DNA of 49,886 nucleotides from Clostridia bacterium. Lineage in GTDB: Bacteria > Bacillota > Clostridia > Oscillospirales > Acutalibacteraceae. Positions 1-49,886 of this stretch are shown here, in pieces (the stretch's first letter is position 1; each line of letters opens with the position of its first letter). The position numbers and the translations under genes were made by a program. The notes below the pieces were generated by a model. The model made no database searches, was not told the DNA's origin, and saw nothing but the letters and a program-made list of their open reading frames with translations. Location: assembly GCA_017473165.1 (NCBI GenBank), contig JAFUNA010000001.1, positions 1 to 49,886 of the forward strand, given 5' to 3'.

Positions 1-309
1 ACCCATTTTCTTGTGCAGGAGTATCATAAGTCCCGACATAATGGTGATAACGCCAAGACCGCCGATTTGAATCAGTATCAGTATAACAACCTGCCCGAAA
101 ACACTCCAAGAAGAAACAGTAGGCGTTACTACCAAGCCTGTAACACAGGTGGAGGTGGTTGCCGTAAAAAGTGCATCCAAGAAAGGTGTTGCCTTTCCAT
201 TGGCAGAGCTTATGGGAAGTGAGAGTAATAATGCGCCTATCAATATTGCTATCAAAAAGCTCAACAATATAATATGTGTTGTTGATACCAGAGGCCGTTG
301 TTTTCTCAT
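1..309 (-). CDS. ntpJ: K+ transporter of the KtrB/NtpJ (TrkH) family, N-terminal part, runs off window
   Basis: The minus strand is open from an ATG at 309 to the window edge, giving 103 residues. After a first transmembrane segment comes the signature ATTSTCVTGLVV, the first selectivity-filter loop of KtrB/TrkH/NtpJ K+ transporters. It is followed by a hydrophobic helix with IQIGGLGV, also typical of the family. The protein would sit in the membrane and take up K+, often coupled to or driven alongside Na+. Its start lies 2 bp past the ntpK stop, so it is the last visible gene of the V-ATPase operon, the same position as ntpJ in Enterococcus hirae. That order and the filter motif support the name. 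The C-terminal three quarters lie outside the window, so intactness cannot be judged. Confidence 0.85.
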   Translation of the reverse strand, partial: MRKQRPLVSTTHIILLSFLIAILIGALLLSLPISSANGKATPFLDALFTATTSTCVTGLVVTPTVSSWSVFGQVVILILIQIGGLGVITIMSGLMILLHKKMG

Positions 310-310
310 A

Positions 311-736
311 TTATCCTAAAGCTACCATGCTGAAAACGAGTGCGAACAATGCAACGGTTTCGCAAAGACCGACAACAGTAATGTACTGTGAGAAGCCTTT
401 TCCGGTTTCAGCTAAAGCATCTGCACCTGCAGCACCGGCTTTGCCCTGAAACACAGCAGAAAATGCCATAGCAACGCCTGATGCAATTCCAAGACCGAGC
501 AAAAATGCAGGATCGGCAGTGGATGCCTTCATCTGCTGCATCAAAAGAAAGCCGTAAATGGTCTGTGTAAGAGGCGCACCTGCGAAAACGGTAAGAATAA
601 ACGGTGCTGCCTTATTGCTCATATAGCACTTTTTCCAAGCCCCGATTGAAGCCTGACCTGCAATACCGATACCGATAGCCGAACCGATTGCGGCAATACC
701 CATTGCCAATGCTGTTCCAAGTAATCCTAAATTCAT
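311..736 (-). CDS. ntpK: V-type ATP synthase subunit K (membrane rotor, likely Na+)
   Basis: Rotor (c-ring) subunit of the membrane Vo sector, which carries the translocated ion. I start it at the ATG at 736 (141 residues), preceded by AAAGGAG; an upstream in-frame Met lacks a ribosome site. Four transmembrane helices form two hairpins. The first hairpin carries APLTQ (Thr57, Gln58). The second carries FQGK (Gln97) and CETVA (Glu126). These match the Thr64, Gln65, Gln110 and Glu139 Na+ ligands of E. hirae NtpK, so Na+ rather than H+ is the likely coupling ion. The first hairpin lacks its own carboxylate, as expected for a V-type K subunit. It lies between subunit I and the K+ transporter. Confidence 0.93.
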   Translation of the reverse strand: MNLGLLGTALAMGIAAIGSAIGIGIAGQASIGAWKKCYMSNKAAPFILTVFAGAPLTQTIYGFLLMQQMKASTADPAFLLGLGIASGVAMAFSAVFQGKAGAAGADALAETGKGFSQYITVVGLCETVALFALVFSMVALG

Positions 737-749
737 AATGATTCTCCTT

Positions 750-2672
750 TTAATCAATTTGTTCTTTAAATGGTTTAAATTTATGCCCACTCCACGACAT
801 ATCTAAATGCGAGGAGAACTCCAAGGTGTTAAGTCTGATTCCGTGAACGATAACAGACAGAACATTTAATATCATATTCAGTCCGTGTCCAAACACCAAC
901 AGGACAATGGCAAGTATCATAAACATGAAGTTGCCAAGTAACGGTCCCGCGAGCTCGTTTACCGTTGCAGATATTGCGGCTCCTGCAAGACCGACAGCCC
1001 AAAGTCGAATATACGAAACAATATCCGAAAACACATTCACTACACCAAGCAAGACCGATACGATATTGGTAAGGCTTGAAAGTATGGATTTAATGATGCT
1101 TCCTTCATAGTTTGAAAATACGAAACTTAGGACAAATCCTACGCCTATTAATACGATAGCAGCCGTTCCTACGGGAATACCACCGATAACGAGCCCAAAA
1201 CTAAACACCTCGGCATTTACGACAAGACTGAGCACCAAATAATAAATGCCTAAAAGTTGTAATATCGAACCGATATCTCCAAGCATTTTAACGGAGCTCT
1301 TATTTCGAATGACACCTTTTACATGAGCTACTGTAAGCTGTATGAGTGCCAGCGAAAAACAGAATATCTGCAGATTTTGAGCCGTAGTCAGCCCTGCGGT
1401 GCCATTTGTCCAAAACGGATACCATATCTTATCGGCATAAACGTTTGAGATTACCGGTATAGATAAGCTTTTAAGCCATATAGGTAACTGTTCCGGAGAG
1501 AGTCCGAACCAAGTGCAAGTAAATGTTCCCCACAGAACAGTTGAGAGACCGAACAGTCCTACAAGCAAAAACATAGGTGAAATCTGCTTTTTGGCAATGA
1601 GTGATTTTACAATCGGTATTGCCGCAATAGTGCAGATTAGCAGTCCGTATCCACCGTCACCGAAAATAATTCCGAAGAATATGAGTATAAACGCTAAAAA
1701 CCAACCTGAAATGTCATACTCAAAATATCCGGGAACGGTACCTAAAAAGTCAGTTAGGGGATAAATAAGACTTACAAACTTATTGTTTTTAAGTTTGGTA
1801 GGAACATTATCCTCTTCACTTGGTTCTTCCACGAGAAGTCCCCATGAGTTGCTTGCCGCCGTTTCTTTAAGTTTATCAAGGTTTTCCGCCTCAATATACC
1901 CTGTGAAATAGGCAACGGAAACAGGTTGTTCGCTTTCGGGTGATAAATTCTCATCTTCCATACCCGTTGCATAGGTTTCAAATTGAACTTCCTTTTCGAT
2001 GGCTTTGATTGTTCGCTTTATGCTCTCAACATAACAAGCATTGGATGCAATCATTTCATCTATTTCATCAATGCGAGCATTTAGCTCAGAGATCCTTCGC
2101 TTCATTTCATCAGTAGAAATATAAGGCATTGTCAAGCGGTAAGTGCTCAGTGAAGAAACGGCTTTTTCATCGGCTTCTGAATGAGATTTGAGCAACATAA
2201 ATCTAACGGTAGATTTTGTTGTATCAAGCCGAACGGTTTTAATACTTTCCGTGAGCATTTCGTATTCGGACTTTGGTATCTCATAAAAGGATATCTCATA
2301 TCCTTTTGATTCCAAATCGTTTATACTGCTCGGATCAATGTCCCCCCAGTTCTTTAAACGGTCAAGCTCAGAATTCAGTGTAATTTTTTCTGCCTGACAT
2401 TGCTTTTTCTCATCATCAAGAGTTTGAACTGCGGTTGCAACGGACAATGCCTCTTGAACATTCACAACTTTTTGCTCTACATTTTTCTTTTTACCAATGG
2501 TAAAGATCGTGCTTTCAAGTAAAGCAATTTGTTCTCGTAACGAGGCCAATCGTTCGCCTGAACCTTCAGTTATCTCAATATGGATAATACCTAATTTGCG
2601 AAGCTTTTTTAGGGTTTCATCCTTTTTGTTTTCTCTGATAATAAGAGATACTTTTTTCATAGGCACTATCAT
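750..2672 (-). CDS. ntpI: V-type ATP synthase subunit I
   Basis: Stator and ion-channel subunit of the Vo sector, equivalent to eukaryotic subunit a. The 640 residues have the expected two halves: a soluble N-terminal half with long coiled-coil stretches (about 1-310) and a C-terminal half of seven or eight transmembrane helices. The helix near residues 555-570 contains FSDIVSYIRLWAVGLAGAAIS, where the Arg of SYIRLWA is the conserved channel arginine facing the rotor carboxylate. The start ATG at 2672 overlaps the ntpD stop as ATGA and has AAAGGAGG 10 bp upstream. Length is normal for bacterial subunit I. It is translationally coupled with its neighbours. Confidence 0.94.
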   Translation of the reverse strand: MIVPMKKVSLIIRENKKDETLKKLRKLGIIHIEITEGSGERLASLREQIALLESTIFTIGKKKNVEQKVVNVQEALSVATAVQTLDDEKKQCQAEKITLNSELDRLKNWGDIDPSSINDLESKGYEISFYEIPKSEYEMLTESIKTVRLDTTKSTVRFMLLKSHSEADEKAVSSLSTYRLTMPYISTDEMKRRISELNARIDEIDEMIASNACYVESIKRTIKAIEKEVQFETYATGMEDENLSPESEQPVSVAYFTGYIEAENLDKLKETAASNSWGLLVEEPSEEDNVPTKLKNNKFVSLIYPLTDFLGTVPGYFEYDISGWFLAFILIFFGIIFGDGGYGLLICTIAAIPIVKSLIAKKQISPMFLLVGLFGLSTVLWGTFTCTWFGLSPEQLPIWLKSLSIPVISNVYADKIWYPFWTNGTAGLTTAQNLQIFCFSLALIQLTVAHVKGVIRNKSSVKMLGDIGSILQLLGIYYLVLSLVVNAEVFSFGLVIGGIPVGTAAIVLIGVGFVLSFVFSNYEGSIIKSILSSLTNIVSVLLGVVNVFSDIVSYIRLWAVGLAGAAISATVNELAGPLLGNFMFMILAIVLLVFGHGLNMILNVLSVIVHGIRLNTLEFSSHLDMSWSGHKFKPFKEQID

Positions 2673-3301
2673 AATGAATAAACCTCCTTTTCGGAAGCCA
2701 CAGCATTACGAAGGGCTATCTTGCGTTTCGATATTTTTGAACGCACTACGGCACTGACCTGTTGGTCTGCCATATAAATCGATATTTTTTTGATATTTGC
2801 TTCTGTTTCGGGGATTTTAACCTTTTCAAACAGGTTTACTCTTTGAGAAGTTGCAAGCAACTCAATCTCTAAGAGTCTAACTTGTTCATCCAACACTTCC
2901 GCCTCTAAATCAAGTGACATTGCCTTTTCCATATGGTCTGCGGCTATATCCACCCAAAGAGGTGTTTCGTAAAGGTCATAATCTCCTCTCGTGAAATCTG
3001 CTCCTTCGAACGTAGGAATATCAACGCCCGCAATGTTTCCTTTTCCTTTGCGAATATTGCTGACAGTTATAATTCCTTTGGGGAAGGCCTCCATTTCGCT
3101 AAAGACAGCAATCCATTCCCTGAATCCAAATTCAAGGTCTTCTCTTTCTTTTCTCACTGCCTTTGCTTTGGCTTCAATTGTGCGGATTTCCGATTGGAGT
3201 TGTTGCTTTTTCAGTGTCAGAGTAGGCAAATATCTGCGGTACATTTTGAGTGCATCCTTTTGTACCTTTAACTCGTTTTTAGTTAGTTTGATTTTTGCCA
3301 A
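2669..3301 (-). CDS. ntpD: V-type ATP synthase subunit D (central stalk)
   Basis: Central rotor stalk of V1. The protein of about 210 residues starts AKIKLTKNELKVQKDALKMYRRYLPTL-like and is almost all alpha-helical, with a long N-terminal and a long C-terminal helix, as in NtpD/AtpD. Two starts are possible. A GTG at 3307 lies only 3 bp after AAGGAGG. A TTG at 3301 lies 9 bp after it, a better spacing, so I prefer the TTG. The stop overlaps the subunit I start. Order B-D-I matches other operons of this type. Confidence 0.9.
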   Translation of the reverse strand: MAKIKLTKNELKVQKDALKMYRRYLPTLTLKKQQLQSEIRTIEAKAKAVRKEREDLEFGFREWIAVFSEMEAFPKGIITVSNIRKGKGNIAGVDIPTFEGADFTRGDYDLYETPLWVDIAADHMEKAMSLDLEAEVLDEQVRLLEIELLATSQRVNLFEKVKIPETEANIKKISIYMADQQVSAVVRSKISKRKIALRNAVASEKEVYSL

Positions 3302-3315
3302 AATCACAGACCTCC

Positions 3316-4611
3316 TTAATCTTCAGGCCAAAATTCATCAATAAGGTCTGACTTGATTCCGGTTTCGTCCTTTTGGAAGCAATCCGCTAAAATATCCCAT
3401 CCTAAATCAAGTGCAGCTTCAAGCGGAAGATTAACGGATAGCGACATTAGTTTACTTTCAAAAAGTTCGCCGTATTTCAGCAATTTTTCATCCCAACGGC
3501 TCATAGAAAAGCCCATGTTTTTCTTTTCAAGCGTTTCCTTATACGAAGAATACAAACGAATCATGGCATCCATAAGTGCACGATGGTCTTTTCGTGTTTT
3601 ACCGTTTACGTTTTGCTTGAGTCGGGAAAGAGAACCAAATGGCTCAATACGACCGCCTTTAAGGTAATACTGTCCCTCGGTAATATAGCCTGTATTGTCG
3701 GGGACAGGGTGAGTTACATCATCACCCGGCATAGTGGTAACCGCCAAAACAGTAACCGAGCCGGAATCAGCAAAGTCGACCGCCTTTTCATAACGTGATG
3801 CAAGCTGTGAATACAGGTCGCCGGGATAACCACGGTTGGATGGCACCTGTTCCTGAGTAATAGCAATTTCTTTCATAGCATCAGCAAAGTTAGTCATGTC
3901 GGTAAGGAGCACCAATACGTCCTTATTCTGAAGCGCAAACTGTTCGGCAACCGCCAATACCATATCCGGAATCATCATACATTCAACGGTAGGATCCGAA
4001 GCAGTATGAACGAACATAACGGTTTTACTTAATGCACCGCCTTTGGAAAGCGCATCCTTAAAATACAAAAAGTCATCATATTTAAGTCCCATACCGCCGA
4101 GTACGATTACATCTGCTTCTGCCTGCATTGCAATACGGGCAAGAAGCTGATTGTATGGTTCGCCCGAAATTGAGAAAATCGGCAGTTTTTGAGAAACAAC
4201 CAAAGTGTTGAACATATCGATCATAGGAATGTTGGTTCTCATCATTCGGTTAGCAAGAATGCGTTTGGTAGGATTAACAGAAGGGCCGTCGATAGGCTTC
4301 ATATTGTCTGTAAGGGCAGGGCCTTTATCTCTCGGCTCGCCTGAGCCGTTGAATATACGCCCTAACAAATCTTCGCTGAACGATACTCGCATTTCATGGC
4401 CAAGAAAACGCACTTCATCTCCTGTAGAAATACCCTGACCGCCGGCGAAAACCTGCAGAGATACAATATCCCCCTCTATTTTATTGACCTGAGCCAAAGA
4501 TTTGCCAAAACGTGTATTGATCTGTGCCAATTCTTTATACTGAACACCATTTGCTCGGACAGTGATAACATTACCGGTAATAGATTCTATTCGGTTATAT
4601 ACTTTATTCAC
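3316..4611 (-). CDS. ntpB: V-type ATP synthase subunit B
   Basis: Non-catalytic, nucleotide-binding-fold subunit of the V1 hexamer. The 431 residues show the family landmarks: an N-terminal beta barrel, [16 protein letters not shown] in place of a true P-loop, [16 protein letters not shown], and the arginine-finger segment [21 protein letters not shown]. The start is GTG at 4611, 2 bp after the subunit A stop, with AAGGATG upstream. Slightly shorter than the roughly 460 residues of many homologues. It pairs with subunit A to form three catalytic interfaces. Confidence 0.95.
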
Positions 4612-4613
4612 TC

Positions 4614-6383
4614 TTATTCACCATCCTTTAATAGTTTTTCAGCAGGTGCGGATAATTTACCGTTACCCTTACGATACAGTTCATCAATCTCAGACTCTGC
4701 CTTTGCGAATGCTTCACTTTCAAACTCGGTATAATTCCAGTCAATAAATTTCTGTCGCATACGGTTAAAGAAACTATGGGCGTCATCTTTGCTTTGGACA
4801 GCGTAACTACTTCCCAAAATATAAACAAGTTTATCGGTAACGTAGCGTTGACGCATTTCCCCGCAATTTGCTTCGACTAAGTCAAAAGAGTTCTGTTGCA
4901 GATAAACGGCATCGAGCATTTCGGATTTCAAGTAGGTAATGTAATCTTGAAGAGTTGTACCTTCTTCACCTACAACCTTCATCATAGAGCCAATTTCATC
5001 GCCGTGATGCAGAATACTTTTGCAAAATTCCAATTTTGCATTATCAATAACGCTGTTATATTTAGACCAAGAGATAAGCGGGTCAATTGCAGGATACTTT
5101 CTTGCATCCGAACGCTCACGGGAAAGACCGTGGAAAGCACCCACAACCTTTAAGGTTGCCTGTGTTACAGGTTCCTCAAAGTTGCCGCCTGCAGGGGATA
5201 CGGTGCCGCCAATAGTAACAGAACCGTTACTGCCGTCAGGCAAGCGGACATAACCAGCTCTTTCATAGAATGCTGCAATATACGATTCAAGATATGCAGG
5301 GAAAGCCTCTTCGCCGGGAATTTCTTCCAGTCTGCCCGACATTTCACGCATCGCTTGCGCCCAGCGTGATGTTGAATCTGCCAGCATAAGAACGTGAAGT
5401 CCCATCTGTCGATAATATTCAGCAAGTGTTACAGCAGTATAAACCGAGGCTTCACGGGAGGCAACGGGCATAGAAGAAGTGTTGCATATAATGATGGTTC
5501 GTTCCATAAGCGAACGACCGGTTTTAGGATCAGTCAGTTCGGGAAACTCGGTTAATGTTTCAACGACCTCACCTGCACGCTCACCGCAAGCAGCGATAAT
5601 AACGATATCGACATCCGCATATTTTGAGGTGGTGTGTTGCAATACGGTTTTACCTGCACCAAACGGTCCGGGGGTACAATAGGTTCCACCTTTTGCTACC
5701 GGGAAAAAGGAGTCGATAAGGCGCACCTTCGTCTCCATCGTTTCAACAGGCGCTAATCTTTCGGTGTAGCATTTTACAGCACGTTTTACAGGCCACTTAA
5801 AAGACATAGATACGGAAATTTCACGACCTCGTTCATCTGCTATGATCGCAATGGTTTCTTTAATGGTATATTCGCCCTTGTCGGCAATGGATTTTATCGT
5901 ATAGCTTCCAAGCAGATAAAAGGGTATGAAGATTTTATGGGTAAACGGGCCTTCGGGAACCGTACCGATGTATTCACCTGCACGAACGATATCGCCAACA
6001 TTGGCAGTCGGTGTGAACTCCCATTTCTTTTCGGTATCAAGTCCGTCTGCGTAAATTCCTCTCTCCAAAAACCAACCTGCCTGCTCAGCTAAAACAGGAA
6101 GCGGATTCTGCAGTCCATCATATATTTGACCAAGCAAACCGGGGCCGAGATCTGCGGATAGCATATCTCCCGTAAATTCAACTTCGTCTCCGCATTTGAT
6201 GCCATCGGTCATTTCGTAAACCTGCACTTGAGCAACATTACCTTTTATGCGGATAACTTCGCTTTTTAAAACGGTATCACCAACCAAAACGTAGCATATT
6301 TCATTCATAGAAACATTGCCGTCAAATTCAACAGACACCAAGTTTCCGTTTATGCTTACTACCTTTCCTTTATTTTCGGTCAT
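4614..6383 (-). CDS. ntpA: V-type ATP synthase subunit A (catalytic)
   Basis: Catalytic ATPase subunit of V1. The 589 residues include the Walker A loop GPFGAGKT at 239-246, the non-homologous insert typical of A subunits before it (about 110-200), and [16 protein letters not shown] with the catalytic Glu of [24 protein letters not shown] follows. The ATG at 6383 has GGAGG 7 bp upstream and overlaps the DUF2764 stop by 4 bp. Every catalytic motif I can check is intact, so the enzyme should be active, either pumping Na+ out with ATP or making ATP from a Na+ gradient. Confidence 0.96.
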
Positions 6384-6937
6384 TGTATTGCCTCCAACCT
6401 ATCTCCGTTTAATATGGAGTTGTAAATATTTTTGTATGCTTTTTCTCCGGCCTTTGTATCAAACTGCCTTATGCGAAGAAGCAGCTTCAACTTAAGTCCG
6501 TAATAAAAGATATAATCCACTGAGAAGCTATCCATTGGCCTTAGCGCTTCTAAGATTTCTAAACGATAATTGTTTAGAAATCTTTCCGCTTCCATTGGAT
6601 TTTCTATTTCTATTGCTGCACTTGCTGCCTTGATATATTCCACAGGAAAAATTCTACTTTCCGTATCAAAGCTTTTTTTCATTTTCTCCGCCCGAACCTT
6701 GCCGAGAGCAAATCGCAAATTCCGTTCACTTTCATTCCAAGCATCGAGAAAAGTGGAACCTGAACTTTCAAGGTTTTTTGGCGGAGATAAAGTAAGCTTT
6801 CCCATAGCCACCAACATCTTTTTATTTAAAAAGCGATTGCAAAGCTCCATGAATCGCTCTTCGGAAATCGGGAGAGGTGCGTTTTCACCAATTCCATCTA
6901 AAGACGGAAGTTGTGAAATCAGATAATACTCAGCCAT
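6380..6937 (-). CDS. DUF2764-family V-ATPase operon protein
   Basis: The 185-residue protein begins MAEYYLISQLPSLD and is predicted mainly alpha-helical. It sits between subunits E and A, exactly where Chlamydia, Bacteroides and spirochaete V-ATPase operons carry a DUF2764 protein (CT309 in Chlamydia). Those operons lack recognisable C, F and G subunits, as this one does, so the protein probably takes over part of the stalk role of subunit C. It is far shorter than a normal subunit C (about 330 residues). Family assignment rests on position, size and the N-terminal YYLISQLPSL motif. The start ATG follows GGCGGAG at the end of ntpE. The structural role is inference. Confidence 0.75.
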   Translation of the reverse strand: MAEYYLISQLPSLDGIGENAPLPISEERFMELCNRFLNKKMLVAMGKLTLSPPKNLESSGSTFLDAWNESERNLRFALGKVRAEKMKKSFDTESRIFPVEYIKAASAAIEIENPMEAERFLNNYRLEILEALRPMDSFSVDYIFYYGLKLKLLLRIRQFDTKAGEKAYKNIYNSILNGDRLEAIQ

Positions 6938-6938
6938 A

Positions 6939-7547
6939 TTACTCCGCCTCTTTCAAAAGTTCGGTAACCTTAGGGCTAAGATAATTTGAAAGCATTTCCA
7001 CAACCGCTTCTGCAGAATAATCATAATAGGCACTTCCGTTATTTACAGCAATACGGAAACCACCGTCAAAATTATCGTTTGCTTTAAGAGTGATACCTTT
7101 TAACATTTTTTCTTTAAGGGCTACAAGTATGGTTTCTTCCAATCTATTAAGGTCTTCCGTATTCAAAATCACTGCGATATCTTCCGCATCAGGTTTATTA
7201 GCCCAATTTGCGACGATATTGACAATAATCTGAGCCAATGCCTCCGATGAATATACAGCAGAAACATTTTCGCCAATAATTGCTTTAAGTTCTCTTGACA
7301 CACTTTCTCTGAAAGAAATCAGCAAATTGCGACCTGACTGACGGATAGCATCTTCGCTTGATTTTGTCATTCTTTCAGTCTCGGATCTTGCATCGTTCAA
7401 AATTTTATCTGCCTGAGCCTTTGCTTCTTCAATAATCTTTTCAGCATCTGCTTTTGCTGCATCAACAATAGCTTTTGCTTCTGCTTCAGCAGTTGCCACA
7501 CCTTCCTTTTTAATCTGCTCAATAAGTTCCCCAAGTTGCACTTCCAT
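6939..7547 (-). CDS. ntpE: V-type ATP synthase subunit E (peripheral stalk)
   Basis: Peripheral-stalk subunit that holds the V1 head against rotation. The 202 residues have a long N-terminal coiled coil rich in Ala, Glu and Lys (about 1-80, with AEAEAKAIVDAAKADAEKI-type repeats) and a compact C-terminal domain ending near YLSPKVTELLKEAE, the usual layout of subunit E. It is the first gene of the operon. The ATG at 7547 has AAAGGAG with good spacing. The leader upstream carries a promoter and a hairpin, listed separately. Confidence 0.9.
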   Translation of the reverse strand: MEVQLGELIEQIKKEGVATAEAEAKAIVDAAKADAEKIIEEAKAQADKILNDARSETERMTKSSEDAIRQSGRNLLISFRESVSRELKAIIGENVSAVYSSEALAQIIVNIVANWANKPDAEDIAVILNTEDLNRLEETILVALKEKMLKGITLKANDNFDGGFRIAVNNGSAYYDYSAEAVVEMLSNYLSPKVTELLKEAE

Positions 7548-7595
7548 AATCCTCTATCTCCTTTATATATTTAATCAAATTTAATGTAAAAACAA

Positions 7596-7633
7596 AAGGG
7601 AACCAACGTCCTCTGCAGTCAGCTGGTTCCCTT
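7596..7633 (-). terminator. Terminator-like hairpin in the V-ATPase leader (possible attenuator)
   Basis: On the minus strand AAGGGAACCA (7633-7624) pairs perfectly with TGGTTCCCTT (7605-7596), followed at once by a T-rich stretch (CCCTTTTGTTTTT). This is the form of a rho-independent terminator. It lies between the operon promoter (7664-7692) and the first gene, so it would end transcription before ntpE unless something prevents it. The 18-nt loop is unusually large and contains CTGCAG. A regulatory attenuator is the likely reading; which signal it senses cannot be read from the sequence. Confidence 0.65.
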
Positions 7634-7663
7634 AATATCTTTATGTTTATACAATTTTATATT

Positions 7664-7692
7664 ATTATAGCACATAACTTTTCATTCGTCAA
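7664..7692 (-). promoter_or_regulatory. Promoter of the V-ATPase operon
   Basis: On the minus strand TTGACG (7692-7687), a 17-bp spacer and TATAAT (7669-7664) form a near-perfect housekeeping promoter. Transcription would start near 7657, giving a leader of about 110 nt before the ntpE ATG. Confidence 0.8.
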
Positions 7693-7903
7693 TAACTTTA
7701 TAATAATTACACTTAAACATTTGTAATAATTATTCTTAAAAACGATCTTATATAAATCCTATACCTTGGTTTTATCAAAAACATAGAAAAAGAAAAAAGC
7801 GGCGGAGAGAATAACATCTCTATATGACGGTGATAATCCACCACTTGAATTTAATTTGCCGGACACAGACTTTTCAGAGATATACTGATTAATAATTATA
7901 TAA

Positions 7904-8431
7904 TTTATTTTTGATAGTTTTATATGTCCTAACACATATACACCATCTTATGACTATTTAACTGAAGATAGTGTTAGTGATGTTGTTTATCAAGGTTCAA
8001 CAAAAGAATATTACATAAAATCTGATAATCCCGGAATTTATAGATTTACAGCGACCAACAGAACCGCAAATTATAATGTTTATATCAAAGCTTATGACTT
8101 TAATGATAATAGGGTGTTAAGTATAACAAATGAAGGTTCTTGTACATTGGAAAGCGGCAGCACATACAAAATAACGGTGGAAACGGACAGTCCTTCCTGT
8201 TCATACACGCTTAATATCAACAGACCAAATGATGTGAAAACACTTTCAAAAGATTTGTCAACTATTCATGATTCAATAACGTACATTGACCAGTGCAATG
8301 TTTACACATTCTCTGCACCTATATCAACGGTTTCAGCCGTTGATGCAAGGGGTTTTTGTTTGAAATTCAGACAGGTGACTAATATTTTTCAAAACATAAC
8401 CGCTAATGGTGAAAAACACTTGACAAAATAG
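7904..8431 (+). pseudogene. Remnant of a secreted protein, C-terminal beta-sandwich domain without a start
   Basis: The plus frame is open from 7904, just after a TAA at 7901, to a TAG at 8429-8431. It has no ATG/ribosome-site pair at its beginning. The translation (SYDYLTEDSVSDVVYQGSTKEYYIKS..., then NPGIYRFTATNRTANYNVYIKAYD, then SGSTYKITVET) has the alternating pattern of a pre-peptidase C-terminal (PPC)-like beta sandwich found at the end of secreted proteins. A GTG at 8114 could start only the last third. I read it as the tail of a gene that lost its front. The stretch 7693-7903 upstream holds no supported gene. It could be expressed from a non-standard start, which I think unlikely. Confidence 0.5.
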
Positions 8432-8448
8432 AATTTATTCTCTATAAT
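8420..8448 (+). promoter_or_regulatory. Consensus promoter of the DUF4417 gene
   Basis: TTGACA (8420-8425), a 17-bp spacer and TATAAT (8443-8448): both hexamers are perfect consensus. The predicted start of transcription is near 8455, directly at the SOS-box palindrome. Confidence 0.85.
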
Positions 8449-8453
8449 ACATT

Positions 8454-8477
8454 TGTAGCGAACATTTGTTTGCTACA
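8454..8477 (+). promoter_or_regulatory. Palindromic operator matching the Gram-positive SOS (LexA/DinR) box
   Basis: The 14-mer CGAACATTTGTTTG at 8459-8472 agrees with the Gram-positive SOS box consensus CGAACRNRYGTTYG at 13 of 14 positions. It is centred in a longer inverted repeat, TGTAGC (8454-8459) with GCTACA (8472-8477). It lies 10 bp downstream of a perfect -10 box, where bound LexA would block transcription. The same palindrome in RNA could also fold as a hairpin followed by TTTTT, so a post-initiation role is an alternative. Confidence 0.65.
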
Positions 8478-8501
8478 TTTTTAATTTATGGAGGTTAAAT
8501 T

Positions 8502-9869
8502 TTGACTGAAGAGAACTATAACTATCGCACAAGCCCTATGTTTTTACGAAATCAATTTAAAGGAGAAGGCAATTGGGAAATTCCTGTTATCCCGAAAGCT
8601 GATTTGGAATTAACTCCTTTTGATGACCAACGCTTAATTGGTTTTGACAAAATAAAAACAGGAAAAGATGAACATCACGAAAGAATCGTTCACTTTTTCC
8701 TGTATGATTATAAATTTGAGGATATATGGACAAAACCCAATAAATATATTGATGTGCTTAAAAAGTATAAAGCGGTTTTGTCGCCCGATTATAGTATGTA
8801 TGTTGAAATGAATCCCGTTATGCAGTTGTATAACACATTCAGAAACCGTTGGGTCGGGGCATATCTTGCAGAAAAAGGTATCAAAGTTATTCCGACTGTT
8901 AGTTGGGGTCTTGAAAATACATTTGATTTCTGCTTTAATGGTATTGAAAAAGGTTCAACCGTTGCGGTTTCAACCTATATGGTCTCCGAACACGGAAGCC
9001 ACAAAGACCAAAAGGAATTTTTCTTAAAAGGCTACAACGAAATGCTCAAACGCATTGAGCCCGAGTTGATTATCTGTTACAACACACCATTCCCTGAAAT
9101 GGACGGTAACATTCTTTTTGTTGACTATGATTTGAGTTCTTGGCAGCATTATGGTGATGATGTCGGTAAATCAGCAGATATGGTGTTTGTTGAAAAATTC
9201 GGAGCAATAACAAACAACAGTATTTCTGAAAACTCAAAAAAGAAACAAATTTATGGATTTGTCATACCGGAATGCTTTAAGGGTATGGGAAGTGCGGAAG
9301 GTGGAGATTGGCAACCTAACCCTGACAAACCTGACGAAGCAAGATTTTTGGGAGAACCCAATTCAATAGGCACTTATCAGAAAAGAAACGGAGTAATATA
9401 TATGACGAAATATGATGACAAGGGAAAAGCCGAAAGAGAGCGTCATTTCACCGACCACGGAAATGATCATTGGCACACAGATCCTCACGATCATAAAGTT
9501 GATTGGTCAAACGGAAAACCTAAGTTAGTTGAACAAGTTAATTACAAAGGCGATATACCCGAATTCAAGGGGAAAACCGTTATGCAAACTACACTTGATA
9601 TTAACGAATACAATTACAGCAACAGATTTGTAACGTTATATGATTTTACAAATTCGCTTAACAGAGGCGGTGAAATTCAGTTCGATTGGAACGAAAAATC
9701 TTACAGTCTTACACCTTGTAAAAACAATGAATTTGCATTTTGCGAAGCAAATAAACCCGATACAGAGATTATGTGCAAAGATACCGATGAAGTGTTGGAG
9801 TTAATTGTGGACGGTCAAAAGCTTCGTGAAATTATAACAAAGGTAACTGTTACAGAGCGTACAATTTAA
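8502..9869 (+). CDS. DUF4417 domain protein with His-rich segment and extra C-terminal domain
   Basis: The 455-residue protein starts at a TTG 7 bp after GGAGG. Residues about 10-225 look like the DUF4417 family common on phages and integrative elements (landmarks PDYSMYVEMNP, NRWVGAYLAEKGIKVIPTVSW, AVSTYM). A second part (about 260-355) carries RFLGEPNSIGTYQK and then HFTDHGNDHWHTDPHDH at 315-331 with six histidines, which could bind metal. A third part (about 360-455) is a small mixed domain. No function is known to me for any part; DUF4417 alone is usually about 200-250 residues, so this is a fusion. It has its own consensus promoter, an SOS-box-like operator, and sits next to an integration scar, consistent with mobile-element cargo. 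Base composition is AT-richer than the genes to the right. Confidence 0.75.
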   Translation: MTEENYNYRTSPMFLRNQFKGEGNWEIPVIPKADLELTPFDDQRLIGFDKIKTGKDEHHERIVHFFLYDYKFEDIWTKPNKYIDVLKKYKAVLSPDYSMYVEMNPVMQLYNTFRNRWVGAYLAEKGIKVIPTVSWGLENTFDFCFNGIEKGSTVAVSTYMVSEHGSHKDQKEFFLKGYNEMLKRIEPELIICYNTPFPEMDGNILFVDYDLSSWQHYGDDVGKSADMVFVEKFGAITNNSISENSKKKQIYGFVIPECFKGMGSAEGGDWQPNPDKPDEARFLGEPNSIGTYQKRNGVIYMTKYDDKGKAERERHFTDHGNDHWHTDPHDHKVDWSNGKPKLVEQVNYKGDIPEFKGKTVMQTTLDINEYNYSNRFVTLYDFTNSLNRGGEIQFDWNEKSYSLTPCKNNEFAFCEANKPDTEIMCKDTDEVLELIVDGQKLREIITKVTVTERTI

Positions 9870-9914
9870 GACTTATAAAGGTGTATATTTATTGTTTATG
9901 CAAACTATCGTCAG

Positions 9915-9988
9915 GTGACTAAAAAGTGACTAAACAGATATGAAAATCCGTGGACATCATCGGAATGAAAACCGTTGATATTCCTTGA
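9915..9988 (+). repeat. Element-end repeat, copy A
   Basis: This 74-bp segment aligns without gaps to 17831-17904 with 62 of 74 bases equal by hand count. It begins with two GTGACTAAA-type direct repeats 11 bp apart (9915 and 9926), which look like arm-type integrase binding sites, and ends with GAATGAAAACCGTTGATATT. It sits just before a tRNA-Pro fragment, as expected for the right end of an integrated element. Confidence 0.6.
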
Positions 9989-10029
9989 TTTTTGCAGTAA
10001 AAAACAGCATAAAATTCAATACACTAAAT

Positions 10030-10074
10030 TTTGGGACCAAGAGGCCCAGAGTTCGAAACTCTGCACTCCGACCA
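10030..10074 (+). tRNA. 3' half of tRNA-Pro(UGG), integration scar (partial)
   Basis: Reading from tRNA position 32: anticodon loop TTTGGGA (10030-10036, anticodon TGG at 10032-10034) and 3' anticodon stem CCAAG. The variable loop AGGCC follows. The T arm is CAGAG-TTCGAAA-CTCTG (10047-10063), followed by acceptor strand CACTCCG, discriminator A and encoded CCA (10072-10074). The bases before 10030 do not supply the 5' anticodon stem, D arm or acceptor strand, so this is only the 3' half. Tyrosine integrases often recombine at the anticodon loop and leave such a half tRNA at the far end of the element. The intact gene must lie outside the window. Confidence 0.8.
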
Positions 10075-10081
10075 AAAGAAG

Positions 10082-10121
10082 AAAATCCGAACCTTGTCTT
10101 AAAACAGGGTTCGGATTTTTT
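10082..10121. terminator. Bidirectional terminator after the tRNA-Pro fragment and the lipoprotein operon
   Basis: AAAATCCGAACC (10082-10093) pairs with GGTTCGGATTTT (10108-10119), extended by TTGT/ACAG pairs, with a 6-nt loop and T runs on both strands. It would end the tRNA-side transcript and, on the minus strand, the lipoprotein operon that stops at 10138. Confidence 0.8.
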
Positions 10122-10137
10122 AATATTCAATTTGCCT

Positions 10138-11412
10138 TTAACTTTTTTGTTCAGGTATTCCGCTTTTGCCAACTCTGAAAAGAGAATCAGAAGAACCTTT
10201 TTCGTAGTTGTAAAGCAGAAGATTTTCAGGGTCTGTCGGCAAAGCAAAAACATTATTACCTCTGTAAAGCAGACCCATATCCGTTTCGCTGACCTGCTTG
10301 ATTTCACCGTTTTTGAGGCTGAATACGCACAGAATCATCTGACGGTCTTCTGTTTCGCTTTCCTCGCTGAAAACATAGAGGAAGCTGTCACCGTCTGCGG
10401 TTTTTACATAATACGGATTCAGGTCATAGGCAAACCAATCCACCTCATAGCTTGAGCTTTCCGAATTTATTCCGAGCGTGTAATAAAATCTGCCGTCGGG
10501 GTCGTAGTTGCCCGAAACAACAAGCTCTTCGCTTCTGCCATCGCCTGTCAAATCGGTATAGAACGGTACTGACAAAGGCAAGCTTACCGTATATGCGTTC
10601 GGCACGGCGGTATATTTTTTATAGAACAAATCGGGATATTCCGCAAAGGTCACCGTTGCTGTCTGAATACCGAAATTTGTGGGAGCAACAGCACCCGGCT
10701 CAAAATAAAAGGTTATGCCGTTATATTCAAGCACCCAAGTGATATTTTCTTCGTGAGTGTTCTTGAAATAATCGGGAATGGCGGTTTCAACAGCGGAGTC
10801 GCCTTGAAAAATACGGTTTATAACTTCTTTTTCAACAATTGACGGAAGCTTTGCAACATCCGTTACAACATCGGAAAGAGCAAGCGGTTTTCCGCTTTCC
10901 GTGTCGTAATTAAGGCAGTTGAAAGATCTTTCTGTTTCCGAATTGTAATCTTCAAGAATACTGACTGCAACACTGTCGGCACGTCGTACCTGAACATCAA
11001 GAGTAGAAACATAGGTTGAAAAAGCTTCGCTGTCGTTCAAAAATTCTTCGGTAGCGGTAACGATGAAATTATCCTTTTCTTCTTCCATTGCTCTTTTTCT
11101 CATAACGGAAGTTTCCGTGAGAGTTTGGGCAAGAAGCGGATATTTTTTCTCCATTGATTTATCAAGGGTAACGTCCGTATATTCGCTTCTTACAAGCATT
11201 TCGGGATGATCTTTATACCATTCATAATGAGAAATATATTCTTTGTTGAGCGAAAGAACGGTTATTTCTTCGCTTATTTCATTTTCGGCAGTTTGTGTTG
11301 TTTCGTTTGGAGTAACCTCCTGCGGAAAATCTTCTCCGCAAGAGGTAAAAGCAACTATGAAACACAAAAACAGTAATATGCCGATAATTCTTTTCAGCTT
11401 ATCCATTAACAT
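10138..11412 (-). CDS. Lipoprotein with DUF3298/RsiV-like domain
   Basis: The 424-residue protein has a type II signal peptide (LFLCFIVAFTSC, lipobox Cys near residue 26), so it should be anchored outside the membrane. Residues about 130-270 (VQVRRADSVAVSILEDYNS, LNYDTESGKPLALSDVV, FYFEPGAVAPTNFG, VTFAEYPDLF) follow the pattern of the DUF4163-DUF3298 unit found in RsiV and PdaC. The rest (about 280-424) contains FYTDLTGDGRSEELVVSGNYD, a calcium-loop-like FG-GAP motif. RsiV-type domains bind lysozyme or modify peptidoglycan in other proteins; that role here is only a possibility. The start shares a base with the upstream stop (TGATG), so it is the last gene of a coupled operon. Confidence 0.75.
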   Translation of the reverse strand: MLMDKLKRIIGILLFLCFIVAFTSCGEDFPQEVTPNETTQTAENEISEEITVLSLNKEYISHYEWYKDHPEMLVRSEYTDVTLDKSMEKKYPLLAQTLTETSVMRKRAMEEEKDNFIVTATEEFLNDSEAFSTYVSTLDVQVRRADSVAVSILEDYNSETERSFNCLNYDTESGKPLALSDVVTDVAKLPSIVEKEVINRIFQGDSAVETAIPDYFKNTHEENITWVLEYNGITFYFEPGAVAPTNFGIQTATVTFAEYPDLFYKKYTAVPNAYTVSLPLSVPFYTDLTGDGRSEELVVSGNYDPDGRFYYTLGINSESSSYEVDWFAYDLNPYYVKTADGDSFLYVFSEESETEDRQMILCVFSLKNGEIKQVSETDMGLLYRGNNVFALPTDPENLLLYNYEKGSSDSLFRVGKSGIPEQKS

Positions 11413-12842
11413 CAGAATCCTTTGACGATGAACGCAACAAGCTCTGTTGCTGAACGGTCTTCACGTTCATCTGTCATAATTGTAATAATGCTTCCGTCAT
11501 CAAGAACTGCGGAATCGCAGAACCACGGATAATTTGTGCTGAACAGGTCGCCGTCTGAAATTTCTGCAATGAAATTGCCGCTGTTATCCCAAAGAAGAAC
11601 ATCTCTCATGTTGCCGTCAAAAGCAATGTAGCCGTTGGAGGTCTGTGTAACGAAAGTAACGCTGCCGAGTCCTTCACCTTCGGCATCACAGAGAGTTTTC
11701 TGAAGAACTCCGTCTTTGTTATAAATGAAAATCTTGTGACCGCTGTCATCTGCTGCATTTGCACAGACATAAATATTGTTTTCATCAACGCAAAGCTGCA
11801 TTATTGTACCCGCCTCTTTGAAGGTTACGGGAGTTGAAGAGTATGTACTGCCGTTGAAGGTAACAATTGCACATTCGTTGGATGTGAAGAAGTTAACACC
11901 CCAAGCACCTGAAGGATGAATTGCGAGGTTGTCGATGTCTTCGTATGTTGCAACTGCTTTGCCGTCTTTTATGCAGAGAATGTCATTCATCGAGCCGCTG
12001 ACCCAAAGTGTGCCGTCGGCTGTTGCTTCAATTCTGTCATAATCGTCTTCGGGAAGCTCGATTTTATTAACAAAGGCAAGAGTTGTACCGTCATAGTGGC
12101 ATTCGCTGAGTTCGCCGTCAACAAGAACATAAACTCTGTCACCGATTGCGGCAACTGAATGGTCAAAGGTTTCAAAGGTTGTAACGGGTGCTTCAAACGG
12201 AACGAACGTTGACGTAACGGTGAATGCACCTGCATTAACGCTTGCGGCATCTGCCGAGAATCTTTCGCCCTCCCATTCCCACGGGCCGTCAACATTGCCG
12301 ATATCCTCAAGCTTGAAGGTTATGCCGTCAAGGAGAGCCTGAATGCGGCTGTCGCCGGTGTCTGTTGCATCAAACTCAACATAGACCGATGCGTTTGCAC
12401 CCTCAACACGGTTAAAATAAACGAGTGTGTCATCGCCGCCATCATACTTAAGAAGATCAACACCGCCGACCTTTACGGTTTCATAAGCATTGTTTTCCTT
12501 GTATTCATACTGATTAAAGCCGTAATATACAAGGTCTTCACGGAAATCGTAGGGCTCGTCAATCTCAACGCTGATTGTTGCCTCAACCAAGTAATATTCG
12601 TTGTCCTCGGGGTCGAGAATCTGAAGAACAGCCTTGGAGTATCCTTCTTCATTCTTGAAGTCATCCTCAATGTTTATCCAGTCGCCGCCGAAAGCAACGG
12701 TAAAGAGCGATGCTTCAATGGCTGCATCGGAATTGCTTGAAGGCTGTTTTGTGTTATCGGGCTTATCGGGAGTATCATCGCCGCAGGCGGCAAGCGAAAA
12801 TACCATTAAAAGTGCAAGAAGTAATGCGAATATTTTTTTCAT
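11412..12842 (-). CDS. Lipoprotein with beta-propeller-like C-terminal half
   Basis: I start it at the ATG at 12842 (476 residues) because AAAGGAG lies 8 bp upstream; the longer frame has none. The signal peptide ends in the lipobox SLAAC, followed by an Asp/Pro/Ser-rich linker. Residues about 40-150 form a first domain. From about 190 onward short repeats such as DRVYVLVDGELSECHYDGTTLAFV, GTLWVSGSMNDILCIKDGKAVATYED and NNIYVCANAADDSGHKIFIYNKDGVL look like blades of a beta propeller. Such exported propellers usually bind proteins or glycans; no specific function can be given. It is within the seven-gene minus-strand operon. Confidence 0.75.
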   Translation of the reverse strand: MKKIFALLLALLMVFSLAACGDDTPDKPDNTKQPSSNSDAAIEASLFTVAFGGDWINIEDDFKNEEGYSKAVLQILDPEDNEYYLVEATISVEIDEPYDFREDLVYYGFNQYEYKENNAYETVKVGGVDLLKYDGGDDTLVYFNRVEGANASVYVEFDATDTGDSRIQALLDGITFKLEDIGNVDGPWEWEGERFSADAASVNAGAFTVTSTFVPFEAPVTTFETFDHSVAAIGDRVYVLVDGELSECHYDGTTLAFVNKIELPEDDYDRIEATADGTLWVSGSMNDILCIKDGKAVATYEDIDNLAIHPSGAWGVNFFTSNECAIVTFNGSTYSSTPVTFKEAGTIMQLCVDENNIYVCANAADDSGHKIFIYNKDGVLQKTLCDAEGEGLGSVTFVTQTSNGYIAFDGNMRDVLLWDNSGNFIAEISDGDLFSTNYPWFCDSAVLDDGSIITIMTDEREDRSATELVAFIVKGF

Positions 12843-12862
12843 ATCTACATCTCCTTTAATAT

Positions 12863-13474
12863 TTATGCCCAAGGATCTTCTTCAACGGGTACACGGATAT
12901 CCCCAAGACATTGGATTTCAACAAGGAACCATTGACCTGTTGAGGGCTTTCTGCGAAGCTTCACAGGTCTGGGGTTATCCGCACCGCCGCTTTTTACATA
13001 AAGGGTTGCCCAATCTGCATTATCGAAGGAATAAGGGTTTTCGATAACGGTAATTTTATAAGGTAAGTTGGGCTTATAGCTGTTTTCGGGTGTTGCGCCC
13101 TCAAAATATGAGCGTGCTTTGTAAACGTCGGAGCCGAGATGCTCTTTGATAAACTGCTTTTCAAAGCTGCTGACTTCGCCCGGACCTTTTAAAAAATTGA
13201 GCATTTCAATTGTTGCGTCGGGATTGTGCTCATAATTGCACAAAGCTGCAAGAGTGAGTGCCGTTGTTTTAAAGGCGGAATCAAGGCTTGCTTCGGGCAG
13301 AGCCTGAAGCTCGGCAACGTTTGTGGGGAGTGAAGCAAAGGTAAAGGTTGCCGTGTGGTTTCTGCCTTTACCGACAGACTGAACGGCATTATTCACCGCT
13401 TTGTTAATGCCCTGCGAAACCTCTCTTTTAAGTGCGGATTCTGCCTGTCTTTTGAGTGAATCAAAAAATCCCAT
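12863..13474 (-). CDS. Cytoplasmic hypothetical protein (DUF6935-like)
   Basis: The start at 13474 follows AAGGAGG with 8 bp spacing and gives MGFFDSLKRQAESALKREVS, 203 residues. The first 40 residues are an amphipathic helix. A globular domain follows (TFTFASLPTNVAELQALPEASL, AALCNYEHNPDATIEMLNFLKGPGEVSSFEKQFI, then a C-terminal WATLYVKSGGADNPRPVKLRRKPSTGQWFLVE). It has no signal peptide. It resembles uncharacterised Clostridia proteins I associate with DUF6935, but the name is tentative. Its neighbours are exported or membrane proteins with zinc ribbons, so a role in envelope homeostasis is plausible but unproven. Confidence 0.7.
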   Translation of the reverse strand: MGFFDSLKRQAESALKREVSQGINKAVNNAVQSVGKGRNHTATFTFASLPTNVAELQALPEASLDSAFKTTALTLAALCNYEHNPDATIEMLNFLKGPGEVSSFEKQFIKEHLGSDVYKARSYFEGATPENSYKPNLPYKITVIENPYSFDNADWATLYVKSGGADNPRPVKLRRKPSTGQWFLVEIQCLGDIRVPVEEDPWA

Positions 13475-13487
13475 CGGTATTACCTCC

Positions 13488-14231
13488 TTAATTCTTTTCT
13501 GTCTGTTTCGGCTTTTCTCTGCGTTCAACATTGTTATACAAGAAATTGTCCGCACTTCCCGTTATAACCATACTGCCCGGTCGGGTATAGACGGTTGCAT
13601 TTTCCTGCATTTTTACAGACGTGTTTTTTGAGGCTATGCCGTTAATGATAAGAAAGCCGACGAGCAGACCGATAAGAAGCGAAACGGGCAGCCATATAAT
13701 TGAAACGCCGTCTTTTTCTTCGCCTATTGTATCGGTATCGTTATTCAATGGCTCGCTGTCATTAACATATCCGCCGGAATATCCGTTTTCAAGATATTCT
13801 TCTGCCAGCTCATAGCAGGCATAAATTCCGCCGTAATAGCTTTCGTTAGTATCATATGCATCAATCATGCTGTCAACGGCGGCATCGCTGAAAACTTCAT
13901 CTGCATTACCTGAAATAAAAGAAGAATATGCTTTGTTCCAATCATCGTGAACGATTATAAGTCCGTTTTCGTTATCTGCGTAATCTGAATATGTTTCTGA
14001 TGCAAATTCATCGGCAGTTACATCGCCCGTACCTTCGGTTATGCAGAAAAGCACGGTAACACCGTAAGCCGATTCAAGCTTTTCGGCAAACAAATCGAGT
14101 TCTTCAATTTCGCTTGATGCAAGCTTATCCGCATAGTCAATAACATACTGCTGTGTATATGCTGATGCAGAGAATACGAATTGAGCACAAATCAGAGTTG
14201 CAATAATTATTGCAAAAATCTTTTTAGTCAT
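13488..14231 (-). CDS. TPM-domain membrane protein
   Basis: The 247-residue protein has a signal peptide (ATLICAQFVFSASA) and a TPM (TLP18.3/Psb32/MOLO-1) domain at about 25-170, with YVIDYADKLASSEIEELDLFAEKLESAYGVTVLFCIT as landmark. A transmembrane helix lies near 178-200 (IIWLPVSLLIGLLVGFLIIN) and the tail is basic and cytoplasmic. TPM domains are found in membrane-protein quality control and photosystem repair; in Firmicutes their function is open. Start ATG follows AAGGAGG. It sits 14 bp upstream of the DUF6935-like gene and 15 bp downstream of a zinc-ribbon protein. The cytoplasmic tail may contact those neighbours. Confidence 0.82.
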   Translation of the reverse strand: MTKKIFAIIIATLICAQFVFSASAYTQQYVIDYADKLASSEIEELDLFAEKLESAYGVTVLFCITEGTGDVTADEFASETYSDYADNENGLIIVHDDWNKAYSSFISGNADEVFSDAAVDSMIDAYDTNESYYGGIYACYELAEEYLENGYSGGYVNDSEPLNNDTDTIGEEKDGVSIIWLPVSLLIGLLVGFLIINGIASKNTSVKMQENATVYTRPGSMVITGSADNFLYNNVERREKPKQTEKN

Positions 14232-14246
14232 ATTTTCCGCACCTCC

Positions 14247-15317
14247 TTAAAGCAGCTCAATCAGCCACATAAGACCGTAGATAACGGCGCCTATACCTGC
14301 ACCGAGAAGAAGTGACGCCTTTGTGACGGCTTTTTTATCCGTGGGAATATTGCCGACGAATTTACCTGTCTGTCCGTTCATTGCAAAGGTGAAATTCTCA
14401 CCGTTCCACTTTGTGTTGAGAAGCCATACGGGATAGAGTGCGTACTTATAAATACCGTTTGCAACATTCATATTTGCGCCCTGGTTTTCAACCTCGTCAT
14501 AGCCCTTTACGGTTTCTTTGAACGAATCAATAATGCTCTGTCTGATTCTTTCATTGGCTCTGGGCATACTTTCTTCTGCCGTAACATCGTATTTATCCGC
14601 AAGATAGCCTGCAAGATATGCGGTGTTGAAATCAACAGCCTGCGACAAATCAAAGGGTTCAACGGATTCCATAAGGTCATCGGGCATTTTGGTTGAGCCG
14701 TCAACGGGAATGTTGTCAAAGCCTATGTTGCCGCTTCTGTAAACATCAAAATACGAGGTTTCGGTGTATTCGTAGTTTTCGTCAGACCAGGTCTTTACCT
14801 TTTTTGCCTTGTAGGTTGCGTTGCCCACCGCATCGCAGGTAAACAGCCAGTGCGGAACGTAAACACCCTTAATTTCTTCGAGGCGGTTGTCGGTAAGGAA
14901 TGATTTAGGCACGAATTTTTTGGTTGAGATATGCTTTTTGAGTGCTTCCTTTGCCGCTTTTTTGTCAAGCTTGAAAGGAATTACAAGGTCAGGCTTCAAT
15001 GCACCCGAAAACTGTCCCTTCATGACAACCTGATTACCGCAGTAGGGGCAGGTTGTTGCGCCCGTTGTTGTGTCGGCAACAATTTCACCGCCGCAGGAAT
15101 TGCAGGCATAAACGCTCATACCGTCTGTTTCGCCTGCGCTCCACTGTGCGCCCTGCGAATTCCAGTTGATTTGCTCAACCTGATTTGATGTATCTTCGGG
15201 CATAGCGGTTATATCAAACTCGGTATCACAATAGGGACATTTCAGCCTTTGTGCATCGGTGTTGAACTCAACCGCACCGCCGCAGCACGGACATTTCTGT
15301 TCAAGAATTGTTGACAA
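14247..15317 (-). CDS. Membrane-anchored protein with two TFIIB-like zinc ribbons
   Basis: The start is a TTG at 15317 preceded by AGGAG; 356 residues. Two four-cysteine ribbons stand at the N terminus: CPCCGG with CPYCDT (residues 9-31), and CNSCGG with CPYCGN (about 73-94). A middle domain follows (LVIPFKLDKKAAKEALKKHISTKKFVPKSF, YVPHWLFTCDAVG, PVWLLNTKWNGENFTFAMNGQTGKFVG), ending in one hydrophobic helix (LLLGAGIGAVIYGLMWLIELL). Proteins of this plan are common in Clostridia beside TPM-domain genes, and are sometimes labelled as helicase-like or RNA polymerase subunit P by their ribbons alone; I do not support those names. It is predicted at the cytoplasmic face of the membrane. Confidence 0.8.
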   Translation of the reverse strand: MSTILEQKCPCCGGAVEFNTDAQRLKCPYCDTEFDITAMPEDTSNQVEQINWNSQGAQWSAGETDGMSVYACNSCGGEIVADTTTGATTCPYCGNQVVMKGQFSGALKPDLVIPFKLDKKAAKEALKKHISTKKFVPKSFLTDNRLEEIKGVYVPHWLFTCDAVGNATYKAKKVKTWSDENYEYTETSYFDVYRSGNIGFDNIPVDGSTKMPDDLMESVEPFDLSQAVDFNTAYLAGYLADKYDVTAEESMPRANERIRQSIIDSFKETVKGYDEVENQGANMNVANGIYKYALYPVWLLNTKWNGENFTFAMNGQTGKFVGNIPTDKKAVTKASLLLGAGIGAVIYGLMWLIELL

Positions 15318-15319
15318 GG

Positions 15320-15478
15320 TTAATCATCTCCTTGCTTGTTTATATCTGCATCATAATAAACCATACCGTTTTTGTCGGGTACATAGAACTTGGTTTTGTA
15401 ATACCAAACGCCTGCCGCAACGGCAGAAATCAAAGCAACAACCGAAACAATGATTATCACAGCCTTCATTTTGTTCAT
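15320..15478 (-). CDS. 52-residue single-pass membrane peptide
   Basis: A short minus-strand gene lies between two larger ones. Its ATG (15478-15476) overlaps the stop of the upstream zinc-ribbon gene as TAATG, and its TAA (15322-15320) comes 2 bp before the TTG of the next gene. The product begins MNKMKAVIIIVSVVALISA, one transmembrane helix, then a polar tail KFYVPDKNGMVYYDADINKQ. The stop-start overlaps on both sides argue for a real, co-translated gene. It has no recognisable family; a small partner of the neighbouring membrane proteins is the simplest idea. Confidence 0.7.
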   Translation of the reverse strand: MNKMKAVIIIVSVVALISAVAAGVWYYKTKFYVPDKNGMVYYDADINKQGDD

Positions 15479-16431
15479 TACTGTTTAGGTGTGCCGCAGA
15501 ATGCACAGAATCTTCCGCCGTCGTTATTTGCCTGACACGAGGGACATACCCAAGACTGTGATACAGGCTGCTGATTATAGCCCTGATTCATAGGTTGGTT
15601 GTAACCGTTATTCATTGGTTGATTATATCCGTTAGCGGGAGCATAGCCATTGTTCATCGGCTGATTATATGGATTCTGCTGTGCATAGGGATTAGGCTGT
15701 TGCTGTGCATAAACATTCTGCTGTGCGTAGGGATTTGGCTGACCGTAAGCACCTGCAGGAGCATAGCCCTGATTCATCGGCATACCGTTATTCATAGGCT
15801 GGTTAAAGCCGCCAGTCATCGGCATACCCGCATTGCCGTTTTGCGTGAGGTTGTTGATAACCTGCTGTGCCGTCTGCTGATAGCGGTTATATTCCATTGT
15901 ACCCATACCCTCAACCTCGTTATCGTTGAGCTTTGCTGTGATATCATCAAAATAAGGGTTGTTTACCTTGATGTCAATATAGAAATCATATGTAAACTTG
16001 TATCTGGGAGGATTGTAGCTTACCTCCTCGCCGTCCTTGCCCTGCGTATAAAGTTCCTCACGGTCTTCATCTACTCTGAGGTTACAGCCCGTGACGCTTG
16101 AAAGCGGAATAACATCGGGGTTTTCATCGCTCCAGCTGCCGGGGTTGCGGCGTGAAACAACAAAGCTCTGCTTCATCGGGTCGATATAAATTTTGTCGTC
16201 CTCACCAAAGGTGAACATCGGTGAAAAGCCCGAAAGAATCTGCTTATTCTGCTCTCTGTAAGCAAGCTGCTGCTTGATTTCGTTAACGGTCGAGCTTCTT
16301 CTGTCGCTGAAGAAGGGCGAAAGCTTCTTTGCACAGTCCTTGCACATATTGCCGTCTTCGAGTTTTCTGTTGCCTAAAAGTCCGATTTTGTCACCGCAAA
16401 TGTCACAATATTTCTTGTCAAAAAGTCCCAT
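15478..16431 (-). CDS. DUF4428 protein with Asn/Gln/Pro-rich repeats and C-terminal zinc ribbon
   Basis: First gene of the minus-strand operon, 317 residues, ATG after AAAGGAG. The N terminus has four cysteines (YCDICGDKIGLLGNRKLEDGNMCKDC), the DUF4428 zinc-binding pattern. Residues about 60-190 form a pleckstrin-like or bacterial PH-type beta domain (IYIDPMKQSFVVSRRN, VIPLSSVTGCNLRVDED). Residues about 200-290 are low complexity, with repeats such as NQPMNNGYAPA and YAQQNPYNQ. The C terminus is another ribbon (WVCPSCQANNDGGRFCAFCGTPKQ). It is cytoplasmic. The repeat tract looks like a flexible or condensate-forming linker between two zinc modules. Function unknown. Confidence 0.78.
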   Translation of the reverse strand: MGLFDKKYCDICGDKIGLLGNRKLEDGNMCKDCAKKLSPFFSDRRSSTVNEIKQQLAYREQNKQILSGFSPMFTFGEDDKIYIDPMKQSFVVSRRNPGSWSDENPDVIPLSSVTGCNLRVDEDREELYTQGKDGEEVSYNPPRYKFTYDFYIDIKVNNPYFDDITAKLNDNEVEGMGTMEYNRYQQTAQQVINNLTQNGNAGMPMTGGFNQPMNNGMPMNQGYAPAGAYGQPNPYAQQNVYAQQQPNPYAQQNPYNQPMNNGYAPANGYNQPMNNGYNQPMNQGYNQQPVSQSWVCPSCQANNDGGRFCAFCGTPKQ

Positions 16432-16463
16432 AATTAAATCTCCTTTCGGGTTTAAATTTATAT

Positions 16464-16620
16464 TTTTTGAAACAGTAATCTCATATGTCTGAAATACAAT
16501 ATCTCACGCACATTCGAGCATTTTTCTCTTTGACATACGCCCGTATGCCTGCATCGAAGAAATGCCCGACTGCACGCAATCTATTGCCTTTCAAAACCAT
16601 ATTCATTACTGTTTCAAAAA
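16464..16620. repeat. 157-bp palindromic, MITE-like element
   Basis: TTTTTGAAACAGTAAT (16464-16479) and ATTACTGTTTCAAAAA (16605-16620) are a perfect 16-bp inverted repeat. The 125 bp between them also fold back on themselves: a central palindrome CATACGCCCGTATG and imperfect arms with GCATTTTTCT against AGAAATGC. It contains no supported gene, lies between the promoter side of the zinc-ribbon operon and the LuxR-type gene, and looks like a non-autonomous mobile repeat. I see no clear target-site duplication. Confidence 0.5.
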
Positions 16621-16662
16621 GTATACTGTGTAATTTTATTGTATTTTCTTTTATATTAAAAA

Positions 16663-16685
16663 ATAAGTAGCCCCGAAGGCTACTT
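16663..16685 (-). terminator. Minus-strand terminator-like hairpin upstream of the zinc-ribbon operon
   Basis: On the minus strand AAGTAGCC pairs with GGCTACTT around a TTCGG loop and is followed by ATTTTTT, a rho-independent terminator. It lies upstream of the DUF4428 gene. The intergenic stretch 16621-16827 also has further copies of the GGGCTAC core (16697 and 16709), which could pair with GTAGCCC in the hairpin and disrupt it. It may attenuate the operon or simply insulate it from antisense transcription. Confidence 0.5.
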
Positions 16686-16753
16686 CCTTGAAAAAGGGGC
16701 TACCTTTAGGGCTACCGTGTCAAAAAACAGTATATTGATTTGTAGCTGTTGCA

Positions 16754-16797
16754 CAAACAATTTACTGTTTGACAGTCATAATAAATTGTGGTAAGAT
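16754..16797 (+). promoter_or_regulatory. Promoter of the membrane LuxR gene with palindrome on the -35 box
   Basis: TTGACA (16769-16774), 17 bp, TAAGAT (16792-16797). A perfect inverted repeat CAAACA-N6-TGTTTG (16754-16771) covers the start of the -35 box. TAAATTGTGG occurs twice (16782-16791 and 16807-16816), 25 bp apart. The palindrome is a plausible repressor or self-regulation site. Confidence 0.65.
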
Positions 16798-16827
16798 TTT
16801 TAATAGTAAATTGTGGGGAGGGATAAT

Positions 16828-17793
16828 GTGTCAACCATATACGGCATTGCGTTTTGTGTTTCTTTGCTTATGATTGGCGTTAGCTACTATGTTGACCGTA
16901 AACACGACAAGTGGCTCGGACATCTTTTTGCATCGGTTGCCGTTTGCGACATGGGTTATTTCCTGCTATCTCTTTCCGATACGCTTAATGCGGCTCTATG
17001 GTCAAACAGAATTGCATATCTCGGCAATGTCTTTCTTCCGTTTTCGCTTCTGATGATGATAATGACTCTGTCGCGGTTTATTTATCCGAAATGGTTACCG
17101 AAAGTTCTTGCTGCAGTAAACACGGTTATGTTTTTGATTGCCGCAAGCGGAGGCTTTCTGCCGATATATTATAAAGATGTGTCGCTTGGATTTGTCGACG
17201 GTTATCCCGTGCTGGTTAAAGAATACGGTCCGCTTCACCCGGTTTATAAAGTTTTCCTTTTTGCGTATTTTACTGCAATGGTTGCGGTTATTGCATATAC
17301 CGCAGTCAAAAAAACCGTTGTTTCAAGCAAGCACACCGTATTTCTTGCCTTTGTCGTAATCGGAAACATCGCAATATGGCTTGTTGAAAATATGATTCAT
17401 TCAAGCTTTGAATTCCTTTCAATTTCATATATCGTAACCGAAGGAATGATACTGTTCCTCTATTCGATTTTGCAGGATTACGGAATAACCGACACACCCA
17501 AGGAAGTTGTTACGGCAACCGAACAGCACACAGAATCAGTCGAAACAATTAAAGCTTTCAGCGATGAGCAGATTGAAAGAATTATGAAAAACTGGGGTGC
17601 GGTTAACTCTCTTTCTCAACGGGAAAAGGAAGTGCTTCGTTTCCTGCTTGAAAACAAAAAACGCAAGGTTATCGCAGAAACACTTTTTGTAACCGAAAGC
17701 ACAATCAAAAAACATACTGCAGCAATTTACCGCAAGCTCGAAACTGCAAACAGAGCAGAGCTTTTTGGAAAAGCAAAGGAATACAGCCGATAA
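16828..17793 (+). CDS. Membrane-bound LuxR-type transcription regulator (7TM sensor plus HTH)
   Basis: I start it at GTG 16828 (321 residues), 6 bp after GGGAGG; a GTG at 16813 is possible but lies ahead of that site. Residues 1-225 contain about seven hydrophobic helices in the pattern of the N-terminal 7TM region of sensor kinases. The C-terminal 65 residues are a LuxR/GerE HTH: LSQREKEVLRFLLENKKRKVIAETL, then VTESTIKKHTAAIYRKLE. So a membrane sensor is fused directly to a DNA-binding domain, with no kinase. It faces the seven-gene zinc-ribbon/lipoprotein operon and probably controls it or itself. The ligand is unknown. Confidence 0.85.
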   Translation: MSTIYGIAFCVSLLMIGVSYYVDRKHDKWLGHLFASVAVCDMGYFLLSLSDTLNAALWSNRIAYLGNVFLPFSLLMMIMTLSRFIYPKWLPKVLAAVNTVMFLIAASGGFLPIYYKDVSLGFVDGYPVLVKEYGPLHPVYKVFLFAYFTAMVAVIAYTAVKKTVVSSKHTVFLAFVVIGNIAIWLVENMIHSSFEFLSISYIVTEGMILFLYSILQDYGITDTPKEVVTATEQHTESVETIKAFSDEQIERIMKNWGAVNSLSQREKEVLRFLLENKKRKVIAETLFVTESTIKKHTAAIYRKLETANRAELFGKAKEYSR

Positions 17794-17830
17794 TTAAACA
17801 CCAAATGTTGCTGATGTTATTTTGGGTTTA

Positions 17831-17922
17831 ATGACTGATAAGTGACTAAACTCCAATAAAAATCTGTGGACACCATCAGAATGAAAACCGTTGATATTTC
17901 TTGAAGCTCTGCACTCCGACCA
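17831..17922 (+). repeat. Element-end repeat copy B with tRNA-Pro 3' tail
   Basis: Bases 17831-17904 match copy A (9915-9988) at 62 of 74 positions, including the paired GTGACTAAA-type repeats. After two bases comes CTCTG CACTCCG A CCA (17907-17922), the 3' T-stem strand, acceptor strand and CCA of tRNA-Pro. Identity with copy A continues to 17940 (34 bp identical in all). Relative to copy A, 68 bp including the anticodon arm and most of the T arm are missing. It is a second, deleted integration scar. Confidence 0.65.
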
Positions 17923-17931
17923 AAAGAAGAA

Positions 17932-17976
17932 AATCCGAACGCTTCTCCGATTTTAAGGAGAGTGTTCGGATTGTTT
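17932..17976 (+). terminator. Terminator after scar copy B
   Basis: AATCCGAAC (17932-17940) pairs with GTTCGGATT (17964-17972). The stem continues inward through CTCC/GGAG with one bulged T, and is followed by GTTTCTTT. It corresponds in position to the terminator after copy A but its inner part differs. It also ends the LuxR transcript. The stretch 17794-18101 holds nothing else beyond the scar and the next terminator. Confidence 0.7.
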
Positions 17977-18026
17977 CTTTCTATAGATTTTGTGCAAGTT
18001 GTTTTTACAATGCCATAAAAGAAAAA

Positions 18027-18050
18027 ACGGGGATATTTTTATATCCCCGT
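18027..18050 (-). terminator. Terminator of the BspA-like gene
   Basis: ACGGGGATAT (18027-18036) and ATATCCCCGT (18041-18050) form a perfect 10-bp stem with a TTTT/AAAA loop. On the minus strand it is followed by TTTTTTC. Confidence 0.8.
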
Positions 18051-18101
18051 AAGCTTTCTTTGTTGACAGCAAGCAACTTTTCGTTTTTGATTTTACGGAT
18101 T

Positions 18102-21100
18102 TCAGAATCTGAACAGACCGAATGTGAGGATTTTGATAATCCACTGCCAGAAGGTGTATTTCACCGTAACTTCAAAGGTATCGGAACAATCGCCGTATTT
18201 TACCGTAACCGTCTGTTTTCCGACCTCTTTGCTGTTATATCCGCTGACAGAAAGGTGTTTGATGTTGCTGACAAACTTTTTCTCGCCGTTTGAATTGGTG
18301 TAGATTACTCTGATTCCCGTAAGGTCGATATCTTCGCCGCAGGCATACACGGTTTTAACGGGAGGAGAAGTGATTTTTATTGACGGCGAAACTTTATCGA
18401 CGGGAGTGTCGGGGATTTCGGATTTGTCTGCTTTTGCAAAAATTTCAAATTCGCTGAATTTGCTTACATTAAAAATGAGATAGCCGTTTTCGACTTTGAT
18501 TGTACCCGCCCCGGTTGAAAGCTGTTCTCTGCCGCCGTCAACAAAGCGGTGATAAATCATAAACTCGGTGCGATTTTTATAAGCATCGGGAATTGCCATT
18601 TTGATTGTTACGGTGCAGCCTTCGTTGGGCTGAAGAACGTTGCCGTTTTCGTTAACGGTTTTGATGTTATAGAATCCGATTTGCTTATAATATTCGCCCT
18701 CAACCATATAAACGCCGCCGGGTTCTCTGTCGCCCTGAATTTCGGCAACGTCAAGAGAAACGTCTTCATCAAAGCAGCCCTCTGCATAGGATGCGGTAAC
18801 GTCAAAGTTTTCGGCTTTTGTGACCTTGTTGAAAACTGCGTTGAAAGTGACCATGCTGCTCCCGTGATCAGAGGGCATTATTTTGGGAACTTCGGGTGAC
18901 CAGCCAACGAACTCATAGCCTTCCAGCATTGGGTCTTCGGGAACAGGAATCGGCTCCCCTTCACGAAGAGTATATGTATTGATTCTTTCGCCATTAACAT
19001 ACCACATAACAATATATCCGCGCGGAATTACTGTAACATGAATGACTCTTGAAATATCCGTACCGTCTATGGTGACTGTGATGGTTGCTTCGCCTAAACC
19101 GACAGCTTCAAAGAAAACTCTGCCACTACGTTCGTTGACTTCAACAGTTACAACGTTTTCATCTGAAGATGTAAAATTAAAATCAACAGGGAATTGTTTG
19201 CCTTCGTTGCCGTAAACATATGTGTCATACTCATAACTCTGTGTTCTGCTTAATTTCAGTCTGTTGTCATCCAGTGACCACCAAATAGTATTTTTCTCAA
19301 GAACCAAACCGCAAACAGAGCAGGTTTTGTGGTAAACACCGTTTGCATAATAAATCCAGCCTGTTGATGTATGACCAGTTTCGGGGATAACCTCGGTTTC
19401 TGCATAACCGCATTCGCCGCATATGGATTTTACATATCCGTCCTGCGAGCAGGTTGCAGCCTTTTCGGCGGTTTCAGTAAATGAATGGGTATGCTCAAAA
19501 TGTATGGTTGCGTTATAAAGACAATCATTATTTGCTTCAATAGTGATATTGTTTGCCTCTTCTGCCGTACCGAAGTAATAGATATCCGTGATACCTGTAC
19601 AGCCTGCAAATGCAGAGTCATAGATTGTTTTTAGGTTTTTGGGAAAATAAATTGTTTTGAGATTTTTGTTGCCGTTGAATGCATTTGAAGAGATATAGTA
19701 AACGTTTTCGGGAATTGCATAAGATTCATAAGGTGCATTTGCCGGATAAAATACCAGAGTCCGTGCATAAGAAGAATTTCTTGATGTCCTTTTTATCAAT
19801 CCGCCGTTATCATCGGTATAGCAATCGGGTTGGTCGTTATCAACGTATAATTTTTCAAGGTTTACAAAGTCTGAAATATAATTTGTTCCGAAATTTTCAA
19901 GGTTTTCGCTTACGTAGAATTCTTTTACTCCGCTGCAGCCTTTGAAAGTGTTTTCGCCAATTGTAGTAATATTTTCGTGCAAATCAACCTTTTCAATGCC
20001 CGTGCAGCCGTTGAAAGCATAATCGCCTATGGTTTGCAGTTCGTTGCCGAGCGAAAGTTCAGCTATACCCGAACATCCGCTGAATGCATATTCACCAATT
20101 GAAATTACACTTTCAGGAATAATCAGCTTTGAAAAATTACTGCAGTTTTCAAACGCATATTCCGATATGCTTGTGATACCTTCGCCGAGTTCAATCGATT
20201 TTATGAGGTCTTTGATGCCGTACCAGGGGAATTCGGTGATATCCCAGTAGTCCCACATATCTCCGTATCCGCTGATTATCAATGCCCCTGTTGCAAAGTC
20301 AAAATCCCATGTCAGACCGTGACCGCAGAAGCCCTGAATTTTTGAATTCGGTTCATATTCATATTCTTCTCTCACGCTGTAGCCGCAGACACAGGCGTGG
20401 TCTGCAATGCCCTTTGAATCGGGGGTTGCGGCTTTGACAACGTAGTATCTGTCAAGCGTGTGGGTGTGGTTATAATGGACTGTTGCAGTTATTATGGGAC
20501 TATCACAAATGCTATAAATTTCAGGGTCGCAAGTGCATTGAAGAAGGCTTTCCCATTCTTCCTGCGTGCCGCCAAAATATATATCGGTTACACTGCTTGT
20601 AAATTCGAATGCATCACATCCTATTTCGCTTACGCCTTTCGGAATATATGCACTAATAAAAGTATCGTATTGATCCCAGAAACTCACCCAACCTGTATAT
20701 GATTCGGGCAAAGCAATATATCTTAATCCTGTTTCCCAAAAAGTTGCTTGGATAACACTTTCGGGCAAATGAAGCGTTCTTATATCCGTTCTGGCAAATG
20801 AATCCTCTATAACCTCAAGACCGTCGTTCAGAATAACTTCTGATAGTTTATATGCCCAGTCAAACGCACCTAATTTAACTGTTTTCAGTGTACTCGGGAA
20901 AACAACTTTTCTGAGTTCCTCGCATCTGTGAAAAGCATTTTCCGCAATAGTTTCAACACCTTCGGGAATCTCAAAAACCTTGCGTTCGTTCTTATAAGGA
21001 TATTTTATAAGCGTTGTCATATCCTTGCTGTACCAAACGCCGTCTTTGCTTGAAAAATAAGGATTATCGGGATCAACGATAAATTCTTTGATTCCATATT

Positions 21101-21977
21101 GCTGTTCAAGATTATGGTAATCAAACGCACTCTCATGAACTTTTTTCAATCCGCTGCCGATGATAAAGGTTTCAAGAGAATTGCAGTATACAAAAGCGCC
21201 CCCATCGATGTACTCAACGCTGTCGGGAAGCTCAATGGATTTCAGATTTTTACAAGCAAAAAAAGTAAGAGCTCCAATTCTTTTTACCGTATTAGGAATG
21301 GTAACACTTGTTACGGCTGTAGATGAAAATGCACCGTATATCCCCGTAACTTTTCGTCCGTAAAATGTTTCGGGGATGGTAACAGCAGCAGCGCTGCCGC
21401 TGTAATCTCTTAATTCAGCAGTTCCGTCTTCGAGAATTTTATATGTAAATTTACCCGAGACATATCTGCCACTGCTGTTGGGTTCGGATTCATTTATGTT
21501 GTTGAAATGTGATTTAACGGTCAGTTCGGGAGAATCCGAAAGCATGGTCAGAACATATTGTCCTGCCTGCGTTATCTCAAAAACAACCTTGCCGTCGGTA
21601 AGTGTTCCTGTCGATTCTCCGCTTTCAATGCCGAGCAGACGGAAGTTATATGCGTTTTCTGATGAAACGGTAACATAAACGGTGTCGCCTGCGCTGAATT
21701 CCCTGACCCAGAAATAATGGGCATAGGTTGATTCATCTGTCATTGCGTAAGAACCGCTCCAGCCGATTTCCTGATTATAAGAGGGGATACCCTCCAGACC
21801 CGAAACAGCCATGCCGTATTCTTCGGGGATAAAAGGTTTTGAATTGACGTCGCAAAGCTCAATCAAAGGTTTTTCCGTGTCTGTTTCCGCATTTGCCGAG
21901 AACACAAGCAAGCCTATTGAAAACAAAGCTGCAAGCGTTAACAGGATTGCAATTGATTTGGAAATTATTTTTTTCAT
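18102..21977 (-). CDS. Large BspA-like leucine-rich-repeat surface protein with Ig-like domains
   Basis: The ATG at 21977 (1291 residues) has GGAGG 12 bp upstream and opens a clear signal peptide (SIAILLTLAALFSIGLLVFSANA). The longer open frame only translates an intergenic repeat. Two blocks of BspA-type (LRR_5) repeats, about 160-500 and 570-830, show units such as ITTIGENTFKGCSGVKEFYV and YAFSGCSGIAELSLGNEL. Cys-rich linkers with HTHS and CGECGYAETE follow, then a Big_2-like Ig domain (about 925-995), an InlB-repeat-like segment (YTLREGEPIPVPEDPMLEGYEFVGW), and a final Ig-like domain of the Big_3 type. The last residues are FWQWIIKILTFGLFRF, hydrophobic and Trp-rich, with no LPXTG. BspA proteins act in adhesion; here the target is unknown. 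It stands alone with its own terminator. Confidence 0.88.
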   Translation of the reverse strand: MKKIISKSIAILLTLAALFSIGLLVFSANAETDTEKPLIELCDVNSKPFIPEEYGMAVSGLEGIPSYNQEIGWSGSYAMTDESTYAHYFWVREFSAGDTVYVTVSSENAYNFRLLGIESGESTGTLTDGKVVFEITQAGQYVLTMLSDSPELTVKSHFNNINESEPNSSGRYVSGKFTYKILEDGTAELRDYSGSAAAVTIPETFYGRKVTGIYGAFSSTAVTSVTIPNTVKRIGALTFFACKNLKSIELPDSVEYIDGGAFVYCNSLETFIIGSGLKKVHESAFDYHNLEQQYGIKEFIVDPDNPYFSSKDGVWYSKDMTTLIKYPYKNERKVFEIPEGVETIAENAFHRCEELRKVVFPSTLKTVKLGAFDWAYKLSEVILNDGLEVIEDSFARTDIRTLHLPESVIQATFWETGLRYIALPESYTGWVSFWDQYDTFISAYIPKGVSEIGCDAFEFTSSVTDIYFGGTQEEWESLLQCTCDPEIYSICDSPIITATVHYNHTHTLDRYYVVKAATPDSKGIADHACVCGYSVREEYEYEPNSKIQGFCGHGLTWDFDFATGALIISGYGDMWDYWDITEFPWYGIKDLIKSIELGEGITSISEYAFENCSNFSKLIIPESVISIGEYAFSGCSGIAELSLGNELQTIGDYAFNGCTGIEKVDLHENITTIGENTFKGCSGVKEFYVSENLENFGTNYISDFVNLEKLYVDNDQPDCYTDDNGGLIKRTSRNSSYARTLVFYPANAPYESYAIPENVYYISSNAFNGNKNLKTIYFPKNLKTIYDSAFAGCTGITDIYYFGTAEEANNITIEANNDCLYNATIHFEHTHSFTETAEKAATCSQDGYVKSICGECGYAETEVIPETGHTSTGWIYYANGVYHKTCSVCGLVLEKNTIWWSLDDNRLKLSRTQSYEYDTYVYGNEGKQFPVDFNFTSSDENVVTVEVNERSGRVFFEAVGLGEATITVTIDGTDISRVIHVTVIPRGYIVMWYVNGERINTYTLREGEPIPVPEDPMLEGYEFVGWSPEVPKIMPSDHGSSMVTFNAVFNKVTKAENFDVTASYAEGCFDEDVSLDVAEIQGDREPGGVYMVEGEYYKQIGFYNIKTVNENGNVLQPNEGCTVTIKMAIPDAYKNRTEFMIYHRFVDGGREQLSTGAGTIKVENGYLIFNVSKFSEFEIFAKADKSEIPDTPVDKVSPSIKITSPPVKTVYACGEDIDLTGIRVIYTNSNGEKKFVSNIKHLSVSGYNSKEVGKQTVTVKYGDCSDTFEVTVKYTFWQWIIKILTFGLFRF

Positions 21978-22069
21978 GGTAATTTCTGACCTCCTTTTCA
22001 GAGTTCCGCCGTGATTGTGTAAGTGCGCAGGGCGGCGATTTGCCTCCCTAATCTCGAAAATAGTTTGAT

Positions 22070-22255
22070 GTAGGGGACGGGTTCCCCGTCCCGTGGATTC
22101 CGCATAAATTCCGGGCGGATAATATCCGCCCCTACCGTGAAATCTTAATTCAGCCGTAGGGGAAGGTGTCACGAGGTGACGAATGAGGTGATGCACGGAC
22201 TGTTTCTTCCACCTCATCACCGCCTATGGCGGAGCTTCTCCTCAAGGAGAAGCCT
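22070..22255. repeat. Composite palindromic intergenic repeat
   Basis: This stretch holds several perfect or near-perfect hairpins in series: GGGACGGG with CCCGTCCC, GGGCGGAT-AAT-ATCCGCCC, GTCAC-GAG-GTGAC and CTTCTCC-TCAA-GGAGAAG. No gene is supported, and the layout resembles interspersed repeats of gut Clostridia. It accounts for most of the 308-bp gap between the BspA-like gene and the sigma-factor gene. Confidence 0.55.
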
Positions 22256-22285
22256 TAATGATAAGCTGAATTTCAGCCGATAGCT

Positions 22286-23827
22286 TTATAACTCTGCTGT
22301 TATGCTGTATGTTTTTCCCGATTCGGCAACCGCATCAACGGCATCGCCGTATATTCCCGCCTTTGGCTCGTAGCCGTTTTCTTTGATGAGTGCAACAAGG
22401 TATTCCCACGTCATTTCCGTTTCGGCGGGTACGGTTAGAACAAGTGTATCCGCAACATCCCCGTTCATGTCGATTATCTCAACGCTGACCGTTGCCGGTG
22501 CAGCCGTTGTTGACTCGGTTGTGGTTTCGGTTGTTGTTTCGGTGGACGGCTGTGCGGTTGTTTGCGTTGTTTCGTAACGGGTTGTGGTTTCAGTTGTCGT
22601 TTCCGTTGTTGTTTCCGTTTCGGTTGTCGTTTTTTGAGTTGTTGTTTCCTCGGTTGTGCTTATCTGTGTTGTTGTCTGCGTTGTGGCAGAAGTGTAAAGA
22701 GAATAATCCCGTCGGGTCGTTGTTTTTCTTGTCCTTTTCTGCGTCGTTGCAGCTGCCGATGTTTTTTCCGTTTCTTCTTCGGTTAAAGCTGCGGTTGTTG
22801 CCGTCGGCTCACGTTTTGTTGTCGAAACCAAGGTTGTTTCAGCTTTTTGAACGGTCGATTTTTCCGCAGTTTCCTCGGTTGTGCCGTCGGTTGTAATTTC
22901 CGCAAACACAAATTGCGTTGTCTGCGACGGTGCGGTTGTTACCTCTTCAACGTATGTAGTGGTTTCGGGCGAGGGGCTGCTGTTTTTTACAACCGTTGCA
23001 ACTCCTGCTGCCGAGCCGCCGATTATGCTTGCCGCCGCAACTCCCGCAACAACCTTTTGAGTAACCGTCAATGCCGCCGCCTTCGCCGCAATGCCCGTAC
23101 CCGCTGCCGCTGCAGTTGATGCAGACGCACCCGCCGATGAAGCTGCCTGCGTCATTACCGCCGCCGAAGCGGAGCTTGCCGCAAAGGTTGCCGCAACGGT
23201 TTCGGAGGATTTTCCGATTGCCCAGACAACAACTCCCAGCGGTGCTGCGCTGTAAAGCGAGGTTATATCCTTCTTCTCGAATTTGTTTTTCAAATCCTTT
23301 CTTGCGGTGAAAAGCCTGTTTTTAACCGTGCTTTCGGGCACTTCAATGCTTTCGGCAATTTCCTTAACGCTCATGTCACCGAAATACATCATCATAATGC
23401 AGGCTCTCTTTTCGGCGGTCAGCTCATCGATTGCCGCCATAACCTCAAGCCGTAATTCTTCCTGATTCAGATTCTCTTCGGGGCAGAATTCGGCTTTTTC
23501 TTCGGGGATTTCATCGAAAACCGTTTCTTCTTCATCTTCAAAAACAATACGGCTTTTACTTTTGAGCAGGTCCTTACTCTTGTTTGAAACAATCTTAAGA
23601 AACCACGATGTCACATTCTGTGAGGTGTCAATTTCATTGATTTTTTCAAGAACTTTTATGTAGCTTTCCTGCAGAATATCCTCTGCATCCTGCTCATTCT
23701 GCGTTATTTTGAGCGCAAGAAAATATGCTCTGGAGCTTGTCAGCTTATAGAATTCTTCAAAGGCTGATTGATTTCCGTGCTGTATCTGCTTAATCAAACG
23801 GGCGATTTTTTTGTTATCGTTTTTCAT
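22286..23827 (-). CDS. ECF-type sigma factor fused to a membrane anchor, Thr-rich stalk and extracellular domain
   Basis: The 513-residue protein starts at ATG 23827 after GAGGTGATG. Residues 8-90 are sigma-70 region 2 (QSAFEEFYKLTSSRAYFLALK, DAEDILQESYIKVLEKI). Residues 128-185 are region 4 with an HTH (MSVKEIAESIEVPESTVKNRLFTAR). An Ala-rich linker leads to a transmembrane helix at 257-281. Residues 288-443 are a Thr/Glu tract with units such as ETTTETTTET, like a wall-spanning or glycosylated stalk. Residues 446-513 form a small beta-rich domain (VSVEIIDMNGDVADTLVLTV..., ending SGKTYSITAEL). So the sigma factor seems tethered to the membrane with an outer sensor, and release by proteolysis would be needed for action. 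No anti-sigma gene is adjacent. Confidence 0.85.
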   Translation of the reverse strand: MKNDNKKIARLIKQIQHGNQSAFEEFYKLTSSRAYFLALKITQNEQDAEDILQESYIKVLEKINEIDTSQNVTSWFLKIVSNKSKDLLKSKSRIVFEDEEETVFDEIPEEKAEFCPEENLNQEELRLEVMAAIDELTAEKRACIMMMYFGDMSVKEIAESIEVPESTVKNRLFTARKDLKNKFEKKDITSLYSAAPLGVVVWAIGKSSETVAATFAASSASAAVMTQAASSAGASASTAAAAGTGIAAKAAALTVTQKVVAGVAAASIIGGSAAGVATVVKNSSPSPETTTYVEEVTTAPSQTTQFVFAEITTDGTTEETAEKSTVQKAETTLVSTTKREPTATTAALTEEETEKTSAAATTQKRTRKTTTRRDYSLYTSATTQTTTQISTTEETTTQKTTTETETTTETTTETTTRYETTQTTAQPSTETTTETTTESTTAAPATVSVEIIDMNGDVADTLVLTVPAETEMTWEYLVALIKENGYEPKAGIYGDAVDAVAESGKTYSITAEL

Positions 23828-23863
23828 TACATCACCTCAATCACACCATTTTTCCTTTTTTCA

Positions 23864-24148
23864 TTATATCACATATCCGTTACTATTCAAGCAAATACAG
23901 TTTTTCTCTTTTCTGCTGTCGCCGATAAGGTTTTTTTCGGGCGTATCGCCGTTAAGATATACGATGCTCTTTTTTATGGCTGTCCGAAGATAATTGCACG
24001 GCGAATCAAATTTTTCCGCATAGATAAAGATTGTTTCCTGCCCGACAATCAGCTCGGCAACAACGGTTTTGGCTTTCTCATTAATTGCAATGTCAAGAGA
24101 ATGCAAACCGTCAAGATTTACCCTTGCTGTTTTTATGTCATTGTTCAT
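23864..24148 (-). CDS. 94-residue hypothetical protein upstream of the sigma factor
   Basis: The ATG at 24148 follows GGAGG with 6 bp spacing, so it is preferred over an upstream Met. The product (MNNDIKTARVNLDGLHSLDI...) has no signal peptide or membrane helix. It has a beta-strand-rich middle (TVVAELIVGQETIFIYAEKFDSPC) and a tail with two cysteines. I do not recognise a family. It lies 36 bp upstream of the sigma-factor gene on the same strand, so co-transcription and a role in controlling the sigma factor are possible. Confidence 0.6.
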   Translation of the reverse strand: MNNDIKTARVNLDGLHSLDIAINEKAKTVVAELIVGQETIFIYAEKFDSPCNYLRTAIKKSIVYLNGDTPEKNLIGDSRKEKNCICLNSNGYVI

Positions 24149-24242
24149 TTCACACCTCCGTTTCGGTTCTTTCATTAAGTAATACGATTGAAACGTTCAG
24201 TTGGTCTAAAGCATTGATTTCGGCAACGCTCTGTCAACAAAA

Positions 24243-24285
24243 AATAACCGCTGTGAATCGGAAAATGATTCAATCAGCGGTTATT
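24243..24285 (-). terminator. Terminator after the branching-enzyme gene
   Basis: AATAACCGCTG (24243-24253) pairs with CAGCGGTTATT (24275-24285), with a second inner stem TGAATC/GATTCA. On the minus strand the outer stem is followed by TTTTTTGTT. Confidence 0.8.
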
Positions 24286-24306
24286 TGTGTTATACGAAGA
24301 AAATTT

Positions 24307-26313
24307 TTATTTTGTTTTTTCTTTCTTCAGAACTATGGCGGTTCTGTTGGGCAGATAGCATTTGAAGCCTATCCAGCCTGCAGGGGTTGTGAAGGTTTCG
24401 TACTGAACGGATGTGTCAACACGGGAATAGCCCCCGAATTCGCCGTCATCCGAGGACAGAACAACGTTATATCTGCCCTCTTCGCCCACGGGTACAAAAT
24501 ATCCGTCAAAGGATTTTGTGGGGTTAAAATTGAAAATAAAGACAGTATCGCCTTTGGTATATATAAGAATTTTATCCTCCTGATGGAGCCATCTGTTTTC
24601 GGCGGATATTGACAGCAAATCATCTTCCTTGAGCAGCTTTATCATGGCTTTGTCAAAGCTGTTGAGCTCTCTGTATCGCAGGTTGGGATTATCAACCAGA
24701 CTCCATTGTCTGCGGCAATAGTGATAGCTCCAGCCGTTGCCCTCACGGGGAAAATCTATCCATTCGGGGTGACCGAATTCGTTACCCATAAAATTAAGAT
24801 ATCCCTGCCCTGCCAAGGAAGCGGTAACAAGGCGTATCATTTTATGCAGAGCAATGCCTCTGTCAATTATGAGGTTGCCGCCGAATTTGCTCATGCCGCT
24901 GTACATTTCGGCGTCGCAAAGTCTGAACATTATTGTTTTGTCGCCAACCAGAGCCTGATCGTGGGATTCGCAATAGCCGATGTTTTTTTCCTGCGGGCGG
25001 CGGGATGTGAGCTCATACCAGAGCTTGCCGATATCCCAGTTTTCGTCGGAGCATTCCTTGATTGTTTTTATCCACAAATCGGGCACTCCCATTGAAAGAC
25101 GGTAGTCGAAGCCGATGCCGCCGTCCTTTATTGGAATGCACATTCCGGGCATACCCGACATATCCTCCGCTATTGTGATTGCGTGAGGATTGATTTCGTG
25201 AATCAATTCGTTTGCCAGCTGCAAATATGTGACCGCATCCGTGTCGGTGTTCATTGAAAAATACATACTGTAATTTGTGAACGCACTTCCGAGACCGTGG
25301 TCATGATAAAGCATGGAGGTTACTCCGTCAAAACGGAAGCCGTCAAAATGGAAAACCTCCATCCAATATTTGAGGTTTGAAAGAAGAAAATGCAGCACCT
25401 CGTTTTTGCCGTAGTTGAAAAGCTTTGTTCCCCATGCACTGTGGTTTCCCTTTTCTCCCTCGTGGAAAAACTGATATACCGTGCCGTCAAACTCATTGAG
25501 CCCCTCGTTGGTATTCTTTACCGCATGAGAGTGCACAACGTCGAGCAAAACGGCAATGCCCATATCGTGAGCGGTGTTAATAAGCTCTTTCAAATCCCGA
25601 CTGCTGCCGTAACGTGAAGAAGCAGCAAAGAAGTTGGAAACCTGATATCCGAATGAGCCGTAATAGGGATGCTCCATGATTGCCATAATCTGAATGTTGT
25701 TATATCCCAGCTCTTTGATTCTCGGAAGAATATTTTCGGTAAATTCCCTGTATGTGCCCACAGCTCCTTTTTCCTGTGCCATGCCTATATGGCATTCGTA
25801 AATAAACGGAGTTTTTTCGGGGATAAAGCCGCTGTCGGTCCAGGGGAATTTTCCAAAGGTGTCCTCAATTTCGGCACACCATGAATATGTAACGGGGTCC
25901 TGCACAACACGGGTGGCATAAAGCGGAATACGGCGCAGTATACGCCCTGAATTTATAACAATAACCTGCACCTTTTGCCCGATTTTAAGTGCGTTTCTGC
26001 CTTTGAGATGCACCTCGAAAATGCCGTTTTCGAGTCTTGTCATGGGGTATTCTTCGATGTTCCAGTTATTGAAGTCGCCTGTAAGATACATCGCTTCGGC
26101 GGCGGGAGCCCATTCTCTGTAAACCCAGCCCGTGCGGGTGCGGTGAAAGCCGAAATACTTATATCCGTCAGCGAAGGTTTTTATTTTTTTGCAGTCGCCC
26201 AAAAGGGTCTTTCTTTTTTTGAAATAAAGCTCTTTTCTTAAATCAATGTCATTTTCAAAGGGTGTCAGATATGGGTCGATTTCCAAAATTCCGGTTTTTG
26301 TGCTCTTGCTCAT
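24307..26313 (-). CDS. glgB: 1,4-alpha-glucan (glycogen) branching enzyme, GH13
   Basis: Introduces alpha-1,6 branches into glycogen in the cytoplasm. I use ATG 26313 (668 residues), preceded by TGAGGG; the longer frame has no ribosome site. An N-terminal beta-sandwich (CBM48-like, YREWAPAAEAMYLTGDFNNW) precedes the catalytic barrel. The GH13 motifs are complete: VLLDVVHSH, GFRFDGV with nucleophile Asp329, AEDMSGMPG with acid/base Glu383, and ESHDQ with Asp452. A C-terminal beta domain follows. The motif set and YCESHDQALVGDKT resemble the eukaryote-like GH13_8 subgroup more than the E. coli-like GlgB. No other glycogen gene is next to it; it has its own promoter and terminator. Confidence 0.93.
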   Translation of the reverse strand: MSKSTKTGILEIDPYLTPFENDIDLRKELYFKKRKTLLGDCKKIKTFADGYKYFGFHRTRTGWVYREWAPAAEAMYLTGDFNNWNIEEYPMTRLENGIFEVHLKGRNALKIGQKVQVIVINSGRILRRIPLYATRVVQDPVTYSWCAEIEDTFGKFPWTDSGFIPEKTPFIYECHIGMAQEKGAVGTYREFTENILPRIKELGYNNIQIMAIMEHPYYGSFGYQVSNFFAASSRYGSSRDLKELINTAHDMGIAVLLDVVHSHAVKNTNEGLNEFDGTVYQFFHEGEKGNHSAWGTKLFNYGKNEVLHFLLSNLKYWMEVFHFDGFRFDGVTSMLYHDHGLGSAFTNYSMYFSMNTDTDAVTYLQLANELIHEINPHAITIAEDMSGMPGMCIPIKDGGIGFDYRLSMGVPDLWIKTIKECSDENWDIGKLWYELTSRRPQEKNIGYCESHDQALVGDKTIMFRLCDAEMYSGMSKFGGNLIIDRGIALHKMIRLVTASLAGQGYLNFMGNEFGHPEWIDFPREGNGWSYHYCRRQWSLVDNPNLRYRELNSFDKAMIKLLKEDDLLSISAENRWLHQEDKILIYTKGDTVFIFNFNPTKSFDGYFVPVGEEGRYNVVLSSDDGEFGGYSRVDTSVQYETFTTPAGWIGFKCYLPNRTAIVLKKEKTK

Positions 26314-26367
26314 TTTATCCCTCATTCCATAACTGTTTTCCGCAGCGGTGATTAAGACTTTATAACT

Positions 26368-26396
26368 ATTATAAATGCAAAAATTCACAAAATCAA
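26368..26396 (-). promoter_or_regulatory. Promoter of glgB
   Basis: On the minus strand TTGATT (26396-26391), a 17-bp spacer and TATAAT (26373-26368). Confidence 0.7.
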
Positions 26397-26444
26397 TATA
26401 TATGTAAATATTTATGGCTTCATCATTCGGATGACGAATTAAAA

Positions 26445-26469
26445 ACGGGGCTGTTTTTCACAGCCCCGT
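26445..26469. terminator. Bidirectional terminator between glgB and the DUF2238 gene
   Basis: ACGGGGCTGT (26445-26454) and ACAGCCCCGT (26460-26469) form a 10-bp stem. It has A-runs before it on the plus strand and a T-rich tail on either strand. It ends the DUF2238 transcript. Confidence 0.8.
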
Positions 26470-26480
26470 CGAAAATTTTT

Positions 26481-27242
26481 TTATTTTGCAGTTATAATTT
26501 GTTCTGCGGTTTCAAATTCAAACTTGAATCTTCCCTTGTGGCGGTAGGGGAAAATCTTGATGAAAATATAGGCAAGGAGTGCACCCACGGAATTGAGAAC
26601 GATGTCTGCCATGGTATCCATCAGCGGCCAGCGTGCGTCAACGATGGGATCAAAGAGGGTCAGCTCCTTGGGAGTGCCGAGTGCGAGCTCCAGCGACCAA
26701 TGCTGTGCGTCGCCGGGATAGCCGCCCATCATGCCTGCAATCTGGTCAAATCCGAACTCGAAAAGCTCCCAGCAGGTTGCTCCGAGGAAAGAAAATCCGA
26801 CCGCACCGAGCATGACAAGGGTCATGGGAGCGTTGGCTTTGCGGCTTCGCAGGATTGCACAGACGATTTCGTAGCCGAAAAATACGCAGGCACCGCCGCC
26901 CACAAAGTGGAGAATAACGTCCCACCATCTGAAGTCATAGTAGAGATTGAGGAATTTTCCGCCGAATGAGCCGCACCAGATGCCTATCATGAGGAAGGTC
27001 TGAACGGATGAGGGAATGTAGCGTGCAAGGCTTTTTTCGGGGAAAAGCATAAAGACTTCCCAAACGAAGGTGCAAAGGAAATTCGCACCGACCTGAAGGG
27101 GGTCAGTTATGTCGAAGGCTTCGCCCTCTGCAGGGAAAAATCCCTTGACAAACGCAAAAATCAGCGATGCTCTGATAATCCACCAGATAACAAAGCGCCA
27201 TGTGGGGCAGTTTGCCCTTAATCTGTTTATGTAGTTTTTCAT
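26481..27242 (-). CDS. DUF2238-like integral membrane protein
   Basis: I start it at ATG 27242, 7 bp after CGGAG, giving 253 residues. There are six or seven hydrophobic helices. Landmarks are YYDFRWWDVILHFVGGGACVFFGYEI, ATCWELFEFGFDQIAG and the late DARWPLMDTMADIVLNSVGALLAYIF. The conserved His, Asp and Glu residues near membrane helices (DVILHF, WELFEF, DTMADIV) are the pattern of the DUF2238/YjdF family, whose function is unknown. It is transcribed divergently from a metallophosphoesterase gene and has its own promoter and terminator. Confidence 0.75.
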   Translation of the reverse strand: MKNYINRLRANCPTWRFVIWWIIRASLIFAFVKGFFPAEGEAFDITDPLQVGANFLCTFVWEVFMLFPEKSLARYIPSSVQTFLMIGIWCGSFGGKFLNLYYDFRWWDVILHFVGGGACVFFGYEIVCAILRSRKANAPMTLVMLGAVGFSFLGATCWELFEFGFDQIAGMMGGYPGDAQHWSLELALGTPKELTLFDPIVDARWPLMDTMADIVLNSVGALLAYIFIKIFPYRHKGRFKFEFETAEQIITAK

Positions 27243-27284
27243 AGTGTTTCTCCGTTTCATGTGTTTGGTATAATACCATAATAG

Positions 27285-27312
27285 AGTATAGCACATATTT
27301 TTCCGTTGTCAA
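27285..27312 (-). promoter_or_regulatory. Promoter of the DUF2238 gene
   Basis: On the minus strand TTGACA (27312-27307), 16 bp, TATACT (27290-27285). Confidence 0.75.
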
Positions 27313-27346
27313 CCAAACAATGTTTTTAATATGTAAAGAATTTTCC

Positions 27347-27375
27347 TTGCATATATTTTCTTTTTATGATATATT
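27347..27375 (+). promoter_or_regulatory. Promoter of the metallophosphoesterase gene
   Basis: TTGCAT (27347-27352), 17 bp, TATATT (27370-27375), back to back with the DUF2238 promoter. Confidence 0.65.
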
Positions 27376-27405
27376 GTTTTCATTAAATATTAAGGAGAGA
27401 TGAAA

Positions 27406-28392
27406 ATGTGGCTTGCAATTAAATCCGTAATTTCACTCGTGGTTTCACTTTTGCTTACCGTTTTCCCCAACAGTGCAATTCTTAACGGTCTTGATATTCT
27501 TGAGCTTGCGGAGCAGAAGGAAGGCTGCCTGCTCAACGCTTCAATCGTTTCCGACGTTCATATCGACGTTGACTGGCCCATAGGCGAATGGATTTGGGCA
27601 AACGGACTTAACGACCTTGAACGCTCAAAGGATACAATCGATGCTCTCATCGTTTCGGGTGACCTCACAAACTACGGCGATGCCGCTTCAATGGAGAGCT
27701 TCTATAATATAATGTATGACAGCCATTGTGCCGACAACTGGGTTATCGCAATGGGCAACCATGACGTCGGTCACGTTGAGGACAGACCCCAGGAGCAGGC
27801 AAGACAGGAATTTGTTGAGCTTTATAATAATCTCAACCCCGCAGGGGAGAAGATTGAAAAGGCATATTACAAAACCGATATCAACGGCTACCGCTTTGTT
27901 GTTCTTGTTGATGACGGCGAGGACACATGGGACCATCCCGACATGGCGGAGGAGCAGTATCAGTTCCTTGATGCTTCGCTTGCGGAGGCTGCGGACAGGG
28001 GACTGCCGATGTTTGTTGTCTGCCACGTTCCTGTTGAGGGCGTTAACGGACAGGATAAAATCTGGGAGGACGGCGGTCTCGGCGATTGCAGCGACAGAGT
28101 TCAGTCTATCCTTGAAAAGTATGAGAATGTGTTCTTCATCAGCGGTCATGTTCACACGGGCATAAACGGACCTCTTGTTGAAAATGCTTTCGGCTTCTCA
28201 TGCGTTGAAACAATCAACGGCGTTAACTACATCAACCTTCCCACCTATATGATTATCAACAGATACGGTGTGCCATGGGGCGGCATGGGCTTCCAGATGG
28301 AGGTTTATGAGGACGAGGTTCTTTTCAGAGCAAGAAACTACGGCTCGTCAAAGTGGTATCCCGTTTATGACCACAGCGTACCCATTGTTTAA
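27406..28392 (+). CDS. Secreted calcineurin-like metallophosphoesterase
   Basis: Hydrolyses a phosphate ester with two bound metals; the substrate is unknown. I choose ATG 27406 (328 residues), 8 bp after AGGAG, over an ATG 6 bp earlier that sits too close to the same site. The N terminus is a signal peptide or anchor (AIKSVISLVVSLLLTVFPNSAI). All family motifs are present: SDVHID, VSGDLTN, MGNHDVGH, VVCHVPVEG and SGHVHTG. The protein is therefore likely active outside the membrane. It stands alone, followed by a repeat and a terminator. Confidence 0.88.
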   Translation: MWLAIKSVISLVVSLLLTVFPNSAILNGLDILELAEQKEGCLLNASIVSDVHIDVDWPIGEWIWANGLNDLERSKDTIDALIVSGDLTNYGDAASMESFYNIMYDSHCADNWVIAMGNHDVGHVEDRPQEQARQEFVELYNNLNPAGEKIEKAYYKTDINGYRFVVLVDDGEDTWDHPDMAEEQYQFLDASLAEAADRGLPMFVVCHVPVEGVNGQDKIWEDGGLGDCSDRVQSILEKYENVFFISGHVHTGINGPLVENAFGFSCVETINGVNYINLPTYMIINRYGVPWGGMGFQMEVYEDEVLFRARNYGSSKWYPVYDHSVPIV

Positions 28393-28423
28393 GTGAAAAG
28401 CTTCAGACAGGATATATCTGATT

Positions 28424-28527
28424 AAGTGCAAAGGGCAAAGTTAAGGGTCGCTTCGCTCCGATAATATAATCGGTTGTGGGCAGAGCCCACCGTTCACTTT
28501 GCACTTATCACTTTGAACTTTGCACTC
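28424..28527. repeat. Palindromic intergenic repeat
   Basis: AAGTGCAAAG (28424-28433) and CTTTGCACTT (28497-28506) are inverted. Between them are smaller palindromes (CCGATAATATAATCGG and GTGGGC-AGA-GCCCAC), and after them a further copy of the ACTTTGCACT motif. It looks like a dispersed repeat unit, with no coding capacity. Confidence 0.5.
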
Positions 28528-28560
28528 AACACATCACTTTTCGTTTTTCACTAAATAAAA

Positions 28561-28585
28561 ACCCGTCGGATTTATTCCGACGGGT
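28561..28585. terminator. Bidirectional terminator
   Basis: ACCCGTCGGA (28561-28570), loop TTTAT, TCCGACGGGT (28576-28585), with AAAA before and TTTT after. It ends both the phosphoesterase transcript and the rimP-nrnA operon. Confidence 0.85.
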
Positions 28586-28593
28586 TTTCTGCA

Positions 28594-29562
28594 TTATTTC
28601 ATTATTGTATACGCATCGATTTCTGCCTGAACTTCCTTGAGCAGGGAGTTGATTGCCTGCTGCTTTGTGCCCAGAAGGGTGCAGCCTGCAGCTCCCATAT
28701 GTCCGCCGCCGCCGAGTCTTTTGCAGATTGCAGAGGCGTCAATGTCGCCGTGAGTTCTGACGGATGCCTTGTAGCTTCCGTCCTTGAGTTCACGCATCGT
28801 AACGCCAACAAGCACGCCCTCAACCTGTCTTGTGAGGGTTGAAATGCGGTCAACCTCGCTCTCGTCGGAGCCTGTTCTCTTATACATATCCTGCGTGATG
28901 CAGATAAGAGCACAGCGGTCGGAGAAATAAAATCTCATGCTGTCAAGAGCAAGCCTTTCGAGTGCCGCATAGGTTTTGGTCTTTGTTTCAAAGAAAACCT
29001 GAATGATGTTATAGGTGTCAGCACCCAGCTTTGCAAGCTCTGCGGCAATTTCAAAGGTTCTTACCTTGGTGTTTGAATATCTGAAGCAGCCCGTATCGGT
29101 TGAAACTCCCGTGAAAAGGCAGGAGGCGATAACGGGTGTTATTTCAAGCTCCATGATGCCCAGCAGAAGATAAATCATCTCTGCGGTTGAAGCGGAATCC
29201 GCCTCAAGGCAAACCTTGTCGGCATAGAGCATATTTGAGCCGTGGTGGTCGATGCAAAGGTCAATTTTTCCCTGATATCTGCCCTCAAAATCTCTGCCGA
29301 GGAGCTTTATGTCCGCAACATCGATTGCCGCAATGAGGTCGGGCTCAAATTCACGGCTTTCAAGCCCCTCAAACATAAACGAAAAATCCTTGGGAATTGT
29401 GTCGGAGCATTCAACTCTTATATTTTTGCCCTTTGCGGAAAGTGCGTGAGCAAGAGCACAGGCACTTCCCAGAGTGTCACCGTCGGGATGACTGTGGCAC
29501 AAAAGCAAAACATTATCCGATTCCAGAAGAATTTTCGCGGTTTCGTGCAGGTCAATTCTCAT
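28594..29562 (-). CDS. nrnA: DHH-family oligoribonuclease / pAp phosphatase
   Basis: Degrades short RNA oligomers and 3'-phosphoadenosine 5'-phosphate in the cytoplasm. The 322 residues have the DHH domain with HSHPDGD at 23-29, AAIDVAD and the DHHGSN motif at 105-110, and a C-terminal DHHA1 domain with KRLGGGGHMGAAG. Length and motifs fit NrnA/YtqI. It is the last gene of the rimP operon, the usual place in Clostridia, 14 bp after rbfA. An alternative would be another DHH/DHHA1 nuclease or a cyclic-dinucleotide hydrolase, but no GGDEF or PAS domain is present. Confidence 0.9.
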   Translation of the reverse strand: MRIDLHETAKILLESDNVLLLCHSHPDGDTLGSACALAHALSAKGKNIRVECSDTIPKDFSFMFEGLESREFEPDLIAAIDVADIKLLGRDFEGRYQGKIDLCIDHHGSNMLYADKVCLEADSASTAEMIYLLLGIMELEITPVIASCLFTGVSTDTGCFRYSNTKVRTFEIAAELAKLGADTYNIIQVFFETKTKTYAALERLALDSMRFYFSDRCALICITQDMYKRTGSDESEVDRISTLTRQVEGVLVGVTMRELKDGSYKASVRTHGDIDASAICKRLGGGGHMGAAGCTLLGTKQQAINSLLKEVQAEIDAYTIMK

Positions 29563-29576
29563 TAATTGATACCCCT

Positions 29577-29930
29577 TTAATCGTTTTCGGTGGGAACAAT
29601 GTCCCCAAGCATTTTCGCAATTCCCATGCCTCTTTCGATTGAATCGTCCGCAATAAATTTCAGCTCGGGAGTTTTGCGAAGGTGAAGTCTTTTGCCGACC
29701 TCTCTGCGGATATAGCCCGTTGCACTTGTCAGACCCTTGACGGCAAGCTTTGCGGTGTCGATGCCCTCCATTGCGCTGACATAAACCTTTGCAAATGACG
29801 CATCGGAGCTTACCTCAACGTTAACAACCGTAAGCATACCCTGAATTCTGGGGTCCTTGAGCTCACGCATGATGGCGGCTATTTCACGCTTTATATCTTC
29901 GGAAACTCTGTCTATTCTGTATCCTGCCAT
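29577..29930 (-). CDS. rbfA: Ribosome-binding factor A
   Basis: KH-fold factor for late maturation of the 30S subunit. The 117 residues show the family pattern: RVSEDIKREIAAIMRELKDPRI at the start, SSDASFAKVYVSAMEG in the middle, and RKTPELKFIADDSIERGM near the end. Position directly after infB is the classical order. The ATG follows AAAGGAT. Confidence 0.95.
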   Translation of the reverse strand: MAGYRIDRVSEDIKREIAAIMRELKDPRIQGMLTVVNVEVSSDASFAKVYVSAMEGIDTAKLAVKGLTSATGYIRREVGKRLHLRKTPELKFIADDSIERGMGIAKMLGDIVPTEND

Positions 29931-29954
29931 TATGAATTATCCTTTCAAAAGGAA

Positions 29955-32477
29955 TTAATCTCTGTATTCCTCGGTGATGAAGGCTTCGAAAACGTCGCCT
30001 TCCTTGATGTCGTTGAACTTGTTAAGACCGATACCGCAGTCATAGCCGGAAGCAACTTCCTTAACGTCATCCTTGAAGCGTTTGAGCGAAGCCATTTCGT
30101 CCTCTGCGATAACGAAGCCGTCACGGACAACTCTGATTTTTGCGCCTCTGGTGATTTTGCCGCTTGTAACGTGGCAGCCTGCAACGTTGCCCACGGAGGA
30201 AATCTTAACAACCTGACGGACTTCAGCCTTACCGATGTCAACATCTCTGAATTTGGGAGCGAGCATACCCTTGATAGCAGCTTCAACTTCCTCGATGCAG
30301 TCATAGATAACACGGTAGCATCTGATTTCAACGCCGTCACGCTCCGCAACCTCGGTTGCAACGTTGTCGGGTCTTACGTTGAAGCCGACGATAATTGCGT
30401 TTGAAGCGTTTGCAAGCATAACGTCGCTTTCGGTGATTGCACCTACTGCACTGTGGATAATCTTAACACGGACTTCGTCGTTTGAAAGCTTGACAAGGCT
30501 CTGTTTAACAGCCTCTGCCGAGCCCTGAACATCAGCCTTGATGATGATGTTGAGGTCCTTGAGCTGACCTTCCTGAATTGAAGCAAAGAGGTTGTCAAGA
30601 GTAACCTTCTGGTATTCCTTGAACTGCTCTTCTTTTGCCTTTGTCTTTCTCTGCTCAACAAGCTCTCTTGCAAGACGTTCGTCCTTAACTGCGTCAAAGC
30701 CGTCGCCTGCCTGGGGAACTTCCGCAAGACCCATGATTTCAACGGGTACGGAAGGACCTGCCTCGTTAACCTTTCTGCCCTTGTCGTCGGTCATAACTCT
30801 GACACGGCCTACGGCAGTACCGGCAACGATTATGTCGCCCGACTTAAGAGTACCGTTCTGAACAAGAAGGGTTGAAACGGGGCCTCTGCCCTTGTCGAGC
30901 TTTGCTTCGATAACAACGCCCTTTGCGGGACGGTTGGGGTTAGCCTTGAGCTCCTGCATTTCGGCAACAAGAAGAACGGATTCGAGAAGATTGTCGATAC
31001 CTGTTCTTGCAAGAGCGGAAACGGGAACGCATATTGTTTCGCCGCCCCATTCTTCGGGAACAAGCTCATATTCGGTGAGCTGCTGAAGAACTCTGTCGGG
31101 GTTTGCGGCGGGTTTATCCATCTTGTTGATGGCAACGATAATCTGAACGCCTGCAGCCTTTGCGTGGTTGATAGCCTCAATTGTCTGGGGCATGATACCG
31201 TCGTCGGCGGCAACAACAAGGATTGCGATATCCGTTGCCATTGCACCTCTCAGACGCATCGATGTGAAGGCTGCGTGGCCGGGAGTGTCAAGGAAAGTGA
31301 TTTTCTGTCCGTTAAGGTCAACTCTGTAAGCACCGATATGCTGTGTGATACCGCCGGCTTCGGTTGAGGTAACGGATGTGTTTCTGATTGCGTCAAGAAG
31401 TGAGGTTTTACCGTGGTCAACGTGACCCATAACAACAACAACGGGGTCTCTTGTGATGAGGTCTGCTTCATCGTCAACGTGGTCGTCGATGATTCTGTCC
31501 TCGATTGTGATAACAACCTCTTTTTCAACCTTTGCACCGAGCTCTTCGGCAACGATTGCAGCGGTTTCGTAGTCAAGCACTTCGTTAACCGTTGCCATTT
31601 GTCCGAGAGTGAAGAGCTTTTTGATAACCTCGGCAGCAGTCATCTTGAGCATTGCGGCAAGCTCGCCGACGGTGATTTCCTCGGGAAGCTTGAGAAGCAT
31701 CTGGGGCTTCTTTGCTCTTTCGGCAGCGATTCTCTTGAGTCTTTCAGCCTCGGTTTCACGTCTTGATGAACGCATTCCGCCCTGCTTTCTGTACTGCTGG
31801 CTCTTCTGCTTGATCTTCTGCTTCTTGGCAGCACCTTCATGCTGCTTTGTTTTATTTTCGGGAGCAATGTTTTCGTATCTCTCGTTATATTTTTCGAGGT
31901 CAACGTTGTCTGCCCTGGTGTCGATTGTTCTCATTTCGCCCTTTGTGCGTGACTGCATGGGCTTGTTTTCCTTCTCCTTCTTTTCGGGAGCGGGCGCAGC
32001 CTTCTTCTGGGGCATGGGAGGCAGCTTGCCGGGCTTTGTGTCATGAGCGGTCTGCTTCTTTTCGGGCTTCTGCTCATTCTTCTGCTCGGGCTTCTTTTCC
32101 TGCTTCTGCTCTTTCTTTTCGGGAGCGGGTGCGGGAGCCTTTTTAGCCTTTTTCTCTGCTTTCTTTTCGGGCTTTTGTTCAGCTTTCTTTTCTTCTTCCT
32201 TCACCTCGGCGGTGGGAGCTTCTTCAGCCTTTTCCTCTGCGGGAGCATCCTCTTTCTTTGCCTTTTTGGGTGCGGGAGCAAAGTTGAAATAGTCGTTGAG
32301 GTCATCAACCTCATTTTCCTTTGTAAATGTTTCAAAAATCAAATCAAGCTCGTCTTCTTCGAGAGCTGTCATATGCTTTTTCTGTCCGTCAAAATGCTTT
32401 GAAAGCAAATCAACAACTATGTTGCTCTTGATGTCGAAATCCTTGGCAACTTCATGCACTCTGTATTTGTTAATCAT
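29955..32477 (-). CDS. infB: Translation initiation factor IF-2
   Basis: GTPase that brings initiator tRNA to the 30S subunit. The 840 residues start with an IF2N domain ([19 protein letters not shown]), followed by a long Lys/Glu/Ala/Pro tract (about 75-260) of low complexity. A second IF2N domain, the G domain ([20 protein letters not shown]), domain II, and domains III-IV come next. The ATG overlaps the ylxQ stop as ATGA, so translation is coupled. Nothing is missing. Confidence 0.97.
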
Positions 32478-32812
32478 AGGTTAACCTCCCCTGGTGTGTT
32501 CTCATTCAGAAGCCCAAGCATAGATTTTGCAAAGCCTTCGTCGTTAACTGTTACCACGGCGGATTTGAGCCCCGTGGCTTTTCCGATTTCGTCCATTGTT
32601 GAAAGCAGATGTCTGACGGGAATTGCTCTTCCCTCAAAATCCGCTTCACGCTCAATCTCATTTCTCAGCCTTTGTGAAGCATCGCTGCTCAACAGACAGA
32701 GCTTTGCGCTTTTGCTTCTGACCGAACCTATTGCCGCATCGTGGCCGCAGCTTAATCTGCCCGCCCGACGGCACATGCCGAGAAGAGAGAGGAGCTTCGG
32801 ATTATCCGTCAT
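32474..32812 (-). CDS. L7Ae/L30e-family RNA-binding protein (YlxQ-like)
   Basis: I start it at ATG 32812 (112 residues: [20 protein letters not shown]...), 12 bp after GGAGG; the longer frame runs inside rnpM in another phase. The [18 protein letters not shown] segment and [11 protein letters not shown] are typical of the bacterial L7Ae/L30e proteins encoded between ylxR and infB. These bind kink-turn RNA. Its start lies inside the end of rnpM and its stop overlaps infB, showing tight coupling. Confidence 0.88.
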
Positions 32813-33071
32813 TTTTAAGCTCATCCTCCATTCTCTCGAAAACCTCGTCCGGAATGGCACATGAGAAAGCTTTTTCGAATCTCTTTGCTTTTCTTGCTTT
32901 GGCAAGGCACTCTGCATCGTGGCATACATAGGCACCTCTGCCGGGCTTTTTGCCTGTGAGGTCAAGCGAAACCTCGCCCTCGGGGCTTCTGACAACCCTG
33001 ACAAGCTCTTTTTTAGGCTTCATTTCATTGCAGCCTGTGCATTTTCTCATCGGAATCCGGCGGTTCTGCAT
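32802..33071 (-). CDS. rnpM: RNase P modulator RnpM (YlxR, DUF448)
   Basis: Small cytoplasmic RNA-binding protein reported to modulate RNase P in Gram-positives. The 89 residues carry MRKCTGCNEMKPKKELVRVVR, then KKPGRGAYVCHDAECLAKARK, the two conserved YlxR motifs. The ATG at 33071 follows AAGGAG. Located between nusA and the L7Ae-like gene, as in Bacillus. Confidence 0.92.
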   Translation of the reverse strand: MQNRRIPMRKCTGCNEMKPKKELVRVVRSPEGEVSLDLTGKKPGRGAYVCHDAECLAKARKAKRFEKAFSCAIPDEVFERMEDELKNDG

Positions 33072-33108
33072 CGGTTCAGCTCCTTAATTTAGTATGGGTT
33101 AATTTATA

Positions 33109-34173
33109 TTATTCATCAAAATTGATAACGGGTTCTTCCGTTTCGGGATTGATGTCGATTTTCCAGCCTGTAAGCTTTGCGGCAAGGCGTGCGTTCTGAC
33201 CCTTGTTGCCGATTGCGAGTGAAAGCTGTCCGTTGGGAACAATAACCTTGCAGGCGTGTTCTTCTTCGTTTTCAACGGTAACGGAGATAACGTCTGCGGG
33301 AGCAAGGGCAGCTGCAACAAATTCTGTGGGGTCGTCGCTGTAGCGTACAACGTCAAGCTTTTCGCCGCCGAGAAGGTCAACAATCTTGTTGATTCTTGCG
33401 CCTCTCTGACCGATACATGCACCAACGGGATCAACATTTTCGTCTGCGCTGTAAACGGCAATCTTGCTTCTTGAGCCTGCCTCACGGGAAACGGACTTGA
33501 TTTCAACCGTGCCGTCGAAGATTTCGGGAACTTCGCTTTCAAGCAGACGTCTTACAAGACCGGGATGTGTTCTTGAAATTGTTGCCTTGGGACCCTTTGT
33601 TGCGTCACGGATTTCGGCAACGAAAACCTTTGTGATGTCGCCCTCTTTGAAGTTATCGGTGGGAAGCTGCTCGCTTCTGAAAAGTCTTTCGGTGAGCTTG
33701 CCGATTTCAACGAATGCGTCAAGGGTTTCGGGGTCAACCTTAACGATTTTTGCGGTAACGATTTCCTGATTCTTGCTCTGGAATTCTTCCTTCATTCTGC
33801 CGTGCTCTGCCTCACGGATTGCCTGGCGGAGAATGTGCTTGCCCTTTTCGGCTGCAATACGGCTTACTTCCTTTGTTTCGAGCTCGATTTCAACAATATC
33901 GCCTGCAAGAGCGTTTTTCTTGAATCTCTGTGCCTGCTCAACGGTCATATCCTCATCGGGGTCAAGAATTTCGGTTACAACGTTCTTGCGGACAAAAACT
34001 CTGAAATCCTTGTTTTCGGTATCGATTTCGCAGAAAACGATGTCCTTATTATTATAGTCTCTTTTAACTGCGGTTACGATTGCTCTCTGAATTCCTTCAA
34101 GAAGAGCGTCTTCGGGGATATTCTTCTCTTTGCCGAGAAGTCTGACTGCCTCAAAAAATTCGCTGTTATTCAT
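33109..34173 (-). CDS. nusA: Transcription termination/antitermination factor NusA
   Basis: Binds RNA polymerase and nascent RNA and influences pausing, termination and antitermination. I use ATG 34173 (MNNSEFFEAVRLL, 354 residues) with AAGGA upstream. The N-terminal polymerase-binding domain is followed by an S1 domain (GDITKVFVAEI..., PKATISRTHPGLVRRL) and two KH domains (DPVGACIGQRGARINKIVDLLGGEKLDVV and GQLSLAIGNKGQNARLAAKLTGWKIDI). There are no C-terminal acidic repeats, normal for Firmicutes. Confidence 0.96.
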   Translation of the reverse strand: MNNSEFFEAVRLLGKEKNIPEDALLEGIQRAIVTAVKRDYNNKDIVFCEIDTENKDFRVFVRKNVVTEILDPDEDMTVEQAQRFKKNALAGDIVEIELETKEVSRIAAEKGKHILRQAIREAEHGRMKEEFQSKNQEIVTAKIVKVDPETLDAFVEIGKLTERLFRSEQLPTDNFKEGDITKVFVAEIRDATKGPKATISRTHPGLVRRLLESEVPEIFDGTVEIKSVSREAGSRSKIAVYSADENVDPVGACIGQRGARINKIVDLLGGEKLDVVRYSDDPTEFVAAALAPADVISVTVENEEEHACKVIVPNGQLSLAIGNKGQNARLAAKLTGWKIDINPETEEPVINFDE

Positions 34174-34194
34174 TTTCTGACCATTCCTTTTCAA

Positions 34195-34671
34195 TTAAAA
34201 ATTAAAGTCGTCGAGTTTGATATAGCTTGTTTCTTTTTTATCGATATTCATTGCGCTGCCGTCTTCAAGGCGAAGGGTGATTCTCATGCCCTCATAGTCC
34301 TCGAGGATACCCGAAAATTCACGGATTCCGTCAACGGCACGGATAAGCTTAACCTTGATTTTTTCGCCCTTGCAAGCTTCGAAATGGCTTTCTCTTGTGA
34401 GGTCTCTTTCGATTCCGGGGGAGGAAACTTCAAGGCAGTAGCTCTGCTCGATGGGGTCTGCATCGTCAAGGGGCTTGTCGATTGCACGGCTCATGTTTTC
34501 GCAGTCTGTTATGCCGACGCCGCCGTCTTTGTCGATAAAGATGCGGAGAAACCAGTCTGCACCTTCTTTAACGAAGCGGATGTCCCAGAGCTTAAGACCG
34601 AGCTCTGCGGCGATGGGCTCTGCGATTTCCCAAACAGCGGCTACGGTATTGCCGCCCTTACCTTTTGCCAT
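34195..34671 (-). CDS. rimP: Ribosome maturation factor RimP
   Basis: Assists 30S subunit assembly. The 158 residues match RimP: ELGLKLWDIRFVKEGADWFLRIFIDKDGGVGITDCE, then LEVSSPGIERDLTRE, and a C-terminal SH3-like barrel ending near SYIKLDDF. It is the first gene of the operon, ATG after AAAGGAG. Confidence 0.95.
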   Translation of the reverse strand: MAKGKGGNTVAAVWEIAEPIAAELGLKLWDIRFVKEGADWFLRIFIDKDGGVGITDCENMSRAIDKPLDDADPIEQSYCLEVSSPGIERDLTRESHFEACKGEKIKVKLIRAVDGIREFSGILEDYEGMRITLRLEDGSAMNIDKKETSYIKLDDFNF

Positions 34672-34724
34672 GGGTTCAATCTCCTTTATTTCTTTTTGTG
34701 AAAAAAGATTTCAGCACAAACAAA

Positions 34725-34744
34725 AGAGCGGGTCGCCCCACTCT
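34725..34744 (-). terminator. Leader hairpin upstream of rimP (attenuator-like)
   Basis: On the minus strand AGAGTGGG pairs with CCCGCTCT through a GCGA tetraloop (one G-T wobble), followed by TTTGTTTGTG. It lies between the rimP promoter and gene. A similar GAGTGGG-type hairpin commonly precedes rimP operons in Firmicutes, so regulation of the operon by termination, possibly through NusA, is likely. Confidence 0.6.
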
Positions 34745-34771
34745 CATGAAATACTTAATCCTACTGTGGCT

Positions 34772-34800
34772 ATTTTAACACATAAATCCGCAAATATCAA
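34772..34800 (-). promoter_or_regulatory. Promoter of the rimP-nusA-infB operon
   Basis: On the minus strand TTGATA (34800-34795), a 17-bp spacer and TAAAAT (34777-34772). The leader before rimP is about 95 nt and includes the hairpin. Confidence 0.7.
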
Positions 34801-34842
34801 GTACTATTTAAAATATTTTTATATAATATTTATTTTTTCTTA

Positions 34843-34871
34843 TTGATATGGCGGCGGAATGGGTGTAAAAT
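34843..34871 (+). promoter_or_regulatory. Promoter of the amidohydrolase gene
   Basis: TTGATA (34843-34848), 17 bp, TAAAAT (34866-34871), a short distance before the ATG at 34897. Confidence 0.6.
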
Positions 34872-34896
34872 AATAAAAAAATGATGAGGTTCAAAA

Positions 34897-35691
34897 ATGA
34901 TTATAGATTTTCATACACATTGCTTTCCCGATAAAATTGCCGCAAGGGCAATGGAGCAGCTCAAGCTCCGTTCGGGAATAACCATGCCGTTTCACGACGG
35001 CAGCCTTGACGGATTGAAAAAGCTGCAGAAGCGTGACGGCGTTGATTATTCCGTTGTGCTGAACATTGCAACAAATCCCCGTCAGCAAACAAGCGTCAAT
35101 AATTTTGCAATTTCGCTCAAAGCCGTTGAGGGAATTGTGCCGTTCGGCAGCGTTCATCCCGACAGCCCCGAGGCTCTTGACGAGCTTGACAGGCTCAAAG
35201 AAAACGGCATAAAGGGCATCAAGCTGCATCCCGACTATCAGGGCTTTTTTGTTGATGAAGAAAAAATGCTTCCGATTTACGAAAAAATCGGAAGTCTGGG
35301 ATTTATAACCGTTTTTCACAGCGGCTTTGATATCGGCTATCCCGAGCCGATTCATTGCACGCCCAAGGCACTTTCGACGGTGCTGAAATATTTTGGCGAC
35401 GCACCCGTTGTTGCGGCTCATTTCGGCGGACTTTGTGCCCGACCCGAAACATTGGAGTATCTTGCGGGCAAAAACGTTTATCTTGACACAGCCTACTGCT
35501 ACGGAATGCTGACTCCGGGAAAAGCAAAGGAGCTTATTGATGTTCACGGAGCGGATAAAATTCTTCTCGGAAGTGACGCACCGTGGAATTCACCCGAGCA
35601 GGATATTGAGCTTGTCAGATGCTTCGGATTAACGGAAGAACAAGAAAAAGCAGTCCTCGGCGGTAACGCACAAAGACTGCTGAATTTGTAA
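34897..35691 (+). CDS. Amidohydrolase-family (TIM-barrel) metal-dependent hydrolase
   Basis: The 264-residue protein begins MIIDFHTHCFPDKIA, the HxH metal motif of the amidohydrolase_2/ACMSD-like group. Further metal-site motifs are KLHPDYQGF, TVFHSGFD, AAHFGG and the late GSDAPW with the catalytic Asp. All positions are filled, so activity is likely, but the substrate cannot be named from the sequence. Start ATG lies 7 bp after TGAGG. It converges on the YfbR-like gene, with stop codons only 1 bp apart and no terminator between them. Confidence 0.85.
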   Translation: MIIDFHTHCFPDKIAARAMEQLKLRSGITMPFHDGSLDGLKKLQKRDGVDYSVVLNIATNPRQQTSVNNFAISLKAVEGIVPFGSVHPDSPEALDELDRLKENGIKGIKLHPDYQGFFVDEEKMLPIYEKIGSLGFITVFHSGFDIGYPEPIHCTPKALSTVLKYFGDAPVVAAHFGGLCARPETLEYLAGKNVYLDTAYCYGMLTPGKAKELIDVHGADKILLGSDAPWNSPEQDIELVRCFGLTEEQEKAVLGGNAQRLLNL

Positions 35692-36273
35692 TCATCTCAA
35701 TTCATCAAGAGTCAAATCAAACGCAGGCAGGAATTCTTCAACAAAAACCTTTGCTTCGGGCAGACCCATGGCATCAATTGATTCTCTTATTCCTTCGCCC
35801 GCTTTGATAAATTCGCTGTTGCCTGCCTTCTTTTCCTCGTTGCACTTTATGAGTGCACTGATTTTGTCGGCGGCTTTGACAAGCTTCCAAAGCTCCCTGT
35901 CGCTTTCTTCGGGAATAAACATCGGAGCAAAATCCTCACGGAAATCCTCGGGCAGCATCTCAACAAGGCTTCTGCAGGCGTTTTCCTCAACCGTTCTGTA
36001 TGCAAGGCGTACTTCCTCGCTGTAATATTTAACGGGAGTGGGCATATCGCCCGTCAGAGTTTCGGGGGTATCGTGATAAAGCCCGAGAAGTGCGGCACGC
36101 TCGCCGTCAAGGCTTTTGCCGAAACGCTTGTTGCCGATAACTGCAAGGGCATGGGCGATAACCGAAACCTCAAAGCTGTGCTCGCATAGATTTTCGCTGT
36201 GCTCATTTCTCATGAGTGCCCAGCGGTTGATATATTTCATCCTTGAAACCATTGCAAAAAATCCGTTTTTCAT
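35692..36273 (-). CDS. yfbR: HD-domain 5'-deoxynucleotidase, YfbR-like
   Basis: I start it at ATG 36273 (193 residues) after AGAGGTGAAG; the longer frame is intergenic. The sequence RWALMRNEHSENLCEHSFEVSVIAHAL, GLYHDTPETLTGDMPTPVKYY and LVKAADKISALIKC fits E. coli YfbR, an HD-fold enzyme that removes phosphate from dNMPs. The metal ligands (His, the HD pair and the late Asp) are all present. A promoter TTGCAA-17-TATGAT (36326-36298, minus) lies upstream. Confidence 0.87.
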   Translation of the reverse strand: MKNGFFAMVSRMKYINRWALMRNEHSENLCEHSFEVSVIAHALAVIGNKRFGKSLDGERAALLGLYHDTPETLTGDMPTPVKYYSEEVRLAYRTVEENACRSLVEMLPEDFREDFAPMFIPEESDRELWKLVKAADKISALIKCNEEKKAGNSEFIKAGEGIRESIDAMGLPEAKVFVEEFLPAFDLTLDELR

Positions 36274-36297
36274 AACTTCACCTCTTAAAGTAATCAC

Positions 36298-36326
36298 ATC
36301 ATACCACACTTGCGTTGCTTTTGCAA
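36298..36326 (-). promoter_or_regulatory. Promoter of the YfbR-like gene
   Basis: On the minus strand TTGCAA (36326-36321), 17 bp, TATGAT (36303-36298). Confidence 0.6.
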
Positions 36327-36343
36327 TGCGGAAAGGCTGACCT

Positions 36344-37087
36344 ATGGCAAAAATCTCCGTTAAAAATTTCATAGCCGAGCTGGATTCGTACTTTGCCCGT
36401 GAAAATCTCGGGGGTGCGGGTCAATGTCTGCTTGAATGGAGAGAAAGAGCCGTCGGTGCGGGTGATAAAAGCGGCGAGCTGACCGTGCTCAACGAAATGA
36501 TAGGATTTTACCGTCAGACCAAGGACGAAAAAGCGGGTATGGCGGCAATAAAAGATGCGTTTTTGATTATAGATGAGCTTGAAATCGGCGGTGAAATTTC
36601 CGCCGCAACAATATATCTCAACGGTGCAACAACCATGAAATCCTTCGGAAGAAGTGCCGATGCAATGGAATTCTATGAACGTACTTTTGAGATTTACAGG
36701 GCGAAAATGCCCGAAAAAAGTCCGCTTTTTGCGGGACTTTACAACAACATGGCTCTTGCTTTGCAGGATATGAAGGATTTCGGCAGGGCGGAGGAATATT
36801 TCCGCAAAGCTATTGAAATTACCGAAGATTTGAAGGGCAGCGAGCTTGAAACGGCGGTTTCCTGCGTCAATCTTGCTCATTTGCTTTATGATAAAAACAA
36901 CGAGGACGAGGAAATAAATTCTCTTATGGAAAGAGCACTTTCAATCCTTGAAAATCCCGCATATTTCGGCTATGATAAGTATGCTTTCACCTGCCGCAAA
37001 TGTGCTCCGTCGTTCGGCTTTTTCGGATTCTTTTTTGCTGAAAAATATCTTAACGAAAGGGCGGATAAGGTTTATGCAGGGTCTTGA
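36344..37087 (+). CDS. Tetratricopeptide-repeat protein
   Basis: The 247 residues contain three or four TPR units, for example PLFAGLYNNMALALQDMKDFGRAEEYFRKAIEI at about 125-157 and AVSCVNLAHLLYDKNN after it. The protein is cytoplasmic with no signal peptide. TPR domains hold protein complexes together. Its stop overlaps the start of the next gene, a DUF4037 nucleotidyltransferase, by 14 bp, and in other Clostridia TPR and DUF4037 modules can be neighbours or fused. ATG follows AAAGG. It is the first gene of the operon that contains the pseudokinase-sortase. Confidence 0.8.
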   Translation: MAKISVKNFIAELDSYFARENLGGAGQCLLEWRERAVGAGDKSGELTVLNEMIGFYRQTKDEKAGMAAIKDAFLIIDELEIGGEISAATIYLNGATTMKSFGRSADAMEFYERTFEIYRAKMPEKSPLFAGLYNNMALALQDMKDFGRAEEYFRKAIEITEDLKGSELETAVSCVNLAHLLYDKNNEDEEINSLMERALSILENPAYFGYDKYAFTCRKCAPSFGFFGFFFAEKYLNERADKVYAGS

Positions 37088-38003
37088 ATTGAGCCGCAGA
37101 TACTACGAGGAATTCGGTCTGCCCATGATTAAGGAGCAGTTTGCCGAATTCGAAAACAGAATAGCCGTCGGTCTTGCGGGTGCGGGGTCGGATTGCTTCG
37201 GCTTTGACGATGAAATTTCCCGTGACCACGATTTCGGTGCGGGCTTCTGCCTCTGGATAACCGATGAGGATAACGAGCTTTTCGGCTTTGAGCTTGCAAG
37301 GGCTTATTCAAGGCTGCCCAAGGAATTCATGGGCGTTGAGAAGGGCAAAAGCAACTACTATGCAAATTCACGCTACGGCGTTAAAACAATAGGCGATTTT
37401 TATTTACCCTTAACGGGTAAAAGGGGTGCACCCGAAACGGTTTGGGAGTGGCTCAACATCCCCGAGCATTCCCTTGCGGTGGCGGTCAACGGTTGCGTTT
37501 TCCGTGACGATTCGGGCGAATTCACCAAAATCAGAGAAAAGATTTTGTGCGGAATGCCCGAGGATATCCGCCTCAAAAAGCTTGCTGCCCGTGCGGCGAT
37601 TATGGCACAGAGCGGTCAGTATAATTTTCCCCGATGCACCGCACACGGCGAAATCGGCGGAGCTGCATTGGCTGTTTCGGAGTTTGTCAAAAGCACAGTT
37701 TCGCTTGTTTACCTCATAAACGGAAAATTTGCTCCGTTTTATAAATGGGCGTTAAGAGGAATGAAGGAGCTTGAATTTTTTTCGGAATTTGCTCCCGTGC
37801 TGACCGAAATCTTGACGGAGGATTATTCCAAACCCGAAGAAAAGCAGGCGAAAATCGAAAAAATCTGCTCTGCCGTTGCGGATTATTTCCGTCAGAGCGG
37901 ACTTTCACGCTCCGCATCGGATTTTCTTGAGCCCCATGCCTATGAAATACAGAACAAAATCAAGGATATAAACATACGCACTCTTCACATTATGGAAGGA
38001 TAA
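37074..38003 (+). CDS. DUF4037 nucleotidyltransferase-fold protein
   Basis: I start it at ATG 37074 after GGATAAGG (309 residues). Residues 36-55 read GAGSDCFGFDDEISRDHDFG: the Gly-Ser and the Asp-x-Asp (Asp51, Asp53) of the DNA polymerase beta-like nucleotidyltransferase fold. The rest (about 95-300) is helical and matches the DUF4037 layout (YYANSRYGVKTIGDFYLPLTG..., FRDDSGEFTKIREKI). The catalytic acids are present, so it probably transfers a nucleotide to a small molecule or protein. The target is unknown. It is coupled to the TPR gene and lies 3 bp before the sortase gene. Confidence 0.82.
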   Translation: MQGLELSRRYYEEFGLPMIKEQFAEFENRIAVGLAGAGSDCFGFDDEISRDHDFGAGFCLWITDEDNELFGFELARAYSRLPKEFMGVEKGKSNYYANSRYGVKTIGDFYLPLTGKRGAPETVWEWLNIPEHSLAVAVNGCVFRDDSGEFTKIREKILCGMPEDIRLKKLAARAAIMAQSGQYNFPRCTAHGEIGGAALAVSEFVKSTVSLVYLINGKFAPFYKWALRGMKELEFFSEFAPVLTEILTEDYSKPEEKQAKIEKICSAVADYFRQSGLSRSASDFLEPHAYEIQNKIKDINIRTLHIMEG

Positions 38004-38006
38004 AAG

Positions 38007-39875
38007 ATGAAACGCTGTTTAAACTGTTTAAGCGAATGCAAGGATTCCGTGTCGGTCTGCACGGCGTGCGGATTCGACGGAACAATACAAAATAAATATG
38101 AATACACTCTGCCAATGGGCACGAAGATTAACGGCAGATATGTGCTTGGCGGCGTTGCAGAAAAAAACAAGGTTTTTGCAACATATTTTGCCTTTGATTC
38201 AAAGCTCGGCAAGCGTGTGCGGCTGACGGAATACCTGCCCGAAAGATATGTTTACCGCAATCCCGACGAGGAAGGAGTGCGGTTTCTTGACGAGGAGTGC
38301 AGAATGCGTGCCGACAGGGAAATTGCGTCGCTCTATTCCCATTACGGCAAGCTCTGCGAGGCTTCAAAATCGAGCGTGCTCAATTTCACCGACGTTTTTG
38401 CCGCAAATTCAACCGTATATTTTGCAAGCTCAATCGAAACGGGAATTCCGTTTTCGTCAATGGCGGGCAACGGCAGGGCGATGCCCTTTGAAAAGGCGGT
38501 TTCGATGCTTGCCCCCGTTTTTGCGTGCCTTTCAAAAATGCGTGAGGCGGGCAAGTGGCACGGCTCGGTAACGCCCTATTCAATTCTGACCCAAAACGGC
38601 AGGGTTACGGCTCTCACGGGCTACAGCTATCCGCCCAAATACACCGCATCTCCGTTTGATGCACCCGAAAAGCAGGTTGGTGCGGGCAAATGCGGCTCAT
38701 ATACCGACGTTTATTCAATGGGTGCAATCCTCTATCAGGCGGCAACGGGATTTCTGCCTCCCTCCGCAAGTCAGAGAGAAAGGGGCAGGGAACTGCGTTT
38801 TCCCGAGGGTTTTCCCGAAAACCAAAAGGAAATCATTCTCGGTGCAATGAATCCCAACGAAAGAGAGCGTTACGCCGACATTGACGAATTTGCCGCTGCA
38901 CTGGGGCTGCGTAAGCCCGAGCAGAAAAAATCAAAGCCCTCACCGTCTGAAATCATAAGAAAAATTGTTCTTGCTCTTGCGATAATCTGTCTTGCTGCAA
39001 GCGGCGGATATCTTGTAAACTATTATATAATCGAGCCCATGCAGGAATCAAAGCAGGCGGATGAGCTTGCGGGTCTGATTCAGACAACCCTGCAGAATAC
39101 GCAGGTTTATATTGACCCGTGGGAGGAAATTTACCAAAGGCATCCCGATGTTGCCTATCCCTCGGGCATGAATCCCGCCTTTGCCGACCTTTATGCAATC
39201 AACAACGAGTTTGCGGGCTGGGTTTCGATTCCGTCGCTGAATATTAACTATTCCGTTTTGCAGACCACGGATAACGAAAAATATCTCCGCAAGGATATCT
39301 ACGGCAACAGAACCTCCTACGGCGTGCCCTATTTTGACTATCGCAACTCCATGAAAAACCTTGATAAGAATACAATTATCTACGGTCACAATATGCGTCA
39401 CGATGACAAGATTTTCGGCACTCTTGAGGAATACAGAACAATTGAAGGCTTCAAAAAAGCACCGCTTATCGGCATGAGCACGCTCTACGGCGACTACACC
39501 TTCAAGGTTTACGCCGTGTTTATTTCAAACAGCGAAGCCGATGACGATAACGGTCATATTTTCAACTATATTTTCACCCAGACGAGCAACGAAAGATTCA
39601 TGACCTATGTGCGTGAAATCAATAAACGCAAGCTTTACACCACGGGCGTTGACATCTGTGAAACGGACAAAATTCTGACTCTCTCAACCTGCTGCTACGA
39701 TTTTGAGGACGGAAAGCTGGTTGTTGTCGGCAGACTGCTGCGTGACGGCGAGAGTGCTGACGTTGATTTTTCGAAGGCATATATGAACGATAACCCCAAA
39801 TTTCCGCAGGCGTATTACGATGCAAAGGGCATTGATAACCCCTACGCCAACGACCCCGACGAATTCAATTATTGA
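38007..39875 (+). CDS. Zinc ribbon - pseudokinase - TM - class B sortase fusion
   Basis: The 622-residue protein starts 5 bp after GAAGGA. Residues 1-25 form a zinc ribbon (Cys4, 7, 18, 21). Residues about 36-300 follow a Ser/Thr kinase fold: the late motifs DAPE (218-221) and YTDVYSMGAILYQAATGFLPP (232-252) are clear. The catalytic lysine of VAIKEY is replaced (VRLTEY, Thr74), HRD is HGS (185-187) and DFG is missing, so it should not phosphorylate. A transmembrane helix spans 319-343. Residues about 370-580 are a class B sortase with catalytic His461 (IYGHNM), Cys562 (TLSTC) and Arg576 (VVVGRLLR), all intact. So a cytoplasmic sensor-like part is joined through the membrane to an external transpeptidase. 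It cleaves and attaches a sorting-signal protein; no candidate substrate is in the window. It ends 4 bp into the next ORF region. Confidence 0.9.
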   Translation: MKRCLNCLSECKDSVSVCTACGFDGTIQNKYEYTLPMGTKINGRYVLGGVAEKNKVFATYFAFDSKLGKRVRLTEYLPERYVYRNPDEEGVRFLDEECRMRADREIASLYSHYGKLCEASKSSVLNFTDVFAANSTVYFASSIETGIPFSSMAGNGRAMPFEKAVSMLAPVFACLSKMREAGKWHGSVTPYSILTQNGRVTALTGYSYPPKYTASPFDAPEKQVGAGKCGSYTDVYSMGAILYQAATGFLPPSASQRERGRELRFPEGFPENQKEIILGAMNPNERERYADIDEFAAALGLRKPEQKKSKPSPSEIIRKIVLALAIICLAASGGYLVNYYIIEPMQESKQADELAGLIQTTLQNTQVYIDPWEEIYQRHPDVAYPSGMNPAFADLYAINNEFAGWVSIPSLNINYSVLQTTDNEKYLRKDIYGNRTSYGVPYFDYRNSMKNLDKNTIIYGHNMRHDDKIFGTLEEYRTIEGFKKAPLIGMSTLYGDYTFKVYAVFISNSEADDDNGHIFNYIFTQTSNERFMTYVREINKRKLYTTGVDICETDKILTLSTCCYDFEDGKLVVVGRLLRDGESADVDFSKAYMNDNPKFPQAYYDAKGIDNPYANDPDEFNY

Positions 39876-39886
39876 GGAGTGTTGTT

Positions 39887-40411
39887 ATGAAATTCTTAAT
39901 TGTTGTTGATATGCAGAATGACTTTATCGACGGTGCTTTGGGCACAAAAGAGGCTGTTGCAATCGTGCCTGCGGTAAAGAAAAAAATCGAAGGCTTTGAC
40001 GGCAGGGTGATTTTTACAAGAGATACCCACGAAGCCGATTATCTTTCAACGCAGGAGGGTAAAAACCTGCCCGTTGAGCATTGCATAAAGGGCACGGACG
40101 GCTGGCAGATAAGAGCTGAACTGGATGCACTCCGCAAGGAAGAGCCCGTTGACAAGCCCACCTTCGGCAGCGTTGCTCTCGGTCAGCTTTTAAAGGCGTA
40201 TGACACCTATGAGGAAAAGATTGAAAGCATAACATTCATCGGTCTTTGCACCGATATCTGTGTTATTTCCAACGCAATGACAGCAAAGGCTTATCTTCCC
40301 GAAACTCCGATTTTTGTTGATGCGGCGTGCTGTGCGGGCGTTACGCCCGAAAGCCATGAGCGTGCGCTGGATGCAATGGCAGTTTGCCAGATAAAAGTGT
40401 TAAATCGCTAA
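39887..40411 (+). CDS. Isochorismatase-family cysteine hydrolase, nicotinamidase-like
   Basis: ATG 39887 follows GAGGAG with good spacing (174 residues). The catalytic triad of nicotinamidases is visible: Asp8 (VVDMQNDF), Lys90 (VDKPTFGS) and Cys125 (GLCTDICV). Metal-ligand-like residues Asp46 and His48 (TRDTHEADY) and His65 are present. The likely reaction is nicotinamide to nicotinate in NAD recycling, but related hydrolases share the triad. It follows the sortase gene by 11 bp and is probably read with it; the aro promoter starts just after it. Confidence 0.85.
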   Translation: MKFLIVVDMQNDFIDGALGTKEAVAIVPAVKKKIEGFDGRVIFTRDTHEADYLSTQEGKNLPVEHCIKGTDGWQIRAELDALRKEEPVDKPTFGSVALGQLLKAYDTYEEKIESITFIGLCTDICVISNAMTAKAYLPETPIFVDAACCAGVTPESHERALDAMAVCQIKVLNR

Positions 40412-40430
40412 AGTTTTTTCGAAAAATCTA

Positions 40431-40459
40431 TTGACAAACGGTTTTCGGAGTGCTATTCT
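40431..40459 (+). promoter_or_regulatory. Promoter of the aro operon
   Basis: TTGACA (40431-40436), a 17-bp spacer and TATTCT (40454-40459). Transcription would begin near 40466, leaving a leader of about 190 nt. Confidence 0.8.
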
Positions 40460-40492
40460 ATTCTCATCAAAAAACAAAAAGGAACTCAAACC

Positions 40493-40546
40493 ATGACTAA
40501 AAACGTTTTCACAGCTGCATATTTCTACTTTTACTTTATCAAGTAA
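40493..40546 (+). CDS. Phe/Tyr leader peptide of the aro operon
   Basis: A 17-codon frame, MTKNVFTAAYFYFYFIK, starts at an ATG after AAAGGA and ends with TAA at 40544. Six consecutive codons (40520-40537) read Tyr-Phe-Tyr-Phe-Tyr-Phe, with one more Phe earlier. That is the typical make-up of a leader peptide whose ribosome stalls when charged tRNA-Phe or tRNA-Tyr is short. The terminator and antiterminator around it are listed separately. The peptide itself is expected to be degraded and to have no other role. Confidence 0.85.
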   Translation: MTKNVFTAAYFYFYFIK

Positions 40547-40642
40547 CTTGATAGGGTTTGGTAGGTTTTGCTGAAAAAACGTTAAGTAATCGAGGTTTCT
40601 GATACCCCGCAGTGAAATTTACACTGCGGGGTTTATTTTTTT
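40502..40642 (+). promoter_or_regulatory. Ribosome-mediated attenuator of the aro operon
   Basis: Three competing pairings can be read. 1:2 joins AACGTTTT-CA-CAGC (40502-40515) to GCTG-AA-AAAACGTT (40570-40583) around the Tyr/Phe codons. 2:3 joins GTAGGTTTTGCTG (40561-40573) to CAGTGAAATTTAC (40610-40622), 13 bp with four G-T wobbles. 3:4 is the terminator ACCCCGCAGTG (40604-40614) with CACTGCGGGGT (40622-40632), then TTTATTTTTTT. With Phe/Tyr plentiful the ribosome reaches the leader stop and 3:4 forms. Stalling at the Tyr/Phe codons covers region 1, frees region 2 and forms 2:3, so transcription enters aroF. Confidence 0.85.
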
Positions 40643-40655
40643 GGAGGCGAAAAAA

Positions 40656-41663
40656 ATGATTGTATCAATCAAAAAAGGAACAGACGAAGCACAGGTTCAG
40701 AATTTAATCGAATGGCTTGAAAGCCTTAATCTTGAAATTCACCGCAGCGAGGGACAGTATGACACAATTCTCGGTCTTGTCGGCGACACAAGCCATGTTG
40801 ACATGGACCTCATCAGCGGACTCAATATCGTAAACAACGTTGCAAGAATCAGCGAGCCCTATAAGAGTGCAAACAGAAAATTCCATCCCGACGACACCGT
40901 AATCGACATTTGCGGCAACAAAATCGGCGGCGGAAACTTCCAGTTTATTGCAGGTCCGTGCTCCGTTGAATCATCCGAACAGATTTGCTCAATCGCAAGG
41001 GATATCAAGGCTGCGGGCGCAAATCTTCTGCGAGGCGGTGCGTTCAAGCCCAGAACATCACCCTACGCTTTTCAGGGCATGAGGGCAGAGGGTCTTGAGC
41101 TTCTGCGTGAGGCAAGAAAAGAAACGGGAGCTCCCATTGTTACCGAAATCATGGACCTTTCGCATCTTCCTCTTTTTGAGGATGTTGACGTTATTCAGGT
41201 CGGTGCAAGAAATATGCAGAATTTCGAGCTGCTCAAGGAGCTTGGCAAAACCGACAAGCCCATTCTTCTCAAAAGAGGTCTTGCCGCAACAATGGAAGAA
41301 CTGCTCATGAGTGCGGAATACATCATGGCGGGCGGCAACAGCAAGGTTATGCTCTGCGAAAGAGGAATCAGAACCTTTGAGCATTACACAAGAAATACAA
41401 TGGACATTTCCGCAATCGCACTCCTCAAAGAGAAAACCCACCTTCCCGTAATTGCAGACCCCAGCCACGCAGCGGGCATGGCAAGAATGGTAAGACCTCT
41501 TGCCCTTGCGGCGGTTGCGGCAGGTGCTGACGGACTTATGATTGAAGTTCATAACGACCCTGCCCATGCACTCTGCGACGGTCCGCAGGCACTCCGCCCC
41601 GAGGAATTCGCAAAGGTTGTTAAGGAAGCAAACGCAATCAGAGAGATTATGGTTAAGTTTTAA
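40656..41663 (+). CDS. aroF: 3-deoxy-7-phosphoheptulonate (DAHP) synthase, type I-beta with N-terminal regulatory domain
   Basis: First step of the shikimate pathway: phosphoenolpyruvate plus erythrose 4-phosphate. ATG 40656 follows GGAGG directly after the attenuator terminator; 335 residues. Residues 1-70 are a ferredoxin-like domain ([23 protein letters not shown]), as in Thermotoga DAHP synthase, where it gives inhibition by Phe and Tyr. The barrel shows [53 protein letters not shown] and DPSHAAG. So the pathway is likely controlled both at the enzyme and by attenuation. Confidence 0.96.
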
Positions 41664-41672
41664 GGTGATATT

Positions 41673-42503
41673 ATGAAGATAGGAATAGCAGGTCTCGGAC
41701 TTATCGGCGGCTCGCTTGCAAGAGCTCTCACGGACAGCGGCAAGCACGAGGTTTTCGGTCTTGACCGCAACAGAAGCTCCGTTCTTGCGGCGAAAATGGT
41801 TGAAGCTATCGCAGGGGAGCTTAACGAAGAAAACATCGGCGAATGCGAGATGATATTCATTGCCCTCTATCCGAAAGCAACGGTTGAATTCGTTGAGAAG
41901 TACGCCTCAAAAATCAAAAAGGGTACAATCGTAACCGACTGCGGCGGCGTCAAAAGACCGATTTGCAATCCCTGCGAGAAGCTTGCGGAGGAAAACGGAT
42001 TTATCTTTGTTGGCGGACATCCCATGGCGGGCACGCAGTTTTCGGGCTTTAACGCATCAAGGGGAAATCTCTATAAAAACGCAACGATGATTCTGACTCC
42101 GAAAGATAATACCGACATCAGAATTCTCGAAAAGCTGCGAAATGTGCTCAATGATGCGGGATTTGGTGCAATTAACTTTACATCTGCCGAAGAACATGAT
42201 AAAGTAATAGCGTTCACTTCTCAATTGCCCCACATTATTTCAAACGCCTACGTCAAGAGCCATACGGCGGTTAAGCAGAAGGGCTTTTCCGCAGGCAGCT
42301 ACAGGGATTTGACAAGAGTTTCGAAGCTCAACGAAAAAATGTGGACGGAGCTTTTCTTTGAGAATAAAGATAATCTCTGCGATGAAATAGATTTTCTTGT
42401 GGAAAGACTTCAGGAATACAGTGCCGCACTCAAGGCGGATGACAGAGAAGGTCTTGTTGCCCTGCTCAAAGAGGGCACGGACAGCAAAAAACAGGCAAAG
42501 TAG
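41673..42503 (+). CDS. tyrA: Prephenate dehydrogenase
   Basis: Oxidative decarboxylation of prephenate to 4-hydroxyphenylpyruvate for tyrosine. The 276 residues have the NAD-binding start MKIGIAGLGLIGGSLARAL, the family motif GGHPMAGTQFSG, and a helical dimerisation half with SQLPHIISNAYV and AGSYRDLTRVS. No C-terminal ACT domain is fused, so control by tyrosine would have to come from elsewhere, such as the attenuator. The gene starts 9 bp after aroF with AAGGTG as ribosome site. Confidence 0.95.
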   Translation: MKIGIAGLGLIGGSLARALTDSGKHEVFGLDRNRSSVLAAKMVEAIAGELNEENIGECEMIFIALYPKATVEFVEKYASKIKKGTIVTDCGGVKRPICNPCEKLAEENGFIFVGGHPMAGTQFSGFNASRGNLYKNATMILTPKDNTDIRILEKLRNVLNDAGFGAINFTSAEEHDKVIAFTSQLPHIISNAYVKSHTAVKQKGFSAGSYRDLTRVSKLNEKMWTELFFENKDNLCDEIDFLVERLQEYSAALKADDREGLVALLKEGTDSKKQAK

Positions 42504-42511
42504 GAATAAAA

Positions 42512-43561
42512 ATGGAAATTATTAAGGTTAATGCGTCAAAGGAATATGAGGTTGTAATCGGCAGCGGAATTCTTTCGGAGCTTGGCGAAAGATGTGCTTC
42601 TCTGCTCGGTAAGGGCAGGGCAGTTATCGTAACCGACAGCAATGTTAAGGAATATTGGCTCGACGAAACAAAAAAGAGCCTTCAGCTTGCGGGAATTCAG
42701 ACTTCGGTTTTCGTTTTCCCTGCGGGAGAGGAGTCCAAAAGCAAGGAAACTCTTTTTGAGCTTATTGAATTCATGGCTGAAAACCGTCTTACCCGCAGCG
42801 ACTTTGCCGTTGCTCTGGGCGGCGGAGTAACGGGCGATATGACGGGGCTTGCGGCATCACTTTATCTTCGTGGCATTCCCTTTGTGCAGGTGCCCACAAC
42901 CCTTCTTGCGGCGGTTGATTCGTCTGTCGGCGGCAAAACGGCGGTTAACCTCAAAGCGGGCAAAAATCTTATGGGCGCATTCTATCAGCCCGAGCTCGTG
43001 CTCTGCGACACACGCACCCTTGACACGCTCTCCGACGAAATTTTTGCCGACGGAATGGCGGAGGTCATCAAATACGGCGTGATTTTTGACAGAGAATTGT
43101 TTGACAGGGTCAAGGGCGGCAATGTAAAATCTGATATAGAGAAAATCATCGCAAGATGCGTTGAGCTTAAAAGAGATGTTGTTGCAAGGGATGAATTCGA
43201 CAAGGGCGACCGTCAGCTGCTCAATTTCGGACACACCATGGCTCATTCAATCGAAAAATGCAGCAATTTTGAAATTTCCCACGGAAGTGCCGTTGCAATC
43301 GGCATGGTCATTGCCGCAAAGGCAAGTGCAAAGCTCGGCTGGAGCGATGAGGACTGCACCGCAGAAATCATGAATGCAAACAAGAACAATAATCTCCCCA
43401 CCGAGTGCGGATTTGCACCCAATGACCTTGCAGACGTTGCCCTTTCCGACAAAAAACGCACGGGCGGCACAATCAATTTCGTTGTGCCCGAGGTTATGGG
43501 CAGATGTGTTTTGAAGAAAATACCTGTTGAAACGCTTTATAAAATTGCGGAGTGTAAATAA
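42512..43561 (+). CDS. aroB: 3-dehydroquinate synthase
   Basis: Second shikimate step, NAD- and metal-dependent cyclisation of DAHP. The 349 residues contain GRAVIVTDSNV, the nucleotide-binding GGGVTGDMTGLAASLYLRGI, PTTLLAAVDSSVGGKTAVN, LLNFGHTMAHSIE (metal ligands) and ISHGSAVAIGM. All catalytic residues I can check are present. The stop is immediately followed by the aroA start. Confidence 0.96.
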   Translation: MEIIKVNASKEYEVVIGSGILSELGERCASLLGKGRAVIVTDSNVKEYWLDETKKSLQLAGIQTSVFVFPAGEESKSKETLFELIEFMAENRLTRSDFAVALGGGVTGDMTGLAASLYLRGIPFVQVPTTLLAAVDSSVGGKTAVNLKAGKNLMGAFYQPELVLCDTRTLDTLSDEIFADGMAEVIKYGVIFDRELFDRVKGGNVKSDIEKIIARCVELKRDVVARDEFDKGDRQLLNFGHTMAHSIEKCSNFEISHGSAVAIGMVIAAKASAKLGWSDEDCTAEIMNANKNNNLPTECGFAPNDLADVALSDKKRTGGTINFVVPEVMGRCVLKKIPVETLYKIAECK

Positions 43562-44791
43562 ATGGACATAAAAATAACACCTGCTCCGATTTCGGGCAGG
43601 ATTGAGGGAATCGCCTCAAAATCCTTTGCACACAGGGCGTTGATTTGTGCCTGCCTTGCAAAGGGCGAGAGCCGAATAAAAATAAATACAACCTCTGCGG
43701 ATATCGAGGCAACGGTTTCGTGCCTTGAAAATCTGGGTGCGAAAATCGAAAAAAAAGGTGATATTTATACTGTTTTACCCATCGCAAACGCTCCCGGCTC
43801 CGCCGTTATAAACTGCAACGAAAGCGGCTCAACTCTGCGTTTTCTTTTGCCCGTTGTTGCGGCACTCGGCATCAAAACCGAAATCAACGCTTCGGGCAGA
43901 CTTCCCGAAAGACCTCTTTCGCCCCTCAAAGAGGAGCTTATCAGAATGGGTGCGGAAATTTCCGACTTGTTTCCTCTTGCCGTTTCGGGCAGGCTCAATT
44001 CGGGCGAATTCACAATGCGTGGCGATGTCAGCTCGCAGTTTGTGACGGGTCTGCTCATGGCTCTTTCTTATCTCGGCGGCGGAAAAATCAATTTGCTGCC
44101 TCCCGTACAGTCCCGACCCTATATTGACATAACTCTGCAGGTCCTGAAGCGTTTCGGGGCGGACATTAAAGAAGAAAATAATACTTTTTATATAAAAAAT
44201 GCAGACCTTCACGGCTGCGATTTCACCGTTGAAGCCGACTGGTCAAATGCCGCATTCCCTCTTTGCATGGGTGCAGAGGTTTCGGGTCTTGACCCCGACT
44301 CAACCCAGGGTGACAAGGCAATTATTGATGTTCTGAATAAAATGGGTGCGGTTATAACCGAAAATAACGGCTGCTTCAAAGCCGATGTTTCTGCTCTTTA
44401 CGGCTGCAGAATCGATGCGTCGGATATTCCCGATGCGGTGCCCGTTATTGCGGCGGTTGCGGCAACGGCAGAGGGCGAAACCGTGATTTACAACGCAGAA
44501 CGCCTTCGTCTGAAAGAAAGCGACAGAATTCAGACAACCGCCCACATGATTCGTGCGCTGGGCGGCGTAATTGCCGAAACCGATGACGGTCTGATTATCA
44601 AAGGCAAAAAAATTCTTGACGGCGGCGAAACTCCGTCATTCAATGACCACAGAATTGCCATGGCGGCGGCGGTTGCGGCTTGCAGCTGCAAGGGTGACGT
44701 GATTATCCGTCAGGCGGAAGCGGTCAATAAATCATACCCCGCATTTTTTGATGACTATAACAAACTGGGAGGTAATGCCCGTGTCCTGTAA
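43562..44791 (+). CDS. aroA: 3-phosphoshikimate 1-carboxyvinyltransferase (EPSP synthase)
   Basis: Joins shikimate 3-phosphate and PEP. The 409 residues carry SKSFAHRALICACLA (lysine and PEP-binding region), NCNESGSTLRFLLPVVAALG, GDVSSQFVTGLLMALSYLGG and RLRLKESDRIQTTAHMIRALGG. The NESGSTLRF motif has Ser where class I enzymes have a Gly (NAGTAMRP), so it is of the class II type, often little affected by glyphosate; that property is inferred. Starts directly after the aroB stop; ends inside aroC. Confidence 0.96.
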   Translation: MDIKITPAPISGRIEGIASKSFAHRALICACLAKGESRIKINTTSADIEATVSCLENLGAKIEKKGDIYTVLPIANAPGSAVINCNESGSTLRFLLPVVAALGIKTEINASGRLPERPLSPLKEELIRMGAEISDLFPLAVSGRLNSGEFTMRGDVSSQFVTGLLMALSYLGGGKINLLPPVQSRPYIDITLQVLKRFGADIKEENNTFYIKNADLHGCDFTVEADWSNAAFPLCMGAEVSGLDPDSTQGDKAIIDVLNKMGAVITENNGCFKADVSALYGCRIDASDIPDAVPVIAAVAATAEGETVIYNAERLRLKESDRIQTTAHMIRALGGVIAETDDGLIIKGKKILDGGETPSFNDHRIAMAAAVAACSCKGDVIIRQAEAVNKSYPAFFDDYNKLGGNARVL

Positions 44792-45854
44792 TTTCGGAAA
44801 CGACATAAAATTAACAATTTTCGGTCAGTCCCATTCCGAGGCAATCGGAGCGGTGATTGACGGTCTGCCCGCAGGCTTCGAGATTGATTTTGAAAAGGTT
44901 GCGGCATTCATGGCAAGGCGTGCTCCCGGTCAAAACGACCTTTCAACCCCCCGAAAAGAGGCTGATGCGGTTAAAATTCTTTCGGGCATCGTTGACGGCA
45001 AAACCTGCGGTGCACCGATTTGTGCGATAATCGAAAACACAAATACCCGCTCGGGGGATTACGATAAGCTCAAAAGCGTGCCCCGACCCGCTCACAGCGA
45101 TTTTGCCGCATTCATGAAGCATAACGGCTTCAACGATATCCGAGGCGGCGGAAATTTCAGCGGCAGACTTACCGCACCGCTCTGCTTTGCGGGAGCGGTT
45201 TGTATGCAGCTTCTCGAAAGCAAGGGCATCCGTATCGGTGCACACATCGCATCAATCGGCAAAACAGCCGATGAAAAATTCGATGCGGTCAATGTAAATT
45301 CAGCCGATTTTGACAAAATTCTCGCAAAGCCCTTCCCCGTTATCGACGATAAGCAGGGCGAATATATGAGAAAAGAAATATATGATGCCAAGGAAAACGG
45401 CGATTCCGTTGGCGGCATAATCGAATGTGCGGTTGTCGGAATGCCTGCCGGCATAGGCGACCCGATTTTTGACGGACTTGAAAACCGAATAAGTGCCGCA
45501 GTTTTCGGAATTCCCGCAGTCAAGGGAATCGAATTCGGTGCGGGCTTTGAGTCAAGCCGAATGCTCGGCAGCGAAAACAACGATGATTTCATCTGCGAAA
45601 ACGGCGAAATTAGAACCGAAACCAACAACCACGGCGGAATTCTTGGCGGAATTTCCTCGGGAATGCCCGTTATTTTCAGATGTGCGATAAAGCCTACCCC
45701 CTCAATCGCAAAGGAGCAGAAATCGGTCAACATCATGTCGGGCGAAGCCGAAAGGCTTGTTATCGGCGGCAGACATGACCCCTGCATCGTGCCCAGAGCC
45801 GTGCCCTGCGTTGAGGCTGCGGCGGCGATTGTTATTGCAGATTATATTTTTTAA
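44781..45854 (+). CDS. aroC: Chorismate synthase
   Basis: Last step to chorismate, using reduced FMN. I start it at GTG 44781 (357 residues, MSCNFGNDIKLTIFGQSHSE), 8 bp after GGGAGG; an ATG at 44775 is only 2 bp from that site. Motifs: GQSHSEAIGAVIDGLPAG, MARRAPGQNDLSTPR, PRPAHSDFAA, RGGGNFSGRLTAPLCFAGA and TNNHGGILGGISSGMP. It overlaps the end of aroA by 11 bp, so translation is coupled. Confidence 0.95.
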   Translation: MSCNFGNDIKLTIFGQSHSEAIGAVIDGLPAGFEIDFEKVAAFMARRAPGQNDLSTPRKEADAVKILSGIVDGKTCGAPICAIIENTNTRSGDYDKLKSVPRPAHSDFAAFMKHNGFNDIRGGGNFSGRLTAPLCFAGAVCMQLLESKGIRIGAHIASIGKTADEKFDAVNVNSADFDKILAKPFPVIDDKQGEYMRKEIYDAKENGDSVGGIIECAVVGMPAGIGDPIFDGLENRISAAVFGIPAVKGIEFGAGFESSRMLGSENNDDFICENGEIRTETNNHGGILGGISSGMPVIFRCAIKPTPSIAKEQKSVNIMSGEAERLVIGGRHDPCIVPRAVPCVEAAAAIVIADYIF

Positions 45855-45866
45855 GCTGGTGTGAAA

Positions 45867-47003
45867 ATGGATATCAAGGATTTAAGAAACGAAATAGATT
45901 CAATCGACAGGGAGCTGACAGCCCTTTTTCAAAAAAGAATGGCGGTTGCGGCAGAGGTTGCGAAATACAAGCAGGAAAGAAATCTGCCTGTTTTCAACAA
46001 GGAGCGTGAGCGTGAGGTGCTCAACTCCGTAACGGCAAGCGTGCCTGCTCAGCTTGAGGGCTACACTAAAACTCTTTACGAAACAATTTTCAACGTCAGC
46101 CGCTCATATCAGAAAAAGCTGATTAAACCCCAGTCACCCGTGTCAAAAATGATTGCGGATGTTACCGTACAGACTCCCTGCGAAAGACCCTCCAGAGCGG
46201 TTGTTGCCTGTCAGGGCGTCGAGGGAGCTTATTCCCAGTTTGCCTGCGACAAGATGTTTGCCTATCCCTCAATTGTCTATTGCAGAGGCTTTGAGGATGT
46301 TTTCAAGGCGGTTGACAGCGGACTTTGCCGCTACGGTGTTTTGCCCGTTGAAAACAGCACTGCAGGTACGGTCAACAAGGTATATGACCTTATGAAGGAG
46401 CATAAATTCTATATTGTTCACAGTCTTAAGCTTTTCATAAGGCACGCTCTGCTTGCTCCCGAGGGCGTGAAAATTGAGGATATCAAGGAGGTTTTCTCCC
46501 ACGAGCAGGCAATAAATCAATGCTCCGAATTCCTTGCAAAGCTCGGTGTTAAGATTACTTCCTGCGAAAATACCGCCGTTGCGGCGAAAATGGTTGCGGA
46601 AAGCGGCAGAAAGGACTGTGCATCAATCGGCTCAAAGGACGGTGCGGCACAGTACGGGCTCAACGCACTCAAAACGGGAATTCAGAACACAGACAACAAC
46701 TACACCCGTTTTATCTGCATTTCAAAGAAGCCCGAAATCTATCCGGGTGCAAAAAAGACCAGCTTCATGATGACAATTCCTCATGAACCCGGTTCGCTTT
46801 ATAATATTCTTTCAAGATTTGCCGCCCTCGGACTCAACATGACAAAGCTTGAATCCCGACCCATTCCCGGCAGCAATTTTGAATTCATGTTCTATTTTGA
46901 TATCGATGCCTCGGTTTATTCCGACAGTCTGAAGGCTCTTTTCAGCGAGCTCGAAAACGATGCGGAGCAGTTCAGCTATCTGGGCAGCTATACGGAGGAG
47001 TAG
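45867..47003 (+). CDS. pheA: Bifunctional chorismate mutase / prephenate dehydratase
   Basis: Turns chorismate to prephenate and then phenylpyruvate. I use ATG 45867 (378 residues); a GTG 6 bp earlier is possible. Residues 1-90 are the helical AroQ-type mutase (DLRNEIDSIDRELTALFQKR, VFNKEREREVL). Residues about 112-290 are the dehydratase with GVEGAYSQFA, VLPVENSTAGTV and the active-site NYTRFICIS. The C terminus is an ACT domain with LESRPIPGSNFEFMFYFD, the phenylalanine-binding ESRP motif, so feedback inhibition by Phe is expected. It supplies the mutase step for tyrA as well. Confidence 0.95.
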   Translation: MDIKDLRNEIDSIDRELTALFQKRMAVAAEVAKYKQERNLPVFNKEREREVLNSVTASVPAQLEGYTKTLYETIFNVSRSYQKKLIKPQSPVSKMIADVTVQTPCERPSRAVVACQGVEGAYSQFACDKMFAYPSIVYCRGFEDVFKAVDSGLCRYGVLPVENSTAGTVNKVYDLMKEHKFYIVHSLKLFIRHALLAPEGVKIEDIKEVFSHEQAINQCSEFLAKLGVKITSCENTAVAAKMVAESGRKDCASIGSKDGAAQYGLNALKTGIQNTDNNYTRFICISKKPEIYPGAKKTSFMMTIPHEPGSLYNILSRFAALGLNMTKLESRPIPGSNFEFMFYFDIDASVYSDSLKALFSELENDAEQFSYLGSYTEE

Positions 47004-47006
47004 TCT

Positions 47007-48227
47007 ATGTTTGGTCTTTTAGGCAGAAAGCTCGGGCATTCGCTCTCTCCCGAAATTCATGCAAAGCTCTGCGATTATGAATACAAGCTTTATCCCACCG
47101 AGCCCGAAAACCTTGACGAATTCTTTTCAAACAAGGCTTTGAAGGCGTTCAATGTTACGATTCCCTATAAAATCGAAGCCTTTAACCGCTGTGCGGAGCG
47201 TTCCGAAACTGCGGAAAAGGTCGGCAGCGTAAACACCGTTGTCCGCCGTTCTGACGGCACTCTTTTCGGCGATAACACCGATTATTTCGGCTTCAGTTAT
47301 ATGGCGAAAAAGTGCGGCTGCGATTTCAAGGGCAAAAAAGTCCTCATTCTCGGCTCGGGCGGTGCAAGTCTGACCGTCCGCCACGTTGCAAACGATGAGG
47401 GAGCAAGGGAAACCGTTGTTGTTTCACGCTCCGGCGAGGATAACTATGAGAATATCAGCCGCCATTACGATGCGGACATAATCGTCAACACAACTCCCGT
47501 AGGAATGTATCCCAACAACGGCGAAAGGCTCATTGACCTTTCAAAATTCACAAAATGCAAAAAGGCTCTTGATTTGATTTATAACCCCGCACGCACCGTG
47601 TTTCTGCTTGATGCACAGCGGCTCGGAATTGACTGCATAAACGGGCTTTATATGCTTGTTGCACAGGCACTCCGTGCTGCCGAAATTTTTACGGACAAAA
47701 AAATCCCCCTTGAAAAGATTGATGAAATCTATGAGGAAATCATAAAAGAGCAGAAAAACATTGTGCTTGTGGGAATGCCCGGCTGCGGAAAATCGACCCT
47801 TGCGGCACTTATTTCAAAGAAAACAGGCAGAATTTGCATTGACACCGACTCAATTGTTGAGGAATCGGGCGAAAAAATTCCCGATATTTTCGCAAAATAC
47901 GGTGAAGCCGAATTCCGACGTCGTGAAACCGAAGCGGTTAAGGCTGCGGGCAAGGACAAGGGAAAAATCATTGCAACGGGCGGCGGAGCAATTCTCAAGC
48001 CCGAAAACCGAATTGCTTTAAGAGAAAATTCAACCGTGATTTTCCTCAATGCACCCGTAAAAACCCTTGCAACCGACGGCAGACCTCTTTCAAAAAGTCC
48101 CGAAGCACTCGAAAAAATGCACGCCGAAAGGCTTCCGCTCTATCTTGAAGCGGCGGATTACACCGTTGAGGTTGACCCTGACCCCGAAATAACCTTAAGG
48201 AGGATTATGGAATGCGTATCCTTGTAA
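47007..48227 (+). CDS. Fused shikimate dehydrogenase - shikimate kinase
   Basis: Two shikimate steps in one 406-residue chain. Residues 1-245 are AroE: GRKLGHSLSPEIHAKL, NVTIPYK (catalytic Lys), DNTDYFGF (catalytic Asp) and the NADP-binding LILGSGGAS. Residues about 250-406 are AroK: LVGMPGCGKST (Walker A), IDTDSIVEESGEKIPDIFAKYGEAEFRRRE (shikimate-binding DxD and R), ATGGGAI and the lid-region RPLSKS. The kinase half looks complete. The lid has LATDGRPLSKS in place of the more usual arginine-led R.RPLL. The fusion brings consecutive reactions together and lets one gene serve both. It overlaps aroQ by 16 bp. Confidence 0.93.
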   Translation: MFGLLGRKLGHSLSPEIHAKLCDYEYKLYPTEPENLDEFFSNKALKAFNVTIPYKIEAFNRCAERSETAEKVGSVNTVVRRSDGTLFGDNTDYFGFSYMAKKCGCDFKGKKVLILGSGGASLTVRHVANDEGARETVVVSRSGEDNYENISRHYDADIIVNTTPVGMYPNNGERLIDLSKFTKCKKALDLIYNPARTVFLLDAQRLGIDCINGLYMLVAQALRAAEIFTDKKIPLEKIDEIYEEIIKEQKNIVLVGMPGCGKSTLAALISKKTGRICIDTDSIVEESGEKIPDIFAKYGEAEFRRRETEAVKAAGKDKGKIIATGGGAILKPENRIALRENSTVIFLNAPVKTLATDGRPLSKSPEALEKMHAERLPLYLEAADYTVEVDPDPEITLRRIMECVSL

Positions 48228-48640
48228 TAAACGGACCGAATATCAATATGCTCGGCATCAGAGAGCCCGGAATTTACGGCAGCTCAACCTATGCCGACCT
48301 TTGCAAAATGATTGAGATCTACGCCGCCGAAAAGGGTGTTGAGGTCAAGCTTTTTCAGTCCAACCACGAGGGCAGCATCGTTGATGAAATACAGGCGGCA
48401 TACCAAAAGTTTGACGGAATTGTCATAAATCCCGCCGCATATACTCACACAAGCGTAGCGATTCTTGATGCCCTCAAATCCGTTGCGATTCCCGCAGTTG
48501 AAATCCATATTTCCGATGTTACCAAAAGAGAGGATTTCAGACAGATTTCCTATGCGGGCATGGCTTGCAAAAAGTCATTTATCGGTCTGGGCTTTGACGG
48601 ATATCTGCGTGGAATTGACTGGCTGATTGATAATAATTGA
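48212..48640 (+). CDS. aroQ: Type II 3-dehydroquinate dehydratase
   Basis: Third shikimate step. The 142 residues begin MRILVINGPNINMLGIREPGIYG, with the catalytic Tyr of the flexible loop, followed by QSNHEGSIVDEIQ, VINPAAYTHTSVAILDAL and VEIHISDVTKREDFRQIS: all type II signatures. The ATG lies 9 bp after GGAGG inside the end of the aroE-aroK fusion. It is the last gene of the operon. The next promoter starts 9 bp after its stop; I see no separate terminator. Confidence 0.96.
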   Translation: MRILVINGPNINMLGIREPGIYGSSTYADLCKMIEIYAAEKGVEVKLFQSNHEGSIVDEIQAAYQKFDGIVINPAAYTHTSVAILDALKSVAIPAVEIHISDVTKREDFRQISYAGMACKKSFIGLGFDGYLRGIDWLIDNN

Positions 48641-48648
48641 AAAATATA

Positions 48649-48677
48649 TTGACATAATCAAAATTAACAGTTATAAT
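48649..48677 (+). promoter_or_regulatory. Promoter of the DUF1874-like gene with operator-like repeats
   Basis: TTGACA (48649-48654), 17 bp, TATAAT (48672-48677), perfect consensus. AATTAACA occurs at 48662-48669 and 48675-48682, and inverted TGTTAAT at 48697-48703, which could be a binding site for a regulator. Confidence 0.8.
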
Positions 48678-48730
48678 TAACATAATATAATAATTTTGTT
48701 AATATTATACAAAACAAGGAGGTTAAGATT

Positions 48731-49111
48731 ATGTCAAACAACGCATTACCGTTATTGCTTCTTGACAATGCTTCAATGAGCACGGTTATTAACGAAGGAG
48801 AATTCAAGGTATTTAACATGACCTTTGAGGAAGCCAAAGCAATTGTTGAAATGTATAGCGGCGAGGATGTTCTGCGCTGCTTCACGGGAGAGCTTCTCGA
48901 AGAAACTGTTTACAAATATCTTGACATCCGCGGGCAGCATTTTGAATACAAGAAAATTCTTGATATGCGTCCCGGTCAGCACGCAATTGTTTTCAAGACC
49001 TACGTAACTCCTTCGGAAACAACGCCCGTTATCAAAACAAAATATGATTCCGAGGCAAAGAAAATTCAGAATATCTATATTTATTGCCAGCACGTTGTAC
49101 GAATGGCATAA
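48731..49111 (+). CDS. Small protein resembling the STIV-B116/DUF1874 family
   Basis: The 126 residues start at an ATG after AAGGAGG. The layout follows the DUF1874 (STIV-B116-like) fold: a strand with a turn (NEGEFKVFNMT), a helix with TFEEAKAIVEMYSG, a second helix VLRCFTGELLEETVYKYLDI, and the strand RPGQHAIVFKTYV, where family members have GQxALVF. Some archaeal viral members (AcrIII-1) are ring nucleases that destroy cyclic oligoadenylate; they use a His in an IGH motif, which here reads FTG. So a ring-nuclease role is not supported. The similarity is by eye and modest. It has its own strong promoter and terminator. Confidence 0.5.
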   Translation: MSNNALPLLLLDNASMSTVINEGEFKVFNMTFEEAKAIVEMYSGEDVLRCFTGELLEETVYKYLDIRGQHFEYKKILDMRPGQHAIVFKTYVTPSETTPVIKTKYDSEAKKIQNIYIYCQHVVRMA

Positions 49112-49123
49112 AAGCAAAAAATT

Positions 49124-49149
49124 ACGGAGCATCCGCTTGGATGCTCCGT
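49124..49149 (+). terminator. Terminator after the DUF1874-like gene
   Basis: ACGGAGCATCC (49124-49134), loop GCTT, GGATGCTCCGT (49139-49149), followed by TTTGC, with A-rich sequence before it. The stretch to 49294 shows nothing else. Confidence 0.8.
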
Positions 49150-49294
49150 TTTGCATAATATGTGATTGCTTCGCCGTCAAAAACAGGCAGTCAGTTCACT
49201 ATATTTATTCTTTGGAGTTTGGACTTTCATACTGTTCCCTACTATTGAATAAAACAGCAGAAATCATTTTAATTAAAAGATACTCACTATTAAA

Positions 49295-49816
49295 TTAATC
49301 GTGCAGTTCAGCAATACCTTCAGTAGCAGAAATTTTATATAGAAATTCGCCATAAAGATATCCATATGAACTGTTTGGATTAGGATTCACTGTCAGTGTA
49401 TGCAGAGCAATTGCTCGTATTCCCAACTCTTCGGGATTAAAAGAATTATCCGTTTCGACTACTACAGAAAAACCATAAATACCTTTTGATGTGATAATTA
49501 TATAATCTTGGTCATTTTGTTTTACAGAATTTCCGTTTCCGTCATTCTCGTAATATCCACCAAATTTTTTCCAAGAGATACTTTCAATATCACCTTCGAT
49601 ACAAGAAAGCATTTTGTTTATTTCTCCGGTGAGGTCATCGTAATTGTCTTTAATGTTTTTACACATTACCGCTTCCATTGCAGATGCATCCTTGTTTTCA
49701 ACTGCGTATATTACTGCTTCTGCAACTTCTTCGTTGCTGACAATCTTCTTTTCTTCAAAAAACGGGAAAATGGTCATTAAAATGGACATAATAAATGCAA
49801 TAATTCTTTCTAACAT
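49295..49816 (-). CDS. Exported DUF5104-like protein
   Basis: The 173 residues have a hydrophobic N terminus (IIAFIMSILMTIFPFF) that could be a signal or anchor. Helices with VAEAVIYAVENKDASAMEAVMC and DDLTGEINKMLSCIEGDIESISW follow, then strands with YIIITSKGIYGFSVVVET and a late NPEELGIRAIAL. This pattern of a helical start, an IESISW-like turn and a NTF2-like sheet fits DUF5104, a family of small Firmicutes exported proteins of unknown function. ATG at 49816 follows AGGAGG with 8 bp spacing. Family assignment is tentative. The remaining 70 bp to the window end hold no visible promoter. Confidence 0.65.
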   Translation of the reverse strand: MLERIIAFIMSILMTIFPFFEEKKIVSNEEVAEAVIYAVENKDASAMEAVMCKNIKDNYDDLTGEINKMLSCIEGDIESISWKKFGGYYENDGNGNSVKQNDQDYIIITSKGIYGFSVVVETDNSFNPEELGIRAIALHTLTVNPNPNSSYGYLYGEFLYKISATEGIAELHD

Positions 49817-49886
49817 ATTATTTGCCTCCTGTAAATGAAATTAAACTCGTCATAGGTTTATATTACCATTTTTATTTTGCTTTTTC

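Follow-up and report, generated by a model that had tools for sequence, protein, structure and literature searches.

The DNA in front of the aro operon in the window (the whole stretch analysed here, 49,886 nucleotides) very probably encodes a classical ribosome-mediated attenuator that jointly monitors the charging of tRNA-Tyr and tRNA-Phe and controls aroF-tyrA-aroB-aroA-aroC-pheA-aroE/K-aroQ, a reading to which we assign a probability of roughly 0.92. The host is a gut-type bacterium whose leader seems to gauge phenylalanine and tyrosine by the speed at which a ribosome reads it. The original prediction had described the region as a Phe/Tyr attenuator read by the ribosome; all parts it named are present, and comparison with relatives speaks in its favour, since the parts are conserved and covary and the codon content of the leaders matches operon content statistically. 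Leader, arms 1 to 3 and terminator 3:4 all lie between a sigma-70-like promoter (40431-40459) and aroF (40656), as set out below together with the operon and the evidence for each feature.

40431-40459, plus strand: putative sigma-70-type promoter with an extended -10 (TTGACA, 17 nt, TATTCT; 10 of 12 consensus matches)
40479-40483, plus strand: Shine-Dalgarno-like AAGGA 5' of the leader ORF (sequence)
40493-40546, plus strand: leader peptide ORF, MTKNVFTAAYFYFYFIK followed by a stop, 17 codons, ATG at 40493, ending in TAA (sequence)
40502-40515, plus strand: arm 1, over leader codons 4-8, partner 40570-40583 (pairing; covariation score in 28 sequences; cognate better than permuted)
40520-40537, plus strand: regulatory codons Tyr-Phe-Tyr-Phe-Tyr-Phe, TAT TTC TAC TTT TAC TTT (sequence)
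40561-40573, plus strand: arm 2, conserved element of the TTTTGCTG type, partner 40610-40622 or held in the 1:2 domain (alignment, pairing, fold)
40570-40583, plus strand: 3' partner of arm 1, the protector in the 1:2 helix (pairing, covariation)
40604-40614, plus strand: 5' arm of the terminator, overlapping the antiterminator's 40610-40622 (terminator scan, pairing, covariation)
40622-40632, plus strand: arm 4, the 3' arm of the terminator (terminator scan, pairing, covariation)
40633-40642, plus strand: T run of the intrinsic terminator (terminator scan)
40656-41663, plus strand: aroF, DAHP synthase of the B. subtilis type (TIGR01361)
41673-42503, plus strand: tyrA, prephenate dehydrogenase (best NCBIfam matches, below cut-offs)
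42512-43561, plus strand: aroB (TIGR01357)
43562-44791, plus strand: aroA (TIGR01356)
44775-45854, plus strand: aroC (TIGR00033)
45867-47003, plus strand: pheA, chorismate mutase / prephenate dehydratase (best NCBIfam matches, below cut-offs)
47007-48227, plus strand: aroE-aroK fusion, shikimate dehydrogenase and shikimate kinase (best NCBIfam matches, below cut-offs)
48212-48640, plus strand: aroQ, type II dehydroquinate dehydratase (TIGR01088)

Scanning for promoter consensus matches returned two in the region against 1.5 expected, and a TTGACA / TG / TATAAT-like layout was seen by eye at the corresponding place in three relatives (L013, L009 and L010). The anticipated leader peptide with alternating Tyr and Phe codons is present (ORF 40493-40546, run 40520-40537). 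So is the 11-bp terminator 3:4, which joins 40604-40614 to 40622-40632 by 11 pairs, eight of them G-C, at -21.0 kcal/mol and runs into the T run at 40633-40642. The 13-bp antiterminator 2:3 could also be drawn as proposed, with 13 pairs, four of them G-U, between 40561-40573 and 40610-40622 (-10.6 kcal/mol). In the 1:2 helix, 12 of 14 positions pair between 40502-40515, within the leader ORF, and 40570-40583, making it the outer helix of a 1:2 domain; in the fold predicted for the entire leader, nine of arm 2's 13 bases are engaged in this domain. For the 175-nt leader the folding energy is -54.9 kcal/mol, compared with -30.6 in shuffles (z -6.2). Because the antiterminator uses bases of the terminator (common to 40610-40622 and 40604-40614), the two are mutually exclusive, in agreement with the earlier claim. 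The ORF and the terminator are clear from the window alone, whereas 2:3 and 1:2 stand above chance only through the relatives: taken singly, the window's 2:3 duplex does not stand out, being equalled by 30 of 100 shuffles, and its 1:2 helix is borderline (9 of 100).

From this arrangement we infer that the leader is translated and that stalling within it switches between termination and transcription of the operon in response to starvation. When phenylalanine and tyrosine are both abundant, or when the leader carries no ribosome, 1:2 would fold, terminator 3:4 would form and RNA polymerase would halt at the T run. With either amino acid short, a ribosome would stall at the Tyr-Phe-Tyr-Phe-Tyr-Phe codons, on or near arm 1, leaving arm 2 to pair with arm 3, so that 3:4 would be blocked and the operon transcribed. 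Since the terminator 3:4, at -21.0 kcal/mol, greatly outweighs 2:3, at -10.6, switching would have to rely on kinetics.

The original prediction had suggested a search for the same leader in related aro operons, and this search was positive. An AroF profile search of genome contigs gave at least 80 loci, including the named isolates Sporobacter termitidis (L049) and Angelakisella massiliensis (L015) among those listed, and from these we compiled 78 regions of 300 nt upstream of aroF (the window and 77 among the at least 80 loci listed; L024, L073 and L087, with less than 300 nt upstream, were left out). An ORF with a ribosome-site-like stretch and at least five Phe/Tyr in eight codons was counted as a leader, with four as a laxer threshold. 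Such leaders precede aroF in 54 of the 78 regions (matches listed plus the window), compared with 0.75 and at most 3 in dinucleotide shuffles, and none occurs on the reverse strand of the same 78 regions (among matches listed). Even at the laxer threshold, 23 of the 78 (among matches listed) carry no leader. When the 55 laxer-threshold picks (matches listed) were scored by script with a cut-off of -9 kcal/mol, a terminator-like hairpin was found at 51, although two of the 51 are misplaced (L057 and L063, hairpin in the wrong place); L018, L067, L071 and L082 have no hairpin of -9 or better, and the L067 pick is probably the tail of pheA, not a leader. Tryptophan codons are nearly absent, with 3 TGG compared with 501 Phe/Tyr codons in the 55 ORFs (among matches listed). 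The Phe/Tyr leader is thus a widespread element, not a single case.

We also built a covariance model, R1, from the aroF leaders. It strongly matches L057, L071 and L082, and also L074 and L034, where the ORF scan had picked up no leader. The last two matches (L034 2820-2974 and L074 212-399) lie on MAG contigs labelled Treponemataceae and Lentisphaerae, and may reflect horizontal transfer or misbinned contigs. At E<=1e-5, R1 was found at 44 places in 41 of 147 genomes of the same order; at E<=0.01 the figure is 82 of 147 with many weak matches, and the count was therefore restricted to E<=1e-5. The gene following these 44 sites is aroF in 40 cases (the window and 39 of the 43 others), tyrA in two, and ilvB and a TrpB-like gene in one each. 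Because R1 derives from aroF leaders, and some of the genomes are apparently sources of R1 (identical leaders), these counts describe spread and are not independent proof. In the window's own genome only the aro site matches strongly (5.9e-23). A second copy at the genome's second DAHP synthase gene was considered and rejected: the next R1 match in that genome is at 0.003, and no second element was seen before this gene, the preceding ORF ending about 60 nt away. Comparison of the element with plasmids gave no match.

The pairing of the arms was evaluated across loci by a per-locus shuffle test (49 loci, the 55 picks minus the six with an absent or misplaced hairpin) and by tests of cognate against permuted partners (47 loci, the near-duplicates L013 and L015 having been removed). 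Among the 47 loci listed, cognate 2:3 duplexes average -14.2 kcal/mol; permuting the partners gives -11.0 (none of 5000 permutations reaching the cognate value), and shuffling the arm 2 regions gives -10.55 (0 of 300). Cognate 1:2 helices likewise average -17.1 compared with -13.06 permuted (0 of 5000) and -13.08 shuffled (0 of 300; n=47 among loci listed). The cognate advantage is therefore 3.2 kcal/mol over permuted and 3.6 over shuffled sequence for 2:3, and 4.0 on both for 1:2; individually, 22 of the 49 loci listed lie at or below 5% of shuffles for 2:3 and 23 of the 49 for 1:2. It is through these relatives that the antiterminator exceeds chance and that the 1:2 helix, which had also been predicted, gains its support.

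The same hairpin could in principle merely terminate the upstream isochorismatase-family gene (39872-40411), the small ORF being incidental. That gene shares its strand with aroF and stops at 40411, and no other plus-strand terminator is listed before the promoter. However, the hairpin lies about 190 nt beyond the gene's stop and 3' of a putative promoter whose layout recurs in three relatives, its arm pairs more stably across loci with the arm 2 of its own locus than with that of another, and Phe/Tyr-rich leaders recur before aroF. On distance, promoter, cognate fit and recurrence we rejected this explanation, which we regard as very unlikely. Further upstream, the window encodes a 622-aa protein with a C-terminal sortase domain (38007-39875), the N-terminal half of which looks kinase-like by eye and has no Pfam match.

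An alignment (A1) of 28 sequences picked by eye from the 49 loci has its well-conserved stretches in the leader ORF and the pairing arms: arm 2 is conserved as the TTTTGCTG type, and in many sequences arm 1 is TTTGCAGC, read Phe-Ala-Ala. Covariation scores in these 28 sequences are 0.492 compared with a mean of 0.231 for 3:4, 0.212 compared with 0.140 for 2:3 and 0.183 compared with 0.112 for 1:2, each exceeding every slid control and every one of 500 column shuffles. By a stricter count, of pairs changed on both sides, the signal is clear for 3:4 (reached by 6 of 500 shuffles) but weak for 2:3 (6 compared with 5.3 in shuffles, reached by 235 of 500) and for 1:2 (9 compared with 7.1, reached by 32 of 500); 67.6% of 1:2 cells in A1 are paired. 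Arm 2 starts inside the leader ORF in 17 of the 28 sequences and after the leader stop in 11, the window included. Under the ribosome footprint that we assume, a ribosome at the window's leader stop would leave arm 2 uncovered, and likewise in these 11; termination would then rest on 1:2 re-forming after release.

These data also bear on whether the leader is instead a riboswitch, a T-box or a TRAP-like protein-bound RNA that reads Phe/Tyr or tRNA directly. Such regulators exist in this genome, where T-boxes (RF00230) above cut-off precede tyrS, pheS and alaS. In the 28-sequence alignment, however, the well-conserved stretches coincide with the leader ORF and the pairing arms, and Rfam at gathering score gave no match in the window, nor in the 40 relatives scanned of at least 80, nor in 20 of the 40 tyrA regions described below. 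A T-box RF00230 or known riboswitch at the aro leader was rejected on the lack of a gathering-score match in the window and the 40 relatives scanned, and we consider direct reading by ligand, tRNA or protein binding very unlikely. T-boxes work without a leader ORF and bind uncharged tRNA directly. Like the proposed attenuator, they regulate genes of amino acid metabolism according to whether a tRNA is charged, with the aid of a terminator; they differ from the aro leader in that the latter has an ORF and gives no RF00230 match. The T-boxes before tyrS and pheS and the leader before the aro operon suggest that T-boxes serve the synthetases and the leader the common pathway. The remark that Firmicutes often use T-boxes or TRAP thus holds for T-boxes at the host's tyrS and pheS, and needs refining insofar as leader-peptide attenuators have been published in some Firmicutes. 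Two different tRNAs can each be sensed by one leader, which is beyond a single T-box specifier; this capacity may be a reason for placing a T-box at tyrS and pheS and a leader at the common operon.

The operon downstream runs from aroF to aroQ, with aroF, aroB, aroA, aroC and aroQ passing the curated NCBIfam cut-off and tyrA, pheA and aroE-aroK falling below it. In the host genome (about 88% complete, an incompleteness that leaves doubt) no chorismate-binding enzyme (TrpE/PabB) and no TrpA were detected, and the operon therefore seems to supply Phe and Tyr alone. The absence of TrpE and TrpA fits a leader without Trp codons. The proposed mixed Tyr/Phe sensor on a whole shikimate operon agrees with this gene content.

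The codon mix of aroF leaders tends to follow the products of the downstream genes. In a first set of 49 of 53 loci (L019, L060, L071 and L079, with too little downstream sequence, were left out), the Tyr share is 0.45 in the 41 loci listed with tyrA within about 3 kb downstream and 0.23 in the eight without (p 1e-4), these eight including three pairs of close relatives. In a second set, drawn from the order, it is 0.43 where tyrA is adjacent (37 genomes) and 0.24 otherwise (17 genomes; p 2e-5), and genus averages give 0.44 (23) and 0.24 (12; p 3e-4). The two tests have genomes in common, and kinship is handled by the genus averages alone. The order set comprises leaders tabulated from 55 of 95 AroF-positive genomes: 40 in which R1 matches strongly ahead of aroF, and 15 from an additional 20 that were fetched; among the 20, L184, L189, L197 and L199 have no leader at the threshold and L188 is doubtful. 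G112 was left out, its tyrA lying at a contig edge, and three genomes marked as uncertain were moved to the group without tyrA because they are absent from the complete list of TyrA-match genomes. Trp is again nearly absent, at 5 compared with 503 Phe/Tyr in the 55 leaders.

Within one genus (g37), the four genomes in which no TyrA match reaches 1e-15 (G053, G069, G083 and G109) have Phe-dominated leaders with a Tyr share of 0.09-0.2, and G034, where tyrA adjoins aroF, has a mixed leader of 5 Phe and 4 Tyr. Two genomes of a single genus run counter to the trend: in G135 and G081, tyrA lies elsewhere under its own Tyr-rich leader, and yet the aroF leader has a Tyr share of 0.6. We also surveyed 40 tyrA regions, chosen by eye from 121 TyrA matches as not adjoining an AroF match; at least two lie behind an aroA-like end, so 'stand-alone' is a loose term here. 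Tyr-rich leaders with a terminator hairpin were found at three of the 40 (Y7F2, Y7F2 and Y9F1; 0.05 in shuffles), in two genera (L142, G090:C27; L143, G135:C17; L145, G081:C116), and the other 37 lack a Tyr-rich leader. Among 20 ilvB regions of relatives, an Ile/Leu/Val-rich leader (at least six in eight codons) was detected in five by a 300-nt scan (0.8 in shuffles) and in six by a 420-nt scan, and a T-box in six (Rfam gathering score); no region of the 20 had both.

A nascent-peptide arrest switch, in which the peptide together with a ligand and not slow decoding stalls the ribosome, was also weighed. TnaC and the Erm leaders are examples of such arrest, and Phe-Ala-Ala-Glu-Tyr or close variants do precede the codon run in many of the present leaders. 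These common N-terminal residues nevertheless overlie arm 1, the partner of the arm 2 region, and RNA pairing can therefore explain their conservation. The run itself varies in length and in the order of Phe and Tyr, and its composition correlates with operon content, as decoding predicts. An arrest peptide was rejected on the variable run, the codon-operon correlation and the overlap with arm 1, and is in our view highly improbable.

Taking codon-reading attenuation as the mechanism, we lean, with some reserve, towards the view that a modular leader read by the ribosome is in use among Clostridia of this order, and that evolution has retuned its codon run to the products of the operon: Tyr and Phe before aroF-tyrA, mostly Phe once the operon or the genome has lost tyrA, Tyr ahead of certain stand-alone tyrA genes and Ile/Leu/Val ahead of certain ilvB genes. 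The correlation of codon mix with gene content amounts to a natural test of the mechanism. If the retuning holds, these leaders would provide a genome-readable record of amino acid prototrophy, and transcription and translation would be coupled in them.

Such coupling would be at odds with a 2026 study that, in the available part of the paper, assigns Bacillota at the level of the phylum to the runaway transcribers (PMC13323073), because an attenuator needs the ribosome near the polymerase. Under runaway transcription the leader ribosome would lag behind the polymerase, which works against ribosome-mediated attenuation. Short spacing between stop codon and terminator has been described for B. 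subtilis (PMC7858274, in the part available). No sign of such spacing was seen in the small sample of 21 terminators from 53 relative loci and the window, where the median from stop to T run is 47 nt with genes called mechanically; the E. coli median is 42.5 (22 terminators in four stretches; p 0.14 against 47), a comparison without a runaway-species yardstick.

The kind of mechanism is already known. The E. coli pheA and pheST attenuators have a leader peptide with Phe codons (in pheST also a Tyr) and the same 1:2, 2:3 and 3:4 logic. They share with the present element a Phe-codon leader and a terminator 5' of biosynthetic or synthetase genes, but belong to another operon and another phylum, and no Rfam family matched here at gathering score. 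The closest published system, judging from the portion of the source available, is the uORFC-13-1 motif upstream of Acholeplasma aroF, for which its authors proposed attenuation on the basis of 24 sequences from Acholeplasma and the environment (PMC8632094). Like the present leader, it precedes aroF and combines a possible promoter and RBS with a short ORF, at least one codon of which is Phe, and an adjacent apparent intrinsic terminator; unlike it, by a comparison of descriptions only, the accessible account describes neither a Tyr run nor any tie to operon content (PMC8632094). In Firmicutes, his attenuators with runs of product codons have been proposed in Bacillus, Peptostreptococcaceae, Lutispora and Erysipelotrichales (PMC2965389, PMC9413887); these are also ribosome-mediated and use product codons, but concern histidine only, with 17 genomes in PMC9413887, as far as the available parts of these papers state. 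The S. aureus ilv operon has a leucine-rich leader-peptide attenuator, again in an amino acid operon of a Firmicute, yet for branched-chain amino acids and in Bacilli (PMC5794164, available part). A caution comes from the similar-looking S. coelicolor ilvB leader, where changes to the regulatory codons were without effect according to the part of the report available (PMC1262725). Leader-peptide attenuators of Firmicutes have thus been reported from scattered lineages, and the present element is a widespread Phe/Tyr leader of Clostridia unmatched by Rfam. We did not find its family, its spread or the match of codons to operon described in the literature available to us in part, where Lopatovskaya 2010, cited in PMC4833913, could cover some of this ground.

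Some further leaders were noted in passing. In the window's own genome, two tandem T-box matches below cut-off precede a threonine ammonia-lyase gene (G000:C30:3949-4401), with ilvB further along the same contig. The TrpB-like gene at L134 (G073:C97:14551-14698) lies behind an R1-matching leader that reads Tyr-Trp-Tyr-Phe-Tyr-Phe. Ile/Leu/Val-rich leaders before ilvB were recorded at L128 (G100:C28:402413-402571), L204, L206, L207, L208, L215 and L217, and most of these leaders carry a terminator-like hairpin.
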